From NCBI GenBank assembly GCA_016763855.1, contig JAESSY010000148.1, forward strand, positions 62,001-126,000: DNA of 64,000 nucleotides, given 5' to 3'. The position numbers and the translations under genes are program-made. Position 1 is the stretch's first letter; every line of letters begins with the position of its first letter. Positions 1-64,000 of the stretch are shown piece by piece. The notes under the pieces were generated by a model that was given only the letters and a program-made list of their open reading frames with translations, searched no databases and had not been told where the DNA came from. Origin of the DNA: Pseudomonadales bacterium (GTDB lineage Bacteria > Pseudomonadota > Gammaproteobacteria > Pseudomonadales > Azotimanducaceae).

Positions 1-186
1 ATGACAGGTGTTGAATTAATCGATAATATTCGGGAAATCAGACCAAATATTCCTATCATTCTATGTACTGGTTACAGTGAACACCTTTCAAAAGAGGATG
101 CGGAGAAAATAAAGGTAAGCTATTTATCTAAACCAGCCAGAATAGAAACACTACTGTCTAAGATGGACAAATTACTCAAAATGTAG
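1..186 (+). CDS. Response-regulator receiver domain, C-terminal fragment (gene begins before the window)
   Basis: Translation MTGVELIDNIREIRPNIPIILCTGYSE...YLSKPARIETLL has the receiver-domain TGVEL.../CTGYS/KP pattern; frame open at the left edge. Confidence 0.75.
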   Translation: MTGVELIDNIREIRPNIPIILCTGYSEHLSKEDAEKIKVSYLSKPARIETLLSKMDKLLKM

Positions 187-202
187 TTTGGTCATGTAGA
201 CT

Positions 203-296
203 TGGCGGTAGAGGTAGGAGTCGAACCCACCAATCACCTCTTCGGCAACTCAACGGCTTTGAAGACCGCGCGCTCCACCGGGAGCGACGCTCTACC
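203..296 (-). tRNA. selC: tRNA-Sec (anticodon UCA)
   Basis: Minus strand: GGTAGAGC GT CGCTCC CGGT GGAGCG C GCGGT CTTCAAA GCCGT [22-nt variable arm] GTGGG TTCGACT CCTAC CTCTACC G CCA. 6-bp D stem with 4-nt loop, CTTCAAA anticodon loop (UCA), long variable arm, encoded CCA; same layout as E. coli selC but 1 nt shorter. Confidence 0.9.
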
Positions 297-318
297 GCTG
301 CGCAGTCTATCAAATTAT

Positions 319-1935
319 CTAGCTTAAGGCAGCTTCTGCAAACTCTTTAATCAATTTATAATTCGCTTTGCCGTTTGCGGCTCGCTCTAGATCATCTTTA
401 ATTAATATTCTTTTTGGGATTTTATAGGCCGCCAAATGTTCTCTTGAGAACTGCCTGAGTTCTGCTTCACTCATTGTATGTCCTTCCAGCACCTCTACAA
501 CTGCTGTTATTGATTGACCCCACTTTTCATCTGCGAGACCAACAACAAGGCAGTCACTAATACTTTCGTGACGCTTTAATGCTTCTTCTACTTCTTCCGG
601 GAAGACCTTTTCACCCGCAGTATTAATACAATTACTTCCTCTTCCCAGCAGTACTAAACTGCCGTCAGCAAGCACTTCAACATAATCCCCAGGAATAGAA
701 TATCGAGTACCATCAAAGACTTTAAAGGTACTGTCTGTTTTTGCTTGATCCTTGTAATAGCCGTCAGGAAGAAACCCTGAGACCGCGACCATGCCCTTTT
801 CTCCAGAGCCCGCAATTACTTCTGTTCCATCATCTTTAAAGACCTTACAAGCTGGCCCAAGTGTAAATTTAGCGACATCAATAGATTCATCTTTTGTCAT
901 GATTGAGGATCCCAAGCCAATCGCTTCAGAGGAGGAAAATCCATCAAGTAAAATGAGATTCTCATTGTGACGCAACAGCCCTTCTTTGACCTCACGAGTC
1001 CACATCACACCACTTGACGTTATGGCCAAAACAGAAGAAAAATCACCGAGATAATTGTTATCCAGTGCTTCCACTAAAGGTCTTGCGAAGGCATCGCCCA
1101 CAATTGAGACTGTCGTCACTTTATGCTTGTCTATTTCAGCTAGCGCAAGATTCGCCTCAAAATTTCTTGAAGTCAGCGTGATGCAGGTTCCACCACTACC
1201 CATTGCCATTAAGGCTGACAATAAACCTGTGCCATGCATTAAAGGAGGGAGTGGCAAAGCAACTGTTGGCATAGGATTGTTAGTCACACGGCCAAGATGT
1301 TCAGTTAAATCTTCACATGGCGGTATACCCATTCTTGGGTTTCCACCCGCTCCTAATACATTCCAAAGCGCATCATGACTCCACATAACACCTTTGGGCA
1401 ATCCGGTGGTTCCGCCAGTGTAAATAAACAGCTGGTCACTGGGTTCACGATTCATGTCACTTAATGCTTGTCCGTTTCCCTTACTAGCAAAATCCTCATA
1501 GGCAATCACATCTTTTAAACCAAGGGTGCCATCTTCTACCTGAACCCATTGCTTTACTTTAGGCAATTTATCCCGAATTTTAGATACTTGTTCCGCAAAC
1601 TCAGCAGAAAAAATGCAAACTGTTGCATCTGAATTGTCTAACAAATAAATGAGTTCATTTTCGATATAGCGATAGTTAACGTTTACATGAGACAAACGGG
1701 CTTTGAATCCAGCCACCATTCCCTCGGTGTATTCGGGACAATTTCGTAAATAAAATGCTATTTTGTCGCCGATTTTTGCACCGTTATCTAAGAGATTACG
1801 TGCTAGATTGTTGCTTCGGGCAGTAAATTGTTGCCAACTAACTTCGCGATCACCATGGATTAGTGCGGTACGATCACGAGGTACAGCCTCTGCAAGCGCG
1901 TCAAAAATATCCCCTAAATTCCAACTCGATGTCAC
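319..1935 (-). CDS. Acyl-CoA synthetase / AMP-dependent ligase
   Basis: IYTGGTTGLPKGVMWSHD AMP-binding motif, C-terminal GEKVFPEEVEEALK...GKANYK. Track ORF runs to 2013; GTG at 1935 preceded by GGGGG looks a better start. Confidence 0.88.
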   Translation of the reverse strand: MTSSWNLGDIFDALAEAVPRDRTALIHGDREVSWQQFTARSNNLARNLLDNGAKIGDKIAFYLRNCPEYTEGMVAGFKARLSHVNVNYRYIENELIYLLDNSDATVCIFSAEFAEQVSKIRDKLPKVKQWVQVEDGTLGLKDVIAYEDFASKGNGQALSDMNREPSDQLFIYTGGTTGLPKGVMWSHDALWNVLGAGGNPRMGIPPCEDLTEHLGRVTNNPMPTVALPLPPLMHGTGLLSALMAMGSGGTCITLTSRNFEANLALAEIDKHKVTTVSIVGDAFARPLVEALDNNYLGDFSSVLAITSSGVMWTREVKEGLLRHNENLILLDGFSSSEAIGLGSSIMTKDESIDVAKFTLGPACKVFKDDGTEVIAGSGEKGMVAVSGFLPDGYYKDQAKTDSTFKVFDGTRYSIPGDYVEVLADGSLVLLGRGSNCINTAGEKVFPEEVEEALKRHESISDCLVVGLADEKWGQSITAVVEVLEGHTMSEAELRQFSREHLAAYKIPKRILIKDDLERAANGKANYKLIKEFAEAALS

Positions 1936-2039
1936 TATAATCCCCCAATAAAAATTGACAGATAATAGTATCAACAAGTCACATCGGATGGGCAAGTGTT
2001 TTGTGGCTTGCAAAAACTAGAACGTAAACACCTTAACGT

Positions 2040-2774
2040 TCAAACAATCTCCCTCGCGTAGACACCAACCTCTTTTTGTACTCGTTCGGCATAGTCCCGT
2101 AATAGCGGAAACTCGTCTGTAATATTGTTTAACCAGGTTTCCTTTCTTTGATCCAGAATACCTGCAAGCAGAGATGCAGTCGTAAAATCAAAACAGCTTA
2201 AATTTTCACCTAGTATAAATCCGTCTTTTCCAACAGCATCACTTATCGACTTAAGATCGGCCCTAGCAAATTTTTTCTGGTCATTGAGGCTGTGTTTGCC
2301 TAATCCGTGAAGCAAATAAGTCTGTTTCATTTGTTTGCGAGCGAAATACGAAATGATGTAGGTTAATGGCCCCGGTAGTGCGCCAAAGAAGTCTTCCCGT
2401 ACAATGGGAAACCATTCATCATCTACCCAGCGACTTGCTACCATTATCCAATATAAGTGGTCTTCAGCTAATCTTGTCCATGCCTTACCCTGAGCCACTG
2501 CATGATCTGATAGCTCACCGTATAAACCACCTTGAGAAAGTTCATCAAGATAATCAAAAATCAATTCTGAATCTGCAATAATTTCACTACTATTGGTTTT
2601 AGTGCTATCAATTCTAAGAAAGGGCAATTTTCCCTTCGGGGCTTTACGCGGGTCATCCAGTATTTCAATTTGGTATTCCAAGCCTAGAAACTTTAAGGCT
2701 AACTCGGCTTTTAGACAAAAAGGACTCACGTTTCTCAGTCCAAATGCAGGGGGAAATATAGTGAGTGTAATCAT
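2040..2774 (-). CDS. Glutathione S-transferase family protein
   Basis: Thioredoxin-like N-terminus (SPFCLKAELALKFLGLEYQ...GKLPFLRI...IADSELIFDYLDE) and helical C-terminal domain. Confidence 0.8.
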   Translation of the reverse strand: MITLTIFPPAFGLRNVSPFCLKAELALKFLGLEYQIEILDDPRKAPKGKLPFLRIDSTKTNSSEIIADSELIFDYLDELSQGGLYGELSDHAVAQGKAWTRLAEDHLYWIMVASRWVDDEWFPIVREDFFGALPGPLTYIISYFARKQMKQTYLLHGLGKHSLNDQKKFARADLKSISDAVGKDGFILGENLSCFDFTTASLLAGILDQRKETWLNNITDEFPLLRDYAERVQKEVGVYAREIV

Positions 2775-2818
2775 GGATTCTCCTGATTAATATTTTAGAT
2801 AGCATCATACAGAGTACC

Positions 2819-2838
2819 CCTGACAGCATGGTGTCAGG
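2819..2838. repeat. Perfect inverted repeat CCTGACA-N6-TGTCAGG
   Basis: cctgaca gcatgg tgtcagg in the GST/selD intergenic gap; no T-run after it on either strand. Confidence 0.55.
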
Positions 2839-2877
2839 AGAGGTGAAAATGACTGACTTTATTTAAATACAGCACGC

Positions 2878-5046
2878 TTAGGCAGAGAGTCGAATCCCGG
2901 TTCCTTCATCAACATAACCAATACAGGCGGTTGCGGGATAGCCAGCAGCTTTAAGCTGAGCTATCAAAACATCCTTTTTGGATTCTGAAACACCGACTAA
3001 CAAGCCTCCGGATGTTTGTGGGTCGAATAAAAAAGGATAACTTTGATGGCTGGATTCAATCATAGGAGACAGCGCATTTTGATTGGCATCATGCAAGGTG
3101 CTCTTAATATGCTGATCATGAAATAGCGAACTTGCACCCTTCATTATCGGCAATGAATCAAGGTTCAATGTCGCCCCTTTCTTCGATGAAATTAACATTT
3201 CAGTCAAGTGACCCCCTAAGCCGAATCCCGTTACATCCGTGCCACTAACCACACCGGCATCACGAATAATCTGCGCCGCTCTTTTATTCGATAACGTCAT
3301 CGAAGCAATTGCCGCTGCAATCCATTCTCCCTTGGCTTTAAATTGCATATCCGCAGCAAAAAGAACGCCAGTTCCCAATGCTTTCGTCAAGACCAAAGCA
3401 TCACCCACCTTAAGCTTGGACTTCTGAATCAACTCAGATTCTGATACCAGACCATTGACAGCAAAGCCAATCGATAACTCCAGCCCCTCACTCGTGTGAC
3501 CGCCCACAAGCGCTAACCCTTCTGAATCAAAAATCTTTTTTGCACCTAATAGTAGTTGTTTCAGTATCCCTTTAACAAATCGAGGCTTACCATAAGGCAC
3601 TGTGATGGTGACGAGTGCCGTTGCCCCTTCGCCACCCATAGCATAGATATCACTTAAAGCATGATGAGCTGCAATCTGAGCAAAAATAAAGGGGTCATCG
3701 ATAAACGATTTAAATGAATCTACGGTGTGAAGCATCAATTTTCCGGTCGGTACTGAAAAAATAGCAGCATCGTCCAATTGTCCCTGACTCAGATCTAGCT
3801 CACTGAGCACTTCACTCAAAATATCCGCTGAGACTTTTGAACCACAACCGCCACATCTCATCTGTTCATTAAATTCAGACAATAATCCACTTTGCCTCTT
3901 AACTTTCATCTTAGGGAGTTGAGTGAATCTATTCATAAATTTTGTGTCTATCCAGTTCTTCCACAGCCACACAGATTTACCCGACACGCTCAGACCATAT
4001 TTTGATGCTACGGCATATTTTCTGCCTATTGACAATAAGGACAAAAATGTCTTTTGCGGCGTAAAGGCAATCAATGTTTTATCAAGCAAAAGCCGTTTGA
4101 TGTTCTTATACAGGATAGGTCCCTGACGAACTGCATAAACACCTGCCTTTGGTCTGGGGTGGGAGATGACATGGGCAACATCGCCAGCTGCAAATATGTT
4201 GTCGTATTGCTCCACCTGTAAAGTCTCCCGAACACGCAAAAATCCGTTGTCATCTACAGGCAATGTTGTATCACCCAACCAGGATTGTGAAGCTGCGGCT
4301 GTTACCCAAAATATTTCATCTAGTTTGAATTGATCCCCGGACTCCGAGATCAATAAATTCGATTTTACTGCCTGTATTCTGCAATCTACATGAATCGTAA
4401 TACCGGCATCCTTTACTAATGCAGAAATTTTATTCTGGATATTTGTCGGATAGGTCTTAAGAATATGGTCATCAGCGGTAAATAAATGAACTTTTGCAGA
4501 GCTTGAGCTTGAGTATAACTGTTGTACGCGATGATTTACGGCTAACGCGAGTTCAACTCCACCGGCTCCAGCACCCACCACACCGATAATATCGGTGTCC
4601 TTAACTCTGGATAAATATCGATCCCATTGCTGTAAAAATTGGCCAATTGGTTTAACCGGCAACACATGCTCAGTAGCGCCGGGAACAGATTCCAATGAAG
4701 GCGTGATACCGACATCAATAGATAGTACATCATATTGAATATCGGGCCAGTTTTCGCAACTCACCAATTGATTCAAAGCATCAATGTCATGAACGCGGCT
4801 TTGAATAAACCTGACATTAGCAAATCGGCACAAAGGAATAAGATCAATATGAATATCTTCGGCTTGATAGTGTCCCGCCACAACACCGGGTAGCATCCCT
4901 GAATATGGCGTCAGTATATCCGGGCTAATCAGTGTTACTTTTAATCCAGGAATCGGATTCATCGCCAACATTTTTAATGTTATGACGTGGCTGTGCCCAC
5001 CGCCCACTAACACTAATTCTTTTGCAATTGGGAATAAATCCATCAT
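2878..5046 (-). CDS. selD: FAD/NAD(P)-dependent oxidoreductase fused to selenide, water dikinase (SelD)
   Basis: N-terminal VLVGGGHSHV, GAGAGGVELAL, FAAGDVA (NDH-2-like); C-terminal MRCGGCGSKVSADIL, DDAAIF, GGHTSEG, VTGFGLGGHL, DPQTSGGLL (SelD). Confidence 0.92.
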   Translation of the reverse strand: MMDLFPIAKELVLVGGGHSHVITLKMLAMNPIPGLKVTLISPDILTPYSGMLPGVVAGHYQAEDIHIDLIPLCRFANVRFIQSRVHDIDALNQLVSCENWPDIQYDVLSIDVGITPSLESVPGATEHVLPVKPIGQFLQQWDRYLSRVKDTDIIGVVGAGAGGVELALAVNHRVQQLYSSSSSAKVHLFTADDHILKTYPTNIQNKISALVKDAGITIHVDCRIQAVKSNLLISESGDQFKLDEIFWVTAAASQSWLGDTTLPVDDNGFLRVRETLQVEQYDNIFAAGDVAHVISHPRPKAGVYAVRQGPILYKNIKRLLLDKTLIAFTPQKTFLSLLSIGRKYAVASKYGLSVSGKSVWLWKNWIDTKFMNRFTQLPKMKVKRQSGLLSEFNEQMRCGGCGSKVSADILSEVLSELDLSQGQLDDAAIFSVPTGKLMLHTVDSFKSFIDDPFIFAQIAAHHALSDIYAMGGEGATALVTITVPYGKPRFVKGILKQLLLGAKKIFDSEGLALVGGHTSEGLELSIGFAVNGLVSESELIQKSKLKVGDALVLTKALGTGVLFAADMQFKAKGEWIAAAIASMTLSNKRAAQIIRDAGVVSGTDVTGFGLGGHLTEMLISSKKGATLNLDSLPIMKGASSLFHDQHIKSTLHDANQNALSPMIESSHQSYPFLFDPQTSGGLLVGVSESKKDVLIAQLKAAGYPATACIGYVDEGTGIRLSA

Positions 5047-5052
5047 TCTACG

Positions 5053-5952
5053 TTAGGCCATGTGTGCTGTTACAAAGGCTGACAACTCTTTGATAGCAAC
5101 CTTCCCTTCAGGAATGCGTGAAGCCAAAACCTGAAACACATGAGGCATATTTGGCCAAATCTTTAAACTGACCTCACCTTTAGAATCTTCGATTTTTTTC
5201 ACGCATGCTTCAGGGTCAGAGAGTAGAATTTCTCCAGATCCAACATGTATAAGCAGGGGTGGCAATCCAGAGAGATCAGCAAACAATGGCGATGCCAAAG
5301 GTGCGGTTCTATCGAGTCCTCCCAAATAATGCCCAGCCATAATATTGAGCGCCTTTGGCGTCAACATAGCATCTTTATCTGCATTTTTTTCTACGCTCTC
5401 GCCACTGGCACTTAAATCAAGCCAGGGTGACAATAAGATTCCGCAAGCCGGTAAGCTCAACCCTAAGTTTTTCATATTGACGAGGCACGCAAGGGCCAAT
5501 CCTCCACCGGCAGAATCGCCACCAATGGCGATTGACTTCGATTCAAACCCTTCTTCAAGTAACCAACGATAGCACTGTGTTGCATCTTCAAGAGCAGAAG
5601 GAAATGGATCTTCAGGTGCAAGACGATAATCTACCATTAGCACTCTGGCACCTGTGTTTTCAGCTAAACGCCAAGCTAGACCTCGATGACTCGCTGGACT
5701 GCCAAATACATAACCGCCGCCGTGCAAATACATAACAACTCTGTTCTGGTCAGTACCTTCCGTTGTTACCCATTCACAGGGAATGTTGTTGATCAACTGC
5801 GGAACGATACTGACGTTACTGGGCGTTGCACCACCCAAATCCCCGGCTTCATCCATTTTTTGTCGAAAAGCGATGACATCATCGATGGTGTCGAATTGTT
5901 TCTTTAGTGTTCGTCTCAGTATAAAACTGATTAGAGAAGCTCTAATACTCAT
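5053..5952 (-). CDS. Alpha/beta hydrolase, hormone-sensitive-lipase-type esterase
   Basis: YLHGGGYVFGSPASH oxyanion motif, GGDSAGGGLAL nucleophile, C-terminal MPHVFQV histidine. Confidence 0.88.
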   Translation of the reverse strand: MSIRASLISFILRRTLKKQFDTIDDVIAFRQKMDEAGDLGGATPSNVSIVPQLINNIPCEWVTTEGTDQNRVVMYLHGGGYVFGSPASHRGLAWRLAENTGARVLMVDYRLAPEDPFPSALEDATQCYRWLLEEGFESKSIAIGGDSAGGGLALACLVNMKNLGLSLPACGILLSPWLDLSASGESVEKNADKDAMLTPKALNIMAGHYLGGLDRTAPLASPLFADLSGLPPLLIHVGSGEILLSDPEACVKKIEDSKGEVSLKIWPNMPHVFQVLASRIPEGKVAIKELSAFVTAHMA

Positions 5953-6014
5953 ATTGCTGCCTACTCAAATAATGGTCTACTCATCGTGTCATTTTCAGCC
6001 TTATTAGCCTGATT

Positions 6015-7949
6015 CTAAATCCCATTGTCTTCTGTATTTTCTTTCAAGATGGGATTATCTTCATCATCAAATGACACGTCCTGAAACTGCAATTCATGCA
6101 GCGTGTGGTAGATACCCTTCATTGCAAGCAATTCTGCATGGGTGCCGTATTCCTTTACTGTGCCATGATGCAACACAAGCACTTTATCTGCTTCTTGTAT
6201 TGTTTGCAGTCTATGAGCAATTAATATTGACGTTCTTCCTTTCATCAACTCACGAAGTCCACTCTGTATGAGCATTTCGGTTTCAGTATCAATACTGGCT
6301 GTCGCTTCATCAAGAATCAAAATTTCTGGGTCTGCAGCCAAGACCCGAGCAAATGCCAGAAGTTGACGCTGACCCTGGCTTAAATTCGCCCCTCGCTCTA
6401 CTAAGGGCGAATCATATTTAGCGGGTAACTTTTCGATAAACTCATGAGCATTTACGGTTTTCGCCGCAGCAATCGCCATCTCACGGCTAATATCTGGATT
6501 ACCTAAGATAATATTATCCAAAATTGTACCTGAAAAAATATGAAAATCTTGTAGTACGACACCAACGCGCTTTCGGACATCATGACTATGCAAGTCATTA
6601 AGATCGATATCATCTATGAATATCATATCTCGATCAAAATCATAGAATCGCCCTAACAGTCTGATCATTGTGCTCTTGCCAGAACCTGTAGGCCCTACAA
6701 TAGCCAGCTTTTTCCCTGGCTCTATTGTAACTGAAACATCTTTCAGAATAGGAACCTCTTTAGAGTATCCAAAATTAACATGCCTAAATTCAATTTTCCC
6801 TTGAATCCTTTTTGAAAATTTATATGGATTCTCTGGCTCATGAATTTGCTCATCCCAATCAAGGGCCTGGAATATTCTTTCGCCACTTGCCATCGCTCTA
6901 AACAAGACATTGAGCTGCTCACCCAGCATGACGACGGGTGTAAACAGCATATTCATAAAGCGTGTAAATAAAATGACACCACCCAAACTCATTTCATCCT
7001 GAACGACTTCCCCTCCTCCATAATAGATAATAATGCCCAAGCCTACTGAGGCAAGGCTGTCTGTGAAGGCGCCATAGAATGTTGATAGGTTGATCGACTG
7101 GTACTCAAACCGTCGGTTAGTTTTGTTGATTTTCGTATAAACATCTAAATTGTGCGCTTCTCTCTCACTAAGTTGAACTACCTGCATGCCAGAGAGATTT
7201 TCCTGTAAATTCTGATTCAATTCTGAAACAGAATTTCTGACCAACCTAAACACCTCTCGCGAAGCCTGACGAAAAAAGTAAGTCGCAATACCGACGAAGG
7301 GAACAAAAAACAAAAGCAGCAAGGTCAATTTCACACTGGTTGAAAACATAATAATGAGCGCGATAAAAAACGGTACAAACTCACCAACGAGGCTACCGAT
7401 ACCGCGCAGCATCTCATACAAAGCTTCAACATCATTGGTCACTCGAGTCATAATTCGCCCGACAGGAACCTTGTCATAAAATGAGCTGGGACGTGTTTCA
7501 AGATGAGCAAATAGATCCTGGCGAAGATCTCTCAATCCTTCAACAATCGCACTAATAAGGGTTAAACGATGGTAGTGACCCAGTACACCGATCGCACTCA
7601 TAAGCACAAAAAATATAGCACCGGCGGCGTAAAGCGGCGGCAATCCTGTTTGCAATTCCAACCATTGCGTCAGTTTAATCATGCCCAAATCAGGCATGTT
7701 GCTATTGGCTTCTCCGATAATGATGTAATCAACCAACACTCGGCTGATAATGATTTCCATGATGACTGTCAGGAAGCTAGTTGCCAAAATGAGTATTGCA
7801 CTCGCAAATAACCTTAATCTGTAAGGGCGTATCCAAAACAGTATGCGATTGAGGAGTTGGAGGTTGAGAACAGCTCCAGACAATTCTGCATCGAACATGG
7901 CATGATCACGAACAGGCTTATTCATTACCCGCTCCCTGTGTTTGTGCAC
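6015..7949 (-). CDS. ABC transporter with fused TM and ATPase domains (heterodimeric exporter subunit, canonical Walker B)
   Basis: GPTGSGKST, LSQGQRQLL, ILILDEATASID, IAHRLQT; TM region with SSFYDKVPVGRIMTRVTNDV. Confidence 0.9.
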   Translation of the reverse strand: MHKHRERVMNKPVRDHAMFDAELSGAVLNLQLLNRILFWIRPYRLRLFASAILILATSFLTVIMEIIISRVLVDYIIIGEANSNMPDLGMIKLTQWLELQTGLPPLYAAGAIFFVLMSAIGVLGHYHRLTLISAIVEGLRDLRQDLFAHLETRPSSFYDKVPVGRIMTRVTNDVEALYEMLRGIGSLVGEFVPFFIALIIMFSTSVKLTLLLLFFVPFVGIATYFFRQASREVFRLVRNSVSELNQNLQENLSGMQVVQLSEREAHNLDVYTKINKTNRRFEYQSINLSTFYGAFTDSLASVGLGIIIYYGGGEVVQDEMSLGGVILFTRFMNMLFTPVVMLGEQLNVLFRAMASGERIFQALDWDEQIHEPENPYKFSKRIQGKIEFRHVNFGYSKEVPILKDVSVTIEPGKKLAIVGPTGSGKSTMIRLLGRFYDFDRDMIFIDDIDLNDLHSHDVRKRVGVVLQDFHIFSGTILDNIILGNPDISREMAIAAAKTVNAHEFIEKLPAKYDSPLVERGANLSQGQRQLLAFARVLAADPEILILDEATASIDTETEMLIQSGLRELMKGRTSILIAHRLQTIQEADKVLVLHHGTVKEYGTHAELLAMKGIYHTLHELQFQDVSFDDEDNPILKENTEDNGI

Positions 7950-9708
7950 GTTCTAATGCTGCGTAATTACCATCTAATCGAATGAGTGCTTCATGGGAGC
8001 CCTCCTCCACAATTCGACCTTCTTCCAACACGATAATCCTATCGCTGTGGCGGAGAGTAGATACCCGATGTGATACCAATATGGTCGTCTTACCCCCTCG
8101 TATGGCTTTCAATCGACTTAAAATATGCTCTTCTGTTTCTGTGTCTACACTGCTAAAACAGTCATCAAGAATAAGTACCGGGGCATTGCGTATTAGTCCC
8201 CTTGCCAAAGTGGCTCTTTGTTTTTGACCACCTGAAAGAGTTACGCCTCTTTCTCCGACAAGGGTTTGCATTTGATGGGGAAAATTTTCGATGGTTTCTT
8301 TAAGCGCAGCAGCGTCAGCAGAATCCCATATTAACTCAAGTTCACGTTCTGGATCGTCATAACTAATATTGTTCTTCAAAGGCTCGCCAAATAAAAAGGG
8401 ATCCTGAAGTACCTGAGCAATTTGAGATCGCAACTGAGAAAGCGGGTAATCACAGACATCATGTCCGTCAACAAAAAGTGTGCCTTTTGGCGTGTTGAGC
8501 ATTCTTGTGAATTGTTTCAATAAGGTTGATTTTCCTGAGCCTACTCGGCCCACAATACCAATGGATTCACCTGCTTTAATATGCAGACTGATATCTTTGA
8601 GGGTATTTACATCCGTTCTAGGATAAACAAAGTTCAGATTTCTGATTTCAAATTCACCCTTGATCACAGTAGGGGTTTGATTGCTCGGTGTTTCCTGAAT
8701 TTCTGGCTTAGCATCATAAATTTCATACAGCCTATCCGTCGCAACCGCGGCGCGCTGGACAATTGTAACAAACATGCCCGCCATCCTAATGGGCTGCAAT
8801 AACATGCCAAGGCAAGCCAAAAAGAATATAAGATCCCCGACAGACATTTTATTTTCTAACACCAATGTCCCACCATAAATAATAATGAGTAACTGGGCAC
8901 AAGAAGCAAAGAAAGGCATCCAAGCCATCATGAGTGAATTAATTTTTGCTTGTTCATAGAAAGCTGAACCATAGGCATCGTTGGTAAGCCAAAATCGCTT
9001 TATTTCATTTGCTTCCTGAGCTTGAGCCTGAACAGTACGAATACCTGATAGGTTTTCTTGAACATGAGATGCCAACTCCGAGAGTCGCTCCTGTACAGCT
9101 AGGGATGAAATAGACAGAAAGCGGGCAATATGTTTTGCGTAGAGAAAGATCAACGGCATGGTAGGTAAGATAAGTAATGTCATCGTGATTGACTTGCTTA
9201 ACATCCCAATCACCGCGAAAAATGGCGCATACACCATTATTACAAACATAAAGGCACCAAAAGCGCATAAACGTTGTATCAGAGAAATGTCTTGAATAGC
9301 CCGAGTCATAATATCCCCAACCCCTAAACGGGCAAAAAAATCATGTCCTTGTTGCTGAACGGAGGTATATAAACGCTGGCGAAGATCATAAGAGACCGCT
9401 ATGGCAACACGCCTGACCGCCCGTCGTGCATGGATGACAAATAACATTCGAAATACGACAGATGCAACAATCGCAAAAGATATCTGTGCAAGACTGTACT
9501 CTGGCTCGAGCCCTTTTAGCCGTTGCCCAATGACATCAATACCTTTTGCCACCGCCCAAATCGTACTGATCTCAAAAAATCTCGCTACAAAAAAAGTCGA
9601 GAATCCAGCCATCACTTGGAAGCGGTACGGGAACAGAAAAGGAATTAGGCGTCGTAGGGATTTCAAAAACTTGTCTTGCAAAAAAATACAGAGCGCATTC
9701 TTACACAC
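7918..9708 (-). CDS. ABC transporter with fused TM and ATPase domains (partner subunit, non-canonical Walker B)
   Basis: GRVGSGKST, LSGGQKQRATLARGL, VLILDDCFSSVD, VSHRVST; overlaps the downstream partner by 32 bp. Confidence 0.9.
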   Translation of the reverse strand: MCKNALCIFLQDKFLKSLRRLIPFLFPYRFQVMAGFSTFFVARFFEISTIWAVAKGIDVIGQRLKGLEPEYSLAQISFAIVASVVFRMLFVIHARRAVRRVAIAVSYDLRQRLYTSVQQQGHDFFARLGVGDIMTRAIQDISLIQRLCAFGAFMFVIMVYAPFFAVIGMLSKSITMTLLILPTMPLIFLYAKHIARFLSISSLAVQERLSELASHVQENLSGIRTVQAQAQEANEIKRFWLTNDAYGSAFYEQAKINSLMMAWMPFFASCAQLLIIIYGGTLVLENKMSVGDLIFFLACLGMLLQPIRMAGMFVTIVQRAAVATDRLYEIYDAKPEIQETPSNQTPTVIKGEFEIRNLNFVYPRTDVNTLKDISLHIKAGESIGIVGRVGSGKSTLLKQFTRMLNTPKGTLFVDGHDVCDYPLSQLRSQIAQVLQDPFLFGEPLKNNISYDDPERELELIWDSADAAALKETIENFPHQMQTLVGERGVTLSGGQKQRATLARGLIRNAPVLILDDCFSSVDTETEEHILSRLKAIRGGKTTILVSHRVSTLRHSDRIIVLEEGRIVEEGSHEALIRLDGNYAALERAQTQGAGNE

Positions 9709-9776
9709 TTACACCTCGACTAACATACTGCGCCCATGCATATGTATAATGCACTATTAACGAGTAATATCATCCT

Positions 9777-10424
9777 ATGACCTCAAACAGCCTTGATCAC
9801 ATCACAAAACCCAAAATATTCAATGCACTGGTGTTGATTCTCGCCTTTTCCAGCGGTTTCATCATTATGTCTGTCGAGCTACTAGGCGGCCGCATCCTCG
9901 CCCCCTATTTCGGTAGCAGCATTTATGTATGGGGAAGCATCATCACAATATTTATGGCGTCTCTGGCGATAGGTTATTTATTGGGGGGAAGACTTTCCTT
10001 AACAAATCCAAATTTGAAGCAATATGGCTTGTTCTATCTCGGCGCTGCCGTCACCCTGCTCCCCATCGTGTTTATGGGTGATCAAATGATGGATGCGGTT
10101 TTTCTAAGGATTGAAGACCCTCGATACGGTTCTCTCGTCGCCAGTGTCTTTTTGTTTACTCTGCCTTCGATCACCTTGGGTTTGATCGCCCCCTACTCTG
10201 TGCGCTTATTAGTTACTGATGCCAAGGAAAGTGGTGCCATCGCTGGGGGGCTCTTTTTTGTATCAACCATCGGCAGCGCACTAGGTACACTTGCAACTTC
10301 GTTCTATTTTATTTTATGGTTTGATATCAATGAAATATTAATCACGATGATCTGCTTCTTGGTTCTATCTTGCATTGCGGCGTTTCTAGGGGATTACTAT
10401 TTGGTATCAGAGGAGACAGATTAA
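9777..10424 (+). CDS. Membrane protein, N-terminal TM module of fused-type spermidine synthases
   Basis: FSSGFIIMSVELLGGRILAPYFGSSIYVWGSIITIFMASLAIGYLLGGRL. Confidence 0.8.
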   Translation: MTSNSLDHITKPKIFNALVLILAFSSGFIIMSVELLGGRILAPYFGSSIYVWGSIITIFMASLAIGYLLGGRLSLTNPNLKQYGLFYLGAAVTLLPIVFMGDQMMDAVFLRIEDPRYGSLVASVFLFTLPSITLGLIAPYSVRLLVTDAKESGAIAGGLFFVSTIGSALGTLATSFYFILWFDINEILITMICFLVLSCIAAFLGDYYLVSEETD

Positions 10425-10430
10425 TTGTTA

Positions 10431-11330
10431 ATGAGATCATTTATCTACCTATTGATTATCTGCTTATCAAGTGTTTTAAGCTCAGACTTCAGTTTTGGGA
10501 AAGACATTCACAAAGAAAAATCCCACTACCAAAATATAGTTGTCAGAGACAAGGGGGATGAGCGCTGTTTGCTCTTTTCCGTAAAACGCGAAGACAGAAA
10601 TCAAACCTGCATGGACTTAAAAAAGCCTGGAAGACTCGTTTTTTCATACACTCGAATGTCCTTAGGCGGCTTACTCTTGAATCAAAACCCAAAAAAGATT
10701 CTGATTATAGGTCTGGGTGGCGGATCCATTCCCAATACCCTCTCAACACTCTATCCAAACTCAATCATGGATATCGTGGAAATTGATAGTGCGGTTCTAC
10801 GTGTTGCCAAAACCTATTTTAATTTTTCAGAAACGGAGAACGTTCGAGTCTACATATCTGATGCCAGAGTTTTTGTAAAGCGCGCCGGTGTAAAGAAACA
10901 GCACTACGATTTAATTATTCTGGATGCCTTTACTGGGGAGTATATCCCTGAGCATTTAATGACCCTTGAGTTCTTGAGCGAAACAAAACGGCTTCTTACA
11001 AATAAAGGCGTGTTAGTGGCAAACACTTTTTCAACCAGCAGACTCTATGATCATGAATCTGCTACCTATCAAAAGGTTTTTGGAGATTTCCTTAATTTCA
11101 AAATGCCGAACACAGGGAATCGGGTCATTCTCGTGCGACCTGGAGACCCGATAGGTCAAGAGGAACTCCGAAACGCGGCGAAATCTTTAAGTGCTGCTTT
11201 GTTTGACTTTGGTGTTGATATAGATCGATTTCCGCTCTATATGAGCCGCCACAAGGATTGGCGACAAGATGCACGTCCCCTTAGTGATCAATTTAACCCT
11301 GCCAATTTACTGCAGAGTGAATCATACTAA
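10431..11330 (+). CDS. Spermidine synthase-like methyltransferase-fold protein
   Basis: ILIIGLGGGSIPNTL, VEIDSAVLRVAKTYF, YDLIILDAFTGEYIPEHL. ATG at 10431 preferred over TTG 10425. Confidence 0.82.
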   Translation: MRSFIYLLIICLSSVLSSDFSFGKDIHKEKSHYQNIVVRDKGDERCLLFSVKREDRNQTCMDLKKPGRLVFSYTRMSLGGLLLNQNPKKILIIGLGGGSIPNTLSTLYPNSIMDIVEIDSAVLRVAKTYFNFSETENVRVYISDARVFVKRAGVKKQHYDLIILDAFTGEYIPEHLMTLEFLSETKRLLTNKGVLVANTFSTSRLYDHESATYQKVFGDFLNFKMPNTGNRVILVRPGDPIGQEELRNAAKSLSAALFDFGVDIDRFPLYMSRHKDWRQDARPLSDQFNPANLLQSESY

Positions 11331-11334
11331 GGCC

Positions 11335-11895
11335 ATGCGTACCGAAATTAATCTTGTTTTAGATCAAGTTGAAGAGCTCTTTAAACCGAATGAAAGGCTT
11401 CATGATCAAAAGGATTTTGAAGAAACGATCGATACATTACAATTAGTACAGGATGCTTATGTTGAGATTATTCAACAAGCCCTAAAAGCATTGATGAATA
11501 ATAAAGCAACTCTGAGCCACGATCTTCTTCATGCAAAACGGAAAGAGCTTGTAACGACGCTTGAACGCATTGCGAATCTTATTGAAGCCATAGGGGGCAC
11601 CGACTCAGATACCGATCCTGTTAACGACCCTGTTAACGACCCTGTTAACGACCCTGTTAACGATAACGTTCTCCTCAAAATGATCATTGAGTATTTGTTC
11701 ACACGGGCGCGTCTGGTCGATGAGCTCAAAATGTTTCCTGAGTTTGGGTTGGATCTACTCGACAGAATGAGCTTTGATGAAAGTCTGGACGAGACAATTC
11801 ACTATATGGAAACTGTCATGACAGGAAAACAGAACCTCTATCAAAAGATACTGTCCCAATTTGAAAATACCCCCCAAGCGGCTAATCTACGCTAG
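11335..11895 (+). CDS. Hypothetical protein with an in-frame (PVND)4 tandem repeat
   Basis: Open frame MRTEINLVLDQVEELFKPNERLHDQKDF...; ATG at 11335 follows the upstream stop directly. Confidence 0.65.
   Translation: MRTEINLVLDQVEELFKPNERLHDQKDFEETIDTLQLVQDAYVEIIQQALKALMNNKATLSHDLLHAKRKELVTTLERIANLIEAIGGTDSDTDPVNDPVNDPVNDPVNDNVLLKMIIEYLFTRARLVDELKMFPEFGLDLLDRMSFDESLDETIHYMETVMTGKQNLYQKILSQFENTPQAANLR
11617..11664 (+). repeat. Four tandem 12-bp units cctgttaacgac (last unit ...gat)
   Basis: Direct reading; encodes PVND x4; each unit carries GTTAAC. Confidence 0.95.
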
Positions 11896-11933
11896 GGGGC
11901 TATATCGCTAGCGGGCTTATATCGCTAGAGGCC

Positions 11934-13466
11934 TCAAATTTTAGTGGTTTCCCAGTATCGATCTTTTAGCAATCGCTTATATAATTTTCCAGTTGGATGC
12001 CTCGGTAACTCTTTCTCAAAATCTACAGAACGTGGGCATTTTATGGCAGCGATATGCTGACGACAATACGCAATAATATCTTCTGCAAGTTCGGGGCTTG
12101 CATCTGCAAAATCCATCGGCTGAACAACCGCTTTGACTTCTTCGCCAAAGTCTTCGTTAGGGATACCAAAAACGGCAACGTCCATTACTTTAGGGTGACT
12201 GACAATAATATTCTCAGCTTCCTGAGGATATATGTTGACGCCACCTGAAATAATCATATAGCTCTTTCTGTCAGTCAAATACAGAAATCCATCTGCATCC
12301 AAATAGCCAACATCACCCAATGTGCTCCATCCCTCACTGGATCTAGACTCATTAGTTTTACCCGCATCATTGTAGTATTCGAATTGCCCTCCACCTTCGA
12401 AGTAGATTGTACCGATTTCACCTTGGGCGACTTCGACCCCCTCATCATTTACGATGTGCAAGACAGCTGTCAGGCACTGGCCTACCGAGCCCTTATGCGC
12501 TAACCATTGTTCAGAATTGATGGCAACAAATCCATTTCCTTCAGAACCGGCATAATATTCATTGATGATGGGGCCCCACCAATCAATCATCTCTTCTTTA
12601 ATCTTGATGGGGCAAGGCGCAGCGGCATGAATCGCACACTGTAGACTCGAAACCTTATATTTAAGTCGTGTCTCCTCATCTAATTTCAACATTCTGATGA
12701 ACATAGTGGGTACCCACTGGCTGTGAGTGACCTCATATTTTTCAATAGCTTGTAGCGCTGCTTCTGGTTCAAAATGGGACATAATAATGCAGGTTGCGCC
12801 ATCCATTAAAAATCCCATAGTGAAGGTCAAAGGTGCTGCATGATAAAGCGGCGCAGGGGACAAATAGATAGAATCTTCTGCAACACCGTAGAGCAGTGCC
12901 AACATGTTTGGACTGCCATCATCCGCACCATATACACCTTCTGGTAACGGTTTCAGTACGCCCTTTGGTCGTCCCGTCGTACCCGAGGAATACAACATCA
13001 TTGAGCCCGTACTTTCATCCTCAATCATATCTGTGGGCATCGCATCGACTGCATCTTCCCAGCTCTCGAATCCTTCGATACACCCATCGTTCATATACTG
13101 ATGTTCAATCAGCGGGGTCTTACCACGGAGTTTTTCTACCACTAAGGCTCGATCTTTGGAGGTGATAAAAACCCGTGCCTGACAGTCTTTAACGATGTAC
13201 TCAACTTCTGCTTCCAAAAGGCGATAGCTGATGGCGGTGTAATGCAATCCTGATCTTTGGGCTGCAAGACAAATTGGAATAAAGTTAAGATGATTCTCCA
13301 AAAGAATCGCGATATGGTCACCACGCTTCAATCCCAATTTTCTAAATAACTGCGCACCCTGATTAGATTTGTCATTAAGTTCTTGAAACGTCACTATCTG
13401 GCCGGTTTCCGCCATTATGTAGGCTGGCTTATTTGGACTCTTTTCTGCAATCACAGCTGGATGCAT
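11934..13466 (-). CDS. Acyl-CoA synthetase / AMP-dependent ligase
   Basis: MLYSSGTTGRPKGVLKPL, YYAGSEGNG, LTDRKSYMIISGGVNIYPQEAENII, RHPTGKLYKR. Start taken at MHPAVIAEKSPNKPAY. Confidence 0.9.
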   Translation of the reverse strand: MHPAVIAEKSPNKPAYIMAETGQIVTFQELNDKSNQGAQLFRKLGLKRGDHIAILLENHLNFIPICLAAQRSGLHYTAISYRLLEAEVEYIVKDCQARVFITSKDRALVVEKLRGKTPLIEHQYMNDGCIEGFESWEDAVDAMPTDMIEDESTGSMMLYSSGTTGRPKGVLKPLPEGVYGADDGSPNMLALLYGVAEDSIYLSPAPLYHAAPLTFTMGFLMDGATCIIMSHFEPEAALQAIEKYEVTHSQWVPTMFIRMLKLDEETRLKYKVSSLQCAIHAAAPCPIKIKEEMIDWWGPIINEYYAGSEGNGFVAINSEQWLAHKGSVGQCLTAVLHIVNDEGVEVAQGEIGTIYFEGGGQFEYYNDAGKTNESRSSEGWSTLGDVGYLDADGFLYLTDRKSYMIISGGVNIYPQEAENIIVSHPKVMDVAVFGIPNEDFGEEVKAVVQPMDFADASPELAEDIIAYCRQHIAAIKCPRSVDFEKELPRHPTGKLYKRLLKDRYWETTKI

Positions 13467-13816
13467 GATGAATATACCTCGCAATACCATTAAATGAGAT
13501 CACAATGCCTTCCACAGTCAATAATTTCAAGTCTTGAAGTCGAAAGGGGCAGGTGAACCTTATTGCAGTAGAAAATTACAACTAAGAAGGTGCGCTCAAG
13601 TTTTTCTCTTTGGCTGAATAAATATTTTTATCGCATAAATTGTTCCAATGAAAATCGAAGACCAACAAAATAACGCATATCAAGGGTAGCTTTAAGCCTG
13701 ATTATCTCGTGGTTTTCTTAAATTTAGGATTTAAAAACGATACAACACATTTAGATAAAACGAAGGCCATTAAGATATTTTCCATCAAATATCATTTATC
13801 TATCAATATTTTACAT

Positions 13817-13832
13817 CACCCACATATTGTGT
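13817..13832 (+). promoter_or_regulatory. Candidate NrdR box 1 (weaker)
   Basis: cacccacatattgtgt matches 11/16 of acaCwAtATaTwGtgt by eye; strong right half. Confidence 0.5.
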
Positions 13833-13848
13833 TTTTAGAGGCTATCAG

Positions 13849-13864
13849 GCACTATATATAGACA
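13849..13864 (+). promoter_or_regulatory. Candidate NrdR box 2
   Basis: gcaCTATATATAGaca: perfect CTATATATAG core, 12/16 by eye; offset 32 bp from box 1. Confidence 0.65.
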
Positions 13865-14033
13865 TTGCAACCCTAGCGAGCACTATCACTAAGTCCCTCA
13901 TTGGCTGTAGCTTAGCCTAATTCACCGAGGATTTACCAGATAGTTTACGTCACAGTTTTGGGCGCAAAAGCTTGATTTGTACTCAGCTTTGCTCACGATA
14001 AGGCAATGATAAGAATAATAATTTCTACGGTAA

Positions 14034-14069
14034 CCCTTGATGGGCAAATCAAGGGTGGCAAATCAAGGA
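14034..14069 (+). promoter_or_regulatory. Inverted/direct repeat overlapping the nrdJ translation start region
   Basis: cccttga (14034-14040) complements tcaaggg (14049-14055) and also tcaagga (14063-14069), which holds the likely SD aagga before ATG 14076; ggcaaatcaagg repeated at 14043-14054 and 14057-14068. Confidence 0.45.
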
Positions 14070-14075
14070 TTCTCA

Positions 14076-16232
14076 ATGAAATCAAACAAGCCAGCGCTCA
14101 AAACAATTAGCAAGAACCTCGCAGATATAGAATTTCAATCAACTTCTCTCGATATTTGGGACACAAAATATCGCCTTAAATCAAAACAGGGAGAAGCAAT
14201 TGATCACAACATCGATGACACTTACAAGCGAGTCGCTAAAGCATTATCAAGCGTCGAATCAAAAGATCAACAAGAAAAATGGAATGATAAGTTCCTATGG
14301 GCACTACGAAAAGGCGTGATACCAGCAGGTCGAATAACCTCAAATGCCGGAGCTCAAGCTCACAAGCCGGCCACCTCAACAATTAACTGTACTGTATCCG
14401 GCATCATTCAAGATTCTATGGAAGATATCCTCAATAAAAATGTCGAAGCTGGCTTGACCTTGAAAGCAGGCTGTGGAATTGGATACGAATTTTCAACATT
14501 AAGACCTAAGGGCGCTTATGTCTCTGGTGCCGGAGCTTATACCTCTGGTCCACTTTCCTTTATGGACATTTATGACAAGACTTGCTTTACGGTTTCATCA
14601 GCAGGTGGACGCCGAGGCGCACAAATGGCGACCTTTGAGATAGGCCATCCTGATGTCATGGAATTCATCCGAGCTAAACGGGAAAATGGTCGCCTACGTC
14701 AATTTAACCTTTCTCTTCTCATTACACAGGAGTTTATGGAAGCCGTTAAAAATGAAGATGATTGGCCATTGAGTTTCCCCATGACACAGGAAGAAGTTGA
14801 TGACGATAGCATCGACCTAAAAGACCCAACGCAAGTCATGTGGAGAGAGTTTCCTGTAAAAGATCGTTATGTTTCTAACGATAATGGTCTCGTCGCATGC
14901 AGAATCACAAAGACGATTAAGGCTAAACATCTTTGGGACATGATCATGACCTCCACCTATGATTTTGCTGAACCGGGTTTCATTCTTATCGATAAAGTGA
15001 ATGAAATGAACAACAACTGGTATTGCGAAGATATTAGAGCCACCAATCCCTGTGGTGAGCAACCACTGCCACCTTACGGTAGCTGTTTGTTAGGTTCTAT
15101 CAACCTATGTCGTTTTGTAAAAGACCCCTTTACAACTGATGCAAGTTTCGACTGGCAAGAATTTGAAGAAGTTACAGGCGTATTCTGCCGCATGTTGGAT
15201 AACGTCGTTGAAATCAACGGTTTACCCCTAGAACAACAACGGAAAGAAATATTACGCAAGCGTCGACATGGAATGGGCTATCTGGGGCTGGGTTCGAGCA
15301 TTACCATGTTGGGTCATTGTTATGGTGACAAAGAATCCATTGCCTTTACAGAAAAAGTCACAAGGGAATTAGCCATAGCAGGTTGGAAGGCAGGTGTTGA
15401 ACTCGCTAAAGAGAAGGGTCCTGCCCCTATCATGAATGAGGAATTCACCGTGACTGGCGAAATGTTGAGATTGCGCCCGGAAATGGCAGAAGACGGTATA
15501 AAAATTGGAGATGTACTGGCAGGAAAAGTACTGCATTCGCGTTATAGCCGATATATGCAAAAAGTGGCGGCCGTTAACCCTGAACTAATAAAAGAAATGG
15601 CTGAGATTGGTTGCCGATACACTCATCACAGCTCTATTGCACCTACCGGCACAATTTCTTTATCTCTTGCTAACAATGCCAGTAATGGTATTGAACCCAG
15701 TTTTGCCCATCACTACTCTCGAAACGTCATCAGGGAAGGAAAGAAAACAAAGGAAAAAGTGGATGTTTATTCTTTTGAGTTACTTGCCTATCGCGCGCTC
15801 ATCAATCCGATGGCGGCACCCTATAGTGAGGATCCACAAGCACAATTACCGGATTATTTCAAAACAGCCGATGATATCAGCCCTATCAACCATGTTGATA
15901 TTCAAGCCGCAGCTCAAATTTGGATAGACTCATCGATATCCAAAACAGCCAATGTTCCGACAGACTACCCCTTCGAAGAGTTTAAAGATATCTACCTTCA
16001 TGCATATAACCAGGGACTAAAAGGATGTACAACATTCCGTTTTAACCCAGCAGTATTTCAGGGTGTGCTTGTGAAAGATTCAGATCTAGAGAAAACGATG
16101 TATGAATTTAAGTTAGAAGACGGCTCAACTGTTCAGGTCAAAGGAAATGAAGAAATAGAATACGATGGTGAAATGCACAGTGCAGCTAATCTGTACGATG
16201 CACTTAAAGAGGGTTACTACGGCAAGTTCTAA
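14076..16232 (+). CDS. nrdJ: Adenosylcobalamin-dependent (class II) ribonucleotide reductase, NrdJa-type large subunit
   Basis: FMDIYDKTCFTVSSAGGRRGAQMATFEIGHPDVMEFIRAKRENGRLRQFNLSLLIT, NPCGEQPLPPYGSC. Track start 14037 is TTG; ATG 14076 has an upstream AAGGA. Confidence 0.92.
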   Translation: MKSNKPALKTISKNLADIEFQSTSLDIWDTKYRLKSKQGEAIDHNIDDTYKRVAKALSSVESKDQQEKWNDKFLWALRKGVIPAGRITSNAGAQAHKPATSTINCTVSGIIQDSMEDILNKNVEAGLTLKAGCGIGYEFSTLRPKGAYVSGAGAYTSGPLSFMDIYDKTCFTVSSAGGRRGAQMATFEIGHPDVMEFIRAKRENGRLRQFNLSLLITQEFMEAVKNEDDWPLSFPMTQEEVDDDSIDLKDPTQVMWREFPVKDRYVSNDNGLVACRITKTIKAKHLWDMIMTSTYDFAEPGFILIDKVNEMNNNWYCEDIRATNPCGEQPLPPYGSCLLGSINLCRFVKDPFTTDASFDWQEFEEVTGVFCRMLDNVVEINGLPLEQQRKEILRKRRHGMGYLGLGSSITMLGHCYGDKESIAFTEKVTRELAIAGWKAGVELAKEKGPAPIMNEEFTVTGEMLRLRPEMAEDGIKIGDVLAGKVLHSRYSRYMQKVAAVNPELIKEMAEIGCRYTHHSSIAPTGTISLSLANNASNGIEPSFAHHYSRNVIREGKKTKEKVDVYSFELLAYRALINPMAAPYSEDPQAQLPDYFKTADDISPINHVDIQAAAQIWIDSSISKTANVPTDYPFEEFKDIYLHAYNQGLKGCTTFRFNPAVFQGVLVKDSDLEKTMYEFKLEDGSTVQVKGNEEIEYDGEMHSAANLYDALKEGYYGKF

Positions 16233-16311
16233 GCGGTTGTCGCTAAGGGGCGATCTAATGTCAGTCCGAATAAGGTAAGTACAAACAGCTGAAAGAAATA
16301 TTGGAAATATC

Positions 16312-17010
16312 ATGGCAACTAAAATAAATAGTAAAATCGTTGGCTACAACATCGTTAAAAACGACGTAAATACCAAAGCACCTGTCAATAAGCAGGAATT
16401 CATGCATGAAGAAATTGAACGGCCCGAAGAACTTAGAGGTTACACCTACAAAATTAAAACACCTCTAAGTGAACATGCGCTGTATATCACTGTTAATAAT
16501 ATTGTATTAAATGGTGAAACAGAACATGAGCAGGAATACCCCTTTTAAATTTTTATTAACTCAAAGAACATGGAACATTTCCAATGGGTATTGGCATTGA
16601 CAAGAGTCATCAGTGCTGTTTTTCGCAAAGGTGGTGACGCGACTTTTATGGTCGAAGAATTAAAAGAAGTGTTTGATCCTCAGGGCGGTTATTTCAAAAA
16701 AGGGGGACGCTTTATGCCCTCTCTTGTCGCAGAAATTGGAGAAGTACTTGGAACTCACATGGAAAAATGTGGCCTGATCAAACAGGAAGAACTTAGCGAT
16801 GCGCATAAAGCCTTGATTGCAGAAAAAAGAACCGCATTAGAAGGAAACACAAAAACTAATAAAAACCTGACTACTGATGCTGCTAATACAGACGATGCAT
16901 CAGGCTATCCACCTGGCGCTCAACTCTGCAAAAAATGTAATACGCAAGCAAACGTGCTGATGGATGGTTGCATGACTTGTCTTGCTTGTGGCGAATCAAA
17001 ATGCGGTTAG
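16312..17010 (+). pseudogene. nrdJb: NrdJb-type RNR component (TSCPD domain plus Cys-rich tail) interrupted by in-frame TAA at 16546-16548; reads as ORFs 16312..16548 and 16570..17010
   Basis: Both ORFs are in the same frame. Read-through: ETEHEQEYPF*IFINSKNMEHFQWVLALTRVISAVFRKGGDATFMVEELKEVFDPQGGYFKKGG...CKKCNTQANVLMDGCMTCLACGESKCG, matching NrdJb 'PFEIFINSKNMEHFQW' with Glu replaced by stop. Could instead be a functional split gene. Confidence 0.82.
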
Positions 17011-17028
17011 TATTGAGGTCTTTCTGCC

Positions 17029-17868
17029 ATGCAAAACTATCTTGAGCAATTACAACAAATATTAGATTTTGGCATCCAGAGAACTGACAGAACCGGTGTA
17101 GGAACACTCTCAGTATTTGGATTAAATGCGCGTTATGACTTAAGAAAAGGCTTTCCCGCTGTAACAACGAAAAAGCTCGCGTGGAAATCCATGGTCTCAG
17201 AATTACTTTGGTTTATATCTGGTTCTGGTAATATCAAGGATCTCAAAGATATTTACAAATACAATAAACTCTGGGATTTAAACTATCAAGATTACTTAAC
17301 AAGGCTGGAGCTCGATACCAACGATGGCGATATGGGGCGAATATATGGTCAGCAATGGCGGCATTGGCGTACGACCGATGGGCAAGAAGTTGACCAACTT
17401 CAAGAAGCCATCGATCTAATAAAACACAATCCGAATTCTCGTCGAATTATAGTGAATGCTTGGAATCCCGGTGAGCTTGGGCTCAAAGACGTAGCACTAC
17501 CGCCCTGCCATGCGTTTTTTCAATTTTATGTTGCTGAAGGCAAACTTTCTATGCAAATGTATCAACGCTCTGCGGATATGTTCTTAGGGGTTCCGCTCAA
17601 TATTGCCAGCTATTCATTACTCCTGTTGGTGATTGCTAAAATTACAAAGCTCGAGGCCTGGGAATTTATTCACTCCATAGGTGACGCCCATATTTATATG
17701 GATGCCATTCCTCAATGCAAAGAACAATTAAGTCGTGAACCAAAATCATTGCCAAACGTACAAATAAAGGACAGAAATCAACACACAATCGACGACTTCT
17801 GCATGGATGATTTTGAATTAGTAGATTACCAATCCCATGAAGCCATCAAAGCAAAAATGGCAGTCTAA
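17029..17868 (+). CDS. thyA: Thymidylate synthase
   Basis: RTDRTGVGTLSVFG, GRIYGQQWRHW, NSRRIIVNAWNP, ALPPCHAFFQFYV, YQRSADMFLGVPLNIASYSLL, GDAHIY. Confidence 0.95.
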   Translation: MQNYLEQLQQILDFGIQRTDRTGVGTLSVFGLNARYDLRKGFPAVTTKKLAWKSMVSELLWFISGSGNIKDLKDIYKYNKLWDLNYQDYLTRLELDTNDGDMGRIYGQQWRHWRTTDGQEVDQLQEAIDLIKHNPNSRRIIVNAWNPGELGLKDVALPPCHAFFQFYVAEGKLSMQMYQRSADMFLGVPLNIASYSLLLLVIAKITKLEAWEFIHSIGDAHIYMDAIPQCKEQLSREPKSLPNVQIKDRNQHTIDDFCMDDFELVDYQSHEAIKAKMAV

Positions 17869-17880
17869 ACAAAGGACAAT

Positions 17881-18150
17881 ATGATATATCGATACAGAGT
17901 GTATGAAGAAAAATCCGCAAAGTACTGGTTAACACAGAACTCTAGAGATGCGGTAAAGGCTTTACTCGAAGGCTTTCCCCAACAACTTGCCTACGTGCTT
18001 AACGATGCGGAAGTGCACAATGAAATTATTGATCTCAATAGAAAAGAAGCCTATTTAAAAATTACAACGGATCTTGATGAGACCAAAGTGGATAACCTTG
18101 TCAGCAACAGCATGAGAATATCGGGATTACACGGTTCGCGGCTGATATAG
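17881..18150 (+). CDS. Hypothetical protein
   Basis: Open frame 13 bp after thyA, same strand. Confidence 0.6.
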   Translation: MIYRYRVYEEKSAKYWLTQNSRDAVKALLEGFPQQLAYVLNDAEVHNEIIDLNRKEAYLKITTDLDETKVDNLVSNSMRISGLHGSRLI

Positions 18151-18215
18151 CAGTTGGTTCCAGACATTTTGTCAAAATAGTTAGATCGAGCACTTACCCA
18201 AAAAATAATCCTTCC

Positions 18216-18242
18216 GTACTCTCTGTACTCTCTGTACTCTCC
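18216..18242 (+). repeat. Three tandem 9-bp units gtactctct / gtactctct / gtactctcc
   Basis: Direct reading, upstream of the ADH gene. Confidence 0.9.
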
Positions 18243-18288
18243 CTACTTTGCATACCTCGCCTACTACGTAATAGGACATGTACTCAAT

Positions 18289-19440
18289 ATGTTTTCAAAT
18301 TGGAATTATCCTACTCAGGTTCTTGTTGGTGCTGGAAGAATTCAAGAATTAGCTTCTATTTGCAAACAAAGAAAAATCATCGCCCCCCTCCTCGTTACCG
18401 ATAAAGACCTGGCCAAGTTTTCATTTGTAAGTGATTTATTGGCGCAATGCAGAGATGAAGGTTTAGACATAGAAATTTTCACTCAGATAAAACCAAATCC
18501 TACTGGCAGTAATATTAATTTAGGCATCGATGCTTTTAAATCCGGTCATCACGATGCCGTTATCGCTATTGGCGGCGGTAGTGCTTTAGACGCAGGAAAA
18601 GCGATTGCACTTGTTGCCAATCAGGACTGCGATCTATTTGAACTCGAAGACATCGGAGATAACTGGACGAGAGCTGACAACACAAAAATAGTACCTACAA
18701 TCGCTATTCCAACAACAGCTGGAACAGGATCAGAAGTAGGGAGAGCCGCCGTTATCATCAATGAGAATCAACAACGTAAGACCATTATCTTCCATCCCTT
18801 GATGATGCCAGAGTGCGTTATTCTCGATCCTGAATTAACTTTAGGTTTACCGGCAACTTTAAGTGCTGCCACCGGCATGGATGCGTTGTCTCACTCCTTA
18901 GAAGCATTTTGCGCGCCTACATATCATCCTATGGCAGAGGGTATTGCTATCGAAGGAATTCGGCTCGTTAAAGCCTATTTACCCATCGTGGTCGCAGATG
19001 GATCAAATATTGAGGCAAGGACGCAAATGCTTGTGGCCTCGATGATGGGAGCGACTGCTTTTCAAAGAGGCCTTGGCGCGATGCATGCGCTAGCCCATCC
19101 TCTTGGCTCTGTTTTTGATGCTCACCACGGTATGTTGAATGCGATTTTGATGCCCTATGTACTCAAAGCGAATCAAAGAGCAATCAGTTCATCCATATCA
19201 AGACTGACAAAATATTTGGGTATAGACAATGGCTTTGATGGGTTTCTTAGCTGGGTTCTTGAACTTCGTAAGGAACTCAACATTCCACACACATTGGACC
19301 AGATCATTGATCACGATATCCAATACAGCAGGATCGCCGCAATGGCATTTGAAGATCCATCCGCCTCAACAAACCCGATTCTATTTACCCCTTCTCAATA
19401 TGAGGAGATATTAAAGTCCGCGTATAAAGGGGCGCTCTAA
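18289..19440 (+). CDS. Iron-containing alcohol dehydrogenase
   Basis: AIGGGSALDAGKAIAL, PTTAGTGSEVGRAAVI, GMDALSHSLEAFCAP, GAMHALAHPLGSVFDAHHGMLNAI. Confidence 0.92.
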   Translation: MFSNWNYPTQVLVGAGRIQELASICKQRKIIAPLLVTDKDLAKFSFVSDLLAQCRDEGLDIEIFTQIKPNPTGSNINLGIDAFKSGHHDAVIAIGGGSALDAGKAIALVANQDCDLFELEDIGDNWTRADNTKIVPTIAIPTTAGTGSEVGRAAVIINENQQRKTIIFHPLMMPECVILDPELTLGLPATLSAATGMDALSHSLEAFCAPTYHPMAEGIAIEGIRLVKAYLPIVVADGSNIEARTQMLVASMMGATAFQRGLGAMHALAHPLGSVFDAHHGMLNAILMPYVLKANQRAISSSISRLTKYLGIDNGFDGFLSWVLELRKELNIPHTLDQIIDHDIQYSRIAAMAFEDPSASTNPILFTPSQYEEILKSAYKGAL

Positions 19441-19537
19441 CTGCGGTTTCTCGGATTATAGACTTGTTTTACCAGACGCTTCTTAAATCAGGTTACGCAA
19501 GCTACAATGTGATTCAGCACAAAAGGAAATGAGATAG

Positions 19538-19750
19538 ATGCATGTATTTGAAATGGTGGCAATTATCGTTGTCTGCAGTCTGATTGCGGGGATCATTAAT
19601 AATGCCATCAAGGCAAAAAAGAATTCGCCAACGGCAATGGATGACGAAACCGCAAGAAAGATTGATCAATTAGTAGAACGGATTGAAGTACTCGAGCGCG
19701 TCGTCACAGATGACCAACACAGCCTAAGGAACGAGATTGATAAACTTTGA
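19538..19750 (+). CDS. Small membrane protein with coiled-coil tail, PspB-like
   Basis: One N-terminal TM then ARKIDQLVERIEVLERVVTDDQHSLRNEIDKL, resembling PspB. Confidence 0.6.
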   Translation: MHVFEMVAIIVVCSLIAGIINNAIKAKKNSPTAMDDETARKIDQLVERIEVLERVVTDDQHSLRNEIDKL

Positions 19751-20485
19751 TTAAGCAGCTAACCAGGCTATAGCCTCTCGATAAGATCGAAATAATTTGG
19801 AGTCTCTATCCGGCCAATTATCCACCGTCGTCATCTTTCGATAGAGCAGTTCATTGATATGAGAATCAACCAACACCGCACTTTTAACCCCATCTCGGTC
19901 CCGCTCATGATTAGCCGCGATATAAACAGCCATATCACAAACTGAATCTATAGACTCCGAGATTGTTGCTTGCCTAAGATCCCAAAGTAGCGGAATCTCA
20001 TCGGAACCAGCTTCTACTAAATCTAACTGAGCCGCCATTATTTCTTCTAAACCAATCTTTCCTTGAAATCGAATTACGTGATGTTCAACGTTTGTTAAAT
20101 TATCCGGTGTCCTTGAGATCTCTTGCCATTGACGCGCTTCACTTTGAGAAAAGAATACTTTAATAACAATACCCGTGACACTAGCCGCAAGAATTCTTAA
20201 CAAACCTGCATCCTCCCGATCCTTTGCAATGAATGCTATTTTAATATCTCGATCTATGGACAAATGACGTGAGCTTACAACAAACGCCATTATCTGAGTC
20301 GTCGTTAAAGTTATTTTGTCACATTGGCTGTAGTCATATATGCGATTGAGATGAGTAACGAACTCCTTGTCACTCATTATTTCAGGCGACAATCTATCTA
20401 GATCAGGTAGGTTAAACTCACTCTCGAAATTTAAGAGGATAATATTGGCGGACAAATTTATCGCGTAACTTACAGGATCTAACAT
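19751..20485 (-). CDS. Hypothetical protein, possibly tandem STAS/SpoIIAA-like domains
   Basis: Two halves end similarly: IVIKVFFSQSEARQWQE and KLFRSYREAIAWLAA. Confidence 0.5.
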   Translation of the reverse strand: MLDPVSYAINLSANIILLNFESEFNLPDLDRLSPEIMSDKEFVTHLNRIYDYSQCDKITLTTTQIMAFVVSSRHLSIDRDIKIAFIAKDREDAGLLRILAASVTGIVIKVFFSQSEARQWQEISRTPDNLTNVEHHVIRFQGKIGLEEIMAAQLDLVEAGSDEIPLLWDLRQATISESIDSVCDMAVYIAANHERDRDGVKSAVLVDSHINELLYRKMTTVDNWPDRDSKLFRSYREAIAWLAA

Positions 20486-21001
20486 TTAGTACTTTAACTC
20501 AGGGGTATCAATTTGCACAAATTGGTTATTGACTCGGTCCTTTTTAACCTCGTCTCCCTTAAAAACTTGACCATTCATAACGATGTACACACCCGATGCC
20601 AAACTCTGTACAGCAGCAAATGCCATACCGACGTTAAAAGTCGCATCAGAGGACGCAAATCTTGCCGGGGCCAATGCCCCTGTAATAACGATGGTTTTAT
20701 TTTCGACTGCAGATAATGCTGCAGCGCTTAAGGTCATGGTATCAGTACCATGGGTAACGATGATTTTTTCATACTCAGTATCACAAACAATCCGATAAAG
20801 TGCTTGTCTATCCTCGGCCGTCATTTCAAGGCTATCCTTTCGCATGACAGATTGTATTTCAAATGTGCTTTTGACATGGGCGTGGGCAAGTAATTCTGAC
20901 AAAACAGACTCCCCTACTTCGTAGTCGCTCGCAGCGTCAAAGTAGACTTTATCTATCGTTCCACCCATTGTCAGAATCAGTATTTTACATTGTGTATACA
21001 T
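20486..21001 (-). CDS. Short asparaginase-domain protein
   Basis: ILILTMGGTIDK, IIVTHGTDTMTLSA, KTIVITGALAPARF. Start taken at MYTQCKILIL (21001); track ORF extends to 21049. Confidence 0.8.
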   Translation of the reverse strand: MYTQCKILILTMGGTIDKVYFDAASDYEVGESVLSELLAHAHVKSTFEIQSVMRKDSLEMTAEDRQALYRIVCDTEYEKIIVTHGTDTMTLSAAALSAVENKTIVITGALAPARFASSDATFNVGMAFAAVQSLASGVYIVMNGQVFKGDEVKKDRVNNQFVQIDTPELKY

Positions 21002-21077
21002 ACACTCAATTACCGAATAGCGGATTATACAGAGGTTTATGAGACTCAATGATAACGTTAAGTGAGTTTTTCACGAC

Positions 21078-22574
21078 TTATTTATCTCGATTTTTGTCAA
21101 CCAATTCGATCATTTCACTGCGAGAGGGGCCTGGTTGGTACCGTGCTTTGGCATTTTGCTCACGACCTTTCAGCATGTATCGCATCAAGGTTAAGCGAAT
21201 GGGCCACTCGGACAAAAAGTCACCTGGTTTTTCAAGCAGATTAAAGGTTCTCATAGCACCGCGTAAAACATGAATCTGTTCTCTGGCCGCCGCCCCCACT
21301 GCGTCTCCTATAGCCAAGCGCAACCACTTCTTAAACGTATTAGCCTTATCAAATATTCTACCTTCAACAATCGCTTTGGCTCTTTGTATGCCCTGACGAT
21401 CTTCATTCAAACTCGCTTTATAAATCGGTCTTATTTTTTCCTCTGTTCGCGCTTCATAAATTAGCGCTCTTTCAATTGGATCTTTAATTTCCTCAAGTAC
21501 ATCGGCAAGAATGTGAGCATGTAAAGCGCTAATACTACATCCTCTTCCATAAAGCGGGTTTGTTCTGACAGCTGCGTCTCCAACAGCAAAGAAATTAAGA
21601 ACTTGCGGTTTTCCGTCACTAACAAAGTGCTTCCATACAGCATGAATATCCGAAAACCCAAATGGCGGCGTTGTTGCTCTGGACTTATCTTTTGATACCC
21701 AGGGCAATACACCCGGTATCAATGACACGATCTCATCAAATTGTTCAGCGTTTTTGACGGCCTGACGCAACTTAGATTCACCATCGGGCAAACAGATGAT
21801 GACAGCAAAATTCCCCCCATCTCCAGGGAAGACACCGAACTTCAAATATCCTAAGTCCCCAGCTGACCTTTCCTCTCGATGCCGTGAGGGTTCTTCAACA
21901 CCTGGGAGCAATTGATAATGACGCGTATAATAAACAATCTCTGCGGCTTCTTTTTCTTCTTTAATCTCCACACCCTCTTTAGCCAACCATGCTTGAAATT
22001 GACTAGTACGTCCTGACGCATCAATTACAATATCGGCTTCTATGATAGACACATCGCTTTCTCCTTTAGACAGCCTAATGGAGATACCCTTTACTGTAGG
22101 ATAAGCGCCTTCTTGTTCGGCATTGCCGAGAATGACCCCATTCACAATAACATCGTTTCTAATTTCAATATTCTTCTGTGCTCCTACATAGCGTCTTAAC
22201 ACAGTTTCAATCGTGGCTCGCCGACACATCAATAACCACAATTTCTTATCTTCTTCGACAGGAATATATTGCTCTTTAAGTGCCAGCGGCAACATTTGAT
22301 CAAATGTCACCTTCCGCGCGCCTGCAGCCCAAAATGCTTCAACCAAATCAGGATAATTATCTTGCAAGATATTGCACATAAGACCGAGAAAGGCATGGGG
22401 GTGCCTAAATTGAGCAGCCCCTCTACGATTCCAATCAAAAAAGGCGGCATCTGCGTCCCCTTCAGGTGGAGGACCATCTCTTTCAAGAACAGTGACTTGC
22501 ATGTTTTTTCTGGATAAGGCCAAGGCAGCACACATCCCACAGATGCCTCCGCCAACGATGAGTACTTTCTGCAT
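21078..22574 (-). CDS. FAD-dependent oxidoreductase/monooxygenase-like protein
   Basis: VLIVGGGICGMCAALALSRKNMQVTVLERD dinucleotide fold; NFFAVGDAAVRTNPLYGRG FAD motif. Confidence 0.82.
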   Translation of the reverse strand: MQKVLIVGGGICGMCAALALSRKNMQVTVLERDGPPPEGDADAAFFDWNRRGAAQFRHPHAFLGLMCNILQDNYPDLVEAFWAAGARKVTFDQMLPLALKEQYIPVEEDKKLWLLMCRRATIETVLRRYVGAQKNIEIRNDVIVNGVILGNAEQEGAYPTVKGISIRLSKGESDVSIIEADIVIDASGRTSQFQAWLAKEGVEIKEEKEAAEIVYYTRHYQLLPGVEEPSRHREERSAGDLGYLKFGVFPGDGGNFAVIICLPDGESKLRQAVKNAEQFDEIVSLIPGVLPWVSKDKSRATTPPFGFSDIHAVWKHFVSDGKPQVLNFFAVGDAAVRTNPLYGRGCSISALHAHILADVLEEIKDPIERALIYEARTEEKIRPIYKASLNEDRQGIQRAKAIVEGRIFDKANTFKKWLRLAIGDAVGAAAREQIHVLRGAMRTFNLLEKPGDFLSEWPIRLTLMRYMLKGREQNAKARYQPGPSRSEMIELVDKNRDK

Positions 22575-22610
22575 TAATTAAGTTCCAACAGGTTCGACAG
22601 CCAATTCACT

Positions 22611-23351
22611 TTAGAATTGGGGTATTTGTGCAATTTGATCGGCGGCTAGCTCTGCTACGAAAGCGTCAAGTGGACCGGCTGCAAGTGCTTCTTTTAAAGA
22701 AGATTGCCAGATGTTCTGTAAATTTTGCTGAACCGTGTGAATTTTCAGTTGCAATCTGTCCCTAGCCAAAGGCGTCGCCATCGCTGCCAGTGAGAGTGCA
22801 AAACTATACTGAGCACGTGCTTCCATCTCTTTTATTGATAAATCCCCTTTAGACCACTGTAATATCGCAGCCAAGAAACCGTGTCTTAAATTTATCGCGA
22901 ATGCATCGGGTTCCGTTTCCGGCAACAAAAATCCGGCGGATATAGCATTTTTTACCATGTTTTTCCACATAACGTGACGAGGTCCACGATAACTCGCCAA
23001 GAACTTGTCTGAACCTTCCATATACACCGCATTGAGTATCGTCCTATAGAAGCGGCTCTCTGAGGTATATAACTGTGTCGTTATCGTCACAGCGTTAAAG
23101 AAAACATCCAATTCATCACTGTGATGACTCGTTAGTGCTCGATTGTATTGCTCCAGATCATCTTCAAGCACAGAAAAGAGAATCTGCTCCTTAGATCCGA
23201 AAAGATTATAGGGGGTTGCGATGCTGACCTTGGCCTCCCGAGCAAGGGCTCTCATCGAAAATCCAGGCTCACCCGAATCCTGCATTAACAATCTTGCCGC
23301 CCTTACAATTCGCTGTTTACGAAGGTTTTTACCCTCTTCCCTTGTACTCAT
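22611..23351 (-). CDS. TetR/AcrR-family regulator
   Basis: N-terminal HTH: RIVRAARLLMQDSGEPGFSMRALAREAKVSIATPYNLFGSKEQILFSVLE. Confidence 0.88.
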   Translation of the reverse strand: MSTREEGKNLRKQRIVRAARLLMQDSGEPGFSMRALAREAKVSIATPYNLFGSKEQILFSVLEDDLEQYNRALTSHHSDELDVFFNAVTITTQLYTSESRFYRTILNAVYMEGSDKFLASYRGPRHVMWKNMVKNAISAGFLLPETEPDAFAINLRHGFLAAILQWSKGDLSIKEMEARAQYSFALSLAAMATPLARDRLQLKIHTVQQNLQNIWQSSLKEALAAGPLDAFVAELAADQIAQIPQF

Positions 23352-23549
23352 AAATACCTATCTCTTGATATGTGAGAATAAAATGAAGAAAAATGAAATA
23401 TACCCCGAATAGGCCCTAAGTTCCCTTCCTGCAATATTCACACTTTCTTCACTTTCTCTTCATATTCATTTGAATTTAGAGTATAGTGCCTGCCGTTCAG
23501 TGACAACTTGATCAATTTCTGAACTAAAAATTAGGAAAAGAGCCAGTAA

Positions 23550-24464
23550 ATGCTACAACAACAAACAATAAGAACGCCTGTATCAACCATCGGAATCGGT
23601 GTTCATACTGGGGATAAAGTTCAGCTAACACTTAATCCAGCCCCGCAAAATACGGGTATTGTCTTCATTCGCAGCGATCTCACACATCGACCTCAAATCC
23701 TTGCGGATGTGAATAATGTTAGCAGTACAATGCTTGCCACCAGTCTTTCAGAAAACGGCATCACAGTTTCTTGTGTCGAACACCTTATGTCAGCACTTTG
23801 GTCTGCCGGTATAGATAACCTTTATATCGAGGTATCTAGCGAAGAAATTCCTATTATGGATGGTAGCGCAGCACCCTTTATTTACTTAATTAAGCAGTCA
23901 GGCATTGCCTTACAAAATGCACCCAAGCAATTTATAAAAATTAAGAAAGCGATAGAAATCTGCACCGGCGATGCACGTGCTAGCTTGCTGCCATTCGAAG
24001 GGTTCAAGGCTTCTTACACATTTGTCTATGATCACCACGTTTACAATCGCTATCCGAAATTTGCAGAAATAGATTTCACCAAAGCCTCATTCGAAAGTGA
24101 AGTTAGTCGCGCAAGAACTTTTGGCTTAGCTCGCGACTTGGATCAGGCACAGTCTATGAACAAATGTTTAGGATCAAGTCTTGAAAATGCTGTGGGTATT
24201 GACGACTACAATATTTTAAATAAGAACGGTCTTCGTTACGAAGATGAATTTGTAAAGCACAAATTGCTGGATGCAGTAGGGGATCTCTATTTACTGGGCA
24301 AATCCATTATAGGTGCATTTGAAGGATACAAATCTGGCCACTCAAGTAATAATGAACTGGCCCGCGCCCTGCTTGCACAACCTGATGCATGGACATTAGT
24401 CAGCTATAAGCATAAACCCATAGCTGATCAAATAAGTCCAGTTCTGCAACCTCTGGCTGCTTAA
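23550..24464 (+). CDS. lpxC: UDP-3-O-acyl-N-acetylglucosamine deacetylase (LpxC)
   Basis: TIGIGVHTGDKVQLTLNPAP, CVEHLMSAL, IPIMDGSAAPF, EVSRARTFGLARD, GLRYEDEFVKHKLLDAVGDLYLLG, GYKSGHSSNNELARAL. Confidence 0.93.
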   Translation: MLQQQTIRTPVSTIGIGVHTGDKVQLTLNPAPQNTGIVFIRSDLTHRPQILADVNNVSSTMLATSLSENGITVSCVEHLMSALWSAGIDNLYIEVSSEEIPIMDGSAAPFIYLIKQSGIALQNAPKQFIKIKKAIEICTGDARASLLPFEGFKASYTFVYDHHVYNRYPKFAEIDFTKASFESEVSRARTFGLARDLDQAQSMNKCLGSSLENAVGIDDYNILNKNGLRYEDEFVKHKLLDAVGDLYLLGKSIIGAFEGYKSGHSSNNELARALLAQPDAWTLVSYKHKPIADQISPVLQPLAA

Positions 24465-24467
24465 TAC

Positions 24468-25238
24468 TTAAGCCTGACTAGAAACCGCAGCCTCTTCTCG
24501 GGCTCTTCTAACCTTTTCATTTGTTTGATTAAATAAAATCTCCCGACGAGATTTCTCTTCTTCCTCAGTCAGCTCTTTATTGCCAAAATCGGCTCCTGCT
24601 TTTTGACCTATAACCACTTTAGGTCTAGAGCCAACCAGATCAACCCAGCGTTTCAGGTTTGGGTAGGTTTCCCATGTATTGTCTTCTAGTAATCGACTCA
24701 TAAAAAATGCCCATGACCAAATAATCATATCCGCAATACTGTATTCATCCCCTGCAATATAAGTATTAGCAGAAAGCTGAGCATCCATCACCCCAGCTAA
24801 ACGATCTACTTCTCCTATAAATCGCTTTACACCATATTCTAACTGTTTGGGGTCGTCGCTAATGTTCTTAGCATAATTCTTAAAGTGGTTAGCGTTACCC
24901 ATCATGGGACCTAGGTTCGCCATTTGCCAATGAAGCCATTGCAGCACCTTGTATTTCTCTGCTGTTTTGGTCGGTAAATATTGACCTGTTTTCTCTGCAA
25001 GGTATTCAAGAATCGCACCTGATTCAAATAGAGTAATAGGGTCGCCACCTCCCAAAGGATCATGGTCAACAATCGCGGGCATTCTATTATTGGGACTCAG
25101 TCTGAGAAATTCAGCTTTAAACTGATCGCCAGCTCCAATGTCGACAGGAATTAAGTTGTAAGGCAAGCCACACTCTTCGAGCATGATAGTAATTTTCCAG
25201 CCATTGGGTGTTGGCCAGTAGTAAACATCAATCATCAT
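24468..25238 (-). CDS. Glutathione S-transferase
   Basis: YYWPTPNGWKITIMLEECGLPYNLIPVDIGAGDQF...NNRMPAIVDHDP. Confidence 0.88.
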   Translation of the reverse strand: MMIDVYYWPTPNGWKITIMLEECGLPYNLIPVDIGAGDQFKAEFLRLSPNNRMPAIVDHDPLGGGDPITLFESGAILEYLAEKTGQYLPTKTAEKYKVLQWLHWQMANLGPMMGNANHFKNYAKNISDDPKQLEYGVKRFIGEVDRLAGVMDAQLSANTYIAGDEYSIADMIIWSWAFFMSRLLEDNTWETYPNLKRWVDLVGSRPKVVIGQKAGADFGNKELTEEEEKSRREILFNQTNEKVRRAREEAAVSSQA

Positions 25239-25359
25239 ATAACCTTAAGTATTCATCACAAGGCTAGACTAAACACTTGCCACAAGAGATGCATCACAAA
25301 ACTAATGCCGGAGGGGAATATAAGATATTGGTAAACGGTGCTATTGGATAAAGAGCTTA

Positions 25360-27288
25360 TTAATCCTGCTTAACTTTCTCTAAAAGCATTTCAACTTCTT
25401 CCCAACGTGTCATGTTGGCCTCGATACTCTCTTCTATATGGCGCACTTTTTCATAAGCCTGTGACTGGAATGTTTCTGATTTTTGATAGAAATCACTTTT
25501 TGACATCGTTGCTTGCAGCTCTTTCAGTCGAGTTTCGGAGGCTTCTACAAGCCCAGGCAGCTTATTCAATTCTTTTTCAAGCTTCTGACGTTCAGCCTTA
25601 TGTTTCTTTCGTTCATCATGAGAGAGCTCAGATAAAGAGCTTGTTTGTTCAGGCAAATTCGCGTTCTTATCTCTTTCTGAGTGAGAAATTCTAGCGGTCG
25701 AGAACTTTCCGCCCCGGGCCACCCAGTCTGAGTATCCGCCGACACTTTCTGTCACAACTCCGCCGCCCTCAAAGATTAAAAGGCTGGATACTACATTGTC
25801 CATGAAAGAGCGATCGTGGGATACGATGATGACCGTCCCTTTGAATTCCATCAGCAATTCTTCAAGTAGCTCAAGGGTTTCAACATCCAAATCATTTGTC
25901 GGCTCATCTAGCACTAACAAATTGGCAGGCTGCGAGAATAGCCTAGCCAACAAAAGACGATTTTGCTCACCCCCAGAAAGGGTTCTGATCGGCGCCCGCG
26001 CCTGATCGCCTGAGAACATGAAATTGGTAAGATAACTAACGACATGCAATTCACGATCACCAATGGTGATGTATTCCCGACCCTCAGAAATATAATCCTT
26101 AACACTCATTTCAGGATTGAGCTGACTCCTTGCCTGGTCGAAATATGCGACCTCCAACTTGGTGCCCGATTTAACTTCTCCACTATCTACGGGTAAGTTT
26201 TCTAGCAAGATCTTCAACAAGGTTGTTTTACCAACACCATTTGGGCCAATTAAACCGATTCGATCTTCTCGCTGAATGATCAAATCTAGATTATTGATTA
26301 ATACATCGTTGTCATAGGATTTAGTCACGCCAATCAGTTCTTTCACTAACTTGCCAGATACAGATCCCCTGTCCACTGCCATCTTCAAGTCCTTCGTTAC
26401 CTTACGCTGTGACCGCTCATCTCTGAGTTTTTCAAGGGTTCTAACGCGACCTTCATTTCTAGTTCTCCTCGCCTTGATCCCTTGACGAATCCAGACTTCT
26501 TCCTTACGTAATTTGTCATCAAATTTCTTATTCTGTATTTCTTCAACTTCTCGCTGGTGATCGCGACGCTCAATAAATTCAAGATATTCACAATCCCAAC
26601 GAGTAACGTTTCCTCGATCAATATCGACGATGGCTGTCGCAACAGATTGCATAAGTTTGCGATCATGAGTGATAAATATGATTGTGCCCTCAAAGGCCAG
26701 CAATTGATCTTCTAGCCATTGAATAGTGGGTATATCCAGATGATTGGTAGGTTCATCCAACAGCCAAACGTCAGGTGCTGAAACAAGAGACCTTGCAATG
26801 GCAACCCGCTTTAACCATCCACCTGAAAGCTCAGCAAGCAACTTATCGGGTTCTAGCCCCATTCGATCTAGGATGGCTTCAATTCGATGATTAATCGCCC
26901 AGGCATCTACATTCTCGATTTCTTGCTGCAATTTTGCTAATTGATCAATGTCTTTATCAGTCTGAAGGTTAAGCACTAGATCATGATATTTTGCCAAGAT
27001 CTCTCCCACACCTTTAAAGGTGCTAGCAACGGATTGAAACACGGAGGTATCATCTCCCTTGGGAAGCGTTTGCTCAAGAGAGGAAAATACCAGATTATTT
27101 TGAGTCCAAACCTGACCATCATCAACATTGAGTTCTTTGTTAATCACCTTTAATAAGGTACTTTTACCGCTGCCATTTCGACCTGTCAGACAAAGACGAT
27201 CGCCTTTCTCAACAACAAGTTCTGCTTTATTCAGTACGACATCATTGCCGAATGACACAACAACATCTTTTAGAGTAATAATAGCCAC
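25360..27288 (-). CDS. uup: ABC-F ATPase, Uup-type
   Basis: Two ABC domains (GRNGSGKST, LSGGWLKRVAIARSL; GPNGVGKTT, LSGGEQNRLLLARLF), WLLDEPTNHLDI, C-terminal coiled coil. Confidence 0.9.
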   Translation of the reverse strand: MAIITLKDVVVSFGNDVVLNKAELVVEKGDRLCLTGRNGSGKSTLLKVINKELNVDDGQVWTQNNLVFSSLEQTLPKGDDTSVFQSVASTFKGVGEILAKYHDLVLNLQTDKDIDQLAKLQQEIENVDAWAINHRIEAILDRMGLEPDKLLAELSGGWLKRVAIARSLVSAPDVWLLDEPTNHLDIPTIQWLEDQLLAFEGTIIFITHDRKLMQSVATAIVDIDRGNVTRWDCEYLEFIERRDHQREVEEIQNKKFDDKLRKEEVWIRQGIKARRTRNEGRVRTLEKLRDERSQRKVTKDLKMAVDRGSVSGKLVKELIGVTKSYDNDVLINNLDLIIQREDRIGLIGPNGVGKTTLLKILLENLPVDSGEVKSGTKLEVAYFDQARSQLNPEMSVKDYISEGREYITIGDRELHVVSYLTNFMFSGDQARAPIRTLSGGEQNRLLLARLFSQPANLLVLDEPTNDLDVETLELLEELLMEFKGTVIIVSHDRSFMDNVVSSLLIFEGGGVVTESVGGYSDWVARGGKFSTARISHSERDKNANLPEQTSSLSELSHDERKKHKAERQKLEKELNKLPGLVEASETRLKELQATMSKSDFYQKSETFQSQAYEKVRHIEESIEANMTRWEEVEMLLEKVKQD

Positions 27289-27291
27289 GTT

Positions 27292-27585
27292 TTATATTTT
27301 TTCCTTTGCCTCAAATGCAGCGATTTGTTCAGGACTCGCTTTTGTCTGGTACTTATCTTTCCATTCGGCATAGGGCATGCCATAAATAATCTCCCTTGCC
27401 TCTTCATAATCAAGGGTGATTCCTTTATCCTCTGCGGCCGTTCTGTACCACTTACTCAAACAGTTTCTGCAAAAGCCCGCAAGTATCATCAAATCGATAT
27501 TTTGTACGTCTTTGTTATCATCCAGATGTTGAACCAGACGTCTGAACGCAGCAGCTTCTAGTTCAATCTTTGTTTGTGTGTTCAT
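27292..27585 (-). CDS. DUF1244 family protein
   Basis: LMILAGFCRNCLSKWYRTAAEDKG...EAREIIYGMPYAEWKDKYQ. Confidence 0.8.
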   Translation of the reverse strand: MNTQTKIELEAAAFRRLVQHLDDNKDVQNIDLMILAGFCRNCLSKWYRTAAEDKGITLDYEEAREIIYGMPYAEWKDKYQTKASPEQIAAFEAKEKI

Positions 27586-27760
27586 AACTTATTCTCTCTA
27601 GCTTTGGTCGGCCGCTACCTTAACAAAGAGACACCTTGCAGAACCAGTATTTCTGTGAAAAACAACAACTATAATTGTGCAACTAACTAAACTAGCTAAT
27701 AGTGCAACTAAATGGCGCAACTAATAAATAGTAATACAACATTAACGGAAAACTGATTGG

Positions 27761-30607
27761 ATGACTGACTTTAAGATTGGACAGAAATGGATTAGCCACG
27801 CCGAACCAGAACTTGCGATGGGTCGCGTCATTCAAATCGAATTTCGTACAATCTCCATCTATTTTGACATTTCGGACGAAACCAGAACCTACGCGAGCAA
27901 GCAGGCACCTCTAACAAGAGTCAGATTCAAACCGGGTGACGAAATTGCAACCCTCACCCAGGGAAAAATTGTCGTATCTGATGTAGATGAAGTTAACGGC
28001 CTCATTTTCTACACTGAGGAGTCCAAAGGAATCGAAATTTCGGAAACTGAACTAGATCCGAATGTCCGGTTCAGCAAACCCGAAGACAGACTCTTCACAC
28101 ACCAGTTTGATGACAATAATTGGTATAACTTACGCTACGATACATGGAGGCACCTGTCTCAACTTGCCTCATCTGAAAATCGGGGACTCTATGGACCCCG
28201 AGTATCCCTCATACCTCACCAGCTCTATATTGCAAACGAAGTCGCGAGCCGGTTTGCACCAAGGGTATTACTCGCGGATGAAGTTGGGTTAGGTAAAACC
28301 ATTGAAGCGGGTCTCATCATCCATCAACAATTGCAGACTGGCAGAGCGGCTCGTGTCTTGGTTATTGTACCGCCCGCTCTGACCCTTCAATGGTTTGTTG
28401 AAATGATTCGACGTTTTAACCTACATTTTACTGTACTCGATGAAGGGCGTTGCCAACAAATTTGTGCGGACAATAGAACCTCAGATCCCCTAGAGGAAGA
28501 ATTTGGCATAGAGGAAGAATTTGACGCATTCAACCCGTTTGAAGCACAACAATTGATGCTCTGTTCTCTTGAACTATTCACCAACAACACTAATCGATTG
28601 GAACAAGTTTTAGAGGCTGACTGGGATTTGGTGGTTGTCGATGAGGCACATCATCTTTACTGGTCTCAAACTGAAGTCAGCAACGAATATAAAGTTGTAG
28701 AACTCATTTCCCATGTTACGGAGGGCTTATTACTACTGACAGCGACCCCCGAGCAATTGGGCCAAACAGGGCATTTCGCCAGACTAAAATTGTTAGATCC
28801 TTCTCGCTTTTATGACTATGACAAGTTCGTTCAGGAAGAAGAACAGTTTGAAAAAGTTGCAGATGCGGCAATGAATTTACTTCATGGCTCTGATATCGAA
28901 AAAGATCTTGCAAGACAAAGCATTCAGTCCCTGATTCAGCTCGAAAGTGATGAGGATGACGAATTGATTTCTGCACTACTGGATCGACACGGTACTGGAC
29001 GCGTTCTATTTAGAAACGTGCGATCTTCAATCGAGGGATTCCCTCAGCGTTTGTCCTTTCCCGCGCCACTACCCTTACCCACAGCCTATGAAGGTTTGAC
29101 AATTTCTCCCGAGGCAGAGGTCACCAATTGGACATCCCTTGACCCAAGAATTCCTTGGCTGATTGATCAGCTTCAATCCAGGCCTAAGGATAAATTTCTC
29201 TTAATTTGCGCGCGCCAGACAACGGCAATACAACTGGAACAAAACTTAAGTGAACGTATTACAAATCGCACAACACTGTTTCACGAAGGTATGGATCTTG
29301 TCGCGAGAGATAAATCCGCCAATTACTTTTCCGAAACTGAACAAGGTGCTCAGCTCATGATCTGTTCAGAAATTGGCAGTGAAGGCCGAAATTTTCAATT
29401 TGCAAGTGACCTGATACTTTTTGACCTACCCTTGAGCGCAGATCTTCTGGAACAACGGATTGGCCGCTTAGATAGAATAGGACAACGACGAGATGTCAGC
29501 ATACACATACCCTATTTCAAAAAACACCTTAGCGAATCTCTCTACCGCTTCTACGAGGAAGGGCTCTGCGTATTGAACAAACCCAATCCAGTGGCGCAGA
29601 ATATTTTCGATCATTATGAAGCGGAGCTGTTAGGGCTAGATCATAGAAACACCCAGCAAATCGATCAATTTATTGCAAAGGCAAAAAAAGAGAATGAGCA
29701 TCGGCTCGAAAATTTATCAATGGGTCGAGACCGCTTACTGGAACTCAATTCACACCGTAGGGAAATTTCTGAACGTGTTGTTGAAGATATCGTTGTGACT
29801 GAAAGCGGCAATACTCTCGAATATTACATGGAGCAATCATTCGACCTCTTTGGTCTGGAATCTGAATATACGGGTAATCAAATACTGACCATCAAACCCA
29901 CAGAAAGTATGATCAGAAACGAGTCAATCAGTCTCGAAACACTAGATCACTATCGATATCCGGAATTGCCTGAAGACGGTATTCGAGTCACCTATAAGAG
30001 GAATATCGCATTGTCAGTAGAAGATGTCGGCTTCCTGACCTGGGAAAGCCCTATCGTTCTGCAAGCAATGGATGCTGCAGTCACTGATGTCACGGGCAAC
30101 AGTACAATGATTGCGGTCAAGCACCCCAACTTGAAAGCAGGCTCCCTTATTGTTGAAGTACTTCACATCGTCGATTGCGTCGCGCCTACAAAACTGAATG
30201 CAGATCGGTACATGCCTCCCAATACAATTCGATCGGTTATTACACCAAACCTTGAAGACAAAGCGCTAATATTTGAGCACCAAAATCTCAGCACCGAAAA
30301 AATCAAAGTACCGACAGACACACTGGTCAAAATATTGGATAGCCAATTAGAGGGCATCAAGCAGATGATTGGTAAAGCGCGTGAAGTTGCTGCCTTGGAA
30401 CTTGAGCAGCAAAAAGAAATCTCTCAATCCTTTATGTCTAAAACGCTTGAACGAGAAATTCAACGTTTGGAATCATTGAGTCTATTCAATAAGAGTATTC
30501 GACCAGAAGAAATTGACAGCTTAAAGCGAGATAAGGCGGCGTTGACTCAGGCAATTAGCAAGGCTGGTATTCGAATGGATGCCATTAGAGTCATTGTTGC
30601 GGCATAA
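27761..30607 (+). CDS. rapA: RNA polymerase-associated SWI2/SNF2 ATPase RapA
   Basis: GQKWISHAEPELAMGRVI, LLADEVGLGKTIEAGLI, VVDEAHHL, SADLLEQRIGRLDRIGQ. Confidence 0.95.
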   Translation: MTDFKIGQKWISHAEPELAMGRVIQIEFRTISIYFDISDETRTYASKQAPLTRVRFKPGDEIATLTQGKIVVSDVDEVNGLIFYTEESKGIEISETELDPNVRFSKPEDRLFTHQFDDNNWYNLRYDTWRHLSQLASSENRGLYGPRVSLIPHQLYIANEVASRFAPRVLLADEVGLGKTIEAGLIIHQQLQTGRAARVLVIVPPALTLQWFVEMIRRFNLHFTVLDEGRCQQICADNRTSDPLEEEFGIEEEFDAFNPFEAQQLMLCSLELFTNNTNRLEQVLEADWDLVVVDEAHHLYWSQTEVSNEYKVVELISHVTEGLLLLTATPEQLGQTGHFARLKLLDPSRFYDYDKFVQEEEQFEKVADAAMNLLHGSDIEKDLARQSIQSLIQLESDEDDELISALLDRHGTGRVLFRNVRSSIEGFPQRLSFPAPLPLPTAYEGLTISPEAEVTNWTSLDPRIPWLIDQLQSRPKDKFLLICARQTTAIQLEQNLSERITNRTTLFHEGMDLVARDKSANYFSETEQGAQLMICSEIGSEGRNFQFASDLILFDLPLSADLLEQRIGRLDRIGQRRDVSIHIPYFKKHLSESLYRFYEEGLCVLNKPNPVAQNIFDHYEAELLGLDHRNTQQIDQFIAKAKKENEHRLENLSMGRDRLLELNSHRREISERVVEDIVVTESGNTLEYYMEQSFDLFGLESEYTGNQILTIKPTESMIRNESISLETLDHYRYPELPEDGIRVTYKRNIALSVEDVGFLTWESPIVLQAMDAAVTDVTGNSTMIAVKHPNLKAGSLIVEVLHIVDCVAPTKLNADRYMPPNTIRSVITPNLEDKALIFEHQNLSTEKIKVPTDTLVKILDSQLEGIKQMIGKAREVAALELEQQKEISQSFMSKTLEREIQRLESLSLFNKSIRPEEIDSLKRDKAALTQAISKAGIRMDAIRVIVAA

Positions 30608-30614
30608 CAGGCCC

Positions 30615-30749
30615 CTAGAAACGAGCGTAGAGATCCAGGCCAAAAAAAACTGTCACGATTGACAGCATTGTCATCGACAGAATCAAGCGTGTCACTTCAC
30701 ATTTGCGACATTTTTTAGGGGGGTTGTATATCATCGTTAAGCTATCCAT
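30615..30749 (-). CDS. Candidate 44-aa CxxC plus TM small protein (not in ORF track)
   Basis: Reverse-strand ORF MDSLTMIYNPPKKCRKCEVTRLILSMTMLSIVTVFFGLDLYARF*, ATG 30749 to TAG 30617-30615; lies between rapA and the FKBP gene; no strong SD seen. Confidence 0.45.
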   Translation of the reverse strand: MDSLTMIYNPPKKCRKCEVTRLILSMTMLSIVTVFFGLDLYARF

Positions 30750-30823
30750 CTGAAAAACCAATCTATAAAAGTCCTTCAAAGGAAAGCGCTTTAAAAGAAA
30801 TCTCTTTAAAATAGTATAGACAA

Positions 30824-31249
30824 TTATTCGGAAACTTCTCTAACTTCAATTACATGGATATCAAAATGAAAACTAATTCCTGCAAGAGGATGATTTCCAT
30901 CAACAACAATACCGTCATCTTCGACAGCGATAACTTTCACAACCTCTGATTCTTTTCCCGACCCGACTTGAAACACCATCCCTACTTTAATTTCCTCAGC
31001 ATCGGTATGAATCATATCCTTAGACAAGGTTTTGATTAAACGGCGGTGATGAAGTCCGTAGGCTTCAGCTGGTTCAAGGAAAACTGAAAATTCATCACCA
31101 ACGGCTCGCCCCAATAGGGCATTTTCTAATCCCCCAATCATCGTCCCATCACCTTCGACAAAACTTAAAGGTTCACCACCATCAGAGGAATCAACAATTT
31201 CTTTTTTCTCGTTGAGGATGGCATATTCAAATTTGTAGAATTTCGGCAT
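30824..31249 (-). CDS. FKBP-type peptidyl-prolyl isomerase, SlyD-like
   Basis: FVEGDGTMIGGLENALLGRAVGDEFSVFLEPAEAYG...DGNHPLAG. Confidence 0.9.
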   Translation of the reverse strand: MPKFYKFEYAILNEKKEIVDSSDGGEPLSFVEGDGTMIGGLENALLGRAVGDEFSVFLEPAEAYGLHHRRLIKTLSKDMIHTDAEEIKVGMVFQVGSGKESEVVKVIAVEDDGIVVDGNHPLAGISFHFDIHVIEVREVSE

Positions 31250-31282
31250 GATTCACTTATAAAGTTTGTTGTCTGATAAGAA

Positions 31283-32365
31283 TTATAAAGACAAGTCAGC
31301 CAATAGGACACCCCAGGCTTCGAACACAACCTTTTGATCAACGCCTATTGGTAGGGTCGCCGTTGTTATCTTGTTGGCAGACAAGTTGGCATGAAAGCAC
31401 TTTTCAACCAATGCTAGGGCTTGTCCCAAATTTTGATATCGATTCTCTTTAGGGACAAATTCTTGATAAGCTAGGGCATCTGGCACAACAGGCATACAAC
31501 CCGCTTGTATTGCTTCTAGAACTGCGAGCCCTTGAAATTCATGTCGTGCTGTTGAGAGAACCAGGTGGCTATCTCTTAACAAGCGATGATATTGCTGCTT
31601 GTCTTCAATAAAACCTGAATGACCCAGTCGATTATTTTCTTTAAGCAGACTAAGTGACTCCTTTATGCCTTCAGGCACTTTTCTGAATTTCTGACCAATC
31701 AAATGAAAAGTAAAATCGATATCACTTTCCAATAACAAGGACACGAAGGTTGCAAGTTCATCACAACCCTTGTCATGCTCCCAACGGTGATTCCAGACAA
31801 TATTGAAGCATTCACCTTTCTTCACAGAGTTATCTTCTTTTGGATCTGACATGGGTTCGAGGGCAACAGAAATAATCTGACTCTTATCAAGCAGTTTCTC
31901 AGTAATGCCAGGGGGAATACCATCTGGTAATTTCCTCAGTAAAGCGGCAACCCCTGAAAGGAAAGACTCCTGATTGAATCTTGAGTTAAACACAAGGGCA
32001 TCCGCCGCAAGGGCAGCATAAATACTGGTAATTTGTCGTTCTACTAGGTGATGTTTGTTGCCAAGATCAGGATAAGCAAATTGGTTTTCATGAAAATAGA
32101 AAATGGTTGGGGTCGAAATTATCCTAGGGCACAAGCCCCGTAATGCAGACAGATCCGTCATAGAAGTCGCAATAATGAGATCGTAAGAATCTTGAAGCCT
32201 TAAGTCCTGAGACAAAGTCAAACTGTTCCCCCGAAAACGCCAGCTAAAGTATCGAGCTGGTAAAGAAATCACAGTACATTTATGTTCAGAAAATTGATTT
32301 ACCAGACCCTTCCACCAATATTGGTGGCTGGGGGCATCATAGGGAGACAGAATCAAAATTTTCAT
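31283..32365 (-). CDS. Glycosyltransferase with DUF3524 N-terminus (tRNA-queuosine mannosyltransferase-like)
   Basis: MKILILSPYDAPSHQYWWKGL...PTIFYFHENQFAYP...NIVWNHRWEHDKG...LGHSGFIEDKQQYHRLLRDSHLVLSTARHEFQGLAVLEAIQAGCMPVVP. Confidence 0.82.
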   Translation of the reverse strand: MKILILSPYDAPSHQYWWKGLVNQFSEHKCTVISLPARYFSWRFRGNSLTLSQDLRLQDSYDLIIATSMTDLSALRGLCPRIISTPTIFYFHENQFAYPDLGNKHHLVERQITSIYAALAADALVFNSRFNQESFLSGVAALLRKLPDGIPPGITEKLLDKSQIISVALEPMSDPKEDNSVKKGECFNIVWNHRWEHDKGCDELATFVSLLLESDIDFTFHLIGQKFRKVPEGIKESLSLLKENNRLGHSGFIEDKQQYHRLLRDSHLVLSTARHEFQGLAVLEAIQAGCMPVVPDALAYQEFVPKENRYQNLGQALALVEKCFHANLSANKITTATLPIGVDQKVVFEAWGVLLADLSL

Positions 32366-32441
32366 CAGCTTTATAGTACCCGTATTCATGCGGCTTCTGT
32401 AGAATATCCCTCAATCAACAATTCAAACTAATGAGGATTTT

Positions 32442-33647
32442 ATGGCAATAGTGATAATCGGAGCTGGACAAGGAGCAGGTCAAGCTGCTGCAAGTTTTCG
32501 CCAGGAAGGATATGAAGGAGAGCTCATCATCTTAGGTGACGAGGCATTTCCTCCGTACCAACGTCCTCCGCTTTCAAAACAGTATTTGTCCGGCACAATG
32601 CCCCTTGAACGTGTTTATGTCCGAGCCGAAAAATTTTACGGCGATAAAAACATTGATCTCCGACTCAATACTCGCGTTGAAAAAATAGATACAGAAAATA
32701 AGTCAGTCACAACAAGTTCTGGCGACAATATTGCTTATGAAAAATTGATGATCGCCACTGGAAGTCGCCCCAGAATACTCAATATTTCTGGCAGTGAGCT
32801 TAAGGGCATCCACTATTTACGTACCATCGCTGACGTAGATGACATCCAACTTTCCATGAAAACTGCAAAAAATGTCGTCATTGTAGGGGGTGGCTATATC
32901 GGTCTTGAAGTCGCGTCTGTCGCTGTCACCGCGGGATTGAATGTAACCGTGTTGGAAATGGAAGAGAGAATATTGCAAAGAGTCACCACACCTGAAATGA
33001 GTGCGTACTATCACAAGCTACATACTGAGCGCGGACTCAAAATCCTTACCTCTACAACGGTGAGTGGTTTTGAAGGAGACGAAAACGTTACGACAGTACT
33101 TTGTGGTGACACCAAAATAGAGGCCGACCTCGTCCTCGTCGGTATAGGCATCATTCCCAATATTGAACTTGCAACAGAAGCCGGCCTCGATTGTGACAAT
33201 GGCATTACAGTTGATGATCATTGCCAAACCTCTAATTCGGACATTTATGCTATAGGAGATTGCGCAAACCACCCTAACTCACTTCTAGGTCGCCGTTTGA
33301 GATTAGAATCAGTACCTAATGCAATGGAGCAGGCACGGGTTGCCACTACTAATATGCTTGGAGGAGACAGGATATATGCTTCAATTCCCTGGTTCTGGTC
33401 AGATCAATATGAACTCAAATTACAAATGGTGGGCTTCTCCTCAGATGGCGAAACCCAGGTCATTAGAGGTGATATGGCTGCGAACCAGTTTGCTATCTTC
33501 TACCTGAAAGATGGTAAGGTTGTCGCAGTCGATGCCGTCAATAGCCCACGGGAATTTATGATTTGCAAACAACTTTATGGCAAGCCCGTGGACATAAAAG
33601 CGCTTGCGGACCCTGACACTGATTTGAAGACGCTATTGGTTAGATAG
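32442..33647 (+). CDS. NAD(P)H-dependent ferredoxin/rubredoxin reductase
   Basis: IIGAGQGAGQAAASFRQEGYEGELIILGDEAFPPYQRPPLSKQYL; GGGYIGLEVAS; YAIGDCA. Confidence 0.92.
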   Translation: MAIVIIGAGQGAGQAAASFRQEGYEGELIILGDEAFPPYQRPPLSKQYLSGTMPLERVYVRAEKFYGDKNIDLRLNTRVEKIDTENKSVTTSSGDNIAYEKLMIATGSRPRILNISGSELKGIHYLRTIADVDDIQLSMKTAKNVVIVGGGYIGLEVASVAVTAGLNVTVLEMEERILQRVTTPEMSAYYHKLHTERGLKILTSTTVSGFEGDENVTTVLCGDTKIEADLVLVGIGIIPNIELATEAGLDCDNGITVDDHCQTSNSDIYAIGDCANHPNSLLGRRLRLESVPNAMEQARVATTNMLGGDRIYASIPWFWSDQYELKLQMVGFSSDGETQVIRGDMAANQFAIFYLKDGKVVAVDAVNSPREFMICKQLYGKPVDIKALADPDTDLKTLLVR

Positions 33648-33680
33648 TAAAACTAGTTAAATAAAAGGCTAGATAAACAA

Positions 33681-34949
33681 ATGACCGACCTATTCGCACT
33701 TACGGACAAGATACTAAGTTCACAGGATCACGACAACAAGCCTTTTGGTCGGATTAACCATGAGCTTTCTGAGCTTGATGATGGGCTTTCTTTTGTTGAA
33801 GCTTTCTCCAACTCCGTTAATTTTTCGACTGATGACGGTCTCGTGATAGTAGACACCAGTAGTATTCTAGGCGGGCAGCGAGTCGTCGATGCCATTCGCC
33901 ATTGGAGACCGGAGGATAGGTTTAACTCACTGATTTATACCCACGGCCACGTCGATCACGTCGGCGGAAGTGGCGCCTTTATAGCATCGGCAGCAGAAGA
34001 TAAAACACCCAAGATCGAAATCTACGGTCATGAGAATGTGGCTCAACGCTTCTCTCGTTATGATCTAACAAACGGATACAACCAAGTCATTAATCATCGT
34101 CAATTTGGCACCAACATGGAGGGTTCCTTCTTACCCAATGACGCAGGCGCGCCTACCACAACTTATCAAACTTATCTTAACTTCCAAAAAGGTGATTTAG
34201 ATTTTGAACTGAATTATGCCAAAGGTGAAACTGACGATCATACTTGGATTTGGGTCCCTCAATATAAAGCAATATGTGCTGGAGACTTCTTTATTTGGAA
34301 TTTTCCAAACGCTGGAAACCCACAAAAAGTACAACGCTTCCCCCTGGAGTGGGCGGCTGCCATGCGGGAGATGGCAGCGAAGAAACCTGAATACTTCTTG
34401 CCAGCCCACGGCCTGCCTATAAGGGGTTGTCAGCAAATTACAACAGTTTTGAATAATTGCGCCCTGGTATTAGAAACGCTTGTGAAAGACACCTTAAGTA
34501 TGATGAATGCGGGGGCCAGAAAAAATGACATCATTCATACTGTGAAAGTTGAGAGCCGTCTTCTTGATTTGCCCTATCTACGCCCCTTATATGATGAACC
34601 AGAATTTGTTGTGAACAATATTTGGCGTTTATATGGAGGTTGGTACGACGGAAACCCAGCTAATTTAAAGCCAGCAAGAGAATCCAGCCTTGCATCAGAG
34701 ATTGCGAGCCTTGCAGGTGGTAGCTTAAAGCTGGCTCAAAGAGCAATGGAAATTGCTGAAACCGGTGACTTTCGCCTCGCTTGCCATCTGATTGAATATG
34801 CGGTAAACGCCTCAGCCAATGACAAAATGCTTCACGCCATCCGTAGTAAAATCTACAAAATGAGAGTGGCGGAAGAAAGCTCTCTTATGTCGAAGGGAAT
34901 ATTTGGTCACGCATCGAGGGAGTCCGATGCGAAAATCAAAGACCAGTAA
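33681..34949 (+). CDS. Metallo-beta-lactamase-fold hydrolase, alkyl-sulfatase-like
   Basis: YTHGHVDHVGGSGAF; AICAGDFFIWNFPNAGNPQK; YFLPAHGLPI. Confidence 0.85.
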   Translation: MTDLFALTDKILSSQDHDNKPFGRINHELSELDDGLSFVEAFSNSVNFSTDDGLVIVDTSSILGGQRVVDAIRHWRPEDRFNSLIYTHGHVDHVGGSGAFIASAAEDKTPKIEIYGHENVAQRFSRYDLTNGYNQVINHRQFGTNMEGSFLPNDAGAPTTTYQTYLNFQKGDLDFELNYAKGETDDHTWIWVPQYKAICAGDFFIWNFPNAGNPQKVQRFPLEWAAAMREMAAKKPEYFLPAHGLPIRGCQQITTVLNNCALVLETLVKDTLSMMNAGARKNDIIHTVKVESRLLDLPYLRPLYDEPEFVVNNIWRLYGGWYDGNPANLKPARESSLASEIASLAGGSLKLAQRAMEIAETGDFRLACHLIEYAVNASANDKMLHAIRSKIYKMRVAEESSLMSKGIFGHASRESDAKIKDQ

Positions 34950-34961
34950 ACGGGGAAATTT

Positions 34962-35594
34962 CTAGGGTGCTTTTACGATAAAACTTATTTTATTAAACTG
35001 AAGCACATCCTTATTTTTTAAGATCATCTCGTCAATTTTCTCGCCGTTGACAAAAGTACCATTCGCTGAGCCTAGATCTCTGATGATCAATTTACCATCT
35101 TTGGGTTCAATTTCAGCATGCTTTCGTGACAGTGCGGGTTCAAGAATAGAAATATCACATTCAAGTGCGCGCCCGATTTCAGTTCTCTCATTAATGGGTA
35201 TTTGCTGACCTTTCTCTGGACCGGAATTTGCAATCAAAGACCAGCCATCGGGTATCATGCCAAGCAGAACCGTGCCAGACAGAACCAATGTTTTTGCGCC
35301 TTGACCACTTTCTTCTTCTACAACTTCAAGCTCAACACCCTGTATCTTAATCGTATCCCCAGCCCTGAGCGTTGTTGGACCAGAAAGCAGGTCACCATTA
35401 ACTTGAGTTCCAGTTTTTGTGTTGACGTCAGATATTGTGACCAATTCGCCTTCGACTTTTAGGTCAGCGTGGAATCCGCTCACACCATTTTCATCGATGA
35501 CAATATCGTTGATCGCACCACGTCCAATAGTCTTACCGGGAGCACCCAGCAATACCGGTTCAGAACGTCCATCCTTGAATTGGATTTTGAGCAT
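34962..35594 (-). CDS. Tandem FHA-domain protein
   Basis: GKTIGRGAINDIVIDENGVSGFHADL...TQVNG and TEIGRALECDISILEPALSRKHAEIE...DLGSANGTFVNG. Confidence 0.9.
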   Translation of the reverse strand: MLKIQFKDGRSEPVLLGAPGKTIGRGAINDIVIDENGVSGFHADLKVEGELVTISDVNTKTGTQVNGDLLSGPTTLRAGDTIKIQGVELEVVEEESGQGAKTLVLSGTVLLGMIPDGWSLIANSGPEKGQQIPINERTEIGRALECDISILEPALSRKHAEIEPKDGKLIIRDLGSANGTFVNGEKIDEMILKNKDVLQFNKISFIVKAP

Positions 35595-35770
35595 AGCCCA
35601 GCCTTTTTTCTAATTGTTTATCAAAGAGTTATCAGCAGCCTTTCGAGTAAGATACAGGTACCTTTGGCCTTTGTACAGTCTACGCTTCTAGTCTAAATAT
35701 TTCATCAGTTTACAAATCTGACCGTAAATATTTATTCATCTACGGTAGGATTTCATGTACCGTACAAAAT

Positions 35771-36511
35771 ATGAACAATAAGGATACTCAGCCTGATATT
35801 GACGGTAGCAAGTCAAGCCAAAACCTGCTCATGTCGTTTCGAAGCTTCTGGTTTGAATGGCGAACACTATTCATCATATTGACAGTGATGATTCTATTTC
35901 GCTCTGCGATAGCCGATTGGAATCAGGTCCCTACAGGTTCAATGAAACCGACTATCCTCGAAGGAGACCGCGTCGTTGTTAATAAGTTGGCTTATGATCT
36001 GAAAGTACCGTTTACAACCTGGCGTCTTGCAGAATGGGGAGATCCCACAAGGGGAGAAATTGTTACTTTCTACTCACCTGCCGACGAAAAATTACTCATA
36101 AAACGGGTTATCGGTGTACCAGGTGATGTCGTGAAGATGAGAAACAATCAACTTTATATCAACGAGGAACCTGCAACTTACAGTAGACTAAACATCGATA
36201 TTGTTAATCAGTTGGATTACCATCAGCGAAATACACACGCTTTTTTCAGTGAGAAATACCAGAATATCGAATATTCCGTCATGTTACGCCCTTCCCCTCC
36301 TAATGATTTTAATAGTTTTGGACCGATTGAAATTCCCGAAGACATGTACATGATGTTAGGTGACAATAGGGACAATAGCCGGGATTCACGTCGAATTGGC
36401 TTAGTAGCAAGAGAAAGAATTACCGGCAGAGCGCATACCGTTGCATTTTCTGTGGATTATGAGGCCTACTACTTTCCTCGATTAGATCGATTCCTCAGAC
36501 CATTAAATTAG
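35771..36511 (+). CDS. lepB: Signal peptidase I
   Basis: VPTGSMKPTILEGDRVVVNKLAYDLKVPF; LLIKRVIGVPGDVV; MYMMLGDNRDNSRDSRRIG. Confidence 0.94.
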   Translation: MNNKDTQPDIDGSKSSQNLLMSFRSFWFEWRTLFIILTVMILFRSAIADWNQVPTGSMKPTILEGDRVVVNKLAYDLKVPFTTWRLAEWGDPTRGEIVTFYSPADEKLLIKRVIGVPGDVVKMRNNQLYINEEPATYSRLNIDIVNQLDYHQRNTHAFFSEKYQNIEYSVMLRPSPPNDFNSFGPIEIPEDMYMMLGDNRDNSRDSRRIGLVARERITGRAHTVAFSVDYEAYYFPRLDRFLRPLN

Positions 36512-36813
36512 TCTTTTTGGTCTTTAGCAAATTCTTCATCAATATTATTCAACTGGTTTTTTTCAATCTTTTCCAAGAGACCACCCCCGACTCCGGGAGG
36601 AAAAAGTTTTCGATACACTCTGAGAAGAAAGGAAAAGAGAAAACCGACAATCATGATCCCCGCCACGAACATAAACGAGAAAATTAAAAATACTTTAATT
36701 TCCTCAACATCCACGCCATAGCTAACTATCGCCATTGCGACGAAGGCCACAGCAAAAAAACTGCCCGTGAATAGCAAGCGAATATGGGAATTCCTAAGCA
36801 CTTTCAATAACAC
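36508..36813 (-). CDS. Hypothetical membrane protein
   Basis: Two hydrophobic segments; tail overlaps the lepB stop by 4 bp, convergent. Confidence 0.6.
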   Translation of the reverse strand: MLLKVLRNSHIRLLFTGSFFAVAFVAMAIVSYGVDVEEIKVFLIFSFMFVAGIMIVGFLFSFLLRVYRKLFPPGVGGGLLEKIEKNQLNNIDEEFAKDQKD

Positions 36814-36913
36814 TTTGCGGCCATTTCATTTGAAGAGTAGCTAGCTTACACTGCTCTGAACGAATACTCGATGGCTTCTACAAATATACTACTTAATATT
36901 CTACGGACTCAAT

Positions 36914-37831
36914 ATGCCTCTCAATCCTATCTTAAAAAAGCTCATTGAAGACATGGCAGCAGCTAATGCGCCAGCAATAATGGATTTACCCCCAACCGAA
37001 GGTCGTGCCATGTATCGAAGTATGCAAGACGGGGCAACCCGGGTAGCAGTTGCGCAGGTCAGGGATGAGTTGGTTGACACTATCCCTATTCGTATTTACA
37101 TCCCTACATTGGGAGAAAAACTGCCCTGCCTCGTATATTTTCATGGTGGCGGTTGGGTTATTGGGGATTTAGAAACCCATGATGCTGTTTGTCGTAAAAT
37201 CGCAAACGAAGCGCATTGCGTGGTGATCGCAGTAGATTATCGCTTGGCACCAGAATATCCCTTTCCCGCGCCACTGGAGGATTGTCTTAAAGTAACCCAG
37301 TGGGTTATAGATCAGTCTGATGAACTCAATATTTCTGATATTGCCGTGGGCGGCGACAGTGCGGGAGGCAACTTAGCAACTTGTGTTTGCCTGAAAATGA
37401 GAGAAGGAAAATATAAGGGCGCTATTGCACATCAGATACTAATATACCCGGTTACTGATGCTTTGATGGATTCTGAATCTTACTCAGATAACGCAGAAGG
37501 TTATTTTTTAACCCGCGACACAATGAACTGGTTCTGGGCACACTATATCGGAGAACGAGACAAGAAAGATGTTGATTACTCACCACTCCACGAGGCTAAC
37601 CTTCAAGCACTACCTTCTGCGACAGTGATTACCGCTGAATTTGATCCCCTCCGGGATGAGGGCGAAGACTACGCAAGGAAACTACAATCCGCAGGCATAT
37701 CGGTTCACAGCAAACGATATGATGGTTTAATTCACGGGTTCATTTCGATGAGTGACATTTTGGAAGAAGCACAAGACGCAATTGAATTAGTGGCTTCTAA
37801 CTTACGTGCAGCATTCGATGAAAGAAATTAA
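36914..37831 (+). CDS. Alpha/beta hydrolase (lipase/esterase)
   Basis: YFHGGGWVIGDLETHD; GGDSAGGNLATCV; DGLIHGFISM. Confidence 0.9.
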   Translation: MPLNPILKKLIEDMAAANAPAIMDLPPTEGRAMYRSMQDGATRVAVAQVRDELVDTIPIRIYIPTLGEKLPCLVYFHGGGWVIGDLETHDAVCRKIANEAHCVVIAVDYRLAPEYPFPAPLEDCLKVTQWVIDQSDELNISDIAVGGDSAGGNLATCVCLKMREGKYKGAIAHQILIYPVTDALMDSESYSDNAEGYFLTRDTMNWFWAHYIGERDKKDVDYSPLHEANLQALPSATVITAEFDPLRDEGEDYARKLQSAGISVHSKRYDGLIHGFISMSDILEEAQDAIELVASNLRAAFDERN

Positions 37832-38588
37832 AGATTCGCAAAGTGGGTTAAATCTCCTCGAAAATACGCCAGAAGAAATCTTTAGCAATATACATTTTAG
37901 CGACTTTGATTGGCTTTCAGATATCGAAGGACAGAGGTTTGAATCCTGTCATTTTTCAAATATCAATTTCAAAATTGAATCTATTGAAGATGCTCATTTC
38001 AAAAATTGTCACTTCAGAAACTGTCGATTAAACAGCATACAGCTTAAAGACACCGTCTTTTCACACTGCCTGTTTTACCATCGTGAATCCGAACAGGGCT
38101 GCTTTTTTACTTACTGCGATCTAAGCGCAACTGAATTTCACCATTGTGATCTCAGCATGTGTGATCTATCCAGAACGGTGATATATCGAACTGAGTTCCA
38201 TCATTGCCAGGCCCAAGGAATTGACCTGAGCCATAGTTCAAATGAAAGTATCATTGGCGGCACTATTAGTCTTCACGATGTGAAATTTCTGGATAGTAAT
38301 TTGGCCTACGCGGATTTTAGCGGAGCAAATCTCAATGCAAGTGAATTTAGCGATTGTCGTTTGAGTCACGCCCTACTAAACAGAACCACACTAGAGGATG
38401 CCAGCCTGATTGATTGCGAGCTTCACAATATTGAAGCAGTTGGTTTAAGTATTATTGGAGCGGATTTAAGAGGAACAAACCTTCAAGGTCTGGATATACG
38501 TCAAATCGATATGAATGGCGTTTCAATTAGCGAGAGCCAACAGTCCCAACTCCTAGAAACTATTGGCATTTTGATAATACCTGATTAA
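37806..38588 (+). CDS. Pentapeptide-repeat protein, Qnr-like
   Basis: Pentapeptide coils; FSHCLFYHRESEQGCFFTYCDL...CDLSMCDLSRTV...EFHHCQAQGIDL...LDIRQIDMNGVSISESQQSQLLETIGILII parallel Qnr CQFYDRES-KGCNF / CDLSMADF / HCRAQGADF / LDIRGVDLQGV...LLMERLGIAVI. Start may lie inside the listed ORF (e.g. ATG 37818). Confidence 0.8.
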   Translation: MQHSMKEIKDSQSGLNLLENTPEEIFSNIHFSDFDWLSDIEGQRFESCHFSNINFKIESIEDAHFKNCHFRNCRLNSIQLKDTVFSHCLFYHRESEQGCFFTYCDLSATEFHHCDLSMCDLSRTVIYRTEFHHCQAQGIDLSHSSNESIIGGTISLHDVKFLDSNLAYADFSGANLNASEFSDCRLSHALLNRTTLEDASLIDCELHNIEAVGLSIIGADLRGTNLQGLDIRQIDMNGVSISESQQSQLLETIGILIIPD

Positions 38589-38593
38589 AAGCG

Positions 38594-39316
38594 CTATTTT
38601 ATTTCAATCAGTTCTACATCAAATACCAGAACTGAATGAGGGGGGATACCTCTTGTACCACTGGGTCCATAGGCGAGATTAGACGGGATATAGAAACGCG
38701 TTTTGCCCCCCGCTTTCATTAACTGAAGCCCCTCAGTCCAACCGGCAATCACTTGATTAAGCGCAAATTCCGCAGGTTCGCCACGCTTTATTGAGCTATC
38801 AAATTCGGCGCCATTAAGCAGTTGGCCAGCATAGTGAACAACAACAGTATCTGTATCTATTGGATTTCTGCCTTCGCCTTCCTCTACAACTTTGTATTGC
38901 AAACCACTAGCAGTTTGAATTACCCCATCTTCTTGTTGATTAGTCTTGAGGAAGTTTTCACCACTCTCTATTTGCGTGCTTGCAAGCTGCCTTTGTACCT
39001 CGGAGCGACGATCTTTAACCGCCTCAACCACGGAAAGTTGCTGTTGTTCATCTAAACTAGGTGTTCTATCTGCTAATGAATCCTTCATTCCACGCATGAG
39101 CGCCTCTAAGTCGACGGTCTTGTTTCCGCCTTCTTTAAGCATGTTGCCAAAAGAAAAACCGAAGAAATAACCCAAATCTGTATCAATATTAGATCTGCTC
39201 TTTGCTGAATTCATTTCTTGATGATCTACAGTTTGAGTTTCCTCTGCAAATGCTATATTAGAAACGAGGACAAGTATAGCCACTAACGTACTGTTAAATA
39301 ACGTTTTATTTTTCAT
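38594..39316 (-). CDS. FKBP-type peptidyl-prolyl isomerase, FklB/Mip-like, exported
   Basis: Signal peptide; GLQYKVVEEGEGRNPIDTDTVVVHYAGQLLNGAEFDSS...GWTEGLQLMKAGGKTRFYIPSNLAYG. Confidence 0.92.
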   Translation of the reverse strand: MKNKTLFNSTLVAILVLVSNIAFAEETQTVDHQEMNSAKSRSNIDTDLGYFFGFSFGNMLKEGGNKTVDLEALMRGMKDSLADRTPSLDEQQQLSVVEAVKDRRSEVQRQLASTQIESGENFLKTNQQEDGVIQTASGLQYKVVEEGEGRNPIDTDTVVVHYAGQLLNGAEFDSSIKRGEPAEFALNQVIAGWTEGLQLMKAGGKTRFYIPSNLAYGPSGTRGIPPHSVLVFDVELIEIK

Positions 39317-39568
39317 ATATTACCTATTTTCACTACTTTATCTTCCAAATTGGTGCGGCATTATGGCATAAGTCTTTCGAATAGGTGGCGTTTTTTTAGT
39401 GCGGGGATACCGGCACTTGCACCAATAACCCAGACCCGATTAAACTCAGCGATGAAATGACAGAACTATATGTTGAACGGTGTAGACATAGACATAAACA
39501 AGGGAACTTGAGCCCCCAAAGTGTTCTAAACTTAACTCTATTAATTAAGACGAGATCCAATAACCAAG

Positions 39569-41842
39569 ATGATGAATATTAGTCAAAATAGTATGGGATT
39601 CACTAAAAGCAGTTTGAAGCGCATCAAAGCCCCTTTGTTGGCCTTTGCCCTCATTATCACCACATCTACTTATTTGAGCAACGCATCCGCAATTGTTGTC
39701 GTCAAAGAAAACAGCGTAGAGAAACTTGTTCCGGATGCCAATCATGTCAATACCACACGAAACATTGTTGATGCTTTAGCAAGCCGGCATTATGTCAACA
39801 CAACCCTTGATGATGACTTATCTAAAAAAATCTATGAAGGCTATCTCAGTGACCTCGACCCCTCTCGCAGTTATTTTCTGGCATCAGATATCGAAAAATT
39901 CAATCAATACACCTTTACATTGGATGACGCTTTAAAAAAGGGCGATGTTTCCGCTGCCTATGAGATTTTTAATGTCTATCATCAACGCGTGATCAGTCGG
40001 TTTGAGAAAGTGACAGCTCAAATTGAAGCTAGTATTGCTGATTTTGATTTCACCAAAGATGAAGAACTCGTCCTTGATCGATCTGAACACCCCTGGGCCA
40101 TCAATCAGGCAGAATTGGATGATATTTGGCGCAAACGAATTAAGAATGACATTCTTAATTTACGTATGACGGATAAAGAAAGCGATAAGATCCAAGAGCT
40201 TCTTGTTAAAAGATACAAAAACCGGCTTTCAAGTACACGTCAAACCAATACAGAAGATGTATTTCAACTTTATATGAACGCCTTTACAGCAACCTATGAC
40301 CCCCACACCCAGTATTTTTCACCACGTACTTCCGAAAACTTTAATATCAATATGAGCCTGTCCCTAGAAGGCATAGGTGCTGTTCTCAGAAAAGAAGACG
40401 AATACACTAAGGTCCTAAGCCTGGTACCAAAAGGTCCGGCAGACAACTCCAAAAACCTATTTCCAGACGACAAAATCATTGCGGTTGGTCAGGGAAGTTC
40501 AGGTGAAATGGTCGATGTAATTGGATGGCGGCTCGACGAAGTTGTTCAGCTTATCCGCGGAAAAAAAGATACTATTGTTAGGCTCGATGTTATCTCAGCT
40601 AAAAAGAAGGAAGCAGGATCAGAAGTTGTCCTCATCAAACGTCAAACAGTGAAGCTTGAAGAACAATCCGCCAAATCTGAAATTATTGAAGTAAAACAAT
40701 TTGGCGCCACAAGAAAAATTGGTGTCATCCATATCCCTACTTTCTATATTGATTTCAAAGCACTTTCTCAAGGCGACAAGGAATACAAGAGTACAACTCG
40801 CGATGTTAAAAAACTTCTCCTTGGACTTATGGAAGACGGGGTTGACGGCATCGTCGTTGATCTACGCAATAATGGCGGCGGCTCGTTACAAGAGGCCAAG
40901 ACCTTAACCGGTCTATTTATCGATAATGGTCCGACAGTGCAAATTCGGAACAAGAGCAATCGTGTCGACATACTCTATGATAAAGACAAGCGAACCGTAT
41001 TTGATGGCCCCTTAGTCGTCATGGTGAATCGACTCAGTGCATCCGCGTCAGAAATTTTTGCCGGTGCAATTCAGGATTATGAAAGAGGTGTCATCATCGG
41101 AAGTCAAACATTTGGCAAGGGAACAGTTCAAACATTACTGCCGCTGAATGCGGGGCAATTGAAACTCACAGCAGCTAAGTTTTATAGAATTTCCGGAGAA
41201 AGCACTCAACATAGAGGTATTATCCCTGACATTCACTTTCCTAAAAATTTCGATCCAGAAACGATTGGCGAAAGCACGCTGGATGAACCTCTCCCCTGGG
41301 ATAAAATTCGCACCGCTGGATATAGAACTAAACATTCCATTGCACTTTTGTTAAGTGATTTACAATCTATGCATAATGAACGCGCAATGAAAGATCCTGA
41401 CTTTCAATATATCGAAAACGCTTTTGCCTATCGCCAGGAAAGAGCGAAAATTAAATCTGTCACCTTGAATGAACAAAAACGTAAAGATAATAAAATCGAA
41501 TCAGACAACTTTTGGCTGGGTTTAGAAAATAAGAAACGCAGTGCTCAGGGATTAGAATTACTCAAATCCCTAGATGAGTTGATTGAAAAGGCAGAAGAAG
41601 TGACTGTGGTCCCAGCTACCGGCATTCCAGCCGCAACCGACGATGAAGAAACGCCCAATATCGCAAGCCTAACTAACCCAGTATCCGGTACAGTGGATGA
41701 AGCGATAGAGACCGCTGAGATTACACCTGAAGATCAACCTGAGCTCGATGCTTTCTTATTAGAAGCAGGTCAAATTGTATTGGATATGTCACGAATGGCA
41801 AAACGCACAGTATCCAAAAAAGGGATTCAACAAAATATCTAA
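39569..41842 (+). CDS. prc: Tail-specific C-terminal processing protease
   Basis: LDPSRSYFLASDI; YDPHTQYFSPRTSENFNI; VDLRNNGGGSLQEA; VNRLSASASEIFAGAIQDYERGVIIGSQTFGKGTVQ. Confidence 0.94.
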   Translation: MMNISQNSMGFTKSSLKRIKAPLLAFALIITTSTYLSNASAIVVVKENSVEKLVPDANHVNTTRNIVDALASRHYVNTTLDDDLSKKIYEGYLSDLDPSRSYFLASDIEKFNQYTFTLDDALKKGDVSAAYEIFNVYHQRVISRFEKVTAQIEASIADFDFTKDEELVLDRSEHPWAINQAELDDIWRKRIKNDILNLRMTDKESDKIQELLVKRYKNRLSSTRQTNTEDVFQLYMNAFTATYDPHTQYFSPRTSENFNINMSLSLEGIGAVLRKEDEYTKVLSLVPKGPADNSKNLFPDDKIIAVGQGSSGEMVDVIGWRLDEVVQLIRGKKDTIVRLDVISAKKKEAGSEVVLIKRQTVKLEEQSAKSEIIEVKQFGATRKIGVIHIPTFYIDFKALSQGDKEYKSTTRDVKKLLLGLMEDGVDGIVVDLRNNGGGSLQEAKTLTGLFIDNGPTVQIRNKSNRVDILYDKDKRTVFDGPLVVMVNRLSASASEIFAGAIQDYERGVIIGSQTFGKGTVQTLLPLNAGQLKLTAAKFYRISGESTQHRGIIPDIHFPKNFDPETIGESTLDEPLPWDKIRTAGYRTKHSIALLLSDLQSMHNERAMKDPDFQYIENAFAYRQERAKIKSVTLNEQKRKDNKIESDNFWLGLENKKRSAQGLELLKSLDELIEKAEEVTVVPATGIPAATDDEETPNIASLTNPVSGTVDEAIETAEITPEDQPELDAFLLEAGQIVLDMSRMAKRTVSKKGIQQNI

Positions 41843-41848
41843 TAAAGC

Positions 41849-42505
41849 CTAAATAAAAGAGCTTATTTCAGACATCGATTTCTTACCGATGTCTGGTACC
41901 TTCGCGCTCTCTTCAGGATATCCTACAACCAACAATAGAAAAGGCCTTTCAGATCTAGGCCTTTCCAAAATCTCATTCAAAAAGCCCATTGGACTTGGCG
42001 TATGGGTCAAACTAGCCAATCCGGCATGGTGTAAGGCTGCAATCAGCAGGCCAGTTGCAATCCCTACAGATTCAGTCGCGTAGTAATGTTTTACCTTAGT
42101 TCCATCATCTAAGACGCCGAATCTCTGTTGGAATATCGCAATGAGCGCCGGCGCCTTTTCTAAAAATGGTTTTTCAGCATCAGTCCCTAAATGAGCTAGG
42201 GCTGCAAGCCATTCCTTTGGTGCTTTTCCTTCATAGAATGCCTTCTCTTCTTTCTCAGCAGCTATTCTAATCTTACGCTTTACCTCAGGTGTTTCTACGA
42301 CCACAAAGTGCCAAGGTTGCATATTGGCACCACTCACAGCACTTCCGGCAGTCATGATACAATCTTTGATTATGCCTTCAGGAATCGAGCGGGACGAGAA
42401 ATCTCTAACTGTTCTTCGGCGTCGCATCTCTAGATAAAATGCCGCAGCCCTTTCTTGCATTTCATTCTCATCAAAGTATGTAAAGAGCAGATCTTTCATC
42501 GCCAT
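41849..42505 (-). CDS. Nitroreductase family protein
   Basis: [66 protein letters not shown]. Confidence 0.9.
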
Positions 42506-42521
42506 ATTAAATTCTCAGTTG

Positions 42522-43052
42522 CTATGCATCGAAACATGATTGCCTTAGTCGTCTCACTTTATCCAGCCCCCATGCCTCAAGTAATGCAATATTACGATCA
42601 GGGACATTTGCCACATCTGGATGATTTTCAATTGCGAGGGTCATACTAGATTCCCGTAGAATGTGGAGCATGGGAAAGGGAGAGCGATTCGTATAATTAG
42701 AAACGTCAGATGCTAAGGTCTCATAAAATTGATACTCTGGATGAAAACTGGCTATCTGAAATTTCTCATCAAAATCCAATGACGCCAATAAGCCATCCGT
42801 AATATCAAGAAACTGATTGTAATCACCAAAATCCTGAAGCACTTTCGGATGAACTAATAAAATTGTCTCAATGTTTGAGCTCGAATCTAGTAGCAACAGT
42901 TCATGCTGTAATTCGATGAGTAACGCTTCTTCACTTGTGGCTTCGGATAATGTGTAACGGATATTCTCCTTTACGCTTTTTGCGAAAGGACAAAGATTTA
43001 GATCAATGACAAACGAATCAAGCCATTTTTTGACAGAGACTAGTTCACTCAT
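42522..43052 (-). CDS. DUF1415 family protein
   Basis: VKKWLDSFVIDLNLCPFAKSV...VHPKVLQDFGDYNQFLD...FHPEYQF...NRSPFPMLHILRE. Confidence 0.82.
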   Translation of the reverse strand: MSELVSVKKWLDSFVIDLNLCPFAKSVKENIRYTLSEATSEEALLIELQHELLLLDSSSNIETILLVHPKVLQDFGDYNQFLDITDGLLASLDFDEKFQIASFHPEYQFYETLASDVSNYTNRSPFPMLHILRESSMTLAIENHPDVANVPDRNIALLEAWGLDKVRRLRQSCFDA

Positions 43053-44680
43053 CTCTTCGACAACATATCAATAGCGACGGCTTCGGCGACTTTGATCCCG
43101 TCTATCGCAGCGGACAAAATGCCGCCAGCATATCCCGCACCTTCACCCGCCGGATACAATCCATATGTATTTTGACTCTGAAAGCGCTTGTCTCGTTTGA
43201 TACAAATTGGAGAAGATGTTCGCGTTTCGACCCCCGTGAGAATCGCATCATGCATATCGAATCCGTTTATTTTTTTTGCAAATTCAGGAATTGCTTCTCT
43301 AATGGCACTAATGGCAAAGTTTGGAAGTAAGGACTCAAGATTCCCTAGATTAATACCGGGTTTATAGGAAGGCTTAACGCTACCCAATTCCTTTGAAGAA
43401 ACACCAGATAAAAAATCTCCTAGTAGCTGAGCTGGTGCATTAAAATTTTCACCGCCTAGTTTATACGCTAAAATTTCAAGTTCTTTTTGGAGGTCAATTC
43501 CGGCTAAAACATGATCTGGGTAATCTTTTTCAGGTGTGACGCTACAAACAATCGCTGAATTAGCATTACGCTCGTTTCTCGAATACTGAGACATTCCGTT
43601 AGTGACGAGACCACCTTCCTCTGATGCAGCTGCAACCACCGTTCCACCGGGACACATACAAAAGCTATACACACTGCGGCCATTTTTACAGTGGTGTACC
43701 AATTTGTAATCCGCAGCCCCTAGAAGTTCGTGCCCTGCAAAATCACCAAAACGGGCTTGATCAATCACGGATTGCGGATGTTCAATTCTTAAACCAATAG
43801 AAAAGGGTTTTGCTTCAATATAGACCCCTTGTTCAAGCAGCATTTGAAAGCTATCTCTTGCACTGTGTCCAATCGCAAGGACGATGTGCCTACAACCAAT
43901 TCTCTCACCGCTGTTCAGTGTGAGACCTGTAATCTGCCCAAAAATCCCGTCGGCAAGTTCCTCGCGATGAATCAACTCTACTTTTTCACCAAAACGAATT
44001 TCTCCGCCGAGCTCTATAATTTGAGCTCTCAGGTTTTCAACCATTTTAACCAGCTTAAAAGTGCCTATATGGGGTTTACTCAGGACAAGAATTTCTTCAG
44101 GGGCACCGGCTTTTACAAATTCCTCGAGTACCTTTCTTCCCAAAAAATTTTTGTCTCTTACCAAACTATGGAGCTTACCATCAGAAAAAGTACCTGCCCC
44201 TCCTTCACCAAATTGGACATTCGATTCGGTATTAAGCTTCCCATTTCGCCACAAATCCCAGGTATCTTTGGTTCGTTGCCGTACCGCCTGACCTCGCTCA
44301 AGCACGATAGGTCGTAATCCCATCTGAGCGAGTAGTAATGCAGCTAGAATACCGCAAGGTCCAAAGCCTATAACGACCGGACGTTCTTCGAGTGGCGCTT
44401 TCGCATGCCCGACAAATTTGTAAGTCATATTCGGGCTGAGCTTCACCTTGTTAGAACTGGAAAATCGGGCCAACACAGTTGCTTCAATTTTCGGATCTAG
44501 CTGAACATCTAACTGATAAATCAACAAGATCTTATTCTTTTTTCTAGCATCGTAACTGCGCTTAAAAACCGTTACATCATGAACGTCCTTATTCTCAATA
44601 TCCAATGCACGAATTACAGCTTTTCGTAAGTCTTCATCTTTATGAATCAACGGTAACTTTATCTCAGTTACTCTAATCAC
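43049..44680 (-). CDS. FAD-dependent dehydrogenase-like protein (COG2509 type)
   Basis: PVVIGFGPCGILAALLLAQMGLRPIVLERGQAVRQRTKDT...QFGEGGAGTFSDGKLHS...FCMCPGGTVVAAASE...GEGAGYAGGI. Confidence 0.88.
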   Translation of the reverse strand: MIRVTEIKLPLIHKDEDLRKAVIRALDIENKDVHDVTVFKRSYDARKKNKILLIYQLDVQLDPKIEATVLARFSSSNKVKLSPNMTYKFVGHAKAPLEERPVVIGFGPCGILAALLLAQMGLRPIVLERGQAVRQRTKDTWDLWRNGKLNTESNVQFGEGGAGTFSDGKLHSLVRDKNFLGRKVLEEFVKAGAPEEILVLSKPHIGTFKLVKMVENLRAQIIELGGEIRFGEKVELIHREELADGIFGQITGLTLNSGERIGCRHIVLAIGHSARDSFQMLLEQGVYIEAKPFSIGLRIEHPQSVIDQARFGDFAGHELLGAADYKLVHHCKNGRSVYSFCMCPGGTVVAAASEEGGLVTNGMSQYSRNERNANSAIVCSVTPEKDYPDHVLAGIDLQKELEILAYKLGGENFNAPAQLLGDFLSGVSSKELGSVKPSYKPGINLGNLESLLPNFAISAIREAIPEFAKKINGFDMHDAILTGVETRTSSPICIKRDKRFQSQNTYGLYPAGEGAGYAGGILSAAIDGIKVAEAVAIDMLSKR

Positions 44681-45864
44681 AGTGCAACACCCGCACTAAA
44701 GCCTGAAGACCAGGCCCATTGAAAATTATATCCTCCAAGGTGCCCGCTGACATCCAAGACCTCTCCTATAAAATACAATCCTCTCTGCAATTTTGACTCC
44801 ATTGTTTTAGAGCTAAGATCATAAGTATCAACGCCTCCTAGTGTCACCTCCGCAGTTCGATAACCTTCTGTACCCGAAGGTTTTACCTCCCAATTATTTA
44901 AGTTATCAGCAACACGCTTTAACAAAACATCGGGTATCTCTGCCATCAACGTATCGTGATAATCTGGCCACCAATTAGTTTGAAGCTCCAGGACAAGTGC
45001 TTTGGGTAATGATTGTGTCAAAAAGGAACTGAGCTTCTGTTTGCCCAGTTGCTTACCATGCTTCAACAAATCATAGGCATTGATGTCGGGTAATAAGTTG
45101 ATATGTAGTACTTCCCCAAGCTGCCAGTAATTAGATATTTGCAACATAGCAGGCCCGCTCATACCTCTATGGGTAAATAACATATTTTCCCGGAAATATT
45201 GGTCTCGACAAGAGACCTCAATATTCAATGCGATACCGCTAAGGTTCTCACATAGCGGTTTTAACTGGTCAGTGAAAGTGAAGGGAACCAACCCTGCTCT
45301 TCTGCTGATCAGTCGGTGTCCGAATTGAAGTGCAATATCGTATCCCAGACTACTCCCTCCTAATGTTGGAATAGAAAGCGCACCTGTGGCCACGACCAAT
45401 GTATTGCATCTCAGTATTCTACCTTGTCCGCAGTTAAGCTTGAAACTCGCATCACTCGCACTGACTGATTGAATTTCGATATCAGTCTCGATCACAACAC
45501 CATTTGATTCACATTCCTGAATCAGCATTGACAGAATATCTTTTGCCGAATGCTGACAAAAAAGCTGCCCGTGCTTTCGTTCTTCATACTCAATTCCATG
45601 TCTCTCAACTAGATCAATAAAATCCCACTGCTGGTAGCGTGTTAACGCCCCTTTGCAAAAATGTGGATTAGTCGAAAGAAAGTTTTCAGCACTTATATTA
45701 AGGTTTGTAAAATTGCATCGACCCCCACCGGACATCAGTATCTTTTTTCCGACCTTATTTGATTTTTCTAAAACCAATATTTGCTTGCCGCCTTTAGCAG
45801 CTGTCAACGCACACATAAGCCCTGCAGCACCGGCGCCTAATATAATGGTATCTGGCATTAGCAA
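44677..45864 (-). CDS. HI0933/YhiN-family flavoprotein
   Basis: IILGAGAAGLMCALTAAKGGKQILVLEKSNKVGKKILMSGGGRCNFTN; GLYFIGEVLDVSGHLGGYNFQWAWSSGFSAG. Confidence 0.92.
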   Translation of the reverse strand: MLMPDTIILGAGAAGLMCALTAAKGGKQILVLEKSNKVGKKILMSGGGRCNFTNLNISAENFLSTNPHFCKGALTRYQQWDFIDLVERHGIEYEERKHGQLFCQHSAKDILSMLIQECESNGVVIETDIEIQSVSASDASFKLNCGQGRILRCNTLVVATGALSIPTLGGSSLGYDIALQFGHRLISRRAGLVPFTFTDQLKPLCENLSGIALNIEVSCRDQYFRENMLFTHRGMSGPAMLQISNYWQLGEVLHINLLPDINAYDLLKHGKQLGKQKLSSFLTQSLPKALVLELQTNWWPDYHDTLMAEIPDVLLKRVADNLNNWEVKPSGTEGYRTAEVTLGGVDTYDLSSKTMESKLQRGLYFIGEVLDVSGHLGGYNFQWAWSSGFSAGVAL

Positions 45865-45870
45865 TCTGCC

Positions 45871-46617
45871 TTAAGCGACTTGGTCTTTTTCAACCATATC
45901 GAATGCATTTTGAATTTCTTTGAATTTTTCTTCGGCTGCCCCTGCTAGCTCCGGGGCCATTCCGTTTGCCTGGATTCTGTCTGGGTGGTACTCCATCGCC
46001 AATTTGCGATACTTCTTCTTAATTCCTTTAAAGTCATCCCCACGTTTAGCACCTAATATCGCATAGTGACGATTAATGTCGTCAGGGATGCCAGAAAAGC
46101 GTGATCTGATTTGTTGGTACTGTTGCTCAAGCCGAAAGATTTTCACTGCAGAAAGAATCATTTCCTCTTCTTCTGGACCCATATCGTGATCAGCGTGAGC
46201 CACTAACAAAAGCAAATCGATTATTGATGTGAGCACCGCTTCGGAACGACCAAACTCCTCATAGAATTGCTGGGCAAAACTTTCAAAAGTCGCATTGGAG
46301 TCCTTCGCTGCATTAAAGATCTGAACAGCGAATTTTCTAGCATCTGGTGACAGACGTAAATTTTCACGCATGACCCGATCGATAATGGCGATTTCTTCTC
46401 GAGAAACAGTACCATCTGCTTTTGCTAATTTTCCCAGCATAGAAAAAGTTGCTGTGAAGTAGATTGTTTGTTTGTTTTCGAGCGCACTAAACAAGCCACC
46501 GCCCCCGCCTTCTTTGTCAAAGGCATGGTGTCCCGCCGTCGCTCCCAGGACTGCGCCTAATGGGCCGCCGAACATAAACCCCAGACCACCGCCCAATATT
46601 TTACCCATCCAACTCAT
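45871..46617 (-). CDS. djlA: DjlA-like co-chaperone (TerB-like plus J domain)
   Basis: MSWMGKILGGGLGFMFGGPLGAVLGA; AKADGTVSREEIAIID; YAILGAKRGDDFKGIKKKYRKLAMEYHPDRI. Confidence 0.9.
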   Translation of the reverse strand: MSWMGKILGGGLGFMFGGPLGAVLGATAGHHAFDKEGGGGGLFSALENKQTIYFTATFSMLGKLAKADGTVSREEIAIIDRVMRENLRLSPDARKFAVQIFNAAKDSNATFESFAQQFYEEFGRSEAVLTSIIDLLLLVAHADHDMGPEEEEMILSAVKIFRLEQQYQQIRSRFSGIPDDINRHYAILGAKRGDDFKGIKKKYRKLAMEYHPDRIQANGMAPELAGAAEEKFKEIQNAFDMVEKDQVA

Positions 46618-46654
46618 TTTAAAATTACTCTTTTATCGATTGCATCTATCTTGA

Positions 46655-47530
46655 TTAAGACAGACGTCCAAGGTGTGTAGTGGTGATATCCACTATTTTT
46701 GGCATCATTGCTTCGGGAAAATTATGTCCCATTCCGTCAACAGCAATAAACACACTTCCTGGAATTTGACTCGCTGTATCTTCTCCACAAGCAATGGGTA
46801 TCAAAGGATCATCCACCCCATGAACAATGGTTGTTAATACCTGAATAGACTGTAAGCGTTCAGATCTATCACCATCATGCACTATAGCTGCCATCTGTCT
46901 CGCGACACCATCAGGATTATAATCACGTTGATAACGAATTTTCGCGATAGAAAGCCTAGCTTCTAAGGTTTCTGGATGAGCAGGGCTTCCACAAATTGAT
47001 AGCCACTCTGCTGTAGAGGCAGTAACAGATTCTTCCCCGTCTTTCTGATCAGGTACAGCCACAAGATAAGCTTGTGCTTCTGGCGTGGGCCCGGGCAAAC
47101 CTCGTCGGCCTGAGCTTGACATGATTGACAACATTGAAAGTAGTCTACGGGGATAATGAACAGCCATGAGCTGTACAATCATGCCACCCATGGAAATTCC
47201 AAGGACATGAGCTTGCTCAATGTTTAAAGCATCCATTAGGCCGATCACATCATCGGACATATCTTTGAGGGTATAAGGCGGTTGGGTAATTCCCTTGGCA
47301 ACATCACCTAATTTAGGTGGTGCTATATGATCAAATTTTTGGGATAAGCCTACATCCCGATTATCAAATATTAATACCTGTAAGTCAGAATCTAACAGCC
47401 CATTAATCAAATTCTCTGGCCAATCTACTAATTGAGTTCCCAAGCCTCGAACCAAAATGATGACATCATCTTCAGGCGCGCCCTTTAAAGCATATTCAAT
47501 TTCAATATCATTAGCTTTTACTTTACTCAT
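46655..47530 (-). CDS. Alpha/beta hydrolase
   Basis: [20 protein letters not shown] nucleophile elbow; [19 protein letters not shown]. Confidence 0.88.
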
Positions 47531-48891
47531 ACTGTTTGTCCTCCCATTAAACTCAACAACTCCTCTGTTTTCTCCTGCATAAGATGACTGTTTGCTCTGG
47601 ACTCGACATTGAGGCGAACAACAGGTTCAGTATTAGATGCCCGTACATTAAATCGCCACTCGTCAAAACTCATACTTAGGCCATCGGTATGATCAACAGA
47701 TTCGCTTGCCCCTAAGTAGTGCTGCTCGATTTTTAGCAGCATGTCAGGTGCATTTTCAATTCGCCGATTAATTTCGCCACTAGCAGGAAACTTTAACATC
47801 CGCTCATTTACCAATTCGGCCAGATTCTTCTTCTGGGCACTCATTAACCCTGCCACCAATAACCAAGGCACCATACCGCTATCACAATATGAGAAGTCCC
47901 TGAAATAGTGATGCGCGCTCATCTCACCACCATAAACTGCATCTTCTTCTCGCATTCTTTCTTTAATAAAGGCATGACCTGTTTTACTTTGAATCGCTTC
48001 GCCCCCCAGGCTTTCAACGATCTCAATCGTGTTCCAGGTCAAGCGCGGATCATGAACGATTTTGGCACTGCCATCTCGCTCAAGAAATGCTTTAGCTAGT
48101 AATCCAACAATATAATACCCCTCAATAAACCGCCCACTTGCATCGAAGAAAAAACAACGATCAAAATCACCATCCCACGCAATTCCCATGTCGGCCTGAT
48201 GTAAGGCAATGGCTTCAATCGTTGAACCACGATTTTCGATCAGGAGTGGGTTGGGTACGCCATTCGGGAAATGACCGTCTGCTTCGTGATGAACCTTAAT
48301 AAACTTAAATGGCAACTTACCCTCTAGTTCATCAATAATGGCCCCTGCCCCACCATTGCCCGCATTCACAACAATCTTTAGTGGGCTTAAGGCATCTAGA
48401 TCGACATAGCTTAGAAGACAATCGATGTAGGCACTTCGATGATCCAGCGTGCTTTGGCTTCCTCTTTGTGTAATTTCAGCAAATTGATTCAACTCGACCA
48501 AATTTTCTATTTGTCGAAGACCTGTGTCGCCACTCATGGGTCTGGCATCTTTGCGAACCAACTTCATGCCATTATAGTCTTTAGGATTGTGACTAGCGGT
48601 AACGACAATACCGCCATCCATATCAAAGTGATCCGTCGCGAAATAAATTTCCTCAGTCCCACATTCGCCGATGTGATGAACATTGACGCCGCTGTCTAGT
48701 AATCCTTTTACGAGGGCGTCGCAAATGGCGGGGCTAGAAAGTCGGATGTCATGACCCACGACGACATTTTTAGCTTGGATAAAGGAGGCAAAGGCGCGCC
48801 CGGTTCGATAGGCAATATCCTCATTAAGCTCATCCGGTATCCTTCCACGAATATCGTATGCTTTAAAACACTTCAATGTCATTTGTTTCAC
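47527..48891 (-). CDS. Phosphomannomutase / phosphoglucomutase
   Basis: [71 protein letters not shown]. Confidence 0.93.
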
Positions 48892-49173
48892 TCAAACCCG
48901 AAAAGCCCATTCTATCAAAATTGAGCGCCAGTGGTATGATCCAAATATGCGAACAAAACAACAGTGATTAATTAAGTAAAACAAGTGTATTCATTTCGAC
49001 ACACGTGATTATGTTAGATTCATTTCAGATAGTTGGGCGCCAAGCGGTCTCCAGAGTAAAATCTGGTACCATTCATTGGTAATAGTTGATATTCGCTTTG
49101 AATTATTCTGCTCTATGAACCAAACACGGTATATAATAAGTACCACTACGATTGACCCTCAGCGAGATTTCCT

Positions 49174-50415
49174 TTGACCCTGGACACCTTAAGTCATCAA
49201 AAGCTAAGTTGGCATTGGCCTGCGGCATTGAGCCTATTTATGTTTGCGATCATTGGCTTTTCCTCTGGTGTATCACTCACCGAACGTCCAGAAGTGATTC
49301 AATCTTCCTTACTGGCAAAGGCTTATTACAGTCTTGGTTTATTCGTCGTCGGCGGGATGGATATTGGTGTGCCTACTGGCGGGCCGCTCTATGGCAGGGT
49401 ACTTCTATGGCTGGCCTACTTTGGCTCTCCTCTTCTAACCGCATCTGCGGTAATCGAAGCTGTACTCAGAGTCGTCTCACCACAAGGATGGAAATTACGT
49501 AGACTCAATAATCATATTGTCATCGTGGGTGCGGGCAACATGACCGTCAGTTATCTCAGAGTGCTCCGGTTACATTCACCTAATATTCCCGTCGTCGTGG
49601 TTGACCATACGATTGATAGAGTGCGCGAACTTGAATTTGCTGAAACCTTCGATGTCAGCGTTGTTGTCGGGGATATAACACATGACTTTCTTTTGCGTGC
49701 CCTAAAATTGAAACGAGCCCAGAGAGTGATATTGATGGGGAATAATGACTTTCACGCCTTTGAAGCCGCAAGCAAGATATTACGCCTTTATCCTCACCTA
49801 GCATCAAGAGTCATTCTACATTGCAGTAACTTGAGGTTTCTGAGGGCAATGCAGGAGACTAGCATTGCCAAATTATGCGTCAATTTCAACACCTATAATC
49901 TTGCGGCAAAAGGCCTCGTCAGAGATCAACTACTGGCTCATTTCGAACATACCGTAGAAAAGGATATCGTGGTCCTTGCGGGGTTTGGTTTGTTTGGTCA
50001 AACGATACTTGAAGAATTGCTTGCCAAAGCAAACGAGCAGATAGAAATGGTAGGCATCATTGATGTTAATGCCTATAACCGAGTTGAGATCGTTGATGAG
50101 CAGCAAAAATTAGGCAATGCGTATAAACGAGAAGTACTGCAAGGTAATGTCGCGCATCCAGAAGTATGGCGACAGCTTGAGGAGAAAATGGATCTAACCC
50201 AAGGGGAGCCGGTCATAATTTTGGGTACGGGTGACTCTGCTAATAATCTGCGCACTTCACTTTGGATTAAACAGAAATATCCCAATGCGCTCATATTCAC
50301 GAGGACAGACGACGTATCTCAATTTGCGAAGGAAGTGTGTGAAGAACACGATATCAACAGCATCAGTATTACCCAACTACTTGAAGACAATATTCCGCTT
50401 GAGTGGCTGGGATAA
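49174..50415 (+). CDS. Membrane protein with two RCK/TrkA-N-like NAD-binding domains (ion-channel-like)
   Basis: Two N-terminal TM segments; IVIVGAGNMTVSYLRVL and VVLAGFGLFGQTILEEL nucleotide folds. Track start is TTG. Confidence 0.78.
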   Translation: MTLDTLSHQKLSWHWPAALSLFMFAIIGFSSGVSLTERPEVIQSSLLAKAYYSLGLFVVGGMDIGVPTGGPLYGRVLLWLAYFGSPLLTASAVIEAVLRVVSPQGWKLRRLNNHIVIVGAGNMTVSYLRVLRLHSPNIPVVVVDHTIDRVRELEFAETFDVSVVVGDITHDFLLRALKLKRAQRVILMGNNDFHAFEAASKILRLYPHLASRVILHCSNLRFLRAMQETSIAKLCVNFNTYNLAAKGLVRDQLLAHFEHTVEKDIVVLAGFGLFGQTILEELLAKANEQIEMVGIIDVNAYNRVEIVDEQQKLGNAYKREVLQGNVAHPEVWRQLEEKMDLTQGEPVIILGTGDSANNLRTSLWIKQKYPNALIFTRTDDVSQFAKEVCEEHDINSISITQLLEDNIPLEWLG

Positions 50416-50431
50416 ATGATAGCGCTACTGA

Positions 50432-51202
50432 TTAGCTTTGTTTAAAGTAGCGCAATTCCTTTAAATTGATACCTAACGCGACATCAGTCTTTAAAGTGAC
50501 TAACAATTTACATAATGCGACATGTTCTCCCGCCTCTTGCACTTTAAGGACGGCACCCTCCGCATCTGCCAAATTCAGAATAGTATCTAGGTCTTGGTAA
50601 TTTTGCAGCAAGGTCGTTGCCGTTTTTTTCCCAATTTTTGAAACACCTTTTATATGATTACTTGCATCGCCCGCCATAGCCCAATAGTCTGTTAGCTGAT
50701 CAATTGAAACGCCATATTTATCAAGAACATGCTCTCTTGTTAGCTCAAGTCCATCGAAATGGTTGTAAACTTTTAGTTGGTTTGAGAGTAGTGGCAGAAA
50801 CCCTTTGTCAGTGGATAAGATGATCACTTCATTAGAAACAGCATTATCAACGATGCCCTTTGCAAGGGTCGCAATAAGATCATCTGCCTCAAAAGCGCTG
50901 ACGGTCAACGACCGTACGCCCAACTCAGCAAAGGCAAGTTCGAATCGATCGATATTATCCAAAAGCGGCTGAGGGGTCGGTTTTCTGCCGCCTTTATAGT
51001 CAGGATAAATAAGATGCCGCCAGCTTGTATCGTGACTGTCAAAGACGACACAAACATGGGTGGCAGGATGCTGTCTTAATGCGCGTGCAAGAGATTGCTT
51101 ACAAGACAAAATAACATCTTCAATATCTGAAGACGGCATTGCCTCATATATCCTTCGAATCAGGTTGAAAGCATCAACCAATAAAAGTCGTGTAAACCCC
51201 AT
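50432..51202 (-). CDS. xni: Flap endonuclease / 5'-3' exonuclease-like (Xni)
   Basis: LLLVDAFNLIRRIYEA; VCVVFDSHDTSWRHLIYPDYKGGR; FEADDLIATLA; STDKGFLPLL; KGVSKIGKKTATTLL. Confidence 0.88.
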   Translation of the reverse strand: MGFTRLLLVDAFNLIRRIYEAMPSSDIEDVILSCKQSLARALRQHPATHVCVVFDSHDTSWRHLIYPDYKGGRKPTPQPLLDNIDRFELAFAELGVRSLTVSAFEADDLIATLAKGIVDNAVSNEVIILSTDKGFLPLLSNQLKVYNHFDGLELTREHVLDKYGVSIDQLTDYWAMAGDASNHIKGVSKIGKKTATTLLQNYQDLDTILNLADAEGAVLKVQEAGEHVALCKLLVTLKTDVALGINLKELRYFKQS

Positions 51203-51240
51203 ATCATCTGATCCGCAGAAGCAAAGCAGCCAATGAAAGC

Positions 51241-52917
51241 TTAGTAAGCAACAACGCCACCTTCATAACGAGGGTCTTTTGTACCGGAAATAACACCCTC
51301 TTTGATCAGAATAGAATTCGCATCACCCATTCCGCGTCCCCAAGAAGGGCGGAACCCGACATGACCCATCAGTTTTAAATTGTTAAGTGTATCTGGCGAA
51401 AACGCATATTTGTCGTAGGTAACAACATTCGGTAACCACTGATGATGAAAACGGGGTTGAGATACTGCATCATCAATACCCATATTATGATCAATAACAT
51501 TGAGGATAATTTGCAATGTCGTCGTGATGATAGTAGACCCACCTGGAGACCCTGTAATCAAAAAGGGCTCTCCATCTTTAGTGACAAGGGTCGGTGACAT
51601 TGAACTTAACATCCGTTTCCCAGGCGCAATGGCATTCGCTTTGCCCCCAGTTACCCCAAATTGATTGGGTGTATTGGGTTTAATAGAAAAATCATCCATC
51701 TCATTGTTTAGCAAAATACCAGTTCCAGGTACTACTATTTTGCTCCCATAAGAACTATTCAAAGTCGTCGTGAGTGCTACCATCATGCCATTTTTGTATA
51801 CAGAAAAATGTGTGGTCTCTTTACTCTCTTCAGGCCAATTACCTGACCCAATATCCTCACTTTTACTGGCTTTGAGCGGGTCATAATCCGCAAAACGTTG
51901 CTTCGCGTATTGTTTGTTAATCAGCATTACAGTGGGCACATCCCAATGATCTGGGTCGCCCAGGTGTTCAGCGCGATCAGCATACGCACGACGTTCCGCC
52001 TCAATCATTAGATGAATCGCCTGGCTGCTACCAAAACCCATTAATCCAATATCATAGGGTTCGATCATATTTAGAATTTGTTGAACTAGTGCACCACCAG
52101 AAGAAGGTGGCGCCATGCCGTAAACTTCATATCCTCGATAGCTGCCGTGAACTGGCTCACGCCACATCGATTTATAATTGGCGAGATCTTCGAGGGAAAT
52201 TTCACCATTGGTTCTCTTCATTTCCGATGCAATTAGCGCTGCAACCTTTCCCTTATAGAATCCATCTCGACCGTGCTTTGAAATTTTCTTCAGCGTGGCT
52301 GCCAGCAAAGGTTGACGCCAAATATCTCCCTGCTCATAAGGTTTGCCTTTATTTGAAAACTTATCCATTGAAGCAGGATAGGCGGCCATTTTCTTGAGCT
52401 GGCTTTTAAAGGCACGTGCCATCGAGAATGACAAAGGAAAACCTTTCGTCGCTAATCGAATAGCGGGGGCAAGCACTTCTTGGCGCGACATTGATCCATG
52501 CGCTTCCAAAAGGACTAATAAACCGTCAACGGAGACTGGAGTGCCTGCAGCTTTATGGCTTGCTGTAGATAATCCTTTAACGACTTCACCTTCGACATTT
52601 AGATACATGTCGCGATGGGCTGAAGCTGGTGCTGTTTCTCTGTGGTCAAGGGTGACTACCGTCCCATCTTTCAGGCGAACTACTGCAAAACCACCTCCGC
52701 CTATATTCCCTGCAGAAGGGTAAGTAACCGCTAGGGCAAAAGCTGTAGCGACTGCACCATCAACAGCGTTACCACCGGCGCGCATAATTTCTAAGCCAGC
52801 TTCTGATGCTAATTTAGAGCGGGAGGTGACCATAGCATGTTCGCCATAGGTCGCTTCCGGACCAATGGCATAAAGCGGCGTACTAAGACAGAGGATAAAA
52901 AGCAAAAACAATCTCAT
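51241..52917 (-). CDS. ggt: Gamma-glutamyltransferase
   Basis: ASEAGLEIMRAGGNAVDGAVATAFAL; AMPPSSGGALVQQ-like motif APPSSGGALVQQILN; THFSVYKNGMMVALTTTLNSSYGS; GSPGGSTIITTTLQ. Confidence 0.94.
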   Translation of the reverse strand: MRLFLLFILCLSTPLYAIGPEATYGEHAMVTSRSKLASEAGLEIMRAGGNAVDGAVATAFALAVTYPSAGNIGGGGFAVVRLKDGTVVTLDHRETAPASAHRDMYLNVEGEVVKGLSTASHKAAGTPVSVDGLLVLLEAHGSMSRQEVLAPAIRLATKGFPLSFSMARAFKSQLKKMAAYPASMDKFSNKGKPYEQGDIWRQPLLAATLKKISKHGRDGFYKGKVAALIASEMKRTNGEISLEDLANYKSMWREPVHGSYRGYEVYGMAPPSSGGALVQQILNMIEPYDIGLMGFGSSQAIHLMIEAERRAYADRAEHLGDPDHWDVPTVMLINKQYAKQRFADYDPLKASKSEDIGSGNWPEESKETTHFSVYKNGMMVALTTTLNSSYGSKIVVPGTGILLNNEMDDFSIKPNTPNQFGVTGGKANAIAPGKRMLSSMSPTLVTKDGEPFLITGSPGGSTIITTTLQIILNVIDHNMGIDDAVSQPRFHHQWLPNVVTYDKYAFSPDTLNNLKLMGHVGFRPSWGRGMGDANSILIKEGVISGTKDPRYEGGVVAY

Positions 52918-52977
52918 TTATAGAAAGTCCTGATATCAATTCGCGCTAGTTTAACATGCTCTGATATAGTTTCGATT

Positions 52978-54186
52978 ATGAAAATATCGGGCATAAAAAT
53001 CAGTCAAGCAGAAGCCAGACGTGCTGCCCTGATGAGTCAGGGTTTATTGCACAAGAATCCCTTTGGCTTGGGGCTGTCAGCGGTGCATCAAACAATAGCG
53101 CAATTAGGATATATTCAGATCGATACCATATCGGTTGTCGAGCGCGCCCATCACCATGTCTTACACAGCCGAATTGATAATTATCACCCGGATATGCTTC
53201 ATCAATTGCAAAGCCAAGAGCATCGCTTATTCGAATATTGGTCACATGCCGCGGCATATCTTCCGATGGATGATTACCGCTTCTACCTACCAGTGATGAA
53301 AGGCTACAAAGACAAGAAAAAAGTGGATTTGAAATGGCGAAAGGAAGTATTGGCGAGAATTAAAAGCGAAGGACCGCTGCAATCGAGGGATTTTGAAAAT
53401 CTACCAGGGAAAAAATCTGATGGTTGGTGGGATTGGAAACCCGCAAAAATGGCAATGGAGAGCCTGTTTCTCGCGGGGGAATTACTCATCAAAGAACGTC
53501 GCGGATTTCAAAAAGTATTTGATCTCCCTGAGAATGTGATTCCCGATAATGTCGACAAGCGCTGGCCTAGCCTAGAAGAACGCGGTCAGTTTTATATTCG
53601 CAATATGCTTAACGCTCATGGCATTGCCACTGCTCGACAGATTGCCTATAACCGCGCAATCGTAAGAAGGTTATCTGGGCACAATATTCAAGTAGATATA
53701 GATCGTGAGTTAAGGAACATGGTCGAAGAAGGCGAAGTGGTACAAATGTATCTCGGTGAAGAATTAGTTTATTGTTTGGCTGACACCCTCCCACTATTGT
53801 CGAAAAAAATGGGTACGAAGCGAATTCGATTTCTATCGCCATTTGATAACTTGGTGATTAACCGCCAACGACTGACTGACATTTTTAACTTTGACTATTT
53901 GATTGAATGTTATGTTCCATCGAAAAAGAGAAAGTTTGGTTATTTCACATTACCCATGCTCTATGGCGACAAACTGATCGGACGTATCGATTGTAAGGCA
54001 GACAGGAAAAATGCCACTCTACAGGTACACAATATCTGGCTAGAAGAAAAAACCTCACTCTCAGATAGGCTCATCAGTGCTTTAAATCGAGGCTTGATTG
54101 AGTATTCCCGCAAGCTAAATTGCGACAAAATTACGCTAAGTCAAACCGATAATCCTAAATTAAAGAAAGCGCTCCACTTTTCTTAA
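52978..54186 (+). CDS. Winged-helix DNA-binding / YcaQ-like DNA glycosylase family protein
   Basis: QLGYIQIDTISVVERAHHHVLHSRI; LFEYWSHAAAYLPMDDY; RFLSPFDNLVINRQRLTDIFNFDYLIECYVPSKKRKFGYFTLPMLYGDKLIGRIDCKADR. Confidence 0.88.
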   Translation: MKISGIKISQAEARRAALMSQGLLHKNPFGLGLSAVHQTIAQLGYIQIDTISVVERAHHHVLHSRIDNYHPDMLHQLQSQEHRLFEYWSHAAAYLPMDDYRFYLPVMKGYKDKKKVDLKWRKEVLARIKSEGPLQSRDFENLPGKKSDGWWDWKPAKMAMESLFLAGELLIKERRGFQKVFDLPENVIPDNVDKRWPSLEERGQFYIRNMLNAHGIATARQIAYNRAIVRRLSGHNIQVDIDRELRNMVEEGEVVQMYLGEELVYCLADTLPLLSKKMGTKRIRFLSPFDNLVINRQRLTDIFNFDYLIECYVPSKKRKFGYFTLPMLYGDKLIGRIDCKADRKNATLQVHNIWLEEKTSLSDRLISALNRGLIEYSRKLNCDKITLSQTDNPKLKKALHFS

Positions 54187-54187
54187 G

Positions 54188-54985
54188 CTATTTTCCCTTG
54201 AACTCTGGGGCCCGTTTTTCAAAGAAAGCCATGCGGGCTTCCTTTGCATCTTCGCTAGTGAAGGCCATTCTTATATTTGACAACTCGTATCGAAGTTGTT
54301 GTTCAAGATCGGTAGACTCTAGAGATTTCGTCATGCCCCTTTTCAATAATCTAAATGTGATCGGCGACCACTGACAAAGATCTTGGCAGTATTCTTCCAG
54401 ACGGGCTTCAAAGTCATCGTCATCAACTACTTCTCCTGCCATACCTAAAACCACGGCTTCTTCGCCATTAACGGAAGTATTTTGCATCATAAATCGCATG
54501 GCTTTCTCATAGCCCATTATTTGAGGCAAAGTAATCGTTAAACCCGCATCAGGAGAACCCCCAATTCGCGTATACCCTGCCATCAGTCTCGCCCCTTTGC
54601 TGACTAGTCTTACATCGGTTGCCATGGCGAGCCCTAAACCTGCTCCCACTGCTACGCCATTGATCCCCCCCACAATAGGCTTATCACAATCACGACGAAT
54701 ACAAAGCAGAAAGCGACCTACCCAGCCAATATCATCAAGTTGCTGAGATTGACTTGAAAGCGGTGAGGCAGGTGTCCCAGCACCCGAAAGGTCCAACCCT
54801 GAACAAAAGGCGCCTTCCTGACCAGTAATGGCAATAACCCAAACATTATCATCCAGAGCTGCATCCTGTACGGCTGCGATTAAACCCCATGCAAGCGCAT
54901 CATTAATTGCATTTTTCTTTGCAGGTCTGTTTAATCGAATGGTTCGAACATGCTTATTGTTAGAAATTTCGATGACATCGCTCAT
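54188..54985 (-). CDS. Enoyl-CoA hydratase/isomerase family protein
   Basis: IRLNRPAKKNAIND; ITGQEGAFCSGLDLSG; GGINGVAVGAGLGLAMATDVRLVS. Confidence 0.9.
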   Translation of the reverse strand: MSDVIEISNNKHVRTIRLNRPAKKNAINDALAWGLIAAVQDAALDDNVWVIAITGQEGAFCSGLDLSGAGTPASPLSSQSQQLDDIGWVGRFLLCIRRDCDKPIVGGINGVAVGAGLGLAMATDVRLVSKGARLMAGYTRIGGSPDAGLTITLPQIMGYEKAMRFMMQNTSVNGEEAVVLGMAGEVVDDDDFEARLEEYCQDLCQWSPITFRLLKRGMTKSLESTDLEQQLRYELSNIRMAFTSEDAKEARMAFFEKRAPEFKGK

Positions 54986-55090
54986 GACTGGCTCCCAATA
55001 GTTTCTTGCTTAATGTAAGTAACAAATTATCATAAGTGATTAGTTTTGTTTAGCCTTCATATAAACCAGTATCACTGTCGGAAATTGTAG

Positions 55091-55699
55091 ATGTTCAAAA
55101 ATCCAATCGTACCCGTGTTTGCTTTATTGCTTGGACTTTTTACCATTTGGTACGGCATAGTCAGTCGACAAGGCGCATTTGTCGATAATATGTTGCCGGA
55201 ACTCATTGGTTTTTGCCTAGAAGGTATCTTTTTTATTGGCATATTTACCTGGATGCAGGAACGCAAAGACAAAGAACGAAAAGAACAGCTAAAACAAAGC
55301 CTTGCGGGAGCAATTGGTTTCATCTGTCCCATTATTAATGGATCCTTACCTACCGAGTACCAAACTAAACTCCGAGAATCAGATAATTGGACCCGTCAGA
55401 CTAGAAAAAATGGAACTAGTCTAAAGGCCCTGCTTCGCAATGTGAATGCTAACGATATTGAGATCACAACGACACAGATACAGGCAATTCAACAATTACT
55501 TGCAACAAGGTTATCGACGCTGGACTCATTACTTTCCGTCGCGGCTGAGTTGAGCCACGCACATTTATCGGCCTACAACATGATACTTACCGAAATACAC
55601 AAGATTGCGGAACATCAATATTTTGAATCTAAAGAACTCAGAATCAGCTTTAAAAATTTATTAAAGCTTTTGGTCAGCTTCAACAACGAACCCATCTAG
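55091..55699 (+). CDS. Hypothetical membrane-anchored protein
   Basis: Two N-terminal hydrophobic segments then a charged soluble domain. Confidence 0.6.
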   Translation: MFKNPIVPVFALLLGLFTIWYGIVSRQGAFVDNMLPELIGFCLEGIFFIGIFTWMQERKDKERKEQLKQSLAGAIGFICPIINGSLPTEYQTKLRESDNWTRQTRKNGTSLKALLRNVNANDIEITTTQIQAIQQLLATRLSTLDSLLSVAAELSHAHLSAYNMILTEIHKIAEHQYFESKELRISFKNLLKLLVSFNNEPI

Positions 55700-55839
55700 A
55701 CCCATTTAAAGCGCCGCAATTTTAATAAAACGCCGCTCCAAAGCGCATTACTGTTCAGTTTTGGTTCAGAAAAGATTTAGCAAGAATTCAGCTAGCCTAT
55801 TGCATAGTGGATCCAGTATTAAATGAACTGGAGAGCAAC

Positions 55840-56643
55840 ATGAGAACACATACTTATCTAACGATGCTTAGCATCATGGCAAGTTTTATTGTAACCAGCG
55901 ATCTTCAAGCCAACCCTCTGGATCGCGCCTCGCAATTAGAATTGAAAGAAGTCGAGCAAGAAAACACTGTACATAGAAAAATCCATCTCACGAGACAAAT
56001 TAATGCCCGTGACAAAAAAAGCTGGCCTGAAGTTCAGAAAAATACTAAACATCACAGCGATAAAGAGCGCAGTAAAAAAATTGATCGTAAAAAGAGAGTT
56101 CACAAATACCGCACTGACAATAATCATTCTGGCGACCACCACAGTAATCCTTACAACAACAAGCACTACAGAAACAAGTACTACAATGACAGGTATCGAA
56201 AAAGCCACAAGAATCATTCTCAGCATGGCGTTCATCATGAAAATAGGCACTCTCGCAAGTACCAACACGGATGGGGTGGTCAATATTGGGGTCAGAAATA
56301 CAATCGCAACACTCAAAATGTACTTGATTGGCAATATGCGGGTGAATTTCAAACTCGCAGACGTGAAAAGAGCTCAGATATCCATATTGAGGTCAATGGA
56401 TATACCGACATCGTTGAGTTAGAAGGTCTAGGACGCGGAACGGTAATCTATAAAGCCTACATCGAAACTCACGATGGAAGACTCAAGCGGCTTCGCAACT
56501 TAGAAGGGTATGTTGAACGTGGAGACTATTTGCGGCACTCCCTAGGTCATCAAAAATATGTGCGGACTCTACACTTAACAGTAGCATCTAGTGGCAGAAA
56601 GCGGGCTTATGCCAAAATAAATGTGGGTCGATACCGTCATTAA
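55840..56643 (+). CDS. Predicted secreted protein with a His/Asn/Lys/Tyr-rich low-complexity region
   Basis: GGAGAG SD before ATG 55840; signal peptide MRTHTYLTMLSIMASFIVTSDLQA; KHHSDKERSKK...NNHSGDHHSNPYNNKHYRNKYYNDRYRKSHKNHSQHGVHHENRHSRKYQHG; structured C-terminus. Confidence 0.75.
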   Translation: MRTHTYLTMLSIMASFIVTSDLQANPLDRASQLELKEVEQENTVHRKIHLTRQINARDKKSWPEVQKNTKHHSDKERSKKIDRKKRVHKYRTDNNHSGDHHSNPYNNKHYRNKYYNDRYRKSHKNHSQHGVHHENRHSRKYQHGWGGQYWGQKYNRNTQNVLDWQYAGEFQTRRREKSSDIHIEVNGYTDIVELEGLGRGTVIYKAYIETHDGRLKRLRNLEGYVERGDYLRHSLGHQKYVRTLHLTVASSGRKRAYAKINVGRYRH

Positions 56644-56664
56644 ACTTAAGGTTAAACCTAGTCT

Positions 56665-58248
56665 CTATATCTGTTTATCCCTTCCAGCCCAATAAGGCGC
56701 TCTGACCAATTTCCTTTGAATTTTCCCCGACGGCAGTCGGGGTAATTCATTTACAAAATCGATAGTCCGAGGTGCTTTAAATGCAGGAAGTTGACCTCTA
56801 ACGAAATTAATAAGCTCTTTTACCAGACTCTCACTTTCTGTTATCCCCGATTTTAGTTGGATGACAGATTTAACGTCTTCTCCCCACTCTTCACTGGGGA
56901 TTCCGACAGTACAAACATCAGCGACGGCATCATGTTTGAGTAGCACATCATCCGTTTCTTGAGGATAAATATTAACCCCCCCGGAAATAATCGTCTCTGC
57001 GCTACGCCCCGTCAAAAAGAGATAGCCATCCGAATCGAAGTAGCCCATGTCTCCAAGGGTAAAATAGTCTCCTTGGTAACTGCCCTCTGTTTTATCGGTA
57101 TCTCGAAAGTATTTAAAACGTGTCGCTGGGGCTTTGAAATAAATCGTACCGATTTCTTCTGTTGATAATGTATCGCCATCATCATTACAAATTTTATTAT
57201 CTGCACTAGGTGGTGCCTTGCCAACACTACCGGGTTTTTTAAGCCATTCTTTTGGTGTGATAAAAAACCCACCTCCACCTTCCGTCGCAGCATAATATTC
57301 AAAAATAATAGGACCTACCCAATCCATCATGGCCTGTTTAACGTGAACAGGGCAAGGCGCGGCACCATGCAATATATACCGCAAACTACTCAGGTCGTAT
57401 TTGTTTCTTAGCGCCTCCGGTAAAGCCAAAAGTCGATGAAACATAGTGGCAACCATGTGCGTATGGGTAACGCGATACTCGGCAATCATTTTTAAAGTCA
57501 GTTCTGCGTCCCATTTGTCCATCATGACGATTCCCGTGCCACGAGACAAAGGACCGATGATATTAAACGCGAGTGGCGCAGCATGGTAAGCCGGTCCAGT
57601 GCAAAGCGTAAAGTCAGTTTCAGGATCGAAAGCAGCAGTTACATCTACAATAGTAGTGGTCACATTTGCCCCTGCAACGGGTGGCACACGTTCTCTGTAA
57701 ACCCCTTTGGGGCGCCCTGTCGTGCCGGATGTATACAACATACTGGTACCAATTTCAGGATCACTTATACTTCCGGATTCTTGATCACTAATCACGTTTT
57801 CATAGGAATCAAAACCCCTCATATCACCACCTACAGCAAGAGATAAAATAAGTTGTTCGTGATTGTTTTCTATCGCCTCTATCGCTCCGTCCTCGCACAA
57901 GACATCAGCGATAAATGCCTTAGCGCCACTATTTTCGACAATATAAGATGCGTTATCACCACTGAGATGCCAATTGATCGGTGTGATCCGAAATCCTCCG
58001 CGCATACAAGCATAGTAAACTTCGACAAATTCTGGGCGATTGACCAATAACATGGCAACACCATCATCTGTTTTGAGCCCCGCTGCCCTAAAGGATCTGA
58101 CTAATTGGTTAATCCTTGCATTCAACTCGGCAAATGTCCTTTGACCATAGTTTGTCACCACGGCCATTTTGTCCGGTCTTTCCTGAGCATGAAAAGCAAG
58201 GGTCATACCGCATAATTCGGCAGATTCAAATTCCAGTTTTTCAGACAT
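56665..58248 (-). CDS. Acyl-CoA synthetase / AMP-dependent ligase
   Basis: MLYTSGTTGRPKGVYRERV; EYYAATEGGGG; LTGRSAETIISGGVNIYPQETDDVL; RLPSGKIQRKLV. Confidence 0.9.
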   Translation of the reverse strand: MSEKLEFESAELCGMTLAFHAQERPDKMAVVTNYGQRTFAELNARINQLVRSFRAAGLKTDDGVAMLLVNRPEFVEVYYACMRGGFRITPINWHLSGDNASYIVENSGAKAFIADVLCEDGAIEAIENNHEQLILSLAVGGDMRGFDSYENVISDQESGSISDPEIGTSMLYTSGTTGRPKGVYRERVPPVAGANVTTTIVDVTAAFDPETDFTLCTGPAYHAAPLAFNIIGPLSRGTGIVMMDKWDAELTLKMIAEYRVTHTHMVATMFHRLLALPEALRNKYDLSSLRYILHGAAPCPVHVKQAMMDWVGPIIFEYYAATEGGGGFFITPKEWLKKPGSVGKAPPSADNKICNDDGDTLSTEEIGTIYFKAPATRFKYFRDTDKTEGSYQGDYFTLGDMGYFDSDGYLFLTGRSAETIISGGVNIYPQETDDVLLKHDAVADVCTVGIPSEEWGEDVKSVIQLKSGITESESLVKELINFVRGQLPAFKAPRTIDFVNELPRLPSGKIQRKLVRAPYWAGRDKQI

Positions 58249-58422
58249 TTAGCAATTCTCCTGACTTACATCACTTCTTTTTATAATACTTTACGTAGAG
58301 AATCAGCTTGCATTATCTTAAGTGCAAGCGCAACACTACAGAATTAGAATTCTAATGACCTAATCCATAAGTCACAATCCTCAATCAATAACCCTTTCTC
58401 TATAAGAAATAGGACAAATAAA

Positions 58423-58644
58423 ATGACAGACGCATACACACTAGCAAAGCAGCATCTCGACACTAACATTGCTGATGCCAAATCCCAGAACATTGATTTG
58501 AATGCTTATGGGCAGGCACTAATTTGGAAGCTACTTGAACGCTATAAGGAAGATGGCCGAACCGTGGCTGACATCGTGGATGAAGTGAAATACACGCTAG
58601 AGAACATCCAGGACGATGATACTTTTCATGTGTCACGAAATTAG
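58423..58644 (+). CDS. Small hypothetical protein
   Basis: 73-aa open frame. Confidence 0.6.
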   Translation: MTDAYTLAKQHLDTNIADAKSQNIDLNAYGQALIWKLLERYKEDGRTVADIVDEVKYTLENIQDDDTFHVSRN

Positions 58645-58671
58645 TATTCCAACTAACCAGTTTTTAGCCTG

Positions 58672-59367
58672 TCAATGAACTAATCGATCATCTCCAAGCG
58701 GTTCAATACAGCGCTCGTCCTTATTTCTGGCATTGCTCACATAACTTGATAAGGGAGTGATGGTTAATGGCATCCGGAGATGCGGAGACAATATGGACAT
58801 CAGTTCTTTCTGGGATGATTCATTAGCCAACCACTTATCGATCTCGCCAACATCTAAGTGAATGGGAATTCTTCCATGAATATCCTTCATAGAATCTGGG
58901 GCAGCACCGGTAATAATCGTGCAGCTTTCAATGACAGTTTCGCCCTGTTGCCATCTATCCCAGAGACCTGCGAATGCAAATCCGGCGACAGTTTCTGGTC
59001 TGATGAGATGGGGGAGTTTTATACTGCCCTCCTTTGTCCATTCGTAATAACCCGATACCGGGACGATACAACGCTTTCTTTCAAAAGAGTGTCGAAAGGC
59101 ACGACTCTTACTGAGGGTTTCTGATTTAGCATTGAACATCGAATATTTTGTCGAGGCTTCTTTTGTCCATGAGGGCACCAACCACCAACGCATGTCCTTG
59201 AGTAACCATTTATTATCAACGGATTTTAATAGCACCGGGACCGATTCCGTGGGGGCGATATTGTAACGGGTCTTAATTATCGGAGGCGTTTCATCAAATT
59301 CTCCATTAACAATATCCATTATCATTTGAGTCAAAGGATCAGAGATGATGTTAAATCGACCGCACAA
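58672..59367 (-). CDS. SRAP/HMCES-family (YedK-like) abasic-site protein
   Basis: MCGRFNII with Cys2; RYNIAPTESVPVLL; MFNAKSETLSKSRAFRHSFERKRCIVPVSGYYEW; HGRIPIHL. Confidence 0.93.
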   Translation of the reverse strand: MCGRFNIISDPLTQMIMDIVNGEFDETPPIIKTRYNIAPTESVPVLLKSVDNKWLLKDMRWWLVPSWTKEASTKYSMFNAKSETLSKSRAFRHSFERKRCIVPVSGYYEWTKEGSIKLPHLIRPETVAGFAFAGLWDRWQQGETVIESCTIITGAAPDSMKDIHGRIPIHLDVGEIDKWLANESSQKELMSILSPHLRMPLTITPLSSYVSNARNKDERCIEPLGDDRLVH

Positions 59368-59464
59368 ATCGGATATTCCTTAGAATAGGCAAAAATAAAA
59401 TAATAAGGTCATTTATTCAGCAATGCAAAAGCGCCTTGCTGAGAACAGGACGGCGCTGTACAAA

Positions 59465-59480
59465 ACAGGATTAATCCTGT
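59465..59480. repeat. Perfect 16-bp palindrome ACAGGATTAATCCTGT upstream of argF
   Basis: Direct reading; centre between 59472 and 59473, about 40 bp before the argF ATG. Confidence 0.9.
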
Positions 59481-59512
59481 AATTTGCCCGATTAACATCA
59501 ATAGCCATCATC

Positions 59513-60436
59513 ATGAAACATGTCGCAAATCTAAAAGACTTCTCTGCAGAAGAAATCAACGCGATCCTCGCAAAAGCAAAAGAGATCAAAGCGAATCCTG
59601 AAGATTTTTATAATGCGCTTCATCGTAAAACCCTCGCCATGCTCTTTCAAAAAACCAGTACGCGAACCCGCGTTTCATTTGAAGCTGCGATGACTGAACT
59701 AGGTGGTCATGCAATTTACATTGATTGGACGACTTCAAATTTTGTGCTGTCGGGCATTGAACATGAAACGGAATACTTAAGCCGTAATGTGGCTTGCATC
59801 ATGGCAAGACTCATGTCACACAGTGACCTCCAAAAAATTATCAGCGCAAGCCAGGTGCCGGTTATCAACGGTTGTGATGATTTATTCCACCCCTGCCAAG
59901 CACTAACGGATGTGCTAACGATGAGTGAACATTTTGAAGGAAAACTCTCAGATGCACATTTGGTTTACGTCGGTGTGCAAAATAACGTTTCAAATTCTCT
60001 TGTGACTATCTGTCATAAATTGGATATTCAACTTACCCTTGCGACACCAGATCAGGATGACAATGGTCAAAGCCAGGATGCCGATACACAGGCCATCATC
60101 CAAGGAAATTCAAAAGTGACACATACAAGCGACCCAAAAGCCGCAGTACAAGATGCCGATTTTGTATACACAGATACCTGGATCGACATGCAGTACTTTA
60201 ACAGCCCCGATCATGCAGCGGAAAACAAAGCCAAACTAAAGAAAATGGCGCCTTATCAAATCAATGCTGAGTTACTACAAGGTGTTCACTGCAAGATTAT
60301 GCACGACATGCCGATACACGATGGGTTTGAAATTTCAGCTGAAATGACCCAAGATGAAAGAGCGATTATTTATCCTCAAGCGGAAAATCGAATGCATGCT
60401 CAGAAAGGTTTATTATGGTGGCTCTTTAATTCTTAG
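59513..60436 (+). CDS. argF: Ornithine carbamoyltransferase
   Basis: FQKTSTRTRVSFEAAMTELGGHAIYI; LMSHSDLQKI; FHPCQALTDVLT; MHDMPIHDGFEI. Confidence 0.92.
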   Translation: MKHVANLKDFSAEEINAILAKAKEIKANPEDFYNALHRKTLAMLFQKTSTRTRVSFEAAMTELGGHAIYIDWTTSNFVLSGIEHETEYLSRNVACIMARLMSHSDLQKIISASQVPVINGCDDLFHPCQALTDVLTMSEHFEGKLSDAHLVYVGVQNNVSNSLVTICHKLDIQLTLATPDQDDNGQSQDADTQAIIQGNSKVTHTSDPKAAVQDADFVYTDTWIDMQYFNSPDHAAENKAKLKKMAPYQINAELLQGVHCKIMHDMPIHDGFEISAEMTQDERAIIYPQAENRMHAQKGLLWWLFNS

Positions 60437-61670
60437 TCATCAACACTTGTTCAGCAAGAAACTCTACCCAATGCATTACTCTTACATCAGAATGGCTTTG
60501 AAGCGTTAACTGACAACCGATATTGGCTGTCACAATCGTGTCTGGTTTATGCAGCTCTAAAGCACTCACTTTGCGCTGGGTAAGCTCCGCAGAAATCTCT
60601 GGCTGCATAATGGAATAACTGCCTGCAGAACCACAACAAATATGTCCCTCTTTTACATCAACAAACTCAATATGCTCTGCTCTCAGTAAGGGTTTTATAA
60701 GCTCAGAAAGATTTTGTCCATGTTGTAAGGTGCAGGGTGTATGCACAGCGACTTTCAACTTTTCAGCCTGACAACCTTCGGCTTCGTTAGCACTTAACAA
60801 GTTAGGGAAACGACTCAAGTATTCTCCAATATCCAATACTCTGTCTGCCACCTCCTGCGCCTTAGCTATAATATCTGTTTCGTATTGTAGAATGGTTGGA
60901 TAATCCTTTATGGTTACGCCGCAACCACTGGCAGATGAAATTATCCAGAAATTGTCATGCAACTGTTCATGGAGACGAAGCACGAGTTTTTTCATCTTCT
61001 CGATTCCTGCATCATGTGCAGACAGATGATATTCCAACGCGCCGCAACAACCTTCGTTCTCCAGGTAATTTACATCAACTTTTAGCGAGTCTAACAAATA
61101 GGCTATGGATTGATTAACATTGGGAGTCGCAATATTTTGAACGCATCCAGTCAGTAAAAGCACACCTTCACAATTATCACTTTTCGACACCATGGGAATA
61201 TTAGAAGGCTGTACTCTAGGCGGAATATGCTTAGCCAATACATGGGGTATCAGAGGTAGACACAATCTACCTAGGGTTACCAGGGTCGAAAATAAATGTC
61301 TTTGGGGGACAATTTTTCTTATAAAGTAGCTTTTAACTCGATAAAACCAAGGGCTTTTGACCTTAATCAATCCTCTGGCAATATCAATCAAACGACCATA
61401 CTGAACACCTGAAGGACAGCTTGTTTCACAGGAACGACAAGTCAAACAACGATCTAAATGTTGGTTAGCTTCAATAGCAATGGCATTATCTTCAAGCAGA
61501 TTTTTAATGAGATAAATTCGCCCTCTAGGGCCATCTAACTCATCCCCTAGGATTTGATAAGTCGGACAAACCGCATTACAGAAGCCGCAGTGAACACAGG
61601 ATCGCAGGATGCTTTCGGCTTCTTGGACTATTGGACTATCAATAAGACTTGGATGAATTTTAGTTTGCAT
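60426..61670 (-). CDS. glcF: Glycolate oxidase iron-sulfur subunit
   Basis: CVHCGFCNAVCPTYQILGDELDGPRGRIYLIKNLLE; CLTCRSCETSCPSGVQYGRLID; GCCGALEYHLSAHD; ICCGSAGSYS. Confidence 0.94.
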   Translation of the reverse strand: MQTKIHPSLIDSPIVQEAESILRSCVHCGFCNAVCPTYQILGDELDGPRGRIYLIKNLLEDNAIAIEANQHLDRCLTCRSCETSCPSGVQYGRLIDIARGLIKVKSPWFYRVKSYFIRKIVPQRHLFSTLVTLGRLCLPLIPHVLAKHIPPRVQPSNIPMVSKSDNCEGVLLLTGCVQNIATPNVNQSIAYLLDSLKVDVNYLENEGCCGALEYHLSAHDAGIEKMKKLVLRLHEQLHDNFWIISSASGCGVTIKDYPTILQYETDIIAKAQEVADRVLDIGEYLSRFPNLLSANEAEGCQAEKLKVAVHTPCTLQHGQNLSELIKPLLRAEHIEFVDVKEGHICCGSAGSYSIMQPEISAELTQRKVSALELHKPDTIVTANIGCQLTLQSHSDVRVMHWVEFLAEQVLMTKN

Positions 61671-61676
61671 AATGGA

Positions 61677-62759
61677 TTAGAAATCCTCGTACATTTTGTG
61701 AGGATTTAGAATATCCCTAGGATCAAATTGCTTTTTTAATCCACGATGTAAGTTTAACAATATGGGATTTAGAGGATGGAAAGGAAGATGAAAAGGCGAA
61801 TCAGATTTATCCTTATTTTTTCTACGCACCAGTATGAGATGCCCCGATTCTCCGGAAGCACTTAACACCTCTCTGGGATTCATATCAGGATCAATTAACC
61901 AGCGTTGTCCACCCGCCCAATCTATCAAAGCGGCATCGTTCAAAAATAATTTACTATCTGGGGCAATCGAAAGTCTCCATAGGGCATGATCTTCTTTAAA
62001 ACATTCAAGGTTATCGATCTCTTCCCATAGTTTGTTATCGATCTTCTCTCCGCCAAATTTTCTCGCAGCTTTCATCACGGAATTTTCCATGCCTGAAAAG
62101 CGAACGTAAAGGCGGCCTTCAAAGTAAGCCGATGCGGAAACAGTGGGATAGTGAGTTTGGAGAGAGTTCATTATTTCTAAAGCTTGAACCTTTGAGACTT
62201 CTAAGCCCTTCGTAGATTCACATTTAGGCTTTGGTAACACCTTAAGGCTCACCTCTGTTATAACACCAAGGCAACCCATACTGCCGACCAACAATCTTGA
62301 CACATCATATCCCGCCACGTTCTTCATGACCTGCCCTCCAAAGGAGAGATGTTGGCCCTGCCCATCTACAATATCAACACCTAACAAATAGTCTCTGACA
62401 GCACCTGTGTAGGGTCGCCGAGAGCCGGAAATACCCGAGGCAACCATGCCGCCTAGGGTTGCTTCTCCGTTAAAAACTGGGGCTTCAAAAGCCAGCATCT
62501 GATCGTTTTGATCTAAGCGCTCAATCACGTCTACTAGCCTTGTTCCCGCACCGACTTGAATCACCAATTCACCGGGTTCATACTGAATGATGCCTTCTAG
62601 ACCATTGCCTTCTAGATCAAGTACTTCAATCTCATCAAGATGAAGGTCGTTTCCATAGAAACTTTTACTACCACCGCCAATGATGTGCAGGCCATTGTGT
62701 TTTTCATAAGCTTCACTGACCCGATTTTGAATCTCTTTTATCGCGCTTTTATGGCTCAT
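61677..62759 (-). CDS. glcE: Glycolate oxidase FAD-binding subunit
   Basis: LGGMVASGISGSRRPYTGAVRDYLLGVDIVDGQGQHLSFGGQVMKNVAGYDVSRLLVGSMGCLGVI. Confidence 0.92.
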   Translation of the reverse strand: MSHKSAIKEIQNRVSEAYEKHNGLHIIGGGSKSFYGNDLHLDEIEVLDLEGNGLEGIIQYEPGELVIQVGAGTRLVDVIERLDQNDQMLAFEAPVFNGEATLGGMVASGISGSRRPYTGAVRDYLLGVDIVDGQGQHLSFGGQVMKNVAGYDVSRLLVGSMGCLGVITEVSLKVLPKPKCESTKGLEVSKVQALEIMNSLQTHYPTVSASAYFEGRLYVRFSGMENSVMKAARKFGGEKIDNKLWEEIDNLECFKEDHALWRLSIAPDSKLFLNDAALIDWAGGQRWLIDPDMNPREVLSASGESGHLILVRRKNKDKSDSPFHLPFHPLNPILLNLHRGLKKQFDPRDILNPHKMYEDF

Positions 62760-64000
62760 TAGAAACGATCCAATTCAGGATGCTTTTCTTTGCCCCTTGT
62801 CACTCGCATCGCACCAAATTCTGCGCATCGATGTAAGGTCGGAACAGCCTTGCCTGGATTAAAAAACCCCCGTTCATCAAAGACTGATTTGATACCATGA
62901 AACAGGGCTAATTCATTCGAACCAAACTGAAGACACATCTGATCTATTTTCTCTACCCCCACACCATGTTCTCCCGTGATTGTGCCACCTCGTTCTATGC
63001 ACATCTCTAGGATTTCAGCACCTAGGGACTCTGCCGCAAGAAGCTCACCAGGTTTATTGGCATCAAAGAGAATTAGGGGATGGAGATTACCGTCGCCAGC
63101 ATGAAATACGTTTGCAACAAGAAGGCCATACTTTTCGGAAAGAAGTGAGATTTGTTCAAGCACTTTACCCAACTCTCGTTTTGGAATCGTGCCATCCATA
63201 CAATAATAATCTGGTGCAAGGCGACCTACTGCTGGGAAGGCCGCTTTTCGACCAAGCCAAAGATTGGCTCGTGCAGCTTCATCCCGTGCAATATGGAGAT
63301 CCCCGGTTATTTTTCCGTCCAAGATTTCGTTTAAGCGTTGCAACTGTTCTTCTACCTCATCTTCACTGCCATCGAGTTCACAAAGTAGAATGGCTTCAAC
63401 ATCAGTCGGATAGCCTGCATGTACAAAATCTTCTGCTGCCTGGATAGCAAGACGATCCATCAATTCTAGTCCCGCTGGCAGCAATCCACCTGAAATGATC
63501 TCACTGACCGCAATGCCTGCTGCTTGTATGCTGGAGAATCCCGCCAACACGACAACGACGTTAGCAGGTTTGGGAAGAAGATCTACAGTCACTTCTATCA
63601 CGATGCCTAGCATCCCTTCTGAACCATGCATAAGCGCCAACAAATCAAAACCCTCTGAATCAAATGCGGTACTGCCAATCGTCAGCATTTCTCCGTTAGG
63701 TAAAATCATCTTTAGCTGGCGAACATTGTGAACCGTTAATCCGTATTTAAGACAGTGAACACCACCCGAATTTTCAGCGACATTACCCCCAATCGTACAG
63801 GCAATTTGTGATGATGGATCCGGTGCATAATATAGACCTAAGTCCGTGACATGTTCAGAGATTGAAAGGTTAGTCACTCCAGGTTCCACTCTAGCCAGAA
63901 GATTATTCTCATCAACTTCAAGAATCCGATTAAATTTCGCTAGACTGAGCAACACCCCATCTTTATGAGGCATTGCACCTCCTGACAATCCTGTCCCTGC
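62759..64000 (-). CDS. glcD: Glycolate oxidase subunit GlcD, N-terminus cut by the window edge
   Basis: IGGNVAENSGGVHCLKYGLTVHNVRQLKMILPNGE; HGSEGMLGIV; GDGNLHPLILFD; GGTITGEHGVGVEK. Frame continues through the right edge (AGTGLSGGAMPHKDG). Confidence 0.93.
   Translation of the reverse strand, partial: AGTGLSGGAMPHKDGVLLSLAKFNRILEVDENNLLARVEPGVTNLSISEHVTDLGLYYAPDPSSQIACTIGGNVAENSGGVHCLKYGLTVHNVRQLKMILPNGEMLTIGSTAFDSEGFDLLALMHGSEGMLGIVIEVTVDLLPKPANVVVVLAGFSSIQAAGIAVSEIISGGLLPAGLELMDRLAIQAAEDFVHAGYPTDVEAILLCELDGSEDEVEEQLQRLNEILDGKITGDLHIARDEAARANLWLGRKAAFPAVGRLAPDYYCMDGTIPKRELGKVLEQISLLSEKYGLLVANVFHAGDGNLHPLILFDANKPGELLAAESLGAEILEMCIERGGTITGEHGVGVEKIDQMCLQFGSNELALFHGIKSVFDERGFFNPGKAVPTLHRCAEFGAMRVTRGKEKHPELDRF

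Follow-up and report, generated by a model that had tools for sequence, protein, structure and literature searches.

Is a tRNA-Sec gene whose acceptor stem is one base pair short a broken gene, a sequencing error or a normal form of the molecule? The question is raised by a locus near the start of a 64,000-nucleotide stretch of DNA, the whole of which is called the window here. Our answer is that it is almost certainly a functional Sec tRNA of a marine gammaproteobacterium, and that it belongs to a described type with seven acceptor and five T-stem base pairs (7/5), a linker nucleotide at position 7a and a bulge at position 43a.

The tRNA-Sec gene and its fold

A sequence-only reading had placed a tRNA-Sec at 203-296 of the window, and this is borne out by two programs. 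ARAGORN calls tRNA-SeC(tca) at 204-297 on the minus strand, an offset of one base, and the Rfam model RF01852 matches 207-296 on the same strand with 64.9 bits against a gathering cut-off of 47. This is the sole match above cut-off in the genome. The elements of the gene are as follows.

203-296, minus strand: selC, tRNA-Sec(UCA), 94 nt including the encoded GCCA (ARAGORN, Rfam and sequence reading)
290-296, minus strand: acceptor stem 5' strand GGUAGAG (positions 1-7), 7/7 pairs with CUCUACC
289, minus strand: unpaired C, position 7a (fold read from the sequence)
271-286, minus strand: D-arm, 6-bp stem CGCUCC/GGAGCG and 4-nt loop CGGU (RF01852 alignment and sequence reading)
251-270, minus strand: anticodon arm CGCGGU-CUUCAAA-GCCGU(U)G with UCA anticodon and bulged U at 43a
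232-250, minus strand: variable arm, 7 bp, AGUUGCC/GGUGAUU
214-230, minus strand: T-arm GUGGG-UUCGACU-CCUAC, 5 bp, with a G.U wobble at 51-63
207-213, minus strand: acceptor stem 3' strand CUCUACC, 7 nt long where 8 is usual
203-206, minus strand: discriminator G73 and encoded CCA (sequence)

The UCA anticodon, the 6-bp D-stem, the 4-nt D-loop, the long variable arm and G73 are those of a bacterial tRNA-Sec. The acceptor/T stack has 7 + 5 = 12 bp and not the 13 bp of the canonical 8/5 subtype; C7a has no partner and forms, with G8 and U9, the linker between the acceptor 5' strand and the D-stem. The element-by-element reading thus agrees with the earlier claims of a 3' acceptor strand of 7 nt, a C without a partner, a 12-bp stack and a total of 94 nt. 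The covariance model, which had been proposed as a check, aligns the 3' acceptor strand with one position missing and does not restore a standard 8/5 fold. The gene at 203-296 is a tRNA-Sec with an acceptor stem genuinely one base pair shorter than that of E. coli. Only the view that its variable arm is weak was overstated, as the arm has seven uninterrupted pairs (three of them G.U), the modal length among relatives (86 of 134 7/5 sequences). The unconstrained minimum-energy fold (-40.6 kcal/mol, against -35.4 for the cloverleaf) differs in the D/anticodon region, and the seven acceptor pairs and the T-stem pairs are present in both folds.

Conservation among relatives

Could the missing base be an error of sequencing or assembly, the true gene being a standard 8/5 tRNA-Sec? 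The draft genome is in 207 contigs, and a single indel would suffice for the effect. The relatives speak against it. RF01852 scores above cut-off in 37 of 58 relatives, and every same-family locus that was fetched and parsed has the 7-nt 3' acceptor strand. The congeners G001, G002 and G004 agree with the window tRNA in length and in the unpaired 7a. In a pattern scan of named genomes, at least 118 contigs carry the 7/5 pattern, mostly from Pseudomonadales; the matches listed include Halieaceae, SAR92/Porticoccaceae, Pseudohongiella, K189A and OM182 of that order, some Alphaproteobacteria and Steroidobacter, and the isolates Seongchinamella sediminis and HTCC2080. The comparison with selC of relatives suggested earlier therefore finds the same 7/5 length in congeners and in more than 100 independent assemblies. 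Since relatives share this length, the error reading is rejected as scarcely credible. Judged by their sequences, nearly all relatives of the source organism share the 7/5 variant.

The fetched loci give a closer view of the variant. Among them 199 were parsed, giving 158 distinct tRNAs (134 are 7/5 and 24 are 8/5), and 7 loci remained unparsed. All 134 distinct 7/5 sequences have the acceptor paired 7/7 with zero mismatches, for example GGAAGCG/CGCUUCC, GGUAGAA/UUCUACC and GGUAGAG/CUCUACC, and compensatory changes occur at pair 3 (A-U to U-A), pair 6 (A-U to C-G) and pair 7 (G-C to A-U). Position 7a is C, U or A and in none of the 134 is it G. The outer pair of the anticodon stem requires the 43a bulge in 134 of 134, a matching feature that also speaks against the error reading. 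Three 7/5 tRNAs (L051, L137 and L146) have C instead of A at anticodon-loop position 38 (CUUCAAC).

How is the variant distributed? When the class is sampled evenly, 8/5 is commoner, with 14 of 369 genomes against two real 7/5 cases, the window genome included. A third 7/5 match in that sample (G085) does not parse as a tRNA-Sec. Within the order, families f20, f21 and f24 are 8/5. Family f224 mixes the two forms in different genera (8/5 and 7/5, G445/G601 against G715/G765) and might serve as a natural test of the transition between them. The order-level relative G622 has two tRNA-Sec-like genes, at C1:2693448 and 2702022, 8.6 kb apart and identical over the printed part; the one that was fetched (L190) does not parse as a plain 7/5 or 8/5 fold. 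On a tree of SelA the 7/5 label clusters, with 2 changes against a mean of 9.0 when shuffled, and none of 500 shuffles is as low. As the tree groups the 7/5 genomes, the trait is inherited together with the Sec machinery and not scattered. There may have been a single origin of the 7/5 type, on a tree that is poorly resolved at depth.

Selenocysteine machinery and probable function of the tRNA

Then is the tRNA still in use? One may suppose a degenerate tRNA-Sec, or pseudogene, in an organism which no longer uses Sec. Its bit score is below that of most relatives, and formate dehydrogenase, a candidate selenoprotein which we rejected, carries Cys at the usual Sec site. Against this, the gene encodes G73 and CCA and has every arm intact, and selA, selB and selD are intact as well. 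The selA gene (C12:14971) adjoins selB (C12:16122) on contig C12, and selC lies on contig C115, apart from both. Two minus-strand genes near selC in the window are the following.

319-2013, minus strand: ORF of the AMP-binding kind, acyl-CoA synthetase-like, whose end lies 22 bp upstream of selC in the same orientation (of interest as gene context alone)
2878-5046, minus strand: 722-aa fusion of selD with an FAD/NAD oxidoreductase-like domain, 2.6 kb upstream of selC in the same orientation (translation read by eye)

The oxidoreductase-like domain stands at the N-terminus of the fusion, and the active site of its SelD part, as read from the translation, has Cys and not Sec. A homologue of the fusion is found near selC in L062, L087 and L098, and the AMP-binding ORF also neighbours selC in L037 and L088. 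Of the 116 named 7/5 loci among the matches listed, 57 have selA or selB close to selC (fetched stretch of at most 8 kb), and SelA is present in 30 of 30 tRNA-Sec-bearing genomes tested. About 7 kb upstream of selC, on C115 upstream of the window, translations point to an IS66-like transposase cluster (L170 3180-5519).

The genome has, besides SelA, SelB and SelD, a UGA-containing selenoprotein gene. It is a SelW-type gene (Rdx, PF10262) of 79 aa at G000:C187:58817-59026 (L257 1498-1737, plus strand), whose single in-frame TGA falls at the redox motif CAQU (CxxU) in MKIEIHYCAQUNYEPEA. A SECIS-like hairpin after this UGA folds no better than shuffled sequences (z = 0.16). The SelL-like AhpC-TSA_2 family (PF13911) was sought and is absent. 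Within the window, a readthrough scan for selenoprotein genes gave only trivial end or N-terminal extensions, at four ORFs. With the Sec machinery intact and a UGA-containing selW, the pseudogene reading is very improbable.

Another reading is that the molecule is an allo-tRNA or inserts serine and is not a true tRNA-Sec, for allo-tRNAs also have a 12-bp branch. They are defined by an 8/4 or 9/3 acceptor/T arrangement (PMC7609411), and the window tRNA has the 7/5 layout and a UCA anticodon, in a genome whose Sec machinery is complete. We consider this reading exceedingly improbable. Because of the adjoining selA and selB, the selD fusion at 2.6 kb and a selW with an in-frame UGA, the window tRNA is very probably a functional tRNA-Sec. 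Our direct observations are the sequence, the conservation of its structure, the co-occurrence of selA, selB and selD, and the UGA-containing selenoprotein gene. As for the pathway, we infer that SerRS would charge the tRNA with serine, guided by G73 and the long variable arm; the cognate SelA would turn Ser-tRNA into Sec-tRNA via the 6-bp D-stem, and the cognate SelB would bring it to UGA codons such as that of the SelW-type selenoprotein. The shorter stack is an inherited trait of the lineage, which the cognate SelA and SelB would tolerate.

Possible EF-Tu avoidance and comparison with known systems

How might a tRNA of ordinary 12-bp length avoid EF-Tu? In E. coli tRNA-Sec the pairs which reject EF-Tu are C7-G66, G49.U65 and C50-G64 (PMC9976931). 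These are absent from the window tRNA, which has G7-C66, G49-C65, U50-A64 and G51.U63 instead. EF-Tu affinity is set by the pairs 49-65, 50-64 and 51-63 (PMC4499158). Of the 53 7/5 sequences whose fetching left the T-stem unconstrained, 50 have a wobble (G.U or U.G) at 51-63; among 24 8/5 sequences 1 does. Being related, the sequences do not give independent counts. It is conceivable, though rather unlikely, that the rejecting signal moved to the 51-63 wobble in the 7/5 lineage; if so, this wobble would let the shorter tRNA still avoid EF-Tu. Moreover, a G at 7a is never seen; it could form a pair with C65, in competition with the T-stem. The 51-63 wobble and the absence of G at 7a are one small possible novelty of this analysis.

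What does the locus mean more generally? In itself it has little significance, being a confirmation that 7/5 is normal in these bacteria. The 7/5 form is standard in a large marine gammaproteobacterial group (Halieaceae, Porticoccaceae/SAR92, Pseudohongiella, K189A and relatives), and the textbook 8/5 rule is therefore unfit for calling such genes defective. Selenoprotein engineering, which wants a 12-bp branch for compatibility with EF-Tu (PMC10778597, PMC11231383), may also profit from the large natural stock of 12-bp tRNA-Sec with their SelA and SelB.

The surprise implied by the sequence-only reading does not hold, since the 7/5 structure was already described in 2017. Santesmasses et al. 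(PMC5330540) described a 12-bp (7/5) stack in 47 bacterial tRNA-Sec. Some of these, from Alpha- and Gammaproteobacteria, carry an additional nucleotide 7a and lack an acceptor bulge; a 43a bulge in the anticodon stem was common, not universal. The window tRNA likewise has a 7-bp acceptor, 7 nt from T-stem to G73, the nucleotide 7a, no acceptor bulge, the 43a bulge and a gammaproteobacterial host (S2 Fig column D of that paper). Because all these features are present, it is a further example of the described type. The known cases are mostly in selABC operons, which is usual for the 7a subtype and not defining, whereas here selC is separate from selAB and has selD in its neighbourhood; otherwise there is no essential difference. 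According to reviews, a 12-bp branch is also what SelA of Aeromonas salmonicida recognises (PMC10778597, PMC11231383), and one of them has the Cys codon UGU recoded as Sec in that species (PMC10778597). The window tRNA shares the 12-bp branch and the gammaproteobacterial host, a likeness by description and not by tRNA sequence, but its anticodon is UCA for UGA. Finally, E. coli selC (8/5) has the same layout of D-arm, anticodon loop, long variable arm and G73-CCA, while its acceptor has an eighth pair and its anticodon stem lacks the 43a bulge; the window tRNA is the reverse on both.
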